NCBI GenBank assembly: GCA_903861045.1
Contig: CAIOST010000294.1
Span: 1 to 42,972 of the forward strand
DNA from: an uncultured bacterium
Lineage (GTDB): Bacteria > Verrucomicrobiota > Kiritimatiellia > RFP12 > CAIWXQ01
Direction: 5' to 3'
DNA length: 42,972 nucleotides
Within the stretch, counting starts at the first letter, position 1. Every line of letters starts with the position of its first letter. The position numbers and the translations under genes were made by a program. Under the pieces are notes generated by a model that saw nothing but the letters and a program-made list of their open reading frames with translations, did no database searches and was not told the DNA's origin. This document shows positions 1 through 42,972 of this stretch, in pieces.

Positions 1-67
1 CCAAGTCCCCGTTCTGCGAGAGTTAAAGCGCGAGGCGTCGAAATAACTCGAAAATATAGGCATAGGG

Positions 68-277
68 TCACTCATGAAAAGAAAGATTACCGTGTTTTCG
101 CGTCTCCGCTTGTTGCTGCTGGAGATTTCTTTCCACTTCGCCTACCTCGCGCCTCAAGTCCGCATCGGATGACAGCAACTCGGTTAACTTTCTGAGCTGG
201 CAACTAACGGCTACGCCCGTGCGGAGCCCCAGATTCGTCGCCACCTCTCGCAAACCTCGCACCGCTCCATCCGGCAC
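68..277 (-). CDS. possible small hypothetical protein
   Basis: A 69-residue frame opening with GTG and closed upstream by an in-frame stop about 15 bases before that GTG. The product is hydrophilic and helix-prone: its second half is rich in Glu, Arg and Gln with a heptad-like pattern (LRREVGEVERNLQQQQAE), suggesting a short coiled coil. I do not recognise a family. It lies alone at the window edge, divergent from the membrane protein at 409, with no convincing ribosome binding site. It may be a real small gene or a leftover of a longer one; the alternative is a chance frame in GC-rich DNA. Low confidence. Confidence 0.22.
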   Translation of the reverse strand: MPDGAVRGLREVATNLGLRTGVAVSCQLRKLTELLSSDADLRREVGEVERNLQQQQAETRKHGNLSFHE

Positions 278-408
278 GCACTGGGCCGCTCAACAGCAAC
301 CACCAACCAACCCTGCGCGGGAATCCAGTTGCAGTGCCATCGGAAACCGGTATGCTTGTTTCCTACGGGCCTTATGGTTACAGGAAGGAATCGGGTGTGG
401 CAAATCGG

Positions 409-1341
409 ATGAACTCGGGGTGGCAACGTCTCTCGCCGCTACCCATCACGCTATCGGCGTGGGTCTTGGGTGGCGTTTTTATCGTCTCGGCCGTCGCAAA
501 ACTCGCGGCGCTGGGGGCGGTCGAGCTGTATGTGGTGCAGCAGAACCTGCTGCCCTCCCGCGAACTGGCCGCGTACGCCGTACGCTTGCTGATCGCCGCG
601 GAGCTCGGCCTCGGGTTGTGCTGTCTGCAGCGGGCCTGGTGGCGGCGCTTCACGCTGCCGGCCATCGCAGGACTCCTGGCGCTCTTCAGTGTGTACCTGG
701 CCTATCTGGCTTTCTGGCGGCACGACAGCGGGTCCTGTCATTGCTTCGGCGAACTGCTGCGCATGTCGCCGCGGGCCGCGCTGCTCAAAAACTTGGCGCT
801 CCTCGGCCTGGTCCTCTACCTCTTCCGGCAAACCAAGGGGTGGCCGGCCGGCGCCTCGTATCTGCCCGCGGGCCTCATGGCCGCCAGCGTCCTGCTCGTC
901 TTCCTCGGCTCTCCCGTCCGCCAGATTGCGATCCATGCATCCGACGAAACCCAGCCGACGACGCCGAGCCGCTTCGCGGACTTCCGCGCCTTCCATGGGC
1001 AGACGGCTGACCTCACAACCGGGACGTGCCTGACGGCCTTCGTCAGTCTCGACTGCGAGCATTGTCGTGCCCTGGTCACCAGCCTCGCGGAAGCCGGCCG
1101 CCAGCAGGCGCTGCCGGCCACCTACCTGATCTGCCTGGGGGAGACCAACGCAGCCCCGGCCTTCTTCCAGGACACCGGTGCCGACTTCCCGTACCTTTGT
1201 GTCAAACCCGAGCAATTCTTCGCGTTCATTGCCGAGAAACCGCCGCGACTCTATCTGCTACAACGCGGCCAGCCTCGGGCCTTTTGGGACCACGAGCGCT
1301 TTGACCCGCAACAACTGCGCCCGTGGTGGCCTCGTGACTAA
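409..1341 (+). CDS. MauE/DoxX-like membrane protein fused to a thioredoxin-like domain
   Basis: A 310-residue protein. Residues about 10-175 form four to five hydrophobic segments of the MauE/DoxX type, a family linked to periplasmic disulfide and quinone redox chemistry. A cysteine pair lies in SCHCFGE (C110, C112), a position typical of these proteins. After another membrane segment, residues about 200-300 look like a thioredoxin fold with a CEHC motif (C216, C219) and a later cis-Pro-like PPRLYLL segment. Inference: a self-contained thiol-redox relay that passes electrons across the membrane to its own thioredoxin-like head. I chose the ATG at 409 because the first membrane span follows directly; an ATG at 334 would add 25 residues without membrane character. 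Downstream lies only a gene remnant, so no operon partner is visible. Confidence 0.75.
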   Translation: MNSGWQRLSPLPITLSAWVLGGVFIVSAVAKLAALGAVELYVVQQNLLPSRELAAYAVRLLIAAELGLGLCCLQRAWWRRFTLPAIAGLLALFSVYLAYLAFWRHDSGSCHCFGELLRMSPRAALLKNLALLGLVLYLFRQTKGWPAGASYLPAGLMAASVLLVFLGSPVRQIAIHASDETQPTTPSRFADFRAFHGQTADLTTGTCLTAFVSLDCEHCRALVTSLAEAGRQQALPATYLICLGETNAAPAFFQDTGADFPYLCVKPEQFFAFIAEKPPRLYLLQRGQPRAFWDHERFDPQQLRPWWPRD

Positions 1342-1380
1342 GCCAGCGCGGCGCGCCGGGAAGAAGGTGTTAGGTGTTAG

Positions 1381-1512
1381 GTGGAAGGCACCGCTGCGCA
1401 GCCGGACGATTTATTGAAGTGCGACGCCGTGGCTTTGGGATCTTACGATGCCTTCAGCTACATGGGCGGAGGACTGAAGGACTTCTTTGATCGTGCATTC
1501 TACCCGACGCAA
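1381..1512 (+). pseudogene. flavodoxin-family remnant
   Basis: A GTG-initiated frame whose first 43 codons read like the middle of a flavodoxin or NADPH-dependent FMN reductase. The phrase CDAVALGSYDAFSYMGGG followed by LKDFFDRAF corresponds to the flavin-binding loop (D-x-x-x-x-G-S-P-x-Y ... M-S-G-x-x-K-x-F-L-D-R) of that family. The N-terminal FMN phosphate-binding loop is absent and the sequence after about 1512 loses all resemblance. No usable start context exists. This is therefore a decayed or recombined fragment, not a functional gene. It sits between the MauE fusion and the HPr-like gene, in a stretch that otherwise holds no recognisable coding sequence up to 1762. Confidence 0.5.
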
Positions 1513-1762
1513 GGCCAAGCCACAGGCACAGCACCTCCTCTCTCTGTCTGGCCCTTGCAACCCATGCGCCGCCGCGACGCACCTTTGCGGCCGCAGACGC
1601 GCCAAGATGTCGCAGGCGCGCCTGGTCGCGGCCTCATTGACGAGGGAAATGGCGGGTGTCGGGGCAAAACCACACGGTTATTGGCTGCAATGGCAGTCGG
1701 CACCGTGTTTGGCATGCCGCGTGCGCAAAGCCTATGCGTCCCTAAACGGAAAAGGAGTCACA

Positions 1763-2047
1763 ATGGGCATGAAGCACGTGGAACGCATGTTCGTGGTATT
1801 GAGCGAGCGGGGGCTGACCTTGCTGTTTGCGTCCTTGTTGGCCAGGGAGATGGCCAAATTCAAGTCCGACATCGTGATCGGGCACGGCCGCATGGCCTAC
1901 CAGGCCAAACAGGTATTAGGCGTGCTCTCCATGGAAGTATCGCAAGGCGAGCGGTTCACCGTGGCGGCCCATGGGCCCGACGCCACCGCCGCGATGCGTG
2001 CGGTGCTGGCCTGGTCCCGCACTTGCGCCGCCGAGGTGACCGCGTAA
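1763..2047 (+). CDS. HPr-fold protein without phosphorylation sites
   Basis: A 94-residue protein starting at an ATG preceded by a good AAAGGAG ribosome binding site. It aligns over nearly its full length with HPr of the phosphotransferase system: the usual GIHARPA helix start reads GLTLLFA (residues 17-23), and the KSIMGV segment reads KQVLGV (residues 49-54), followed by the normal 'G-D/E-x-x-x-V-x-x-x-G-x-D-A' tail. Known of the family: His15 carries phosphate from enzyme I, and Ser46 is the HPr kinase target. Seen here: these positions are Thr19 and Gln50. Inference: it cannot act as a phosphocarrier and may be an HPr-fold regulator or binding protein, in the manner of Crh, which keeps Ser46 but lacks His15. 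No PTS genes are nearby. It converges on the downstream gene with a 48-bp gap. Confidence 0.65.
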   Translation: MGMKHVERMFVVLSERGLTLLFASLLAREMAKFKSDIVIGHGRMAYQAKQVLGVLSMEVSQGERFTVAAHGPDATAAMRAVLAWSRTCAAEVTA

Positions 2048-2095
2048 GGCGGAAGCTTTCCCGGCAGCAGGTGTAGCTCGCCCCATATAAGTGGC

Positions 2096-3358
2096 TCACA
2101 CGGGGTGAGAAACCGCCGACCTTTCTCCGGCCGGCCGAGCGGTCAACCGGGGCGGATGGTTCACTTCAAGAACGGTTTGGAACGCCTGCATAAACAGATC
2201 CGCGTTGACTATGTCACGCACGATGAACCCGAAGCTGCGATGGCGCTTAGGTGGCACCGCCAGATGGACGGTCGCCAGGCAACGATTGGTGAATTCGTGG
2301 CAATACAAGGCCGCGGGGCGATCGCGAAAGCTGAAGTTGTACCGGGTTCCCTGGCGTAATAGTGCCTGCGCTTCTTCCACAACCCGTTTCGCGTGGCCTG
2401 CGGCATACGGAGGCCGCAGCAGGACAAACCCGTCGCTGTCCTTGACGAAGTCAATCACGTCCATGCATTCGACGCCACCGGGCACCGCATGAATCACGGT
2501 CTGATCATCGATCACAATGCCGCTGTGCGTATAGCGGCCTGGAATGAACGGTCGGCTGAAATAGTACAAGTCGTTATGGCACAGGATGCAGCCGGGTTCC
2601 AACACACGCAATAACTGCCGAATATGTTCGGCACGCACCCGGGGGGGTTCGAAGGCGCAATAGCCCAGCCCGAACCACTGCAAGAACCGTGACCAAAAGC
2701 GGTAGCGTAGACTCTCGGCACGTTCCGGGGAAGGGACCGGCAGAGCCGTGATGGCGGCGATGGCGCGGTCGTGCGTGCCGGACAGCAGGATACAATAACT
2801 CACCGCGCCGCAGAGCGCGCACAGCATGTCGCGCTGGGCATCCCAAAAGTCGCCTTGCGTACCCAGGAACTGCGCCACGTCGGCCTGCGTAATCATGACC
2901 GCGGCCCATTCGATCAGCTCGAAGATGGCGCTGCCCCCGGTGCACAAGGTGATCACGAGCGCAATAATCACCCCGCGCGAGAGCGTGGTTGAGCGTAAAA
3001 AGATTTCGCGCAGGACCATCGCCGGCAGCAACCCCTGCATGAAATGCCCCACGCGATCGTAATGATTCCGGCCCAGATGCAAGGTTTCGCGCAGGGCGTT
3101 GAACCACGGCATCTGCGCATACGTGTAATGCGCCCCGACCATCATCATCACGAGGCCGGCCGCCAGGAAGAGGTAGGCCATGCGGGTAAAGACAAACATC
3201 GACCGGGTCAGGACCAGCAATGACAGAATCGCCACGACGGGAACAATCTCAAACACCCAGGGCCAGAAACTATACGGTTGAATCCCGCTGACCGCCGCAC
3301 CCGCGGCCAGACCCATCGCGTACCACCGGAACAAACGATCCTCGGCTAGTCGAATCAT
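2096..3358 (-). CDS. DUF2238-like membrane protein fused to YiiX-like permuted papain-fold domain
   Basis: A 420-residue protein. Residues about 10-200 contain five to six membrane spans and match the DUF2238 (YjdF) family in pattern, including NHYDRVGHF around residue 100 and FELIEWAAV. Residues about 235-385 resemble the circularly permuted NlpC/P60 (YiiX/YebB) superfamily: HSGIVIDD places the catalytic-type histidine at 278, and YCHEF places the cysteine at 353, the reversed His-before-Cys order expected of permuted members. The soluble domain therefore hangs from the membrane domain; its substrate (a lipid acyl or peptide amide) cannot be told. The ATG at 3358 was preferred because an AGAGG precedes it and the first span follows soon; ATGs at 3400 and 3439 are alternatives. 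It stands alone between the M24 peptidase and the convergent HPr-like gene. Confidence 0.7.
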   Translation of the reverse strand: MIRLAEDRLFRWYAMGLAAGAAVSGIQPYSFWPWVFEIVPVVAILSLLVLTRSMFVFTRMAYLFLAAGLVMMMVGAHYTYAQMPWFNALRETLHLGRNHYDRVGHFMQGLLPAMVLREIFLRSTTLSRGVIIALVITLCTGGSAIFELIEWAAVMITQADVAQFLGTQGDFWDAQRDMLCALCGAVSYCILLSGTHDRAIAAITALPVPSPERAESLRYRFWSRFLQWFGLGYCAFEPPRVRAEHIRQLLRVLEPGCILCHNDLYYFSRPFIPGRYTHSGIVIDDQTVIHAVPGGVECMDVIDFVKDSDGFVLLRPPYAAGHAKRVVEEAQALLRQGTRYNFSFRDRPAALYCHEFTNRCLATVHLAVPPKRHRSFGFIVRDIVNADLFMQAFQTVLEVNHPPRLTARPAGERSAVSHPV

Positions 3359-3569
3359 GCGCGCCTCTGCCTTCCCCGTCCTTTGCAAGAAATCGCCCAT
3401 CGGGGCGGCACCAGCCCACACGGGCCAAACGCATGCCAAACCAGGTCTGGCGTAGCCATGCGATGACGAAGAGCATGGCAGACGCGCGGAAGAACGTCAA
3501 GGCCACCACCCCGCTGAGAGGCGGACAGGGCCACGGCGCAGGCTGTGGACCGGAAACGGCAAGGGCGGC

Positions 3570-4700
3570 CTACAGCACCAGCAACTCCTTGGGCGTGCGG
3601 GTCAGTAGTTCGCAGCCGTGCCGGCGCAGCACCACCACATCCTCGATGCGCACGCCCCCCACGCCGGGGAGGTAGATCCCCGGCTCGATGGTGACCACCA
3701 TCCCCTCCGCCAGTCGTTCCTCCCCCTTGGGGCGCAACGACCCGGGATCATGCACCTGCAACCCCAGCCCATGTCCCAGCCCATGCCCAAAATAGCGTCC
3801 ATAGCCGGCCTTCTCGATCACCTGCCGCGCCAAGCGGTCGGCCGCATCGCCGCTGAGCCCCGCGCGCACGCCGGCAATGGCCCGCCGATTGGCGGCCAGC
3901 ACCACCTGGTAAATCTCGCGCAGCCGCGGGGAGGGGGGGCCGTAGAAGACCACGCGGGTCATGTCGGCGCAGTAGCCATCCACCTTCACGCCCATGTCGA
4001 GCAGCAGCCCCTGCCCGCGCCGCCACGGCCGCAAGGACGGGTGGTGATGGCAGTGCGAAGCGTGGGTCCCGATGGCGACAATCGTATCAAAGGACTCCCC
4101 CTGGCTGACGCGATCCATCTCGGCCCGCAGCAGCACGCGGATCGCCCACTCCGTCATGCCGGGTCGAATCTGTGGCAGAGCCGTGGCAAAGACCCGGTCA
4201 TTCATGGCAATGGCACGGCGTAGCGCAGCCAGCTCGCGCGGGCTCTTCACCTGCCGCAACCGGTTGAGGCTCTCCTGGCAGGAGGTCCACGCGGTCACCG
4301 CTGGCAGCGTCTGGTTCCGACTCGCCTGCGGCGCGCCGCCGGCTGTGCCATCCACGCCCACACGCCGCCAGTGCTGCCGCCGCGCCTGCGCCGCCAGCGG
4401 CTCATAGCGCGAAACACCGGCCACCAGGCGGGCACAGCGGGCAAACGGAATCGCCTGGCGCGCGGATTCAAGATACCGGAAGTCCGTCAGGAAGACCGGT
4501 TCGTCCGCGGCGCTGACGCACAAGACCCCGTTGGAAGCCTCAAACCCGGTAAGGTAATACCGGTTCACGGCATCCTCCACGAGCACCGCATCCAGCTTCT
4601 CCGTCACCAGCCGCCGCCGCAAACGCGCCAGGCGCGCCGTATATTCCGTCGCCGGGAAGGGGATGGTTGGGCGTGAATACGTCTTTTCAGTCATTTTCAT
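3570..4700 (-). CDS. M24 family Xaa-Pro peptidase
   Basis: A 376-residue protein of the aminopeptidase P / prolidase type: a creatinase-like N-terminal domain (about 1-145) and a pita-bread catalytic domain (about 150-376). The dinuclear metal ligands are visible: D235 and D246 in LLLDMGVKV...CADMTR, H310 in GLGHGLGLQVHD, and the glutamates of TIEPGIYLP and VRIEDVVV. It should cleave the bond before proline at the N-terminus of peptides in the cytoplasm. The start is the ATG at 4700, set by a GAGGAG eight bases upstream. It ends in TAG, at the usual C-terminal 'ELLVL' of the family. It follows tilS by 63 bp in the same direction and may be co-transcribed with apt and tilS. PepP-like and PepQ-like members cannot be separated here. 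Confidence 0.9.
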   Translation of the reverse strand: MKMTEKTYSRPTIPFPATEYTARLARLRRRLVTEKLDAVLVEDAVNRYYLTGFEASNGVLCVSAADEPVFLTDFRYLESARQAIPFARCARLVAGVSRYEPLAAQARRQHWRRVGVDGTAGGAPQASRNQTLPAVTAWTSCQESLNRLRQVKSPRELAALRRAIAMNDRVFATALPQIRPGMTEWAIRVLLRAEMDRVSQGESFDTIVAIGTHASHCHHHPSLRPWRRGQGLLLDMGVKVDGYCADMTRVVFYGPPSPRLREIYQVVLAANRRAIAGVRAGLSGDAADRLARQVIEKAGYGRYFGHGLGHGLGLQVHDPGSLRPKGEERLAEGMVVTIEPGIYLPGVGGVRIEDVVVLRRHGCELLTRTPKELLVL

Positions 4701-4763
4701 GCAAATAACTCCTCAAACTGGCTATGCCGTTAACGCAAGCTGCCATAACTTGACAACAAAATC

Positions 4764-6263
4764 TCACTCCCCCCCCACGGCTGCGGCGCAGGAACTGCTG
4801 ACAGGCACCATACTGACCCGCACGGCCGCGGCGTGCGGGGCGCGCACTGCGTAAGCGCGCGCCACCCGGTAGCCCGGCACCCAGATCACTTCGTCATCCA
4901 CCACCAGCACGGGCAGGCGCGCTCGTGCCGCGGCCGGTAGTTTGGCATCGACGAAGAGGTCCTGCAACGTCTTGGAGCCGGTCATGCCCAGCGGCGCGAT
5001 CCGGTCGCCGGGGCGACGGGTGCGCACCTGCACGGTCTTGCCACGCAAGGCTGCGGCATCCAGCGAGCAGACCGCCGGCAGCATGCCCACCACGCCACGC
5101 GACCGGACAATGCCACGCGACCGCGTGGCTACCACGTGTACACCGGCCACCACCACCGTGCCCGGCAGCGGCAGGTGTTGTGCCGGTCCGGCGTCTGCCG
5201 CATCACCCGCCTTCGCCGTCTGGCCGGGGCGCACCCAGTGTAGCAGACCATCAGCCGCCTGCACCCGTGCGCCACCGGGGAGCGACAGTTGCCACGCGGC
5301 GCGTGGCGCGGCCAGGTGGGCACCCAGCGCCTCGACCTCGGCCCACCCTGCGGCCGCGGCGCCACCCGCCTGCAGCAACCACTGGCGCAGCACCCGGCGT
5401 TGCAAGGCCATGGGCACGGCGGCGCTCCACCCCGCCGGCACGTGCAGCGCGGGCGGACCCTCCGCCGCTGGCAGCGTGATGCGCGCCAGTTCCTGCCTGG
5501 TCAGCGTCTCCAGCAGCGCATCCTCGTCACGCAAAATAGCGGCGGACTGCACCAGCATCGGGCGCAAGGCCGGCGTCCAGTGCTGTTCCAGCCAGGGGAG
5601 CACGACGCGGCGCACGCGGTTCCGCGGAATAGACTCATCACCATTGGAAGCATCTTCGCGCCACACCTGCCGCTGGCCGCGCAACCAGTCGCATAGCGCC
5701 TGATGCGTGCACGCCAGCAGCGGCCGCACATAGCACACACCAGCCACGGCATGCGCCGGGCGCAAGCCGGAGAGTCCGGTGGCGCCGCTCCCCCGCGCCA
5801 GGCGCAGCAGCAGCGTCTCCGCTACATCATCGGCCGTGTGGCCGGTGGCGATGGCATCCAGGCGCGCCGTGCGGGCCGCCGCGCGAAAGAACGCCTGCCG
5901 GGCATCACGGGCCGCCATCTCGACCGAAGGCCGTGCGACCGGCGCCGGCGCCCCCCCGGCCGGGGGGGCGGGCGGCACATCGGCACGCCCCAGTTGGCTG
6001 GCGACGCCGAGGCGTTGCGCGAGCCGCCCCACGAACCGGGCATCCGCCGCCGAGGCGGCGCCCCGCAATTGATGATCGAAATGCAACACCACCGGCTCGA
6101 CACCGGCCGAGCGGCAGAGCGGCAGCAGCAGGCGTAGCAGCGCCACGGAATCCGCACCGCCGGAGACGGCCAGCCCCAGCCGCCGCACGCCCCCCAGCAA
6201 GTGCTGGCGGACCACCCAGGCCGCCACGTGCGTTTCGAGGGAGTCTGGTGGCGGCCGCCGCAT
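4764..6263 (-). CDS. tilS: tRNA(Ile)-lysidine synthetase
   Basis: A 499-residue protein that adds lysine to C34 of the CAU-anticodon isoleucine tRNA, so that AUA is read as Ile. The ATP-binding PP-loop SGGADS is at residues 34-39, near the N-terminus as expected; the adjacent DHQLRG and the GHTADDVAETLLLRL motif complete the N-type ATPase. The C-terminal TilS domain is present (RRPGDRIAPLGMTGSKTLQD). An Ala/Pro-rich loop (about residues 98-110) is longer than usual. The ATG overlaps the apt stop codon by one base (TGATG), implying translational coupling. It is essential in most bacteria, and the gene looks intact. Confidence 0.95.
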   Translation of the reverse strand: MRRPPPDSLETHVAAWVVRQHLLGGVRRLGLAVSGGADSVALLRLLLPLCRSAGVEPVVLHFDHQLRGAASAADARFVGRLAQRLGVASQLGRADVPPAPPAGGAPAPVARPSVEMAARDARQAFFRAAARTARLDAIATGHTADDVAETLLLRLARGSGATGLSGLRPAHAVAGVCYVRPLLACTHQALCDWLRGQRQVWREDASNGDESIPRNRVRRVVLPWLEQHWTPALRPMLVQSAAILRDEDALLETLTRQELARITLPAAEGPPALHVPAGWSAAVPMALQRRVLRQWLLQAGGAAAAGWAEVEALGAHLAAPRAAWQLSLPGGARVQAADGLLHWVRPGQTAKAGDAADAGPAQHLPLPGTVVVAGVHVVATRSRGIVRSRGVVGMLPAVCSLDAAALRGKTVQVRTRRPGDRIAPLGMTGSKTLQDLFVDAKLPAAARARLPVLVVDDEVIWVPGYRVARAYAVRAPHAAAVRVSMVPVSSSCAAAVGGE

Positions 6264-6784
6264 CAGGCCACCGCAATGGCCGCAAAGACCGGATAGCCGG
6301 CCAGCTTCTGCCGCCCCGGCAGAAACGTCAGTTCAATCAGAAAGTCCAGCCCCACCACCACGCCGCCGGCGCGTTCCACCAGACGCGCCGCCGCCGCGGC
6401 CGTACCGCCGGTGGCCAGCAGGTCGTCGAGGATCAACACCTTTTCGCCAGGGGTAAAGGCATCCACGTGCACAGAAATGGTATTGCTACCATATTCCAAG
6501 TCGTAGCTCTCGTCATAGGTCTGGAAGGGGAGCTTCCCCTTTTTGCGGATCGGCACAAACCCCACATCGAGGCGCTGAGCCACGGCACCGCCGAAGATAA
6601 AACCGCGAGCATCAATGGCCGCCACCTTCCCCAGCCCTTGCCCCTGATGCCGGGCGACAAAGATCTCCACCGCTTCGCGGAACAGCTCCGGCTGGCCCAG
6701 GATCGGCGTGATATCCTTGAACATAATACCGGGCTTAGGGAAATCCGGGACATCGCGAATGGCAGCCGACAGACGAGCGCTCAT
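6263..6784 (-). CDS. apt: adenine phosphoribosyltransferase
   Basis: A 173-residue purine-salvage enzyme that converts adenine and PRPP to AMP and pyrophosphate in the cytosol. The PRPP-binding signature VLILDDLLATGGT lies at residues 117-129, and the family start 'IRDVPDFPKPGIMFKDITP' and 'AIDARGFIFG' are intact. Length is normal. The ATG at 6784 has a GGAGG eight bases upstream. It is the first gene of the leftward run apt-tilS-peptidase. The 415-bp gap to the divergent histidine kinase must hold its promoter, which I could not place with confidence. Confidence 0.96.
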   Translation of the reverse strand: MSARLSAAIRDVPDFPKPGIMFKDITPILGQPELFREAVEIFVARHQGQGLGKVAAIDARGFIFGGAVAQRLDVGFVPIRKKGKLPFQTYDESYDLEYGSNTISVHVDAFTPGEKVLILDDLLATGGTAAAAARLVERAGGVVVGLDFLIELTFLPGRQKLAGYPVFAAIAVA

Positions 6785-7073
6785 AAAGAAATCCTCCCGA
6801 TAGGGAACAAAGGCGACATAATAACCGAAAGCCGGCCGAAGACAATAGCCGGTAGCGCGCGGACAACCGTGGGGTGCGATTCTGGTTCGTCGACCTCGCT
6901 TGTATTCACCCTACCCGCTGCGCGGGAGACACGGCGGCACGGAACTGGCGTAGCATGGCAAATCCGGCCACAGTCGAAGAAGCGTGATGGCAGAGAGTGG
7001 CGTGCCGTGTTGGTTGGCTGAGGGTTTGCCACGGGCAGGAACGGCGCAGACCATTCAACCTGGCCAACTTTTA

Positions 7074-7104
7074 TTGACAAATGCGCGTGAGTATGGCTTT
7101 ATGT
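7074..7104 (+). promoter_or_regulatory. candidate sigma70 promoter for the hybrid histidine kinase
   Basis: A perfect TTGACA (7074-7079) is followed after 18-19 bases by an AT-rich TTTATGT (7098-7104) that could serve as a weak -10. It lies about 95 bases before the kinase start. The rest of the 415-bp divergent gap between apt and the kinase (6785-7199) shows no gene or clear repeat. Confidence 0.35.
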
Positions 7105-7199
7105 ATTCGGATTCGTTGCCTTTGCTGCAGGCCTGCCAGCCGCAGGCGCTACCGCGGCAAAGCTGATGGCAAACGGGTAATGCTTTGACAGGAGCGGGC

Positions 7200-10022
7200 A
7201 TGGCCAATCCAAGCGAACGCAAACATACCGACGCGGCCATCTCGGAATGGAATCAAGCGATGGACGCCATTCCGGACGTCATCGCCATTCTCGACACCCA
7301 GCGGCGCATCCGCTACGCCAACCTGGCCCATGCCAATCGGACCGGTCTGACCCCCGAAGAGTGCGTCGGGCTCGCCTGTTGCGCCACCTTTCATGGCTCG
7401 GCCAGCACGGCGACGGAATGCCCCCATGCCCAGATGCTGGCGACCCACAACGAGCACACCGCCGAGGTCCATGATGCCCGCACGGGCAGCGACTACCTGG
7501 TCACCGTTTCGCCCCTCTTCGACGAACACGACCAGTTGACCGGCAGCGTCCATATCGCCCGCGACATCACCAGCCTGAAACGCAACGAAGCCGCCCTGCA
7601 GCAGACCGTCGCCCTGCTGCGCGCCACCCTGGATGCGACCACGGATGGCATCGTCGTCGTGGACCGGCAAGGGCGCATTGTGGATTACAACCGGCAGTTC
7701 GCACAGCTCTGGCGTATCCCGCAGGAGATTCTCGACCAGCACGATGACGCGCAGGCGCTGGCCTACGTCCAGAAACAGCTCAAGTATCCAGAAGAATTCA
7801 TGGCCAGCACCCGGAACCTGTATGCCCACCCCGCAGAATCCTGCTGCGACCTGGTGGAGTTCCTCGACGGCCGGGTCTTCGAGCGTTCCTCCCGGCCGCA
7901 GTTAGTGCAGGACGAACCCATCGGCCGCGTCTGGTGCTTTCGCGACATTACGGACCGCCGCAAGGCGGAGAGCGCCCTCTACCGGCAAATGTCGTTTGAC
8001 GCGATTGCCACCCAATTCCTGGCCCGCTCGGCCCGCAGCACACCCGCCGATTTGGACGCGCTGATCCAGACCAGCATCGAGGAGCTGGGGTTCTTCGCCG
8101 ACGTAGATGAAACCTATATTGCGCTCCACGATTTAAACACCTGGAGCGCACGCTTTGCCTGGCATGCGCCACACATGGCCGGCCTCATCGAGCACTACCA
8201 GAACTGTCTCCATATCAATTCCCCCTGGATGACCACGATCTTACAGAGCGGGCAGATCGTTCAGCTCCAAACCTTGGATGACCTTCCCCCGGAGGCGGCG
8301 GAAGAGCATAAACGACTCGCACGCGATGGCGTCGTCTCCCTGCTGCTGCTCCCCCTCCGCGGCAAGGGCAATCTAGTACAAGGCAGCTTAGGGCTGCGCA
8401 CCTATACCAAACCGATCGCTTGGGCGACCGAGGATGTCCTGCGCATCCGGCTGCTGGGTGATGCCATCGTCTCCGTGTTGGAGCGACGCCAGGCCGAATC
8501 CGCCCAATATGAGAGCGAAACGAGACTACGCGCCATTCTGGAAGCCGTACAGACCGGGATCCTCATGGTGGATGCCGAAACCCGGTGCATCGTGGACGTC
8601 AATACCGCCGCCGCCCAACTGATCGGAGCGCCCAAGGAAGCCATCCTCGGCCAACCCGACCACCAATACCTGACGTTGACTCTGTCGGCCAATGCCACCC
8701 CCGCCGTCCCGGCCGAAGACGTCCTGCAGACCGCCGATGGTCGACAGATCCCCGTACTCAAGACGGTCATCCCCATCCGGATCAAAGATCGCAACCACCT
8801 GCTGGCTACCGTGGCCGATATCCGTGCGCTCAAGCAGATGGAAGAGCAGATCCTCCATGTCCAAAAGATGGACGCCATCGGCCGGCTGGCCGGCGGCATC
8901 GCCCACGATTTCAACAACCTGATCCAAGTCATCCTGGGCTTCTCTGACATCACCCTGATGGACCTGTTGCCCGAACACCCGCACCACCAGGATCTGCAGG
9001 AGATCCGCACGGCCGCCTTGCGCGCCGGCGAGATCACCGGCCAGTTGTTGGCCTTCAGCCGCCGGCAGACCGTGATGCCCACCGTGCTGAACCTCAACAC
9101 CATTGTCACCGAAACCGTCAAGATGCTCCAAAGCATCCTGGGTGAGGATGTGCAACTCATCACACAGTTCGGCACCGACCTGCACCGCATCTACGCCGAT
9201 GCCGGGCAGCTCTCGCAGGTGGTCATGAACCTCGCCGTCAACGCCCGCGACGCCATGCCGCAGGGCGGGCGACTGACCATCAGCACCTCGGCCGTGACCC
9301 TCTCGCCGCAAGACACCGCCCAACTCCAATACCCCGACGCCACACCGGGTGACTTTATCTGCCTCACGATGACCGACACCGGGTGCGGGATCCCCGAGAA
9401 TATCCGCGCGCACCTGTTCGAACCGTTCTTTACCACCAAGGGCCCCGGCAAGGGGACCGGACTGGGATTGTCCGTCGTCTACGGCATTGTTAAGCAGTAC
9501 CATGGTTGGATTCAGGTGGACTCGCGACTGGGTGCCGGCGCCACCTTCCGCCTGTATTTCCCCGTCTACGCCGGCAACCGCACGGGCGACAATCTAGCCG
9601 ACGAGGCCGAAGGCCACGCGCTGGATCCAGCACTGCGCGGTCACGGGGAACGCATCCTGCTGGTGGAGGATGAAGCCAACGTGGGGTGCATCACCGTTCA
9701 GATGCTGGAAGCCGCCAATTATGAGGCGGTGGTCTGCGCCACGGCCCAAGAGGCGCTGACACTCTTCCATCAGGCGGAACCCAAATTCGCCCTGCTCTTC
9801 AGTGATGTGGTTCTGCCCGACCGTACCGGCGTGGTCCTGGCCGATGAGTTGCGCACCTATCAGCCCAATCTCCCGGTGCTGCTCTGTAGCGGCTATACCG
9901 ATGAACGCGCCCGCCTGAACACCATTATCGAGCGCGGCTATCTCTTCCTCCAGAAACCGTACTCCCTAACCGAGCTGCTGCGCATCATCCGCCGCCTGCT
10001 CGCCACGCAGGCCCAAAGCTGA
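7200..10022 (+). CDS. hybrid sensor histidine kinase (PAS-PAS-GAF-PAS-HisKA-HATPase-REC)
   Basis: A 940-residue cytoplasmic sensor with no membrane span. Domains in order: PAS (about 15-130), PAS (about 140-265), GAF (about 270-430), PAS (about 440-550), dimerisation domain with the phosphorylated His569 in GGIAHDFNN, ATPase with N box [17 protein letters not shown] and [13 protein letters not shown], then a receiver domain with phospho-acceptor D869 in [10 protein letters not shown] and the conserved Lys in LQKPYS. The AHDFNN type and terminal receiver are typical of soluble multi-PAS kinases that pass phosphate to a separate partner; no partner response regulator is in the window. The ATG at 7200 has GGAG six bases upstream, better than a TTG five codons earlier. 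It converges on polB with only three bases between stop codons. Confidence 0.9.
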
Positions 10023-10025
10023 CGG

Positions 10026-12401
10026 CTAGAACAACCGCAACTGCTCTTCCCCGCTGACCACGCCGGCAAAACTCTTCCCCTTCAGGGCGAGGAGATCCTC
10101 CACCACCGGGCGCACCTGCTTGCTCTCGTAATAGTCGTAGTCCAGGTCGGCATGCGGCAGTTCCACCGGCACCGGCCCGCGCCGCGTCACCACATACGCC
10201 ACCACGCCGCGCTGCCGCTCGGGCGGCAACAGCAGGGCCGCCTTGACGTGTGGCGGGTGGCTATGCAGATAGGCCGTCGGCGCTTTGCGCAGCCGGCGCC
10301 GATACACCAGTTCCGCATCGAGCTGCCCGGCGCGCAACGCGTGTACCTGCTGCCGCAACCAGGCCTCGTACGGTTCCCCGTGAAAGAGCCGCGTCAAGAG
10401 TTCGCGCTACAGGCGTTGCGCCAGGGGCGTCCAGTCCGACCGCACACACTCCAAACCGGCCACCAGCAATTCGGTGCGCCCGTCCGGCAGCACCACCAGC
10501 CCCGCATAGCGCTTAGCGGCGCCATCATGCCGCACCTCGCCGTCGGACTCGTCTGCGGGTCCATGATGGACGTTGCGCGCCGTGGGGAGGTAGAAATGCC
10601 GGCAATACCGTTGGAATTCCAGGTCCAGCGCCGACACCACCTGGCACTCACGCTGCACCTTGTCCGCCAGGAACGCATTCACGCTGCCGGCCAGGCGCTC
10701 ACCGGCCGCGTGTGGCGCCGCCCAGTCGGCCGGCCGCAACTGCACAAACAAGCTGTCGGTGTCGCCATACAGCACGTGATACCCCTGCTGCTCGAGCTGC
10801 TCGCGCGCCGTGCGCAAGACCCATTGCCCGGTGGCGGTAATCCCGACCGGCAGCACGGGGTTGTAAAAGCGACACCCCGGCGCACCCAGCACCCCGTAAA
10901 AACTATTCATCAGGATTTTGACGGCCTGCGCCAAGTCGGGGTGCCCCTCCGCGCGGGCCCGCGCCCGTACCGCCATCAACTCTCCGATATACTCCGGCAG
11001 GATATGCTCCGTACCCGAGAAGGTGGCGCCTGTCGGGGTGCGTACCGGATCCTGCTCCGCCATCAGGCTGGCATACGGGCAGATCTTGAACGTGCGGATG
11101 ATCGAAGGGTAGAGGCTACGGAAATCCAGAATCGCCACATGCTCATACAACCCCGGCTGGGAAGGGAGCACCAGCCCGCCGGGCAAAGATTCGGCCAACT
11201 CCACGGCATCCCGGTCCGGCGCCACAAACCCCTTGCGATGCAGGCGCGGCAGGAAGAAGTGGTCAAAGGCCGCCACCGACCGTCCCAACCGGTCCAAGAG
11301 CAACCCACTCACCAGACTGCGGCTAACCAGCAGCTCCACCAAGCCGGTCTTGTCGAAGATCGCGTTGACCAGCTCGGCATCGCGCAGGTTATAGGCGCCT
11401 AGCTGTTCCTTGTCCTCACGAAAGAGCCGGTCAATCGCCGCCTGCTTGTCGTCCTGCGCCACGGTGTGCGACTTACCCTCACCCAGTACCGCTTGCGCCA
11501 CGGTCTCCAAGCGGAAGTTTTCGAAGTCGAAGAAGGCCCCTTTGAGCGCGGGAATGCCATCCACCACCACACGGCCCGGCACCTGCACCGTGGCGTGCGA
11601 CGAACTCTCGGAAATTCGTAGCACCCCCCCGCCGCGCCCCAGCGCAAAGGGGATTTCCAATTCATTGCAGCGCTCCAGCAGGAACGGCAGATCAAAAGCG
11701 AGAATGTTCCAGCCGCACAGCAGATCCGGATCGAGCCGGCGCACGAGCCCAAAAAAGGCCTCGAGCGCGCCGCTGGTATCGCCGCAGTAATGCACCGGCG
11801 ACCCTTTGTGCCGGCGCCCGGTGGCGGCTACGAAGACTTGGCGCTCCTCGCGTTCACCATCACGAAAATGACAGCCAATGCTGTAGAGCTGCTCCGCCGA
11901 GCCGGTCGCAATATCAAAGGCGAGGCGCGCGAGGCGCGGCCGGTAATCCGCGCGCTGCATGCGGGGCTGCTCGTATAACCGATAGCCATCCACCACCTGC
12001 GGCGTGCCAGCATAGGCACATGCCACATGGATAAAGCGTTCCATCAAATGCCGGTCAGATGGCCAGATATCGCTCTCAAAGGTGGGCACGCTATGCTCGC
12101 GCAGCAGGCCTCGCGCCTCCAGCAAATCATGTTGGCGCAGGAAATAGAGGGCCTCCACCGGCTGCCGTGCGAAGTTGCGCAGCGGCAACGAGCGCCGTTC
12201 CGCCACCAAGACCCCGTCCGGCAGGCTCACCCCTTGCGGCACAAACAGCACCGGCCGCAGGCTCACGCGCAGCACAAACGGCCCTTCGTCCCCCTTGCCC
12301 CAGTAGGTGGCAAAGCAGCCGCCGGCGGTATCCTGCCACGCCTGGGTGAGCAGGAAGCCGTGCTGCCACGTCCCCGCCGATGTGCCGTCCGAACCGTGCA
12401 T
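10026..12401 (-). pseudogene. polB: DNA polymerase II (family B), interrupted by an in-frame amber
   Basis: The frame reads as E. coli-type Pol II over its whole length (791 codons; E. coli Pol II is 783 residues). Intact landmarks are ExoII GWNILAFDL, ExoIII YNLRDAEL, the polymerase motif FRSLYPSIIRTF and the catalytic YGDTDSLFV. Codon 665 is TAG (10407-10409), exactly where E. coli has Gln in PLAQQFQQELY; the same frame resumes with RELLTRLFHGEPYE and runs to the normal C-terminus. A single C-to-T change of CAG explains it. The natural stop is also TAG, so general amber recoding is unlikely. ExoI is also altered: DIE reads DIA (A165), removing a proofreading ligand. The truncated product would keep the polymerase palm but lose most of the thumb. 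The start is the ATG at 12401, eight bases after the PIN gene stop. Confidence 0.85.
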
Positions 12402-12408
12402 GCCGGCA

Positions 12409-12846
12409 TCATCGCAGAAAAGGGCGGGCCGGAGCAAGCCGGACGGCGGCAATCAACTCGGTGGGGTCAAAGACCGTGACCTTCGACTTCCGGAAATCGC
12501 TGACGTTGCGCGTCGTGATCGCGTCTACCCCGGACAGGATCCCCGCCTGCTCCAAGACGGCATCCTCAAAGTCGGTGATCCCGCTCCGCAACGCATGCTC
12601 AAGCACCGAACGATTCACGGGGGCGATCTCGAACAGGCCAAGAAGCCGCTGAAGCGCGCCGCGCGCCTGCTTCGGGGCAAGGGCCTGTCCGAGCAGGTAG
12701 TCAACGGTCGTAATCGTTGTTGCGCACAGAAGCCCCTCAATCTTGGATTCCTCAACGAGTGCAAACACCTGGGTGGCGGCATCGGCAAAGGGTCGCCGGT
12801 CAAGCAGAACGTCGAGTACCACATTGGTGTCGACCAAGACCCTCAC
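12409..12846 (-). CDS. PIN-domain toxin (VapC-like ribonuclease)
   Basis: A 145-residue PIN-fold protein. It opens with MRVLVDTNVVLDVL (D6 is the first metal ligand) and carries the later acidic sites in TDFEDAVLEQAG and TTRNVSDF, the spacing typical of toxin PIN domains that cut RNA with Mg2+. The start codon overlaps the upstream antitoxin stop by four bases (ATGA), so the pair is translationally coupled. The polB start lies eight bases downstream of this stop, so polB may ride on the toxin-antitoxin promoter. All catalytic acids appear present. Target RNA cannot be inferred. Confidence 0.88.
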   Translation of the reverse strand: MRVLVDTNVVLDVLLDRRPFADAATQVFALVEESKIEGLLCATTITTVDYLLGQALAPKQARGALQRLLGLFEIAPVNRSVLEHALRSGITDFEDAVLEQAGILSGVDAITTRNVSDFRKSKVTVFDPTELIAAVRLAPARPFLR

Positions 12847-13079
12847 GAGTACTTCCCCCGCAGATGCTTCTTGTAGTCCTCTTCGGACAACCGGCGGCCC
12901 TTCATGATGCCCCGGAGTGATCCGGTCACCGGAGGCAGCGCGCGCTCGCGCCTGCTGGGCGCAAGCAATGCCACGAACTCGGCAAACATCTGCGAAACCG
13001 ACTTGCCACGTTGTGCAGCCTCCGCTTTCGCCTGCTCCACAAGCACATCATCCATTCGCAAGGTGAGCTTTGTATGCAT
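12843..13079 (-). CDS. antitoxin, DUF6364/ribbon-helix-helix type
   Basis: A protein of about 78 residues. The N-terminus MHTKLTLRMDDVLVEQAKAE followed by RGKSVSQMFAEFV is the beta strand-helix-helix pattern of small DNA-binding antitoxins such as the DUF6364 family. The C-terminal 30 residues, rich in Lys, Arg and Glu, would wrap the PIN toxin. It precedes the toxin and overlaps it by four bases. I prefer the ATG at 13079 over that at 13088, because the upstream ATG lies inside the predicted -10 box; the message may therefore be leaderless or nearly so. Autorepression through the inverted repeat at 13081-13107 is likely. Confidence 0.85.
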   Translation of the reverse strand: MHTKLTLRMDDVLVEQAKAEAAQRGKSVSQMFAEFVALLAPSRRERALPPVTGSLRGIMKGRRLSEEDYKKHLRGKYS

Positions 13080-13080
13080 G

Positions 13081-13115
13081 ACGTACATTATCGCACGCTA
13101 TGTACGTCTCGTCAA
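13081..13115 (-). promoter_or_regulatory. toxin-antitoxin promoter with palindromic operator
   Basis: Read on the minus strand: TTGACG (13115-13110), a 17-base spacer, then GATAAT (13092-13087), close to the sigma70 consensus. A perfect 8-bp inverted repeat, ACGTACAT (13081-13088) and ATGTACGT (13100-13107), separated by 11 bases, brackets the -10 and spacer. This is where a ribbon-helix-helix antitoxin would bind to repress its own operon. Predicted transcription starts at about 13080, at or next to the antitoxin ATG. Confidence 0.8.
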
Positions 13116-13178
13116 TCGTCTTGCGGATCCGGGGGCGCATCCTTGTTTCATTGTTTCATTACAGAGTTGCGTTCAGTA

Positions 13179-13232
13179 GGCCGGAACTCCGGTTCCGGCC
13201 ATGGAATAGGCCGCAACCGGAGTTGCGGCCTA
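13179..13232. repeat. pair of REP-like hairpins with complementary loops
   Basis: Two near-perfect palindromes lie six bases apart. The first (13179-13200) has stem GGCCGGAAC and loop TCCG; the second (13207-13232) has stem TAGGCCGCAAC and loop CGGA. The two four-base loops are exact complements, and both stems share the TAGGCCGnAAC core, as in a head-to-head REP pair (BIME). It lies 63 bases beyond the toxin-antitoxin promoter. Nothing else was recognised in the 339-bp gap 13089-13427 apart from a short tandem TTGTTTCATTGTTTCATT at about 13143. Confidence 0.7.
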
Positions 13233-13427
13233 CAACACTACACCGCAAAGCAAGGGGAACAGGAATGCGCCCCGGATCCGGCGGCAGTTCAGAAAATGGC
13301 CCTGTTTCGTTGACTGGCAGCTCACCTGGGAGAAGGTGGTAGGTGTTAGGTGGCATTTCCGGGCGGGGGGCGGACCACCTCATGGTCGGACAATATTTGA
13401 TGTTTCGCCCGAAAGTCCGACAGTCTC

Positions 13428-14202
13428 CTAGGGCAAGTACCGTGCAACCCGATAAAAGGCTTGTGGCAGCGGCGCATTCGCAAAGGATATGACTGTCGCA
13501 GTGGCGCTTGCCACCCGGGTCGTCGCCACAACCCAGTCGCTGAGATTGGTCGAACACCAGACCCGGTAGTTCTCCCCTGTCAAACTGCCCCATTGCACAC
13601 TCCCCACGCCTACCCCGGCAATCACCGGCAATGCGACTTCCCGCAGGTTCAGACTGATAGCCCCCCACGCTTGATTAACCCCATCCACCGCAATCTGATA
13701 TTCCTTCCCCGCCTCCGCCGTCCACCAGAGACGCCCCGTAAAATTGGTCGTTGCGATCGTGGTCAGCGCATTCACCAGGCCACCCGTGTATACCCCGATC
13801 ACCGTGTCGATCCCACCTTTGGTACGTCCCACCATAATCGTCACTAGAACCATTCTCAACCGGCGTCAAAGCGTCCTTTGCCGTTCCCTGATAAACCATC
13901 AGTTTCGTGTTGTAGCCGCTGTCGCTGCCCAGCGTGTCGACCGTCACGATACCATCCGTCGGTGCTTCCCATTTCCACCAAACAGAATAATACGATTCCG
14001 TGCTCGCATCCGGGTACGTCAAAGTAGGCCAATCCGGCATAATCCCGGTGAAGTTGTTCCCCGACACCTGTGCCGACAGACCTTGTATGCGTATCGCGTC
14101 GCTAAAGCAGTCGTTAGGTCCACCCTGCGCCAGCCAGGTTGTGCCGAGCAGACAGGCCAATGCCATCAGGACTTGTGTGGGGAAGGAATTCAAGGTTCGC
14201 AT
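13428..14202 (-). pseudogene. secreted protein with a frameshift
   Basis: The first 120-odd codons encode a signal peptide (MRTLNSFPTQVLMALACLLG...AQG) and an exported domain with WWKWEAPTDGIVTVDTLGS and YNTKLMVYQG. Around 13825-13845 the reading frame must change to keep sense: the continuation TKGGIDTVIGVYTGG...LWWTAEAGKEYQIAVDG lies in another frame and ends in YRVWCSTNLSDWVV...QAFYRVARYLP, a C-terminal signature common in PVC secreted proteins. A single small indel explains it. The gene follows the HEAT-repeat gene closely and may have been co-transcribed with it. Function unknown; a secreted, possibly pre-peptidase-type beta-sandwich protein. Confidence 0.7.
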
Positions 14203-14209
14203 GCCTCGC

Positions 14210-15112
14210 TTACCGCAACTCGTCAGCCTTCACATACGCCTCGGCCATCTGCAGCATCTGCTACTGCCGGATCATGGGCTTGCCCGACAACTTTACCTGC
14301 AACGCCTCGGCATGGTTTTCCAGCATCGTGGCGCTGCGCGAGTCACCAATGTCTGCCACGGCGTCGATCACAACGTTTCCGTACTGTATCGATGCTAGCG
14401 CCCCAGCGTGCTGTGCCACCCATTGCAGTTCCTTCGCCAGCGTCGGCAGAGCTTCCGAGGATCGGGTCGCGCCCAGCGCCTTCACGCAGGCCTCCGCAAC
14501 TTCCACCTGGCAGCCGTCCGGTCGTTCCCGGTTCTCCTCCAGAAGCTTCGCAATATCCGGAATCGCCTCCTCTCCCTTCATCGCTTCCCATGCGCCGATG
14601 GCCGCGCATTGTACAGTCGGGTCCTCATCTTGCAACGCGGCCGCCACATACTGCGCGGCACGGTCGGACTTCGTCCGCCCCAGCGCCCGCACCGCGATTT
14701 CCCGCAAGGCCGGCTCGGACTTGGCTGCCTCGATTACCTGCTCTACGCCGGCATCGGTGCCGGATTCGGCCAAGACTGCCACCTCGCGGCAGCGGGTTTG
14801 CATCGCATTGGTCAGGACAGGTGTGTCGTTCGACGTCGCGTCTATGGGTAACACGTTGACTGCCAGCTCTGCGCGCAGCGTCCCGTCTCTGGTCGTGCGG
14901 CGCGTAACGCGCCGATCAGCCATACCCGCCTGCCCGGCGCGTTTGGAACCGCAGCCAGCAGAGTCGGAGCGCACCGGAAGGCCCGACCAACTCTCCGGCC
15001 AGCACTGCCAGAACAAGGCGGCAAGCAGTAGGATTGCGATGCCTGCCAGGCCGATTTTTTGTCTTCCCGATTGCACAACCGCATAGCCTCCCCTGATGTT
15101 CAATAGCCACAT
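14210..15112 (-). pseudogene. membrane-anchored HEAT-repeat protein with an in-frame amber near its end
   Basis: A membrane anchor (KIGLAGIAILLLAALFWQCW) precedes HEAT repeats (for example PALREIAVRALGRTKSDRAA and PTVQCAAIGAWEAMKG). The frame meets TAG at 14261-14263 after ...GKPMIRQ, but continues as a helical tail, QMLQMAEAYVKADELR, to a TAA at 14210-14212, only seven bases before the next gene's ATG. That spacing and the coding character suggest the TAG was once CAG. Loss of about 17 residues may leave the protein usable. The start could be the ATG at 15112 or a GTG at 15076, which has AGGGGAGG upstream. Such proteins usually act as scaffolds; the partner is unknown. Confidence 0.65.
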
Positions 15113-15146
15113 TCAACAGGACACAGAACATGTCTCCGCGTAACCA

Positions 15147-15323
15147 TCACGTACGTAGGCTGTTGTGCGCCTGCTGCTCCGCCGTGACGATTCTCATGCC
15201 ATGCGCTATGCGAGCACCGAGAATAGACAGGATGCGGCTTGTACATGGCACACCAAACACCACTACCGGCGCAAATTGCTGCAACTCGTCCATAAACGTG
15301 ATCGGTGTTTTCGCTGTGTTCAT
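15147..15323 (-). CDS. possible small hypothetical protein
   Basis: A 58-codon frame between the surface-protein remnant and the HEAT gene, starting MNTAKTPITFMDELQQF. It has a plausible composition, unlike the overlapping low-complexity frames, but no clear ribosome binding site and no recognised family. It may simply be part of a decayed gene. Confidence 0.2.
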   Translation of the reverse strand: MNTAKTPITFMDELQQFAPVVVFGVPCTSRILSILGARIAHGMRIVTAEQQAHNSLRT

Positions 15324-15337
15324 CTCGCACCACCCAC

Positions 15338-17463
15338 CTACTCCCTGATCGTCACCGTGCCCGTCGACTGCCCCGCGCCGATGGTGTAGGCGGCATTGGA
15401 CTGGACGGTCAGGATCACGGTCTCGTTCGGGTCCACGACGGCGTCGGCATACGGCACGATGCTGATGGTCTTCGCGCTTTGCCCCACAGCCAGCACGACC
15501 GGCACGGTCACTTTCATGTAGTCCACGCCGTTCACGGCTGTGCCGCTCACCGTCACCTGCACGGTCAGCGCGGCCTCGCAACTGCCGGTCCGGCTGATCT
15601 TGATCGCCCCTTTGTCCGTGGCAATCCCGGACTTCGGCTCCGTGGCAATGGCATCCGTGGCCACAGCCGTCACCACGGGCGTGCCGTAGGTCTGGTCCTG
15701 GATGATGATGGTGCCGGCGGACAACTCTTCGTCCTCCGCATACCCGGTTCCGGGCAGCAGCGTCAGGATCGCCATCTCCGTCCCTTCCGCCAGGGCATCC
15801 GGCAGCGGATCAACCACCACCGTCCGCGACGCCTCGCCCGCCGCCAACGTCGCCGTGCCGCTCACCAGCGTGTAGTCCACGCCGTTGCTGGCTGTGCCGC
15901 TCATGGCGTAGTTCACGGTGAGGGGCTGCGTCAGGTCGCCAATCCGGCGCACCTGGAACCGACCGCTGCCCGTCGCCAAGCCCGGCTCGCCAGCCACGCC
16001 GTCGAGCACCGAAACCGACACTACCGGCGTAGTCGCATCGCTCACGTTCACCACCATGGTGTCGCTGCCCGACGCGCCCGCGTTGTCCCACACCGTCAGC
16101 ACCACCGTGTACGTTCCGCCCGTGGCGAAGGTGTACAGGAACTCCGCGTTGGTCGTGACCAGCGCGCCGTTGATCCGCCACTCGCTCCCAACGATCGTCC
16201 CGTCCACGTCATAGCTCTCCGTGGCCCAGAAGTAGAACTCGTTGGTCACGCTGCCAGTCGCCGGATCAACGCCCAGCATGGCTGCCGGCGCATCATTCAC
16301 GGCCGTGACCGTGATCGAGACTGTGGCCACGTTGGAGTTCGTCTTACCGTCGCTGGCCCGGAACGTGAAGGAGTCCGTGCCGTTGTAGTTCGCGGCCGGC
16401 GTGTAAGTCACGCTTGGCGCTGCGCCGGAGAGCGTGCCGTGCGCCGGATTCGCCACGATCACGTAGGTCAGCGTATCGCCGTCCGCGTCCGCGCCGGTCG
16501 CGGTGAAGTTCACGGCCAATGGCGCAATACCGCTGGTGGGCGTGCCGCTGGCTGTGACTGTGGGTGCGTCGTTCACCGCGGTCACGGTGATACTGACAGC
16601 CGCTTGCCCTGAGGCTCCCGACTCGTGCCTGGTACCAGCGACATGTCGTCGTAGTACACAGCGCTGGCGTTACCCGCATACAGGTCCACGGCAGCGATAT
16701 TCCGCACGCCGCCGCCGCTTCGTCCTGCAGTCCAGCTCTTCGTGTACAACTTCTGGCCATCGTAGTAGAAGCTCTGCACGTCGAGGTCCAGGTTGATCTC
16801 GACCCGCAACTCCACCCAACGCCCCTTCACCAGTGCCAACTCCGCATTTTCTGGATTCGAGTGAACTTTCCCGCTGACCCAGTCCAAATACACCTCCACC
16901 GACCAGTTCTTGGCCCCGCCGTCCACGTAGGTGTTCAGCATGAGGAAGTACTGTTTGCCGACATAATTCGTCGGCACATACTGCCAGGCGGTATAGATCC
17001 ACTGCCCCGTGGTCGCGCCGCTGTATTCATGCACCAAGTCGCTGGCACCCGTGATCGCCATGGACTTCGCGCCGCCGCGCACCGGTGTCCCCGCCACCAA
17101 AGCGCCGGCTGCGACCTTATTGTCCCAGCCTTTCCAGCCGCCCTGTAAACGAAGTTGGCTGCCCACGGCATACGCCTCAAGCGAATCAGACCAGCCCGCC
17201 ACTGCCGGTGTCACCGTAACCACAACGCTCGCCGAGGCGCTCCCGCCCTTGCCGTCGGAGACGGTAACATAGGACGTATAGGACCCAGCGGACGCATAGG
17301 TGTGACTTGGATTTTGGACCGACGCAGTACCGCCATCGCCGAAGGTCCAGGCGTAGGTCAGCGTATCGCCGTCCACGTCAGCGCCGGTTGCGGTGAAGTT
17401 CACGACCAATGGCGCGGTGCCGCTGGTGGGCGAGGGGACGCCCTGTGTCGCTGGCCGTTGATT
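15338..17463 (-). pseudogene. fragment of a large modular surface protein (PKD, lectin-like, cadherin-like, Calx-beta)
   Basis: Two frames make one mosaic. Bases 17463-16582 encode a PKD domain (GADVDGDTLTYAWTFGDGG) and a concanavalin/LamG-like domain (about 17180-16640) ending in YYDDMSLVPGTSRE. A frame change at about 16585-16620 leads into 16585-15338: a cadherin-like Big_9 repeat (NYNGTDSFTFRASDGK), a PKD-like unit and two Calx-beta domains (SGTASNGVDYTLVSGTATL and SGTAVNGVDY). No signal peptide or start codon exists: the frame opens directly after the stop of the neighbouring gene with NQRPATQGVPSPTSG, a typical inter-domain linker. It is the 3' end of a giant adhesin-like gene left by deletion or recombination. 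Confidence 0.75.
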
Positions 17464-17772
17464 TCATTTGAATTCCGGCTCCCCGCGCTGGTCGTAGGGC
17501 GTGGCCAAGGTCTTGTCAACATAGGTGAGGAGTTTCTTCACGCCGACTCTGAACTCCCTGACGTTCCCATCATCGAGATAGTTCCAGTCTTCCAGGTATT
17601 TCCGGGCGGATCTCAGTATCCCGCGGAGGTGCAACTGAACGCCACGAAGAAAGTCATCCTCGGTCTTCTTTCCTGTGGCGGAGGCACCGATCTCGCTTCG
17701 CAACACGTCGAGCACCTCGCCGGCTAGCGAGATGACCTCATGCGCCATCGGTGTTAAATAACTCGTGTCCAT
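17464..17772 (-). CDS. hypothetical protein
   Basis: A 102-residue, mostly helical, charged protein (MDTSYLTPMAHEVISLAGEV...LATPYDQRGEPEFK) that I do not recognise. Its TGA stop is immediately followed, in the same frame, by the PKD linker of the surface-protein remnant, so the 3' end lies on a recombination junction and may not be the original terminus. The next gene upstream on the same strand is another unrecognised one, 59 bp away. The two may be cargo brought in together. Confidence 0.5.
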   Translation of the reverse strand: MDTSYLTPMAHEVISLAGEVLDVLRSEIGASATGKKTEDDFLRGVQLHLRGILRSARKYLEDWNYLDDGNVREFRVGVKKLLTYVDKTLATPYDQRGEPEFK

Positions 17773-17831
17773 GCTTGCCTGCCAACGTTCGGCATCTCCG
17801 GCCCGGTATTCCGGGACGGAGCCTGTCGTGG

Positions 17832-18230
17832 TTATGCCATCCTGTCCTTCTTGAGTTGCTCAACAATGTGAGCCATCCCCAATTTGAATGGACCGACGCG
17901 TCCAGCGTCGTGTCCTTTGCTTTCGTAATTCCTATGGTTGCCATATTCACAGGGCGGATATGCGGCTCTATACCCGACAAAAAGCAATCTGCCGTCTGGA
18001 AGAAGTTTTTCGAGGAACAAATCGAAACAAGGCGCAATGTGTGTCTCATCAATGAATGTTGATGCGACAAGGTATTCCGCAACGTCGCCGTCAGCTACGA
18101 TGTCCCTGCCTGGGATCCAACTGAAGCAAAAGCTACGAGGCAGCGATTGCCCGATCTCTCGTTCAGCAGTTAATACGAGTTGTTCGAGCGCTTGCTCCGC
18201 AACTACTTTGAATTCATTTCTGGTCATCAA
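17832..18230 (-). CDS. hypothetical protein
   Basis: A 132-residue soluble protein beginning M(M)TRNEFKVVAEQALEQLV, with mixed helix and strand, four cysteines and several aromatic residues (LLFVGYRAAYPPCEYGNH). No family recognised. Size, solubility and position beside a broken modular surface protein are compatible with an orphan immunity protein of a contact-dependent or polymorphic toxin, but there is no toxin domain nearby and this is only a guess. GC content is visibly lower than in flanking housekeeping genes, which hints at recent acquisition. Confidence 0.5.
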   Translation of the reverse strand: MMTRNEFKVVAEQALEQLVLTAEREIGQSLPRSFCFSWIPGRDIVADGDVAEYLVASTFIDETHIAPCFDLFLEKLLPDGRLLFVGYRAAYPPCEYGNHRNYESKGHDAGRVGPFKLGMAHIVEQLKKDRMA

Positions 18231-18283
18231 TAATCTTTCGGCATAACTTTATAGAGTGGCGACCAGCCCGGCGAGGTCGCATT

Positions 18284-18309
18284 CCCTGAACCCTGAACCC
18301 CGAACCCTG
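18284..18309. repeat. short tandem heptamer (CCCTGAA)n
   Basis: Two exact CCCTGAA units followed by a variant CCCCGAA and a partial copy, in the gap between the hypothetical gene and tyrS. Too short to assign a role. Confidence 0.5.
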
Positions 18310-18345
18310 CCGCCTTCTCTCCCCCCCGCTTCGTGACCTAGGTCT

Positions 18346-19617
18346 TCAGTCGCTGATCTTGACCAGTTGGAAGCTCTTCTTGCCGGCACGCAGCACCGCC
18401 ACGCGCCCCTCGATGAGATCGTCGGCCACAAAAAGCTGGGCAATATCCGTCACGCGCCGGTTATTGAGGTATAGACCGCCCTGTTGCGCCAGGCGGCGGG
18501 CCTCCCCCTTGCTGGCCACCAGGCCTGCGGCGGCCACCACGTCCAGCACCGGCTTGCCAACCACGGCCGCGCGCGGCAGTTCCGCGGAAGGCACATTGGC
18601 AAAGATCCCCAGCAGGTCGGCCAGCGGCAAGCCATCCAGCGACCCGCCAAAGAGCACCTCGCTGGCGCGCTGCGCCACGGCCAGCCCGTGGGCGCCATGC
18701 ACGCAGCGGGTCACCTCCTCCGCCAGCACGCGCTGCGCCTCGCGCTTCTCGGGTGCGCCATTCATCTGCTCCTCCAACTGGGCAATCTGCTCCAACGGCA
18801 GGAAGGTGAAGATGCGCAGATAGCGCGCGGCATCCGCATCGGCGGTGCGCAGGAAGAACTGATAGAAGTCATAGTAGGAGGTCTTGCGATGGTCCAGATA
18901 GACCGCATTCCCCTCGCTCTTGCCGAACTTGCGCCCCTGGCTATCGCAGACCAACGGCAGCGTCAAGCCATAGGCCTCGGCCCCCCGCACCCGCCGGATC
19001 AGCTCCGTACCGGCCGTGATATTCCCCCACTGGTCCGAACCGCCGAGTTGTACGCGGCACCCTTCGTGTTCATGCAGCCAGAGAAAATCATAGGCCTGCA
19101 GTAACTGGTAGCAGAACTCCGTAAAGCTCATGCCATCGTCGGAGAGCATGCGCTTTTTGACACTCTCCTTGCCGAGCATCTGGGTCATGCGGAAATGCTT
19201 CCCCACATCGCGCAGGAAGGTGATGAAGGTGAAGTTCTTGTGCCAGTCGTAGTTATTCACCAGCTTGGCCGGCGCCGTGGCATGGTTGAAATCGAGGAAG
19301 CGCGTGAGGTTCTCCTGGATCCCTGCCAGATTCTGCTGCACCTCGGCCTCGCTCAGGAGCTGGCGCTCGGCGGACTTACCGGAGGGGTCGCCGATCAGGC
19401 CGGTGGCGCCGCCGGCCAGGGCAATCACGCGGTGCCCGGCGCGCTGACAGTGCGCCAAGGCCATGATCGCCACAAAGTTGCCAGCCTGCAGGCTGGAACT
19501 AGAGGGATCGAAACCGGCATAGATCGTGGTCGGCTGCTGCACGAGCGTGTCCAGTTCCGGACTGGTCTGGGCCTCGTAGAGGCCGCGGGCTTTCAGGGTG
19601 TCGAGAATAGTAGGCAT
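18346..19617 (-). CDS. tyrS: tyrosyl-tRNA synthetase
   Basis: A 423-residue class I synthetase that charges tRNA(Tyr). The KMSKS-type loop is present as KFGKS; the tyrosine-site sequence VQLGGSDQWGNITAG and the C-terminal S4-like RNA-binding domain (about 355-423, GEARRLAQQGGLYLNNRRV) are complete. The HIGH signature is unusual: residues 44-47 read QAGN in PSSSSLQAGN, where most bacterial TyrRS have HIGH or HIGN. The ATG at 19617 gives a normal start. It lies downstream of rpsA on the same strand, but separated by a terminator and a repeat-rich gap, so it is probably transcribed separately. Confidence 0.95.
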   Translation of the reverse strand: MPTILDTLKARGLYEAQTSPELDTLVQQPTTIYAGFDPSSSSLQAGNFVAIMALAHCQRAGHRVIALAGGATGLIGDPSGKSAERQLLSEAEVQQNLAGIQENLTRFLDFNHATAPAKLVNNYDWHKNFTFITFLRDVGKHFRMTQMLGKESVKKRMLSDDGMSFTEFCYQLLQAYDFLWLHEHEGCRVQLGGSDQWGNITAGTELIRRVRGAEAYGLTLPLVCDSQGRKFGKSEGNAVYLDHRKTSYYDFYQFFLRTADADAARYLRIFTFLPLEQIAQLEEQMNGAPEKREAQRVLAEEVTRCVHGAHGLAVAQRASEVLFGGSLDGLPLADLLGIFANVPSAELPRAAVVGKPVLDVVAAAGLVASKGEARRLAQQGGLYLNNRRVTDIAQLFVADDLIEGRVAVLRAGKKSFQLVKISD

Positions 19618-19732
19618 GGCGCGGTAGAAGATAGCGCAGTTCCGCGGCTATTTGAAGCAGATCTTGGTCCGTAATTCTCATTATGTGGAGGGCGCTATCA
19701 CATTCGACCGGCTAGCGTTTAAGCGGGTCGTG

Positions 19733-20040
19733 TGTGGGTGTAGGTGTACGTGTGGGGAATGCGCCGCAGCTTACACTTTAGCGCCTCCTTACTCGCCACC
19801 CTTACACGCGCACACTTGCTCCACCTGCTTACACGATGGCTGCATGTAAAAGCACCATTTGGAAGGGGATGGGGTTCTTCTTTGCAGGAGCACGTGTAAG
19901 CGGGTGGTGTAAGTGTGCCGTTTAAGATAGGGTTTAAGAGTGCGGGTAAGTGTTTCAGTAGGCCATCGCGGATGCCGACACTTACACCCACACGTACACC
20001 CACTCTTACACGGCTACACATACACCAGCCGCTTACACGT
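19733..20040. repeat. tract of alternating GTGTAAG-rich and CTTACAC-rich blocks
   Basis: Within the 583-bp gap between tyrS and rpsA, four blocks alternate in strand bias. Block one, about 19733-19757, is a degenerate hexamer run GTGTGG-GTGTAG-GTGTAC-GTGTGG. Block two, about 19768-19835, has three CTTACAC words. Block three, about 19882-19957, has GTGTAAG twice, GTTTAAG twice and a GGTAAG. Block four, about 19979-20040, has CTTACAC three times among TACAC words. GT-rich blocks can pair with the CA-rich blocks, so long imperfect hairpins are possible. Function unknown; no gene is apparent. Confidence 0.65.
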
Positions 20041-20105
20041 AGTCGAACCGCGTAGTCGCAATAGCCGCCGCAACGGGGCTCCGCCTGGGTACCCGAGTGG
20101 ACCGC

Positions 20106-20153
20106 AAAAAAAGAACAGGGCGCGCCCGGTGGTCGCCCACCTGACGCGCCCTG
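20106..20153 (-). terminator. rho-independent terminator of rpsA
   Basis: On the minus strand, CAGGGCGCG and CGCGCCCTG form a perfect 9-bp stem (20153-20145 and 20124-20116), followed by TTCTTTTTTT. A second hairpin just upstream (20166-20189; stem GCGCCAGCCT, loop of four) lies between the rpsA stop and this stem. Confidence 0.88.
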
Positions 20154-20200
20154 CATGTCGCCTGGGCGCCAGCCTGGTGAGGCTGGCGCGGCGGCTCTCC

Positions 20201-21961
20201 TTATTCGTCGTCCTTGCGACCCTTGCCGGCACCCGGACGCCACTCTTCGCTCTGCGCGAAGGCGTCGTCGAAGGCCGAGGCCAGACCCACCATGTTCTCG
20301 CCCGGCTTGAGGTCCGTCTGACTCAGCTCGCGCGTCAGTTCCGCCACCTCGGCATCGCCCATGGTCATGGCGCGAATGCTCAGACCGATGCGACGCTCCT
20401 CGCGGTCGATCTTGACGATGCGCGCTTCGACGTCCTGGCCGACCTTGATCGCGTCCTTGACCTTCTCGATGCGCTGGTCGCTAAGCTGCGAGATGTGCAC
20501 CAGACCGTCCACGCCGTCCTCGAGCTCGATGAAGGCGCCAAAGGAAGCGATCTTGGAGACCTTCCCCTTGACCACTTGCCCGATGATATAGCGCGCGGAA
20601 ATGGTGTTCCACGGATCGTCGCTCGCCTGCTTCAGGCCCAAGCTGATGCGCTGTCCGGCCGAGTCGACCTCGAGCACGATGGCATCTACTTCCTGACTCT
20701 TCTGCAGCACTTCGCTGGGGTGATTGATCTTGCGGGTCCAGGACATATCCGTGACGTGGATCATGCCGTCGATCCCCTCCTCCAGCTCGATGAACGCGCC
20801 ATAAGAGGTGAAGTTGCGGACCTTGCCCTTCACGCGGCTGCCGACCGGGTAACGGTCCTGCACGGTGTCCCAGGGGTTGGCGGAGGTCTGGCGGATGCCC
20901 AAGGCGATCTTCTGGTCCGACGGGCTGATGCTGAGCACCGCCACGTCGACTTCGTCGCCCACGGAGAGCATATCCGAAGCGCGGGCCACGCGCTTGGTCC
21001 AGGAGAATTCGGAGACGTGGACCAGCCCTTCGATGCCGGGTTCGATCTCGACAAACGCACCGTAGGGGACCAGGTTGACGACCTTGCCGCGCAGGCGGCT
21101 GCCGACCGGGTACTTCTGCTCGACGTTGTCCCAGGGGTTGGCCTGTGCCTGCTTGAGCCCTAGGGAGACGCGTTCGCGATCCAGATCCACATCGAGGATC
21201 ACGACTTCGATCTGCTGACCGGGCTTCACGAGCTCGGACGGGTGCTTCACGCGGCCCCAGCTCATGTCCGTGATATGCAGCAGGCCGTCGAGACCGTCAA
21301 GGTCCACGAACACGCCAAAATCGGTGATATTCTTCACGCGGCCCACGCGGCGCTGCCCCTTGGAGATGGAGGTGAGCAGATCGCGCTTCTTGTCCGCCAG
21401 GCGGTCTTCCATCAGCTCGCGCCGCGAAACGATGATATTGCGGCGCTCGGGGCTGATTTTGATGACCTTGAACTCAAACGTCTGGTTGATATACGGCTCG
21501 ACATCATGCACCGGGGCGATGTCCACCTGCGAACCCGGCAGGAAGGCTTCGATGCCGTCCATGTTGACGATCAGGCCGCCGCGCACCCGGCTACGGATGA
21601 CGCCATTGACCACCGCGCCTTCATGATACTTGGTCAGCACGGCATCCCAGCGCAGCTTGTCATCGGCCTGGCGCTTGCTCAGCGAGACCATGCCGGTCTC
21701 GCCTTCCAGTTCGACCAGCAGCACGTCGATCACATCACCGGGCTTGACGCTGGTGATATCTTCAAATTCGTTGGCCGGCACCACCCCCTCGGATTTGTAG
21801 CCGATGTCCACCAGTACTTCATTGCCATGAATGGCGCTGATGGTGCCCTTGACGATTGTGCCGGGCGTGAACTGGCTCATGGTGGCCGCGAGGGCGGCGT
21901 TCATTGCATCATACATCGGACCGGTCTTGGCGACTGCGGCCATGGGTTTTCGAACTGCCAT
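20201..21961 (-). CDS. rpsA: 30S ribosomal protein S1
   Basis: A 586-residue protein with six S1 RNA-binding domains in tandem (about residues 28-95, 113-180, 198-268, 285-355, 370-440 and 455-525), the full set of long bacterial S1. The last four are the most regular, each with a G-x-V-x-x-x-x-x-[FY]-G-[AV]-F core. It delivers mRNA to the 30S subunit and is essential in Gram-negatives. The ATG at 21961 was chosen because MAVRKPMAAVAK starts the conserved protein; a frame extension to 22039 lacks support. The C-terminus is acidic and short. A strong terminator follows. Confidence 0.95.
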   Translation of the reverse strand: MAVRKPMAAVAKTGPMYDAMNAALAATMSQFTPGTIVKGTISAIHGNEVLVDIGYKSEGVVPANEFEDITSVKPGDVIDVLLVELEGETGMVSLSKRQADDKLRWDAVLTKYHEGAVVNGVIRSRVRGGLIVNMDGIEAFLPGSQVDIAPVHDVEPYINQTFEFKVIKISPERRNIIVSRRELMEDRLADKKRDLLTSISKGQRRVGRVKNITDFGVFVDLDGLDGLLHITDMSWGRVKHPSELVKPGQQIEVVILDVDLDRERVSLGLKQAQANPWDNVEQKYPVGSRLRGKVVNLVPYGAFVEIEPGIEGLVHVSEFSWTKRVARASDMLSVGDEVDVAVLSISPSDQKIALGIRQTSANPWDTVQDRYPVGSRVKGKVRNFTSYGAFIELEEGIDGMIHVTDMSWTRKINHPSEVLQKSQEVDAIVLEVDSAGQRISLGLKQASDDPWNTISARYIIGQVVKGKVSKIASFGAFIELEDGVDGLVHISQLSDQRIEKVKDAIKVGQDVEARIVKIDREERRIGLSIRAMTMGDAEVAELTRELSQTDLKPGENMVGLASAFDDAFAQSEEWRPGAGKGRKDDE

Positions 21962-22322
21962 GGGATAAGGATCCAGAGACGACAGAGGGCTGCCATGGAA
22001 GCGGCTTATTGGCCGGGACTTGGCGCGTGGTCCACCCACACCCCCCCAGCACTCGCGTCAGAAGCCAGCCCCATCAGCCGCCCGAAGCCTGCGCTCAGCG
22101 CGCAGGCCTGTCGAATTCATTACGTAGTGTTACCTCTTGCCGCCTGCGTAGCTCCATGCCACCAGGCATGGCACAGGCGAACCCGTCCCGCGGCAACCCC
22201 GCGGAGCCCAATAAAATAACAGCAAGCAGGTGCACTGCGCAACCACCGATTTCTCCTGGCGGCAACGTGCCACCACCGCCCGTGCTGTTAGTAAGGTGCT
22301 AGTAATCATAGTTTTGTCACAC

Positions 22323-22351
22323 TGGTTGTGCGCAGCGATTCCGCATATACT
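22323..22351 (+). promoter_or_regulatory. candidate promoter for the CbcL-like gene
   Basis: TATACT (22346-22351) is a good -10; TGGTTG, 17 bases upstream, is a poor -35. The start would lie about 170 bases before the coding region. In the remaining rpsA/cbcL-like divergent gap (21962-22528) I see a small hairpin (stem CCATGCC, about 22155) and a 14-base direct repeat CCGTTTGTAGCACG at 22418-22431 and 22472-22485, but no gene. Confidence 0.3.
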
Positions 22352-22528
22352 CTATTTCCCCTAGCCGGATAGCCGTAGGCCGCTGCACCCCACTGCTGGC
22401 GTAGGCACGGGGGGGCACCGTTTGTAGCACGCCCGCACCGCGGCGCGTGGGCGCTACGGCCAGCGACTCATCCGTTTGTAGCACGATACTGCGTACCCGG
22501 AGGCACCCGGGCGAAAGGGCGATTCCAC

Positions 22529-24550
22529 ATGACGCTTCCCGTGAAGGCTCCGATACTCCTGTTCGCCATGCTGACCGCGCTACTGCCACAGGCGGGGCGG
22601 GCGCTCGACAATAGCGCATGCCTGGATTGCCATGCGGACAAGACCCTAGCTAAGACCAACGGGGCCGGGCAGTCCGTTTCGTTGTTCGTCAACCCCACGG
22701 CCTTTACGAACTCCATTCACGCCAAGCACCTATGCGTCAGTTGCCATACCGACATCACCGAACTGCCACATCCGGATCAGTTTACCGCCAAGGCCGTCTC
22801 GTGCGCCCAATGTCACCGCGTCGAGACCGACATTTACCGCGGGAGCGATCACGGAAAGGCCGTCCACAAGGGCATGTCCGAGGCGGCCTCCTGCAAGGAT
22901 TGTCACGGCAACAACCATTATTTGTTGGGGTCGCGCAATCCGGCCTCACCGGTGTATCGCACGAATCTCCCCAAGACCTGCGAACGCTGTCATAACGACA
23001 CAGCTAAAATGGATAAATTCAACCTGCGCCAGAGCGACCCGGGGCAATCCTACGAGAAGAGTGTCCACGGCCTGGCCTTGCTGAAAAAGGGGCAGATGAA
23101 CGCCGCCAACTGTGCGGACTGCCATGGCTCGCACAACCTGCACAAATCCACCACCGCTGATTCTAAGCTCTATTGGAAGAACGTGCCCGCCACCTGTGGC
23201 AAGTGCCATGAGAACGTCTACCAAACCTACCAGCGCAGCATCCACGGGCAGGGCGTCCAAGCGGGCGTCCGCGATGCACCGGTTTGCACCGACTGCCATG
23301 GCGAGCACACCATCGCGGCCGTGCGCACCGAAGACTCGCGGGTCTCCTCCAAAAACATCCCGGGGACCTGTAGCCAATGTCATGCGTCGCAGCGGATCGC
23401 GTCCCTATACCGTCTACCACCCAACGTCACTACCACATACGCCCAGAGCTTTCATGGCTTGGAACTCAAAGGCGGCAACCCCATGGCGGCCAACTGTGCG
23501 TCTTGTCATGGCATACACGACATTCTGCCATCCGGCGACGACCGCTCAACTGTCAACCGGCAGAACCTGCCGCAGACCTGCGGCAAGTGCCATCCCGGCA
23601 TCGGCACCCGGATGCGCGCAGATTTCTTCCAGGTGCATGCGCCGGCCGGCAGCGGCAGCGGGCAGCCGCAGGTAGCGAACGTGGTCGCCCAAATCTACCT
23701 GATCGCGATTGTCCTCATCATCGGCGGGATGGCCGGCTTTATTTTCCTCGACTATCTACGCAAGGCCCGGGCCCATATGCAGGCGGCCAAAGCAGGGGAC
23801 GGTGAAATACGCTTGACCAAGGCTATGCGCATCCAGCATCACGTCTTGGTGGTGCTGTTCGTGCTGTTAGCCTATACCGGCTTGGTTCACAAATATCCGG
23901 ACGCCATCTGGAGCTGGCCGTTCCGCGCCTGTGCCAACGGCAGTTACCTGCGCAGCCTGATCCACCACATTTGTGGCTGGGCTTTTGTCGCCTTTTTCCT
24001 GATCCATCTGGCGGCGTTATTCGGCACCCGCAAGGGGCGCGGCCACCTGCGGGATCTCACCCCCGGCTGGCAGGATGCCACCGATGCACTGGGCGTAGTG
24101 GGGCATAACATCGGGCTATGTAAGCAACCGCCGCCCCACCGGCGCTGGAACTATGCCGAAAAAGCCGAGTACTGGGCGCTGGTTTGGGGCTCCGTCGTGA
24201 TGACCATTACCGGCGCCATGCTGGTTTTCACGGAAACCGTTTTGCGGCTGCTACCCAAAGTCTGGCACGACGTGGCGCAGGTTGTGCACTTCTACGAAGC
24301 CGTGCTGGCCATTCTGGCGATTCTGGTTTGGCACCTGTACTGGGTCATCTTCGATCCGCATGCGTACCCGATGAACCCGTCGTGGCTGATCGGCAAAACG
24401 GCACCCCAGCCGCATCAGCCCGAGCCACCGCCGGACCAAGCTGAGCCACCGCCAGACCAAGCCGAGCCAGCGCCGGACCAGCCCGCATCCGGGACGGACC
24501 AAGCCGCATCCGGGACGGACCAAGCCGCATCCGGGACGGGCCCTGCGTAA
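22529..24550 (+). CDS. CbcL-like multihaem c / cytochrome b fusion, inner-membrane quinone oxidoreductase
   Basis: A 673-residue protein: signal peptide (1-25), a periplasmic domain with eleven CxxCH haem motifs (CLDCH, CVSCH, CAQCH, CKDCH, CERCH, CADCH, CGKCH, CTDCH, CSQCH, CASCH, CGKCH; about 31-355), then a cytochrome b region (about 380-625) with five membrane spans and paired histidines (RIQHHV, LIHHICGW, VHFYE, VWHLYW). The C-terminal 45 residues are soluble Pro/Asp/Gln repeats (EPPPDQA, ASGTDQA). Geobacter CbcL has the same plan, with about nine c haems and an FdnI/HydC-type b domain, and passes electrons from menaquinol to periplasmic cytochromes at low potential. That role is inferred here. 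It converges on the cytochrome maturation genes. The start follows GAAAGGGC. Confidence 0.85.
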   Translation: MTLPVKAPILLFAMLTALLPQAGRALDNSACLDCHADKTLAKTNGAGQSVSLFVNPTAFTNSIHAKHLCVSCHTDITELPHPDQFTAKAVSCAQCHRVETDIYRGSDHGKAVHKGMSEAASCKDCHGNNHYLLGSRNPASPVYRTNLPKTCERCHNDTAKMDKFNLRQSDPGQSYEKSVHGLALLKKGQMNAANCADCHGSHNLHKSTTADSKLYWKNVPATCGKCHENVYQTYQRSIHGQGVQAGVRDAPVCTDCHGEHTIAAVRTEDSRVSSKNIPGTCSQCHASQRIASLYRLPPNVTTTYAQSFHGLELKGGNPMAANCASCHGIHDILPSGDDRSTVNRQNLPQTCGKCHPGIGTRMRADFFQVHAPAGSGSGQPQVANVVAQIYLIAIVLIIGGMAGFIFLDYLRKARAHMQAAKAGDGEIRLTKAMRIQHHVLVVLFVLLAYTGLVHKYPDAIWSWPFRACANGSYLRSLIHHICGWAFVAFFLIHLAALFGTRKGRGHLRDLTPGWQDATDALGVVGHNIGLCKQPPPHRRWNYAEKAEYWALVWGSVVMTITGAMLVFTETVLRLLPKVWHDVAQVVHFYEAVLAILAILVWHLYWVIFDPHAYPMNPSWLIGKTAPQPHQPEPPPDQAEPPPDQAEPAPDQPASGTDQAASGTDQAASGTGPA

Positions 24551-24610
24551 CTGCGCGTGGCACGTGGTGGCGCACCGGGATGCAATGCGCATACATTTTG
24601 ACCAGTCGCC

Positions 24611-25369
24611 TCACGGCGCCACGACGTGCGCCTCCTCGACCAGCACCTCGTACTGGTAGCCTGAGCCGAAATCCTTATCCGTGACCACCGTGCCACGGAA
24701 GGTAAGGGTGCTCTGTGCCTTGATCTCATCCTGCGTTGTGATCACCAGGTCGTTGGACCCTTCGCTGCCGGAGCCGTCGCGCAGATGCAGGAACGTCCGC
24801 CCCAGAATATGGGGCACCACCTTCACCACCAACCCGCGCACCAGCACGGTTTTGCCAGCGAGTTGCTTCTTCTGCGCAAAGATCTCCGCCACCGTTTTGC
24901 CGCCGGCCACCGGCTGCACCACCCCGGCGACGATACCAGACTGGTTCGTGCACGTGCCCGCTGCGGCCACGCCCGGCCCCCGACCACAACTGCCCCCCGC
25001 GCCCATCGCGCACCCAGCCTCCCTGCCGCGCCCCACCGTGATGACATCCGCAAAATAGAGCGCATCAAATTTACGCTTCAGCGATGGGCTGTAGAAGTCC
25101 TTATTCGGGATGGCCGCCTTCACGGTCACACAGTCACCGGACTTGACCGACATGGCCGGCCCAGCCACCCAGACCAGCCCCTTGCCGGTATCTACTTGCA
25201 CATACGTGTATCGGCTGGCATTGGTCGTGAAGACCACGCTGCCTACCAGCACGTTTGGTTCCGCGTGGGCACCATCCGCCGCTGCGCCACATCCATCCCC
25301 GGCAAGGACCCATGCCGTTCCCGCCACGGCCACACCCGCCACCACCATCCATACACGACTACGCCGCAT
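24611..25369 (-). CDS. exported OB-fold protein (two NrfJ-like domains)
   Basis: A 252-residue exported protein with an N-terminal hydrophobic segment and two OB-like modules: about 45-115 (YTYVQVDTGKGLVWVAGP...DFYSPSLKRKFDALYFADVI) and about 155-250 (GKTVAEIFAQKKQLAGKTVLVRGLVVKVV...DKDFGSGYQYEVLVEEA). Similar small periplasmic proteins are found beside cytochrome genes, for example NrfJ. A linker holds three cysteines. The role is unknown; a chaperone or binding protein for cytochrome assembly fits the context. The ATG at 25369 was chosen because GGAGG precedes it. It lies 22 bp after ccsA, as the last gene of the leftward cytochrome operon. Confidence 0.7.
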   Translation of the reverse strand: MRRSRVWMVVAGVAVAGTAWVLAGDGCGAAADGAHAEPNVLVGSVVFTTNASRYTYVQVDTGKGLVWVAGPAMSVKSGDCVTVKAAIPNKDFYSPSLKRKFDALYFADVITVGRGREAGCAMGAGGSCGRGPGVAAAGTCTNQSGIVAGVVQPVAGGKTVAEIFAQKKQLAGKTVLVRGLVVKVVPHILGRTFLHLRDGSGSEGSNDLVITTQDEIKAQSTLTFRGTVVTDKDFGSGYQYEVLVEEAHVVAP

Positions 25370-25391
25370 CGCTCGTCCTCCAAGCCCCACT

Positions 25392-26195
25392 TTACTTGGA
25401 GCCATAGCTATGCAAACCGGACAACAGAAAGTTCACACCGTAATAAGTAAACAACACCGACAGGAAGCCCAGGATCGCAAGCCAAGACGCAGGCTGCCCG
25501 CGCCAGCCGCGCACAAAGCGGCAGTGCAGGAAGATCGCGTAGATGAACCACGTCACCAGCGACCACGTCTCTTTTGGATCCCAAGACCAATAGGTCCCCC
25601 AGGCCGAATTAGCCCAGACGGCGCCCGTGAGTATCCCCAGCGTCAGGAAGAGGAAGCCAAAGGAGATCGTCCCTGAGACAATCCCTTCGAGTGCGGCGCG
25701 CGTCTCCGGCGCGGCCGCGCTCCCGCGCCGGTCAGCCACCAGAAACCCGATGCCGGATAGGAACGCCACGGCAAACGCGCCGTACCCCAGAAAACAGGTC
25801 ATAACATGAAAACTCAACCAGTTGCTCTGCAACGCCGGCACCAGGGGGTTGATCGCAGACTCAAAGCTGCTGGCATGCGCCAGCGCCAGGGCGCAGAACG
25901 CCGCCGACGCCGCCCCCAACCACGGCACCCGCACCCGGATGCGCAGCACCAGATAGACCGCGGCAATCGTCCAGGCAAACAATACCAGCGATTCAAACAT
26001 ATTGCTAAAGGGGGCGCGCCCGGCTTCCGCCCAGCGCATGCCCAGATAGACCGTTTGCGCAACGAAGCCCCCCAGCAGCAGCACCAGCGCCACCACATCA
26101 AAGAAGCGCCGCTTGCCAAAGAGCTGGATCACCGCACTAACCAGCGCGGCGAAATAGCACGCCAACGCCAGATTGAATAACTGCGTAAGTGTCAT
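25392..26195 (-). CDS. ccsA: cytochrome c biogenesis protein CcsA (haem channel)
   Basis: A 267-residue membrane protein with seven to eight spans. The haem-handling WWD motif is complete (WGTYWSWDPKETWSLVTW), and conserved histidines flank it (AHASSFESAIN; FHVMTCFLGYG). With ResB it forms the system II haem lyase, which carries haem across the inner membrane and attaches it to CxxCH. It overlaps the resB stop by four bases (ATGA). Its presence within the multihaem cytochrome operon suggests co-expression of substrates and maturase. Confidence 0.93.
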   Translation of the reverse strand: MTLTQLFNLALACYFAALVSAVIQLFGKRRFFDVVALVLLLGGFVAQTVYLGMRWAEAGRAPFSNMFESLVLFAWTIAAVYLVLRIRVRVPWLGAASAAFCALALAHASSFESAINPLVPALQSNWLSFHVMTCFLGYGAFAVAFLSGIGFLVADRRGSAAAPETRAALEGIVSGTISFGFLFLTLGILTGAVWANSAWGTYWSWDPKETWSLVTWFIYAIFLHCRFVRGWRGQPASWLAILGFLSVLFTYYGVNFLLSGLHSYGSK

Positions 26196-27421
26196 GTCTT
26201 TAATCCTGTCCCCTGTGCACGGGAGGCCATACCGGGCGACACGCAGAAAACCACTGTCAACCCCACCAGCATGAGCACAAACCCCGTCAGCACCAGCACC
26301 ACGCCGGGATCCCGTACCACCTGCAGCGAGGTCCAGGCGGGATCCTGCGGATTATACCCAGACTGATACAACGTATAGCCGCGATAGGAAAGTGGCGCAT
26401 TCACGCGCACCACGGCTTCCCGCACCACGACCCCGCCCTCCACTAGTTGCAGCGTGCTTGTAAAGGCTTTGATCTGCCGCGACCGCGGCGCAGCGCTCGC
26501 GCCCGCCGACACAAACCGGAACCGCAACGGATGCGCCGCCGCCCCCGCCCCATGCGCACCAAAATCCGGAAAGCGCGCAAAGACCCAATTGGTGCTGGTC
26601 GTCCCCCCCACGACCACCTGAAGTTGGAGCGCAGGGTTGTTCGGCTCGTCGGAGCGGCTGACCGCCTCCTGCACAGCGCCCCCAACCACCAGGTCCGGCA
26701 AATAGCGCAAGACTTGAATACGGCACGTATTCCCAGTCGTCGCCACCTCACCGGCGGGTGCCACCTCCCACGTCTGGTGCAGCGCGACGGGAAACTCGCG
26801 ACGCAGCGCCTGCTCCGGCCACTCCACCAGCAGCGTGCCAATGGTCCCCGCAACGACCGGCGCCGTGTGCATTTCAATCTCAAATTTCTGCAAGTGCACG
26901 GAAAACGGCAGCGGCCGTAAACCCTTGGGTCCCTCGTACTGAGAAACCAACTGATGCTCCCGGATTCCCAAGACCCCCTTCTCGCCCCAGAGCACCCGCA
27001 TCACCCCGCCCAGCAGCACCAGCAGAATGCTCACGTGGGTGACGAACGAGCCCAGCACCCGCAGACGGGCCGGGCCCGTGGCGCGCCGGATGGCACCGAA
27101 GCGTCGCGCCGTACAAGCCAGCAGGCTGGCCGCAAAAGCCACCAGCAGCCCCACAAACCACCAGGAGGAAAAAACGTGCGTCAGCCCCAGCACCGCCAGC
27201 ACCTGCATACGCCCCTGCGCGCCGGGGTTGACCGCCAGATAACGATCCACCTGTTCGCCCTGCGGCAACACAGACCCCACGATGCACGCCACGGCCAGTA
27301 ACAATACCACCGTCAAGGCAAAGCGGAACGAAGCCAGTCCGGCCAACAGATCCCGCAGGCCCGCCTGTGCCCCGCCGGCCGAGCCCTGCCCCTGGCTTGT
27401 ATTCTCAGTAGTGGTTGCCAT
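26192..27421 (-). CDS. resB: ResB/Ccs1 cytochrome c biogenesis protein
   Basis: A 409-residue protein with the ResB layout: two N-terminal spans (FRFALTVVLLLAVACIVGSVLPQG; HVFSSWWFVGLLVAFAASLL), a third span (VTHVSILLVLLGGVMRVLWG), a large periplasmic domain (about 160-365) and a last span (LVLTGFVLMLVGLTVVF). It keeps apocytochrome cysteines reduced and works with CcsA in system II maturation. The ATG at 27421 is preferred over one five codons upstream. A 248-bp gap separates it from the tetrahaem gene upstream; that gap holds short direct repeats of TTCGTGC near 27547. Confidence 0.92.
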   Translation of the reverse strand: MATTTENTSQGQGSAGGAQAGLRDLLAGLASFRFALTVVLLLAVACIVGSVLPQGEQVDRYLAVNPGAQGRMQVLAVLGLTHVFSSWWFVGLLVAFAASLLACTARRFGAIRRATGPARLRVLGSFVTHVSILLVLLGGVMRVLWGEKGVLGIREHQLVSQYEGPKGLRPLPFSVHLQKFEIEMHTAPVVAGTIGTLLVEWPEQALRREFPVALHQTWEVAPAGEVATTGNTCRIQVLRYLPDLVVGGAVQEAVSRSDEPNNPALQLQVVVGGTTSTNWVFARFPDFGAHGAGAAAHPLRFRFVSAGASAAPRSRQIKAFTSTLQLVEGGVVVREAVVRVNAPLSYRGYTLYQSGYNPQDPAWTSLQVVRDPGVVLVLTGFVLMLVGLTVVFCVSPGMASRAQGTGLKT

Positions 27422-27669
27422 GCTGCCTCTCGTCACGCATCCCGTTCCCTACGTAACGCGGGAGACATGAACCGTGCGCCGTCCGTGTTTTATAGGCCAT
27501 GCCTGCCAGCGCTGTACTTGCAGATTCTCCAACAAACAAAGCCAACTTCGTGCCCTTCGTGCTCTGCGTGGTGGAAACGCATGCTTTCGCTTCGCCACAA
27601 ACTAAAATCGCACCCAGCGGCTCAGCGGGTCCGCCCCTTGCGCGCCCCTTGCGCCTTTCTACTGTCTCC

Positions 27670-28251
27670 TTACTTCTTCGCATTCGGATTGCTGTGCTTG
27701 ATCTTCTCAGAAGCCTGCTCCACGTCAAAGCCCACCTTCTTGCCATCCTTGGTCGTGTAGCGATCGGCCTTCCAGGTGGGGGACTGCTCATTGTGACACT
27801 GCGCGCAGCTCTTAGTCGCCGGATCCACCATGCCCGCAGCCACGGCCTTGGCCTTGTCCTTCATCACCGCCATCGCCTTGTAATTCGCCCCGGCACCATG
27901 ACAGGACTCGCACGAGACGCCGTCGGCCACCGCCACTTTCTCAGACTTTACGCCCTCCGTCCCGGCATACGCCGTGGCGTGACACTTCAAGCACTTGCCA
28001 CTCTTCTGCGGATCATCCACGCCCACCTTGGCACCGACGGCTTTGGCTTCCGCCGAACCCAGCACCTCAAACGACTTGGCATGTCCACTGGCCTGCCACT
28101 TACCCGCCTGATCACCGTTCTCCGGCTTCTTATGGCACATCATGCACATCTTGGTCCCGACATAGGCGGCCTCCTCCGCTGCGCCCGCGACGCCTACGCC
28201 CACCCATAGAACCATACCCGCCGCCAAAGAAGCTTTGATCACAGTACGCAT
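27670..28251 (-). CDS. periplasmic tetrahaem cytochrome c
   Basis: A 193-residue protein with a signal peptide (MRTVIKASLAAGMVLWVGVGVAGA) and four CxxCH motifs: CMMCH, CLKCH, CESCH and CAQCH. The motif order, the YVGTKMCMMCHK opening and the VSCESCHGAG segment match the small cytochrome c554-like family that carries electrons in the periplasm. Inference: it shuttles between the CbcL-like quinol oxidase and the outer-membrane conduit. The start is the ATG at 28251; AGGGA lies about 13 bases upstream. It sits between the dodecahaem lipoprotein gene and resB. Confidence 0.9.
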   Translation of the reverse strand: MRTVIKASLAAGMVLWVGVGVAGAAEEAAYVGTKMCMMCHKKPENGDQAGKWQASGHAKSFEVLGSAEAKAVGAKVGVDDPQKSGKCLKCHATAYAGTEGVKSEKVAVADGVSCESCHGAGANYKAMAVMKDKAKAVAAGMVDPATKSCAQCHNEQSPTWKADRYTTKDGKKVGFDVEQASEKIKHSNPNAKK

Positions 28252-28346
28252 AACGTGCACCAGTCCCTTTTTTGAACACACACTGATCGATCATCGGCTA
28301 CCACCGGTCAGGTCAACCTATCAGAAGCAAAACCGTCGCCGCCACA

Positions 28347-29303
28347 TCAATCAATCGGTGAACCCGGATAATGACAATCCGAACAGTTGTTGCTGAACCG
28401 GTCATGCAGACTCGAACGGTTGGCCTGATGCTGCGAAAGGATGTTGCCGCCCTCATGACACGCGGCGCAGCTATTCTGGACCGCCGGCCCTTCATGGCAG
28501 GAGTAGCAATGGTTGCGGCGCCAGCTGGCGTTGTGAGTACGCGGTCTGGTCTCCTCGTGGCAGGCGACACAGGAATCCTGCTGGTGACACACGAGGCACC
28601 GCTCCCGATCAAAGGCCGCCTGACTGCCGTGCGTTTTTAGGCGCCACATGGTGTTGTGCGTCCGAGGCTTCTCGGTCTCATGACACTCCCGACAACTATC
28701 CGGGGTGTGGCAAACCGTGCAGGCGTTGTCCGGTTGCGTGCCGAGCGGGCCATGCAGTTTCTTCCAATTTCCACGATGGCTGGGAGGCGGCGTCCGCCGG
28801 TCGAGGTCCGTATGACAAGCGCTGCACTCCAACCCCCAACGATGCGCCTGCTCGCGGATCCCGACATTGACCTTGCGCGTCATCTCCGGCACATAGTCCA
28901 ACCCCTTGGCCAGAAATGCGCCATGGCAATCGGCGCAGCGATTCGACGTCGCGGCGGTATGCACGAACAGGCTTATGGCTGGCACGGTCGGGGCATTGGA
29001 CGATGTCACGGGCCCTAGTTCCTTCAGATTCTTCAGATGGCACTTGCCACAGGTCGTGGCGGCAATGGTCGTGGTCTCCACCCAATCGCCGTGGCACTCC
29101 TTACATTCAGCGTGGGTCAGGCCGGAAAAGTTTCCGTCCTTGATCTTGCCATGGCAATCCCCACACGCCATGCCACTATCCTTGACGTGCAGGTTGTGGC
29201 TAAACTTGAGCGTGTAGCCGTTCTCCTTGTCACACCCGGACACCAGGGCCCATACCAGCAGCAGACCCGCCGCAGACCGTAGAACTGTTCTTGCTTGTGT
29301 CAT
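28347..29303 (-). CDS. dodecahaem c-type lipoprotein
   Basis: A 318-residue protein with a lipoprotein signal ending in LVSGC (C24) and twelve CxxCH motifs: CGDCH, CKECH, CGKCH, CADCH, CSACH, CTVCH, CRECH, CLVCH, CVACH, CYSCH, CAACH and CSDCH. That is one haem per 25 residues of mature protein, as in nanowire-like electron-transfer cytochromes of porin complexes. Residue +2 after the lipid cysteine is Asp, which in E. coli keeps lipoproteins in the inner membrane; whether this holds here is unknown. The ATG at 29303 follows the porin stop by two bases; a TTG two codons upstream is an alternative. It is likely the periplasmic wire of the conduit. Confidence 0.9.
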   Translation of the reverse strand: MTQARTVLRSAAGLLLVWALVSGCDKENGYTLKFSHNLHVKDSGMACGDCHGKIKDGNFSGLTHAECKECHGDWVETTTIAATTCGKCHLKNLKELGPVTSSNAPTVPAISLFVHTAATSNRCADCHGAFLAKGLDYVPEMTRKVNVGIREQAHRWGLECSACHTDLDRRTPPPSHRGNWKKLHGPLGTQPDNACTVCHTPDSCRECHETEKPRTHNTMWRLKTHGSQAAFDRERCLVCHQQDSCVACHEETRPRTHNASWRRNHCYSCHEGPAVQNSCAACHEGGNILSQHQANRSSLHDRFSNNCSDCHYPGSPID

Positions 29304-29305
29304 GT

Positions 29306-30790
29306 TCAAAACTTCACCTCAGCCGATGCACGAGCCCAGACGCCCAGCGCCGAAACCGCTTTGTCGTTCTCAAGGTCACACTGCGCCCGTAGCGTCAGAC
29401 ACCTCGTTACACTCCACTTTGCCCGCACGAAGTAGGTCACGGCGTAGGGCGAAGTCTCGCTGGTGCCATCCGGGCCAATCTTGGCATGTCCGCCATCGGC
29501 AATGTACGTGAAGTCCGTGTTGTAATTATACGAGTAGGCCGCATACTCACAGCCGGTGCCAATTTCCCAGACTTTCGGTTTGCGGTAGGTCACTTCCCCG
29601 CTCAGCCCCACAAACTTGTCTCCGCCCGACACATCCCAGTACTGCAGCGAAAGCGAGGAACTGAGCACGCGGTTAGGGTCATACATCAGGGTCAAGTCAT
29701 AATCGCTATAGCTGCGATTGCTGAAATCGTCGGGACCATTGCCGCCGCCATCCGCCATGCGATACGAAACGCCGGGCGAAAGCGAAACCGTGCGCGTGAT
29801 GGCCTGCGAGAGCCGGGCATAGTACATCGAGTAGGGATCTTCTTTGCCCAGCAGCTGCGCCAGCGGCGAATAGGCCCGGGTCGACGCATCGCACGCACCC
29901 CAGCGGCTGCCGCCCACAAACAGCGACGTATCGCCATCAGGTGTCATGCCGGACAGATCGAGGCTGCCATTGCGGAACTGGTCGTTGAGCACGGAAAGTC
30001 GACCGCGCGCCTGCACCCCGGTGATGAGCTCCTGGCGCATATCCGCAAAGTAGTTGCGGTCACAGCCGCTCTCCTCGCTATTGCCGCCGTATTGCGCATA
30101 CGTGAAGCGGGTCCGGTTCCCCTCCCACGGGGTGCCAACCAGTGACGCACCCAAGGCGACCGTGCTGGCCTCCGTCGCATAGTGACTGACCGGCGCGCCC
30201 ACATAAACCCGCCCGCCCAAGTCCCGGTTCTCAAACAGGATGGCCTGGGCACCATCAATCGTCAGATAATCGGCCACATCGACATACTGTCGTCCCAACC
30301 GCAACTTCAGATCGTCCGGCTTATCATGAACATCCAAATACCCTTGCAGGATGCGACTTTCCGTTACCCCCGCGCCATCATTCAGACCGTGGAAGGTCGC
30401 AGAATCTTCCAGCCCCTGGCGCATGCGCCCGGAGAAATAGAAATCAGCCAGCCCTTGCTGCAGGTTGTGACCGGCCGCCGACCAGGACCCGTACAGATTT
30501 GAGTTGTGTTCATCGCCGAGGCTGCGGTAGTCGTACTCCACGCGTACGCGTCCGCTGTACGACGCGGGCTTCTCCGCAGATAGCGCGGCCCCTGCGGCTG
30601 CAGGTACCGCCAGCGTGTTCGTGGGCGCGACCAGTGTATTCGTAGGCGCGACCGCCGCCTCCGCGCTGCGGCCCGCAACCGGGAACAGGCAAGCCGACGC
30701 CGCCAGCAGCGCCAACCCCAACCACCGGCTACGCACCGCGCCAGCCCGTCCCTGTTGAAACCCCCGTCCCAAACTTGGCAACTCTCTCAT
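29306..30790 (-). CDS. outer-membrane beta-barrel of the cytochrome conduit
   Basis: A 494-residue protein with a signal peptide (WLGLALLAASACLFPVAGRSAEA), a short Ala/Pro/Thr linker containing the direct repeat APTNTLVAPTNTL, and then alternating amphipathic strands to the end (for example YSGRVRVEYDYRSLG, LKLRLGRQYVDVAD). It finishes in ASAEVKF: the C-terminal Phe is the outer-membrane assembly signal. Placement between two multihaem cytochrome genes suggests it sheathes a cytochrome, like MtrB or OmbB, though it is smaller than MtrB (about 700 residues) and no sequence identity is claimed. The ATG at 30790 follows AAAGGG; an ATG at 30817 is possible. Confidence 0.78.
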   Translation of the reverse strand: MRELPSLGRGFQQGRAGAVRSRWLGLALLAASACLFPVAGRSAEAAVAPTNTLVAPTNTLAVPAAAGAALSAEKPASYSGRVRVEYDYRSLGDEHNSNLYGSWSAAGHNLQQGLADFYFSGRMRQGLEDSATFHGLNDGAGVTESRILQGYLDVHDKPDDLKLRLGRQYVDVADYLTIDGAQAILFENRDLGGRVYVGAPVSHYATEASTVALGASLVGTPWEGNRTRFTYAQYGGNSEESGCDRNYFADMRQELITGVQARGRLSVLNDQFRNGSLDLSGMTPDGDTSLFVGGSRWGACDASTRAYSPLAQLLGKEDPYSMYYARLSQAITRTVSLSPGVSYRMADGGGNGPDDFSNRSYSDYDLTLMYDPNRVLSSSLSLQYWDVSGGDKFVGLSGEVTYRKPKVWEIGTGCEYAAYSYNYNTDFTYIADGGHAKIGPDGTSETSPYAVTYFVRAKWSVTRCLTLRAQCDLENDKAVSALGVWARASAEVKF

Positions 30791-30875
30791 CGGCCGGCAG
30801 CCCTTTCGGTGCTCCATGCATTACAAAAACCTGCCGTGCGCCACGGCAACCCGTACCGCACCACCTGCACATCCC

Positions 30876-33800
30876 TCACGGCGTAGTCGCCCGGAAGAAT
30901 CGCTGCGTGGCGTCGCGATACGAAATCAACTGATAGTTCCAGCCATTCGTGGAAATCACCGGCGCCTCCAGATCCGTCCAAGTATCCCCCAACGCCGAAA
31001 CGGCTTGGAACTTGACGCTGTTCACGGCGTTTGTGGGGCGATACGCCAGTTCGAGAGCCGGCAGTAGGACGATCTGATTCCCATCCCCCGTCTGCGCACT
31101 CACATCCACCGGGCCCGCGCCGACCTGCAACGGCGACGACCCACCCACCGCAGGCTGCCGGGTCCCACTACTGCCACTCGCACCATCAGCCATCGAACTG
31201 CTACCGGCCGCGCCGCTGGCCGCGTCACCGCCACCCCCGCCACCACTGGATCCCGCGACACCAGACGCGGACGACGGGCTCGACATGCCAGCCGGCACCA
31301 GACCCGAGCCGTAGGGCGAGGGCGTAGCGCCACCCAGCGCCGCAATGGTGGCGCGCAAGACGGACTTCGTATAGTTCGGATTATGCACGCCCAGGCTGGC
31401 GTCCTCACTGAAATAGGTCCAGTTGAAATACGCGGCGCGTTGCGCCAAGCCCGCCCGTGTAACGGCATTGGTAATCAGGGCCGTATTGATGCGGAAGCCG
31501 GTATTCGTCGGGTCCAACAACTTGGCCACCTGATAGAGCAGGTTGCTGACTTCCTCCTGGCAGCTCACCAGGTTGGTGGTAAAGATCTGGCCGCCAAAGG
31601 TGAAATTGGTCACCGTGCCGTGGCAGGGCGCGCAGCGCTCCGTCAGGAAGGGGGCGGAACCGCGGCCGGGCGGCACCGTCCCATCCGTCGGATCCATCCA
31701 GCCGAGCGTAAATGTATGCCCGCCCACATGCCCCACCTTATCCGAGACCAACCCGGCCGGCGTAGCCGGCATGTGACACCCGACGCACGTATCCGGCACC
31801 TGCGCATGGGGCGACGGCGACGGCATCTTGAGGCCGAACTCGTAGGCATTCTGCCCGAAGAGCAAATCTGCCTGCGTGCTATGATGCGCGCCGCGAGATG
31901 TTGGAATCGTGATCGAAACGACGTTCGTCGCCGAGTTGCGTTCATGGTGGCAGGAGACGCAAATCATCCCGTCACCCGCGTTGGTCACAACGTACCCATT
32001 CATGAGCGTATAGCTCGGAATGTTCCGCAACTGGTGCGAGCCCATCCCCATGCTGTGCGGGTCGTGGCAGGCCGCGCAGGTGACCCCCTCGTTATACGTA
32101 CCACGCGTAGTGACGACCGCATTGGAATAGGAAATCCCGGGGTCATTCACGTCGAGGAACCCCTTGGTGGAATGGCATTGGCCGCAGGAGTTGAGCGTAT
32201 TGCCAGAGCGGAACGATCCGCCCCCGGCCGAAGCCCCGGCCTTGCCGCGGGCGTGCCAGGTCTGGCCCCACTCGGCCACCTGGTTCGTGTGGCATTGGCC
32301 GCAGTTGTTCGCGCTCAGCGAAATGGTGATCATGTTGGTGTTGCCACTGCTCATGATGTGCCGCCATCCGGCCCCGTGACAATTTTCGCACTGCACGTTG
32401 GTCAGCGGCTTCAGCGCGGCCGGTATCGTCTTCAAGTTATGGAGGTCGGTGGCGTGTGCCGTACTCTCGAACTTGCTAGCCTTGTCAGGGTGACACAGGT
32501 AACAGGTATCCTTCCCCTTATAGAGCGAGCCGTAGACCGTCTGCGTGGCTGTGACCACCACGCCAGGTGCCGGCAGCACGCTATTCGTCCACGTAAGCGT
32601 CGCGACCACCACGTAATCACCGTTATTGTTGGTACCCACCGCATCCGGCACCAGCATGCGCCGTCCGGCAATGTCATAGGCGAGCGTGTCGCCATAGTCG
32701 GCACAGGGGACATTGGCGGTCAGCGGGCTGGCCTTGAGCACGCTCGGGCCGGCCGATCCGTTCGCCCAATGACTCAATGTCCACGTAACGCTGCCGAAAT
32801 AGTTGCTCGCGCCTTTCGTGATCAGCGCTTCCAGATAGGCCGGTTCACCGAGCCCCACGTTCGGCCCGCCGGGCGACCGCTGCGTGGTAGACGGCAGGCC
32901 GTACTGCGCAACATCAACCGGAGTCACCGGACGGAACGCAATCCTGAACGCCCCAAGCACGCTCAGCTTCGCCACCGCACTGGTTACACTGCCCGCCGAA
33001 TTACTGACAATCACGCTATATCTGGCGCCGTTGTCACTCAGTACTGCATTGCCCGTGGTGTACGCCGCAGCGGTCGCGCCGGAAACATTTACACCGTTCT
33101 TGCGCCATTGATACAACAGGGGTGCACCACTGGCCGCCACCGTAAAGGTCGCTTTCGTCCCCGCGACCACAATCTGGTCCGCTGGCTGCGTAGTGATAGC
33201 CGGCGCCACCGCCGTCGCTACGGTAAGCACGGCAACGGTGCTGGTCGCCATGCCTTGGCTGTTGCTCACGATTACACTATAGTTCCGACCCTGGAACGCC
33301 GGCGTCAAGCGCGGCGTGGTGTAGGAGGCGCTCGTCGTACCCGCACCCGATATTTTGATACCATTCGTGTACCACTGATACGTCAGCGGCGCGTTGGAGG
33401 CCGTCACCGTAAAGGTCGTGGTATAGCCGCTATAGCCGGTCGTATTCATCGGCTGCGCGACGATCACCGGGGCGAGCGTCGGTAGCACGGTCAGGGTCAC
33501 GGTGCTGCTGGTCAACCAGCCGACCGCGTTAGACACAATCACGCTGACGAGCGTACCGTTAGCGCTTAGCGTCAGGTTGGAGAGCGTGCAGGTGGCATTC
33601 GTCGCGACCACACTGGCAACGGGGATGCCATTGGTCCGCCATTGGTACTGTAGCGTGGCGCTGCTGAGCGCCGCCACGGAGAAGGTCGCATGATAGCCCA
33701 CGTACGCGGTGGTGTTTTGCGGCTGGGTCGTGATCCGCGGATCGATGTCCGCGTACGCCGCGTGCGCGCTCCCGGCCCCCAGCAGGGCCAGCGCCAAGGC

Positions 33801-33881
33801 GAGCGCCCAAGGGCCGCGCTGATCTCGCGCACAATGCGCAGGCCGACGCCACAACTTCATCAGGCTAAAACCGTTCTTCAT
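30876..33881 (-). CDS. secreted octahaem cytochrome c with three Ig-like domains
   Basis: A 1001-residue protein: signal peptide (to about residue 42, GSAHAAYA), three Ig-like repeats (about 45-310), each with the QPxN/D...YQW(R/Y)xNG pattern, a beta-rich linker, then a haem domain (about 470-790) with eight CxxCH motifs: CYLCH, CENCH, CGQCH, CGQCH, CAACH, CVSCH, CVGCH and CAPCH. A Gly/Ser-rich spacer (about 880-935) precedes a C-terminal beta module ending in QRFFRATTP. The Ig repeats suggest a cell-surface location, reaching outward or binding a partner or mineral. It is the first gene of the leftward operon. The ATG at 33881 has AAGGA upstream; longer frames lack a signal peptide at the N-terminus. 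Confidence 0.85.
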   Translation of the reverse strand: MKNGFSLMKLWRRPAHCARDQRGPWALALALALLGAGSAHAAYADIDPRITTQPQNTTAYVGYHATFSVAALSSATLQYQWRTNGIPVASVVATNATCTLSNLTLSANGTLVSVIVSNAVGWLTSSTVTLTVLPTLAPVIVAQPMNTTGYSGYTTTFTVTASNAPLTYQWYTNGIKISGAGTTSASYTTPRLTPAFQGRNYSVIVSNSQGMATSTVAVLTVATAVAPAITTQPADQIVVAGTKATFTVAASGAPLLYQWRKNGVNVSGATAAAYTTGNAVLSDNGARYSVIVSNSAGSVTSAVAKLSVLGAFRIAFRPVTPVDVAQYGLPSTTQRSPGGPNVGLGEPAYLEALITKGASNYFGSVTWTLSHWANGSAGPSVLKASPLTANVPCADYGDTLAYDIAGRRMLVPDAVGTNNNGDYVVVATLTWTNSVLPAPGVVVTATQTVYGSLYKGKDTCYLCHPDKASKFESTAHATDLHNLKTIPAALKPLTNVQCENCHGAGWRHIMSSGNTNMITISLSANNCGQCHTNQVAEWGQTWHARGKAGASAGGGSFRSGNTLNSCGQCHSTKGFLDVNDPGISYSNAVVTTRGTYNEGVTCAACHDPHSMGMGSHQLRNIPSYTLMNGYVVTNAGDGMICVSCHHERNSATNVVSITIPTSRGAHHSTQADLLFGQNAYEFGLKMPSPSPHAQVPDTCVGCHMPATPAGLVSDKVGHVGGHTFTLGWMDPTDGTVPPGRGSAPFLTERCAPCHGTVTNFTFGGQIFTTNLVSCQEEVSNLLYQVAKLLDPTNTGFRINTALITNAVTRAGLAQRAAYFNWTYFSEDASLGVHNPNYTKSVLRATIAALGGATPSPYGSGLVPAGMSSPSSASGVAGSSGGGGGGDAASGAAGSSSMADGASGSSGTRQPAVGGSSPLQVGAGPVDVSAQTGDGNQIVLLPALELAYRPTNAVNSVKFQAVSALGDTWTDLEAPVISTNGWNYQLISYRDATQRFFRATTP

Positions 33882-33991
33882 GGATTGATAGATCCTTATG
33901 CACCACTGCGTGCCCATCGTGGAACCTGCACCCGGTCCGGCGACCCAGCCGTACCCATGCACGGCGCCAGACCCATGGTTGCGTGCGAAAT

Positions 33992-34020
33992 ACTATGGCA
34001 TATTTCCTGATTTGGCGCAA
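33992..34020 (-). promoter_or_regulatory. candidate promoter of the cytochrome operon
   Basis: On the minus strand, TTGCGC (34020-34015), 17 bases, then CATAGT (33997-33992). Both boxes deviate from consensus. It would give a leader of about 105 bases before the octahaem cytochrome gene. The 348-bp divergent gap to hemX also contains the inverted repeat at 34131-34191. Confidence 0.3.
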
Positions 34021-34130
34021 ACCGGACAAATCTACGGATACTTGAACGGCAGGTTACCAGGGGCAATGCTTCCTTGAACCGCAGCAAGCGCCGGAGTACC
34101 ATATTTGCCGGTTGAACGGCGCCCTATGCG

Positions 34131-34191
34131 GTAGGATCCTGTCGGCACAAACCTGGTGCGCATCGGGGAGCCAAGCCCGACAGGCTCCTAC
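34131..34191. repeat. 15-bp inverted repeat upstream of the haem operon
   Basis: GTAGGATCCTGTCGG (34131-34145) and CCGACAGGCTCCTAC (34177-34191) pair with one mismatch around a 31-base loop. It lies 38 bases before the GTG of the first haem gene. It resembles a dispersed REP-type element, but a regulatory hairpin cannot be excluded. Confidence 0.55.
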
Positions 34192-34229
34192 GGCAGGCTG
34201 GGCCCGGCGGCCGTGCGGAGGATCGGAAC

Positions 34230-35072
34230 GTGGATACGGAACGAATCATGGCCGCGCTGGGGCTCGCATGCTATGCCGCCTCGTCGCTACTGGCCCTGCG
34301 CGCATTGCTGGGCGAGCGGCCGCGCAGTGAACGCACCTCCCTGGCCTGTCTGGCCGCGGGCTGGGTGGCCTTTGCCGGCGTGCTCACGGGCCGCGCCGTG
34401 CAATCCGACGGCATCCCAGCCTTCAACGCCTTTGAAGCGCTGACCTGCTATGCCCTGGCGCTTTCCGCCGCCTATCTGCTGTTAATGCTCACACGGCCCA
34501 TCCGCGGCATTGGCAGCCTGCTGATTCCGTATGTTTCGGTGGTGCTCCTGGGCGGACTGCCCGGCCTGCACGTCCAAGCCGGCGCTCCGCCCGCTATCCA
34601 GGACGTCTGGCTGGCGTTGCATGTGCTCCTGGCGTTTGCGGCGTATGCGCTGCTCAGCCTCGCCAGCGTGCTGGCCGCCGCCTACCTCGTACAGGACCGC
34701 AACCTGAAGCACAAGCTGTTCGGCCGGGTTTGGGAACGACTCCCCTCGCTAGAAAAACTCGACCACCACATGGGGTGGCTCCTCGGACTGGGGTTCCTGC
34801 TGCTGACCGGCGCCATCCTGCTGGGCATTACGCAAATCTGGCGCCACAGCGGCGGCGAAGAGTGGCTCACGGATCCGAAAGTCGGCGCCACCGCCGTAAC
34901 CTGGATTCTGTTCGCCGTGCTGGTCCACATGCGGGCCAGCGCGGGCCGCCATGGCCGCTCCATGGCCGTGGTCACCGTCGCAGGGCTGCTCTGCCTGCTG
35001 TTTGCCTTTATTGGCGTGCACCTCGTAACCAACAGCGTGCACAGTTTTGTCGGCATTCTTCCAGCGAATTAA
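34230..35072 (+). CDS. HemX/CcsA-like membrane protein
   Basis: A 280-residue protein with eight predicted spans, of the cytochrome c assembly/HemX superfamily. Conserved histidines occur in WLALHVLLAFAAYALL, AVLVHMRA and IGVHLVTNSVHSF. The WWD haem motif of true CcsA is not kept: the corresponding segment reads WLTDPKVGATAVTW. Families of this kind next to hemA (HemX) influence glutamyl-tRNA reductase level or haem handling; this protein more likely does that than form the system II lyase, for which a complete ccsA exists at 25392-26195. The GTG start at 34230 has GGAGG eight bases upstream. hemA follows after four bases. Confidence 0.8.
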   Translation: MDTERIMAALGLACYAASSLLALRALLGERPRSERTSLACLAAGWVAFAGVLTGRAVQSDGIPAFNAFEALTCYALALSAAYLLLMLTRPIRGIGSLLIPYVSVVLLGGLPGLHVQAGAPPAIQDVWLALHVLLAFAAYALLSLASVLAAAYLVQDRNLKHKLFGRVWERLPSLEKLDHHMGWLLGLGFLLLTGAILLGITQIWRHSGGEEWLTDPKVGATAVTWILFAVLVHMRASAGRHGRSMAVVTVAGLLCLLFAFIGVHLVTNSVHSFVGILPAN

Positions 35073-35076
35073 CGTC

Positions 35077-36384
35077 ATGGATCTGGCCGTACTAGGAATT
35101 AACTTTAAGACCGCTCCCATGGAGATCCGGGAGCAGGCCTCGTTCCGCGCGCACGAGATACCCCGCGCGCTGCAGCGCATGGCCGCCGCCTTTCCCGGCG
35201 CCGGGTTTGTGCTGCTGTCGACCTGCAACCGCACGGAACTCTACCTCTCCGGGCTGGACATGGCCGCGCACCGGCCCGCGCTAGCCCAGGCGCTGCTGAA
35301 GCAAACCGAGACCGCGGCGGCACCCGCCGCCGATCCACATTTTTATGTAAAGACCGGTCTCGCCGCCGTCGAACACCTGTTGACCGTGGCCTCCAGCCTG
35401 GACTCGATGGTCGTGGGCGAAACCGAAATCCTCGGGCAGGTCAAGCAGGCCTTTGCGGTGGCCGGAGAGGCCGGCACGCATGGCCCGCGCCTGCCGACCC
35501 TCTTCCACCACGCCTTCCGCTGCGCCAAACGGGTGCATGCCGAAACGGACCTGTCGCGCGGCCGCGTCTCCGTAAGCTCCGTGGCCGTGGAGTTTGCCGA
35601 GAAAGTCTTCGAGGATCTCAGCGCCAAGACCGTCATGATCGTCGGGGCCGGCGAAATGGCCGAGCTCGCGCTCAAAAGCCTCGTCGAACACGGTGCGCGC
35701 GAAGTGCTCGTGCTGAACCGCTCGATGGATAAGGGACAGGCCCTGGCCGAGCGCCACGGCGGCCGCGCCATCCCCTTCGACCTGCTCGACGACTATTTGC
35801 CGCAGGCCGACATCGTCATCAGCTCCACCAGCGCCCCGCACGCCGTCGTGCGGGCCGCGGCCATGCGCCGCGCCATGGAGCTGCGCCGCGGACGCCCCGT
35901 GTTGCTGGTGGATATCGCCATGCCGCGCGACATTGAACCCGCGGCCGGCGAGATCAAAGATGTCTACCTCTACCACCTCGACGACCTGCAGCGCGTAGCC
36001 GCGGAAAACCTGGCCCGCCGCCAGAGTGCCGTCGAACAGGCGTGGCTCATTGTCCGCGAAGTCTGCGCCGAGTGGAGCGAGCTCTTTAAGGTGCGCGGCG
36101 TCGGCAACGTCATGCAACAGCTCGATGCGCATGGCCGCGAGGTCTGCGAGACCATCCTCCAGCGCTACCTGGCCAAGGAGAAACTGGCCGCGCTGCCCGA
36201 ACCCTGTAAAGATGAGATTCGCGAACTGGCCCAGAAAATCGTGAATAAGATGCTGGCCGCCCCCAAGGAATCCCTGCGACACGCCGCCAAAAACGGCGAA
36301 TTGACCGCTTACGAACAGATGACCACACGCATCTTCGGACTGGACCGCAAGGGTACCCCGCCGACACCACACCAAGACAAGTAA
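35077..36384 (+). CDS. hemA: glutamyl-tRNA reductase
   Basis: A 435-residue enzyme that reduces Glu-tRNA(Glu) to glutamate-1-semialdehyde with NADPH, the committed step of tetrapyrrole synthesis by the C5 route. The nucleophile C50 lies in LLSTCNRTELY; the NADPH site VGAGEMAELALKSL and the C-terminal dimerisation helices (about 325-425) are present. The ATG at 35077 matches the conserved N-terminus MDLAVLGINFKTAP. It follows the hemX-like gene by four bases and precedes ahbC by 126 bp, a gap with no apparent promoter or terminator, so it likely leads the whole haem operon. Confidence 0.96.
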   Translation: MDLAVLGINFKTAPMEIREQASFRAHEIPRALQRMAAAFPGAGFVLLSTCNRTELYLSGLDMAAHRPALAQALLKQTETAAAPAADPHFYVKTGLAAVEHLLTVASSLDSMVVGETEILGQVKQAFAVAGEAGTHGPRLPTLFHHAFRCAKRVHAETDLSRGRVSVSSVAVEFAEKVFEDLSAKTVMIVGAGEMAELALKSLVEHGAREVLVLNRSMDKGQALAERHGGRAIPFDLLDDYLPQADIVISSTSAPHAVVRAAAMRRAMELRRGRPVLLVDIAMPRDIEPAAGEIKDVYLYHLDDLQRVAAENLARRQSAVEQAWLIVREVCAEWSELFKVRGVGNVMQQLDAHGREVCETILQRYLAKEKLAALPEPCKDEIRELAQKIVNKMLAAPKESLRHAAKNGELTAYEQMTTRIFGLDRKGTPPTPHQDK

Positions 36385-36510
36385 CCAGCCACAGACGGTG
36401 GGCCCCCCGCCTGAAAACACCCGCTTCAGACAACGGACGATCGATAACCTAACAACCACACCCGCACCCGCGACACGCGCACCTGACACCGAACTAAAAA
36501 AAGGATCCCC

Positions 36511-37695
36511 ATGATCGGCATCTCCAAACTCTACTGCGGCACCGTCGAACAATCCGACCCGCTCCGCTACGGACGGCGCTCCAAGGATCTCCCTTCGCAC
36601 TTGCTGCAATTCTCCCAGGACAAAAAACCGGTGGTGGTGTGGAACGTCGGTCGCCGCTGCAACCTGCACTGCGTGCACTGCTACTCCCACTCCAAGGACC
36701 AGACCTACACCGGCGAACTCGACCAGGCCCAAGGGAAACGGCTGATCGAAGACCTCGCCGACTTCGGCGCGCCGGTCATGCTCTTCTCCGGCGGCGAACC
36801 GCTCATGCGCCCGGACCTGTTCGACCTGATCGGCCACGCCGTCAACCGCAAGATGCGCGCTGTGGTCTCCACCAACGGCACCCTGATCACCGCCGACGTG
36901 GCGGCCCGCCTCAAGGACGCCGGCCTCTCCTATGTCGGCATCAGCCTCGACGGCCTCGAGCCGATGAACGACCGCTTCCGCGGCCTCCCCGGCGCCTTCC
37001 AGCGCGCCCTCGACGGCGTACGCAACTGCCTGGCCCAGGGAGTCAAGGTCGGCCTGCGCTTCACCGTGACGCGCATGAACTACCGCGACGTCGGCGGCAT
37101 CCTCGACCTGGTCCGCGCCGAAGGCATCCCGCGCGTCTGCTTCTACCACCTCGTCTACACCGGCCGCGGCAGCAAGATGATTGACGACAGCCGCATGTCC
37201 CACGCCGAGACCCGCGCCACCGTGGACCTGATCATGGACCGCACCCGCGCCCTGCATGCCGGCGGCCAACCGGTGGAAGTGCTGACCGTGGATAACCACA
37301 CCGACGGTCCCTACCTCTACCTGCGACTCCTGAAAGAAGATCCGGCCCGCGCCGCACAAGTGCTGGAACTTCTGAAAATGAACGGCGGCAATAGCAGCGG
37401 CGTCGGCATCGGCTGCGTGAGCTGGGATGGTTCCGTGCATCCGGACCAGTTCTGGCGCCACCACACGCTGGGCAATGTCCAGGAGCGCCCCTTCAGCGCC
37501 ATCTGGTCGGACCCCAACGATCCACTGCTTTCCAAGCTGCGCAACCGCAAGCCGCACCTCAAAGGGCGCTGCGGCGCCTGCAAGTTTGTCGACATCTGCA
37601 ACGGCAACTTCCGCGTACGCGCTGAGGCCGTCACCGGCGACCTCTGGGCCCCGGAACCGGATTGCTACCTGACCGACCAGGAGATCGTGCTATGA
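36511..37695 (+). CDS. ahbC: radical SAM 12,18-didecarboxysiroheme deacetylase
   Basis: A 394-residue radical SAM protein. The cluster cysteines C50, C54 and C57 are in GRRCNLHCVHCYSH; SGGEPLMRPDLF and a C-terminal second-cluster segment (CGACKFVDICNGNFRVR ... PDC) are present. The N-terminus MIGISKLYCGTVEQSDPLRY is diagnostic of AhbC (also the related NirJ). It removes the acetate side chains of didecarboxysiroheme to give Fe-coproporphyrin III, the third step of the siroheme-dependent haem pathway found in sulfate reducers and archaea. NirJ of haem d1 synthesis is the alternative, but no nirS, nirF or nirE lies in this cluster. AAAGGATC precedes the ATG. It overlaps ahbD by four bases. Confidence 0.9.
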   Translation: MIGISKLYCGTVEQSDPLRYGRRSKDLPSHLLQFSQDKKPVVVWNVGRRCNLHCVHCYSHSKDQTYTGELDQAQGKRLIEDLADFGAPVMLFSGGEPLMRPDLFDLIGHAVNRKMRAVVSTNGTLITADVAARLKDAGLSYVGISLDGLEPMNDRFRGLPGAFQRALDGVRNCLAQGVKVGLRFTVTRMNYRDVGGILDLVRAEGIPRVCFYHLVYTGRGSKMIDDSRMSHAETRATVDLIMDRTRALHAGGQPVEVLTVDNHTDGPYLYLRLLKEDPARAAQVLELLKMNGGNSSGVGIGCVSWDGSVHPDQFWRHHTLGNVQERPFSAIWSDPNDPLLSKLRNRKPHLKGRCGACKFVDICNGNFRVRAEAVTGDLWAPEPDCYLTDQEIVL

Positions 37696-38831
37696 AGGAC
37701 GCGCTTCGGCTGGTCTTCTGGGAGTTGACCGCGCGCTGCAACCTGAAGTGCTGCCACTGCCGCGCCGAGGCACAGGACGCCTTTGTCGCCGGCGAACTGA
37801 CCACCGCGCAGATTCTCGCGGTGGCGCGCGATATCCGCGCCACCGGCGATCCGATCATGATCCTCACCGGCGGGGAACCGCTGGTGCGCCAGGATTTCTT
37901 CGACATCGCCGCGGCCTGCTCCGGCCTGTTCAGCCGCGTGGCGCTGGCAACCAACGGCACCATGGTGGACGATGAGATGGCCCGCCGCATCCAACGCGCC
38001 GGTATCCAGCGCGTCAGCGTCAGCCTCGACGGCGCCACACCCGCCACGCACGACGCCTTCCGCGGCGTACCCGGCAGTTTTGAGGCCACCGTGCGCGGCT
38101 ACGACGCGCTGATGCGGGCCGGCGTCCCGGTGCAGGTCAACGCCACCGTGGCCCGCAACAATATTGGCGAAGTCGACGCCCTGCTGAAATTTCTACTGGA
38201 GCGCAAGGCCGCCGCGTTCCACGTCTTCGCGCTGGTGCCGGTGGGGTGCGGCGCGCAGATCAGCGAAGAGTCACGCCTCTCGTCCGCACAGATGGAGGAG
38301 TTCCTGCGCTGGCTCTTCACCAAGTCGATTGAGCTGCGCGACCGCATCCACATCAAGGCCACCTGTGCGCCGCAGTACTACCGGATTATGCGCGAGATTT
38401 CGAAGGAAAAAGGGATTCCGCTCCCCGGGGCCCCGCACGGGCACGCGGCCCACGGCGCGCCGGGCGCCGGGCACCCCGCTGCCGGGCACCCCGCTGCCGG
38501 GCATGGCGCGGCCAACGGCATGGAAGCCATGACGCGTGGCTGCCTGGCCGGTTCCGCGGTCTGCTTCCTCTCGCGCATTGGTGATGTACAGCCGTGCGGC
38601 TACCTCCCGCTGCGGGTGGGGAATGTGCTGCAAAAGCCGTTCGGCGAGATCTGGCGCGACTCCGCGGAATTTGCCGCGCTGCGCGACCCGGGCCAACTCA
38701 AGGGGAAATGTGGCAGCTGTGGCTACCGCACGGTCTGCGAAGGGTGCCGCGCCCGCGCCTACGCCGCCACCTCCGACTTCATGTCCGCCGATCCGGATTG
38801 CGCGTATGGGCTGACTACCAGCAAACCATAA
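37692..38831 (+). CDS. ahbD: radical SAM haem synthase (Fe-coproporphyrin III decarboxylase)
   Basis: A 379-residue radical SAM enzyme that converts the two propionates of Fe-coproporphyrin III to vinyls, giving haem b. The first cluster is bound by C16, C20 and C23 (RCNLKCCHCR); the second by C-terminal cysteines (TRGCLAGSAVC ... VQPCGYL ... CGSCGYRTVCEGCR). An insertion at about 250-275, rich in Gly, His, Ala and Pro, comes from a 15-bp tandem repeat (GHPAA units) and is unusual for the family. The start overlaps the ahbC stop (ATGA). The original downstream gene is separated from it by the REP/transposase block at 38835-40160. Confidence 0.9.
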   Translation: MKDALRLVFWELTARCNLKCCHCRAEAQDAFVAGELTTAQILAVARDIRATGDPIMILTGGEPLVRQDFFDIAAACSGLFSRVALATNGTMVDDEMARRIQRAGIQRVSVSLDGATPATHDAFRGVPGSFEATVRGYDALMRAGVPVQVNATVARNNIGEVDALLKFLLERKAAAFHVFALVPVGCGAQISEESRLSSAQMEEFLRWLFTKSIELRDRIHIKATCAPQYYRIMREISKEKGIPLPGAPHGHAAHGAPGAGHPAAGHPAAGHGAANGMEAMTRGCLAGSAVCFLSRIGDVQPCGYLPLRVGNVLQKPFGEIWRDSAEFAALRDPGQLKGKCGSCGYRTVCEGCRARAYAATSDFMSADPDCAYGLTTSKP

Positions 38832-38834
38832 AGG

Positions 38835-39071
38835 AAAAGAAAACGCCGTTCCCTGCCGGCTTGCCGGCAGGAACGAAAAATCGATCTTGGCTTCCGGCGG
38901 GCAAGCCCGCCGGGGAGCAAAAGAAAACAACCGACACCAGCTCCCCGGCGACCTTGGTCGCCGGAAGCAAGACTCTGACAGCAACGGCGCCAGCACACAG
39001 CAAAGCAAGCAAGATGCCAGAAACCACTGACAACGGCGCCCCGGCGACCTTGGGTCGCCGGGAGCAAGATG
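38835..39071. repeat. left REP array of the RAYT unit
   Basis: Four palindromes: P1, stem TGCCGGC with loop TT (38852-38871); P2, stem CCGGCGGGC with loop AA (38894-38913); P3, stem CCGGCGACC with loop TT (38945-38964); P4, the same stem with loop TTG (39041-39061). Bases 38835-38924 recur at 39991-40080 with two mismatches in 90, and bases 39037-39071 recur exactly at 40126-40160. P4 overlaps the 5' end of the transposase gene. Confidence 0.85.
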
Positions 39072-39913
39072 CCCGCTCCGGCGCAGCCACCCCGCCGGCT
39101 GCCACTGCCTTTGCCCCCCCCCACGCCCTGTACACCGGCCACAACGTCCACTCCGCGTACGCGCTACGTTACGACTGGACCGGTTGGCCGACCGCTGGCA
39201 CCTGCCTGCCGCCGAACGCCAGCGACCTCGCACATGCCACCGCCCCCGCCTGGGAGGCTGATGGTCTTCACTTGCTCGAACTGCGTGCGCACCTGGACCG
39301 CATCCAGATGCTCTTTAGTGTCACGCCGCAAGTCAGCCCAATCTTTTTCACGCAACGCGTAAAAGGCAGATTACAGCACGCGTTGCATCAGGCAGGTGCG
39401 CCCATAACATTCAGTCGTAAAGTTGCGTTCCGCAGTCTGGGCGAAAACACCTCGGAAATCGTGGCGCAGTATATTCGCGGCCAGGTTGGCAAAGAAGACT
39501 GGGCCGATCCACGGTACCGGGAGATCCTGAAGCAGTTCACCGTGCGACCCGCGACCGTGCGATTGGAGGAAGCGTCGGAAACCAACAGCGGCCGCTATTG
39601 GTACAATCTACACGTTGTGCTAGTCGTAGCGGGACGCGACCGCATCACAAATCCCGCGATATTAACCGTCATGCGCGACGCCGTATTCGCAACCGCAGAA
39701 ACCGAAGGCCATCGCATCGCGGCATGCGCTCTGATGCCTGACCACGTTCACCTGTCGCTACGAGGCAACCTGGAGCGCACACCACAAGAGATCGCTCTGG
39801 CTTTTCAGAACAGTCTGGCACATGCGGCAGGCTGCCGCGTTTGGCAAGACAGCTATTATGCAGGAACATTCAGCGAGTATGATCTCGATACGGTTCGACG
39901 CCTGGCTGACTGA
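39014..39913 (+). CDS. REP-associated Y1 (HUH) transposase, RAYT-like
   Basis: A 299-residue protein. The HUH nickase motif is in ALMPDHVHLSL (H244, H246), and a downstream helix SYYAGTFSEYDLDTVRRL carries the candidate nucleophilic tyrosine (Y281 or Y282). The long N-terminal extension (about 35-190; LYTGHNVHSAYALRYDW, KGRLQHALHQ, FRSLGENTSEIVAQYI) is seen in a PVC/planctomycete subgroup of Y1 transposases. Known of RAYTs: they nick and join REP palindromes and are usually single-copy, flanked by REPs, as here. The ATG at 39014 is the best start, but its first 20 codons are REP sequence, so translation may begin later. It lies in the haem operon's direction and breaks the ahbD-ygbA junction. 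Confidence 0.8.
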   Translation: MPETTDNGAPATLGRREQDARSGAATPPAATAFAPPHALYTGHNVHSAYALRYDWTGWPTAGTCLPPNASDLAHATAPAWEADGLHLLELRAHLDRIQMLFSVTPQVSPIFFTQRVKGRLQHALHQAGAPITFSRKVAFRSLGENTSEIVAQYIRGQVGKEDWADPRYREILKQFTVRPATVRLEEASETNSGRYWYNLHVVLVVAGRDRITNPAILTVMRDAVFATAETEGHRIAACALMPDHVHLSLRGNLERTPQEIALAFQNSLAHAAGCRVWQDSYYAGTFSEYDLDTVRRLAD

Positions 39914-39925
39914 CGATGCAGAGAA

Positions 39926-40160
39926 TCTTGGCTACCGGCGGGCAAGCCCGCCGGGGAGCAAGAGACCACCGATGCCTACAACGCTTACAAAAAAGAAAAC
40001 GCCGTTCCCTGCCGGCTTGCCGGCAGGAACGAAAAATCTATCTTGGCTACCGGCGGGCAAGCCCGCCGGGGAGCAAAAGAGCCCAGCGCCCCGGCAACTA
40101 GCCCGCTTGAAAGAAAAGAAGCCGACGCCCCGGCGACCTTGGGTCGCCGGGAGCAAGATG
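39926..40160. repeat. right REP array of the RAYT unit
   Basis: In the same orientation as the left array: a solo P2 (39935-39954), then P1 (40008-40027) and P2 (40050-40069) within a 90-bp near-copy of the left unit (39991-40080), then P4 (40130-40150) within a 35-bp exact copy (40126-40160). The array runs into the 5' end of ygbA. Confidence 0.85.
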
Positions 40161-40481
40161 ATACCAGCGCCGGCGATTCCCGGACGCTGCAGGCCATGCT
40201 GGCGATCTATTGCCGCGGCCAGCACGCCAGCACCGGCGCGCTCTGTGCCGAATGCCACGCGTTGCTGGCGTATGCTCAGGAAAAAATTGGCCAAGTGCCC
40301 GTTCGGCGCGCAGAAGCCCACCTGTGCCAACTGCCCCATCCACTGCTACCAACCCGCCCAGCGCGCGGCCATCCGCGCGGTCATGGCCTACGCCGGCCCG
40401 CGCATGCTCCTGCGCCACCCAATGATGGCCCTGCAACACACCCTCGCCGGACTACGCCCGCCCGCAAAACCCACCCCATGA
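40139..40481 (+). pseudogene. ygbA: YgbA-family (nitrous-oxide-stimulated promoter) protein, frameshifted
   Basis: Two frames together give a full YgbA-type cysteine protein of about 100 residues: RTLQAMLAIYCRGQH...ALCAECHALLAYAQEK in the first, then KCPFGAQKPTCANC, PIHCYQPAQR and AVMAYAGPRMLLRHPM in the next. The switch falls on a run of six A residues at 40281-40286; one A fewer restores the frame. This may be a real mutation, a sequencing error or slippage. The second frame's stop overlaps the ahbAB start by four bases (ATGA), so it belongs to this operon. E. coli ygbA is NsrR-controlled and linked to nitric oxide stress. The start is unclear: TTG 40139 lies in REP sequence; ATG 40196 begins inside the domain. 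Confidence 0.75.
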
Positions 40482-41491
40482 CAACTTCCGCAGAAACTGC
40501 TGACAAACAACTCCTGGTCGCGCTGCAAAAAGGGCTCCCGCTGGAGCCGCGCCCGTTTGCCCGCCTCAGCGCACCGCTCGGCCTGACCGAAGCCGCCGTG
40601 CTGGAAAAGGTGCATGCGCTCTTTGCCAGCGGCGTGGCGCGGCGCTTCGGCGCCGTCTTCGATGCCCGCAGCCTCGGGTACGAAAGCACCCTCTGCGCCA
40701 CAGATTTGCCCACGACCACCATGGAGGCCGCCGCCCGCCGCATCGTTTCGCACCCCGGCATCACCCACTGCTACGAACGCGATGGCCACCCCAACCTCTG
40801 GTTTACCATGACCGCGCCCGCCGGCGAGGTCGCCCGCGAGATCGAGCGCGTCGCTGCGGCCCTAGGTGCGGCGCAAGCCGTCTGGAGCCTCCCGGCCCTA
40901 CGCCTCTTCAAGATCGAAGCCGTCTTCGGCAAGGAGTCCGAAGCGGCGGCCCGTCCCGCCGCTGCCCGCGCCACCACACCCGCCGCACCGCTCACGGAGC
41001 GCGAGCAGCAGGTGGTGCGTCGCCTGCAGGCCGACCTCGCGGTGACCGAAAACCCCTTTGGCACCATCGCCGCGGAGCTGGCATATGACTCCGCCGAACT
41101 GCTCGCGCTGCTGCAGCGCTGGCAGCAGAGCGGCATCATCCGCCGCATCGGCTTGGTGCTGCGCCATCGCCAACTAGGGCTCTCTGCCAACAGCATGTGC
41201 GTCTGGCCAGTCCCACCGGAGCGCATCGAGGCCGCTGGCACCTCGCTGGCACGCAGCCCGCATGTCTCGCACTGCTACGAGCGGCCATGCTTTGCCGCCT
41301 TCCCGTACAACCTCTACGCCATGATCCATGCCCCCTCGCGCGAGGCCGCGGTGGCGCTCTTCGAGCAGTTGCAAGGCGACGCCGGCCTGACCAACGGCCG
41401 CATGCTCTGGTCCATGCGTGAGTTCAAAAAAGCCAGCCCCATCTTTTTCGGCGCGCCGCCGCCCACGCTGGAAGGCCCAACCCCCGCATGA
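40478..41491 (+). CDS. siroheme decarboxylase, AhbA-AhbB fusion
   Basis: A 337-residue protein made of two homologous halves: about 1-150 (RRFGAVFDARSLGYESTLC ... THCYERDGHPNLWFTM) and about 172-330 (RRIGLVLRHRQLGLSANSM ... SHCYERPCFAAFPYNLYAMIH). Each half has the Lrp/AsnC-like winged helix plus a RAM-like fold of the AhbA/AhbB (NirD/L/G/H) family. In sulfate reducers AhbA and AhbB are separate and form a heterodimer that removes two carboxylates from siroheme to give 12,18-didecarboxysiroheme. Here both are joined by an Ala/Pro linker. The HRQLG histidine of the second half fits AhbB-type chemistry. The start overlaps ygbA and the stop overlaps cbiK, each by four bases. Confidence 0.88.
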   Translation: MTTSAETADKQLLVALQKGLPLEPRPFARLSAPLGLTEAAVLEKVHALFASGVARRFGAVFDARSLGYESTLCATDLPTTTMEAAARRIVSHPGITHCYERDGHPNLWFTMTAPAGEVAREIERVAAALGAAQAVWSLPALRLFKIEAVFGKESEAAARPAAARATTPAAPLTEREQQVVRRLQADLAVTENPFGTIAAELAYDSAELLALLQRWQQSGIIRRIGLVLRHRQLGLSANSMCVWPVPPERIEAAGTSLARSPHVSHCYERPCFAAFPYNLYAMIHAPSREAAVALFEQLQGDAGLTNGRMLWSMREFKKASPIFFGAPPPTLEGPTPA

Positions 41492-42330
41492 TCGTGCGCA
41501 CCGCCATCCTCTTTGCTATTGCCGGGTCCACCTGCCACAGCGCGCGGCAGGTGCTCGAACGGATCAATGCCGCAGCCACGCTGCGTTTCCCCGGCGTAGA
41601 GCCGCGCTGGTGCTTTACCTCCGCCCCCATCCGCCGCAAACTGACGGCACAGGGGATTCCCGCGCCTGACCCGACCGAAGCGCTCGCTGCCCTGCAAGCC
41701 GAGGGGTTCACCCGTATCGCCGTCATCCCCCTGCACCTCACAGACGGCATGGAGTTCCGCGAGCTGGCCGAGGTCGTGACCGCCTGGCAAAACCGCGCTG
41801 GTCACGCGCCGCAACTGGCGCTGGGGGCGCCGCTGCTTACCTCCGACGCCGCCTGGCAACAGGCCCTGCGTATGATCCTCGCAGCGCTCTACGCCCTGCC
41901 CCAGCCACCACCTGCCACGCCCGACGCTACCACGCCGCACCGCATGGTGCTCGTGGCGCATGGCAGCACCGACCCCTGCGGCAGCCAAACACTCCAACAT
42001 GCTGCCGAACTCTGCCGCACCGTTGACCCGCGCCTGATGCTCGGCATGCTACTGGGTCAGCCCGATCAAGCGCAGGTCGTGCGTCGCTGCCAGGAAGCCG
42101 GCGTGCGCACCGTCTGGCTAGTCCCCTGCCTGGCCCTGCCGGGTTTTTCGGCGCAGAACGAGATCGCCGGGACGGACGAAACCTCGTGGGCCAGCGCCTT
42201 GCGCCGCGCCGGCCTGGACGTGGTGCCCATTGTCCGAGGCTTGGCCGAGTACGACGGCATCGTGCAGCTCTGGCTGGACTCAGCAGCGCAGATCCTGACG
42301 AAATGGGAAGCAAACAACGCGGTGACTTAA
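41488..42330 (+). CDS. cbiK: CbiK-type sirohydrochlorin chelatase
   Basis: A 280-residue class II chelatase of the CbiK family. The metal-binding histidines lie in VIPLHLTDGMEFREL (H83) and, in the second half, in VLVAHGS. CbiK proteins insert Co or Fe into sirohydrochlorin; in this operon, between the siroheme decarboxylase and the sirC gene, iron insertion to make siroheme is the expected role, with cobalt for cobalamin as an alternative. The start overlaps the ahbAB stop by four bases and the stop overlaps sirC by one. A Pro/Thr-rich insert (about 136-153) separates the two lobes. No signal peptide, so it is cytoplasmic. Confidence 0.88.
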   Translation: MIVRTAILFAIAGSTCHSARQVLERINAAATLRFPGVEPRWCFTSAPIRRKLTAQGIPAPDPTEALAALQAEGFTRIAVIPLHLTDGMEFRELAEVVTAWQNRAGHAPQLALGAPLLTSDAAWQQALRMILAALYALPQPPPATPDATTPHRMVLVAHGSTDPCGSQTLQHAAELCRTVDPRLMLGMLLGQPDQAQVVRRCQEAGVRTVWLVPCLALPGFSAQNEIAGTDETSWASALRRAGLDVVPIVRGLAEYDGIVQLWLDSAAQILTKWEANNAVT

Positions 42331-42827
42331 TGCGTAAACCATCCCCCACACTTCCGATCCTCCCCATCTGCCTGCTGGTGGCGGACAAGCCGTGCCTCGT
42401 GGTGGGCGGCGGCACCATTGCCAGCCGCAAGATCGGCCACCTGCTCGACGCGGCCGCAGCCGTCACCGTCGTCGCCCCAGCCTGCACGCCGGAATTGCAA
42501 AAGCTAGCCGAGGCCGGCAAGCTCCGCCTCGTCGAACGCCCCTTTACCGCCCGCGACGTCACCGGCCAATACCTCGTTTTTGCCGCCACGGACAACACCA
42601 CCGTCAACCAGCAGGTGCTCCAGGCCTGCCGCAAAAAGGGGATCCTCTGCAGCGCGGCGGACAGCAACTGGCCGGACGGCGATTTCATCCTGCCCGCCAC
42701 CTGCCGCAAGAACGGTCTGGTCATCACCGTGGCCACCGGCGGCCGCTCCTGCCGACAGGCACGTGTGATCAAGGATAAGATTGCAGAACTGCTGCCTGTC
42801 TGGACCCAGGCAGACGAAGAATCTTGA
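42330..42827 (+). CDS. sirC: precorrin-2 dehydrogenase (SirC / CysG N-terminal type)
   Basis: A 165-residue NAD+-dependent enzyme that oxidises precorrin-2 to sirohydrochlorin. The Rossmann motif VVGGGTIASRKIGHLL and the later ATDNTTVNQQVLQACR and CSAADSNWPDGDFILPA segments are those of SirC/Met8/CysG-B. The methyltransferase (CobA/SUMT) part of CysG is absent and must be encoded elsewhere. The ATG at 42330 overlaps the cbiK TAA by one base; an ATG at 42303 is in frame but sits deep inside cbiK. Its product feeds CbiK next door. Confidence 0.93.
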   Translation: MRKPSPTLPILPICLLVADKPCLVVGGGTIASRKIGHLLDAAAAVTVVAPACTPELQKLAEAGKLRLVERPFTARDVTGQYLVFAATDNTTVNQQVLQACRKKGILCSAADSNWPDGDFILPATCRKNGLVITVATGGRSCRQARVIKDKIAELLPVWTQADEES

Positions 42828-42906
42828 GCATGCACTCTTCCAGGAAACAGAAAGCGAAAGGTAACGACACAGGGCCCGTCAGCAATTCTCATTATGGACT
42901 TGTGGC

Positions 42907-42972
42907 GGCGGGTCCGGCGGCCCCGCCCTACCAATACCCGTGTGAAATCGACGAATTGTGGCAGGTAGGGCG
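42907..42972. repeat. GC-rich hairpin and inverted repeat at the window edge
   Basis: An imperfect palindrome GGCGGGTCCGGCGGCCCCGCC (42907-42927; given here as stems GGCGGG and CCCGCC) is followed by a perfect 9-bp inverted repeat, CGCCCTACC (42924-42932) and GGTAGGGCG (42964-42972), that reaches the last base. Probably another REP-type element cut by the window. Confidence 0.5.

Follow-up and report, generated by a model that had tools for sequence, protein, structure and literature searches.

The window analysed here, a stretch of 42,972 nucleotides from an uncultured bacterium of the Kiritimatiellia, carries a small mobile gene, which lies between DNA hairpins within a haem-synthesis operon and encodes two Y1 domains that are fused head-to-tail and have decayed in complementary ways. 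This two-domain fusion with its split active site was missed by an earlier note on the same DNA, which described the gene as a RAYT transposase between arrays of repetitive extragenic palindromes (REPs). We estimate a probability of roughly 0.8 that the locus is a RAYT/IS200-like single-strand unit of the form REP(+)-fused Y1-REP(-), which sits at the junction of ahbD and ygbA, uses one composite active site and moves its own REPs.

The fused gene (39014 to 39913, plus strand) encodes 299 amino acids, as delineated with Pfam, an AF2 model and a 24-row alignment. Its start codon is uncertain (the ATG at 39014 was used); the reading frame is open far upstream and the conserved part begins at around residue 40. 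The Pfam profile Y1_Tnp (PF01797) matches the protein in two stretches with 58.8 bits (cut-off 23), and both stretches together pass the cut-off of the NCBIfam IS200 equivalog (58.2 bits versus 55), in agreement with the Y1 HUH gene that had been placed between the arrays. The N-terminal domain (approximately residues 44 to 165, positions 39143 to 39508, plus strand) has kept Tyr153 and Gln157 but lost the HUH motif, which reads DRIQ, whereas the C-terminal domain (approximately residues 186 to 299, positions 39569 to 39910, plus strand) has kept HUH (D243 H244 V H246) and ends before the Tyr position. In a profile search of the genome, the match at 39245 to 39484 covers positions 34 to 121 of the 121 positions of Y1_Tnp and includes the Tyr end, and the match at 39602 to 39901 covers positions 5 to 116 and stops just before it. 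When aligned with each other, the profiles of the two domains are in register (E 2.6e-6, probability 89): DRIQ faces DHVH, and Tyr153 faces the final residues of the C-terminal domain. Members of the Y1 superfamily are defined by HUH and a downstream Tyr in one domain; here, no single domain has both and their order along the chain is inverted. The AF2 model contains two complete Y1 folds (pTM 0.81, mean pLDDT 85), its confidence being lowest at residues 141 to 170 (pLDDT 64 to 70), where the Tyr helix sits, and the top Foldseek matches are the TnpA proteins of ISDra2 and IS608 (TM about 0.8 by target, approximately 125 columns). A search of plasmids gave one weak IS200/IS605 match over 38% of the query and no relative that spans the greater part of it, and only a generic transposase family was matched in PHROGs.

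A scan of one genome per species, with a 14-row alignment as the query, revealed 68 loci, nearly all of them in MAGs of Planctomycetes, Kiritimatiellae, Lentisphaerae and Verrucomicrobia; within the class, 33 of 346 genomes have a match, and the fused gene is mostly single-copy in the genomes searched. The only cultured named strain among the homologues is Rhodopirellula solitaria CA85 (L182), in which REPs adjoin the gene. Conservation was counted over 68 homologues, non-redundant at 97% and with identities down to 24%. Tyr153 is present in 67 of these, and His244, His246 and Gln157, the Gln at Tyr+4, in all 68; these four residues are among only nine of 254 columns that are conserved to at least 98.5%. 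The HUH motif of the N-terminal domain has His at its first position in a single homologue and at its second position in two (Gln in 59), and Tyr-x3-Gln was found in none of the 68 C-terminal domains. The two most divergent homologues, L054 and L055, have the sole C-terminal tails with a Tyr (GYMRKW and KYLDDW), without Gln at +4, and are possible intermediates of the decay. A derivative of 187 amino acids (G132:C48:9534-10010), in which residues 49 to 154 are joined to residues 244 to 296 and the intervening stretch is absent, is either an internal deletion or a regulator.

Eight palindromes surround the fused gene, and their orientation can be read from the centre, which is CTTG in plus and CAAG in minus hairpins. 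Upstream of the gene, they follow each other in the order + - + +: P1 (38847 to 38876, plus), P2 (38890 to 38918, minus, with CAAG on the plus strand), P3 (38940 to 38968, plus) and P4 (39037 to 39071, plus). The order downstream is - + - +, with P2b (39931 to 39959, minus), P1b (40003 to 40032, plus), P2c (40046 to 40074, minus) and P4b (40126 to 40160, plus), the latter directly 5' of the ygbA remnant. P4, the last upstream REP, which lies within the reading frame if the ATG at 39014 is the start, and P2b, the first downstream REP, form the bounds of a '+ gene -' unit. The repeats described in the earlier note are all present: a unit of 90 nt (38835 to 38924) recurs at 39991 to 40080 with 98% identity and two mismatches, a unit of 35 nt (39037 to 39071) recurs exactly at 40126 to 40160 within a 38-nt pair of 97% identity, and the loops of P1 to P4 are TT, AA, TT and TTG. 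Its term 'same-orientation REP arrays' holds for the arrays, which are direct repeats of each other, but not for single hairpins, which switch orientation.

The palindromes beside the gene form a distinct class of REPs with a CTTG loop, a covarying basal stem and an AAGWTY foot. A covariance model built from 17 hairpins of the window's own genome (R1), which was used for the genome-wide REP counts, yields 106 matches in this genome at E<1e-3, 98 of which lie outside the window, and the palindromes are thus more than chance; the earlier note had named their absence elsewhere in the genome as evidence against its reading. In a set of 124 distinct hairpins, taken from the own genome and from others, pairing reaches 91%, and two-sided changes number 304, compared to 96 in shuffled controls and at most 53 with slid partners. 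Building R1 from the own genome favours the core stem but not the basal stem, which is absent from R1 and also covaries (GCT/AGC, CGT/ACG, CGC/GCG). The class consensus is CC-CC...CTNG...GG-N with the AAGWTY foot 3' of the CTTG hairpin, corresponding to RAWCTT 5' of the hairpin on the opposite strand. Published REP classes carry GTRG or CGTC tags (PMC3733652, PMC6006769); GTRG is absent from the 5' foot of the consensus described here, in which the outer bases form the covarying basal stem. A search of Rfam gave no match.

These hairpins are concentrated at the fused gene. Across 59 loci in named genomes, the density of CTTG/CAAG hairpins is 2.09 per kb up to a distance of 500 bp from the gene versus 0.032 per kb beyond, a 66-fold enrichment, and the class adjoins the gene in 42 of the 59 loci. 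The last upstream REP is in plus orientation in 29 of 35 loci and the first downstream REP in minus orientation in 28 of 35. No such hairpin was found in 99 kb of ygbA control loci and the ahbD locus L057, and the other Y1 loci of the own genome have no R1 match. R1 matches are present in nine of ten genomes with the fused gene, in some of them mainly beside the gene, and in one of ten genomes without it. The exception with the gene is G139, which has zero R1 matches at genome scale, probably because its hairpin stems have diverged from the model. The exception without the gene, G001, a MAG of the window's genus with a completeness of 87%, has six R1 matches, and the fused gene was not found in it, which reflects either gene loss or a gap in the MAG. 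At locus L174, a regular REP array with a period of approximately 61 bp is found on both sides of the fused gene (2179 to 2479 and 3394 to 3507).

REPs of the own genome also form miniature elements. Twenty '+-' pairs with a start-to-start distance of 145 to 167 bp were found, compared to one '-+' pair; these are two inverted REPs with fixed spacing in many copies, as in REPINs. The '+-' pairs align as elements of approximately 210 bp with a common inner palindrome (GCGCGAGG...CCTCGCGC); examples in the own genome (G000) are C1:2668-2885, C142:6481-6697 and C30:50125-50341. The orientation of these '+ core -' elements matches that of the '+ gene -' unit, and their REPs differ in detail from those at the gene, which is itself single-copy in this genome. 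The miniature elements are presumably moved by the fused enzyme. Movement of the unit is best supported by a relative and not by the window locus: in one MAG of the Pirellulaceae, the two gene copies L181 and L183 share 94.5% identity over 1028 bp, including the bounding hairpins, while their flanks differ.

The insertion site lies between ahbD and ygbA. Upstream of the insert, positions 37692 to 38831 (plus strand) contain an ahbD-like radical SAM gene (haem b synthase), whose top NCBIfam match is TIGR04545 (405.8 bits, under the cut-off of 500) and whose product is 77% identical to AhbD of the genome G106. Positions 38430 to 38510 of this gene encode an insertion that is rich in Gly/Ala/His/Pro and contains short direct repeats (GHPAAGHPAAGHGAA), and AhbD of G106 and G010 have similar His/Gly-rich insertions. 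Downstream of the insert, a remnant of ygbA (nitrous-oxide-stimulated promoter family; 40175 to 40480, plus strand) is followed by ahbA-ahbB, the subunits of siroheme decarboxylase, as one fused reading frame (40481 to 41491, plus strand; NF040708 and NF040707 above their cut-offs). The YgbA_NO match of the remnant is split over two frames, with the shift close to an A6 run at about 40278, and its native start region is missing, whereas nearly all other genomes that have a match encode ygbA in a single frame. The gene is probably a pseudogene, or misassembly of the A6 run could account for the frameshift; the missing start region suggests that ygbA is broken in both cases. In G106 and G323, the order ahbC-ahbD-ygbA-ahbAB is uninterrupted: ahbD and ygbA overlap in G106, where the start of ygbA is intact and ahbAB comes next, and they are adjacent in G323, compared to approximately 1.34 kb between the two genes in the window. 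Relatives without the insert, which the earlier note had asked for, are thus at hand, and its view that a Y1 gene and the REPs belonging to it are inserted at the ahbD-ygbA junction is borne out. At the sequence level, neither a target-site duplication nor an empty site was found. G010 was considered as an empty site; there, ahbD is followed by a terminator-like hairpin and a convergent catalase gene, without ygbA, which makes this genome uninformative.

It had further been claimed that operon continuity depends on transcription through strong hairpins, and here the case is weaker. Between 38700 and 40300, seven terminator-like sites were detected, six on the minus strand and one on the plus strand, which lies inside the gene; the bias towards the minus strand arises because the hairpins lead into A-rich and not T-rich sequence on the plus strand. 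A role of the REPs as intrinsic terminators for the coding strand is unsupported, as they lack a terminator pattern there, and any effect of the insert on the expression of ahbAB would be a guess.

In IS608, the active site is formed in trans: one monomer contributes the Tyr on its helix alphaD, the other the HUH motif, and Gln131 acts as a metal ligand (PMC5934647, PMC6006769). The enzyme of the window arose by head-to-tail joining of two Y1 domains, which then lost complementary halves of their active sites. By analogy with IS608, helix alphaD of the N-terminal domain would provide Tyr153 as the nucleophile and Gln157 as the third metal ligand, and the C-terminal domain the two HUH histidines. 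Both halves would make up a single composite site, the counterpart of one of the two trans sites in the IS608 TnpA dimer and, as we infer, frozen in one chain. The enzyme would recognise its own class of single-stranded REP hairpins and nick near the hairpin foot via a 5'-phosphotyrosine, thereby allowing copying or movement of the gene unit and of the non-autonomous '+ core -' REP pairs; catalysis, the strand and the cut site are predictions from this analogy.

Each domain alone lacks half of its catalytic residues and the gene is single-copy in most genomes searched, as are domesticated RAYTs, and the protein might thus be a catalytically dead, domesticated REP-binding protein, whose halves are kept for DNA binding only. 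This is quite unlikely, as Tyr, Gln and both His would be expected to be lost in a dead enzyme but remain among the most conserved columns at identities down to 24%, and near-identical paralogues occur with different flanks. A possible, albeit doubtful, alternative is that two fused chains form a domain-swapped homodimer with two composite sites between them, which would work like IS608: IS608 TnpA swaps alphaD between chains (PMC5934647), and the Tyr helix and the linker fall into the low-confidence, probably flexible region of the model. However, the single chain folds in the model with the pTM given above and already contains both halves; Tyr153 may reach the HUH motif of its own chain or that of a partner chain.

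The dispersed palindromes could also belong to another mobile element, into whose array the fused gene has landed; further Y1 genes exist in the own genome, and the 210-bp elements carry REPs that are not identical in detail to those beside the gene. Against this unlikely reading stand the rarity of the hairpin class away from the fused gene, the other Y1 loci of the own genome, which lack hairpins, and the genomes without the gene, most of which lack them too. That the locus is simply an ordinary RAYT with its REPs fits the palindromes flanking the gene and dispersed genome-wide, but is very improbable and, as a complete description, refuted by the two Y1 domains with split residues; moreover, the NCBIfam RAYT model REP_Tyr_transpos reaches 19.9 bits, far below its equivalog cut-off of 80, and the REP consensus has no GTRG foot. 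Of the term RAYT in the earlier note, the REP-flanked Y1 gene therefore stands and the assignment to the standard family does not.

Several known systems come close to the unit. With TnpA of IS200/IS605 elements such as IS608 and ISDra2, the protein shares the Y1 fold and HUH, Tyr and Gln at Tyr+4 and, by analogy, probably an active site between two Y1 domains and the recognition of single-stranded hairpins; unlike TnpA of IS608 and ISDra2, it has two domains per chain, would keep one of the two composite sites and is not accompanied by tnpB, and multi-REP arrays with 98 dispersed copies replace the single LE/RE pair of IS200/IS605. RAYT/TnpAREP genes and REPtrons (PMC2817692, PMC6006769, PMC8266576) are similar in that a mostly single-copy Y1 gene lies in inverted REP arrays and hairpins of the same class are dispersed in the genome, partly as REPIN-like pairs. 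However, known TnpAREP proteins have one Y1 domain with both motifs, whereas these are split over two domains here, and known REPs carry a 5' GTRG foot instead of the CTTG loop and AAGWTY foot. A further trait of RAYT/TnpAREP enzymes is that their catalytic Tyr cuts single-stranded REPs at CT. Class 3 TnpAY1 proteins (PMC6006769) likewise occur in Planctomycetes, have a Tyr motif with Gln and are flanked by atypical hairpins in a REPtron-like manner, but they are single-domain proteins (median 178 aa) with Gln at Tyr+5 and a CnGA foot, and the fused protein, with its two domains, Gln at Tyr+4 and other foot, falls outside this class. The miniature elements resemble REPINs and BIMEs (PMC3116915), which consist of two inverted REPs with a short core in many copies, but their core is longer and has its own palindrome (approximately 210 bp in total), and their REPs are of another class. 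In the literature searched, which left most subscription journals outside its scope, no description of a two-domain Y1 protein was found.

Taken together, the new point, within a known kind of element, is a Y1 enzyme of two fused domains with complementary losses and a REP class of its own. It is a clear example of domains that decayed in a complementary way once they were fused, and REP biology now includes a distinct class of hairpins from Planctomycetes, Kiritimatiellae, Lentisphaerae and Verrucomicrobia. The explanation given for IS608-type transposition is a dimer with two shared active sites, and TnpAREP of E. coli reportedly crystallised as a monomer; with a naturally occurring single-chain enzyme that has exactly one shared site, one could ask directly how many sites REP mobilisation needs. 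The chances are about even that, in this Y1 family of PVC bacteria, the homodimer has been replaced by a single chain with exactly one composite site, which would have to carry out strand exchange through sequential reactions at one Tyr and moves its own REP/REPIN class. If true, the REPs and REPINs moved by this fused PVC family would be a so far undescribed class.
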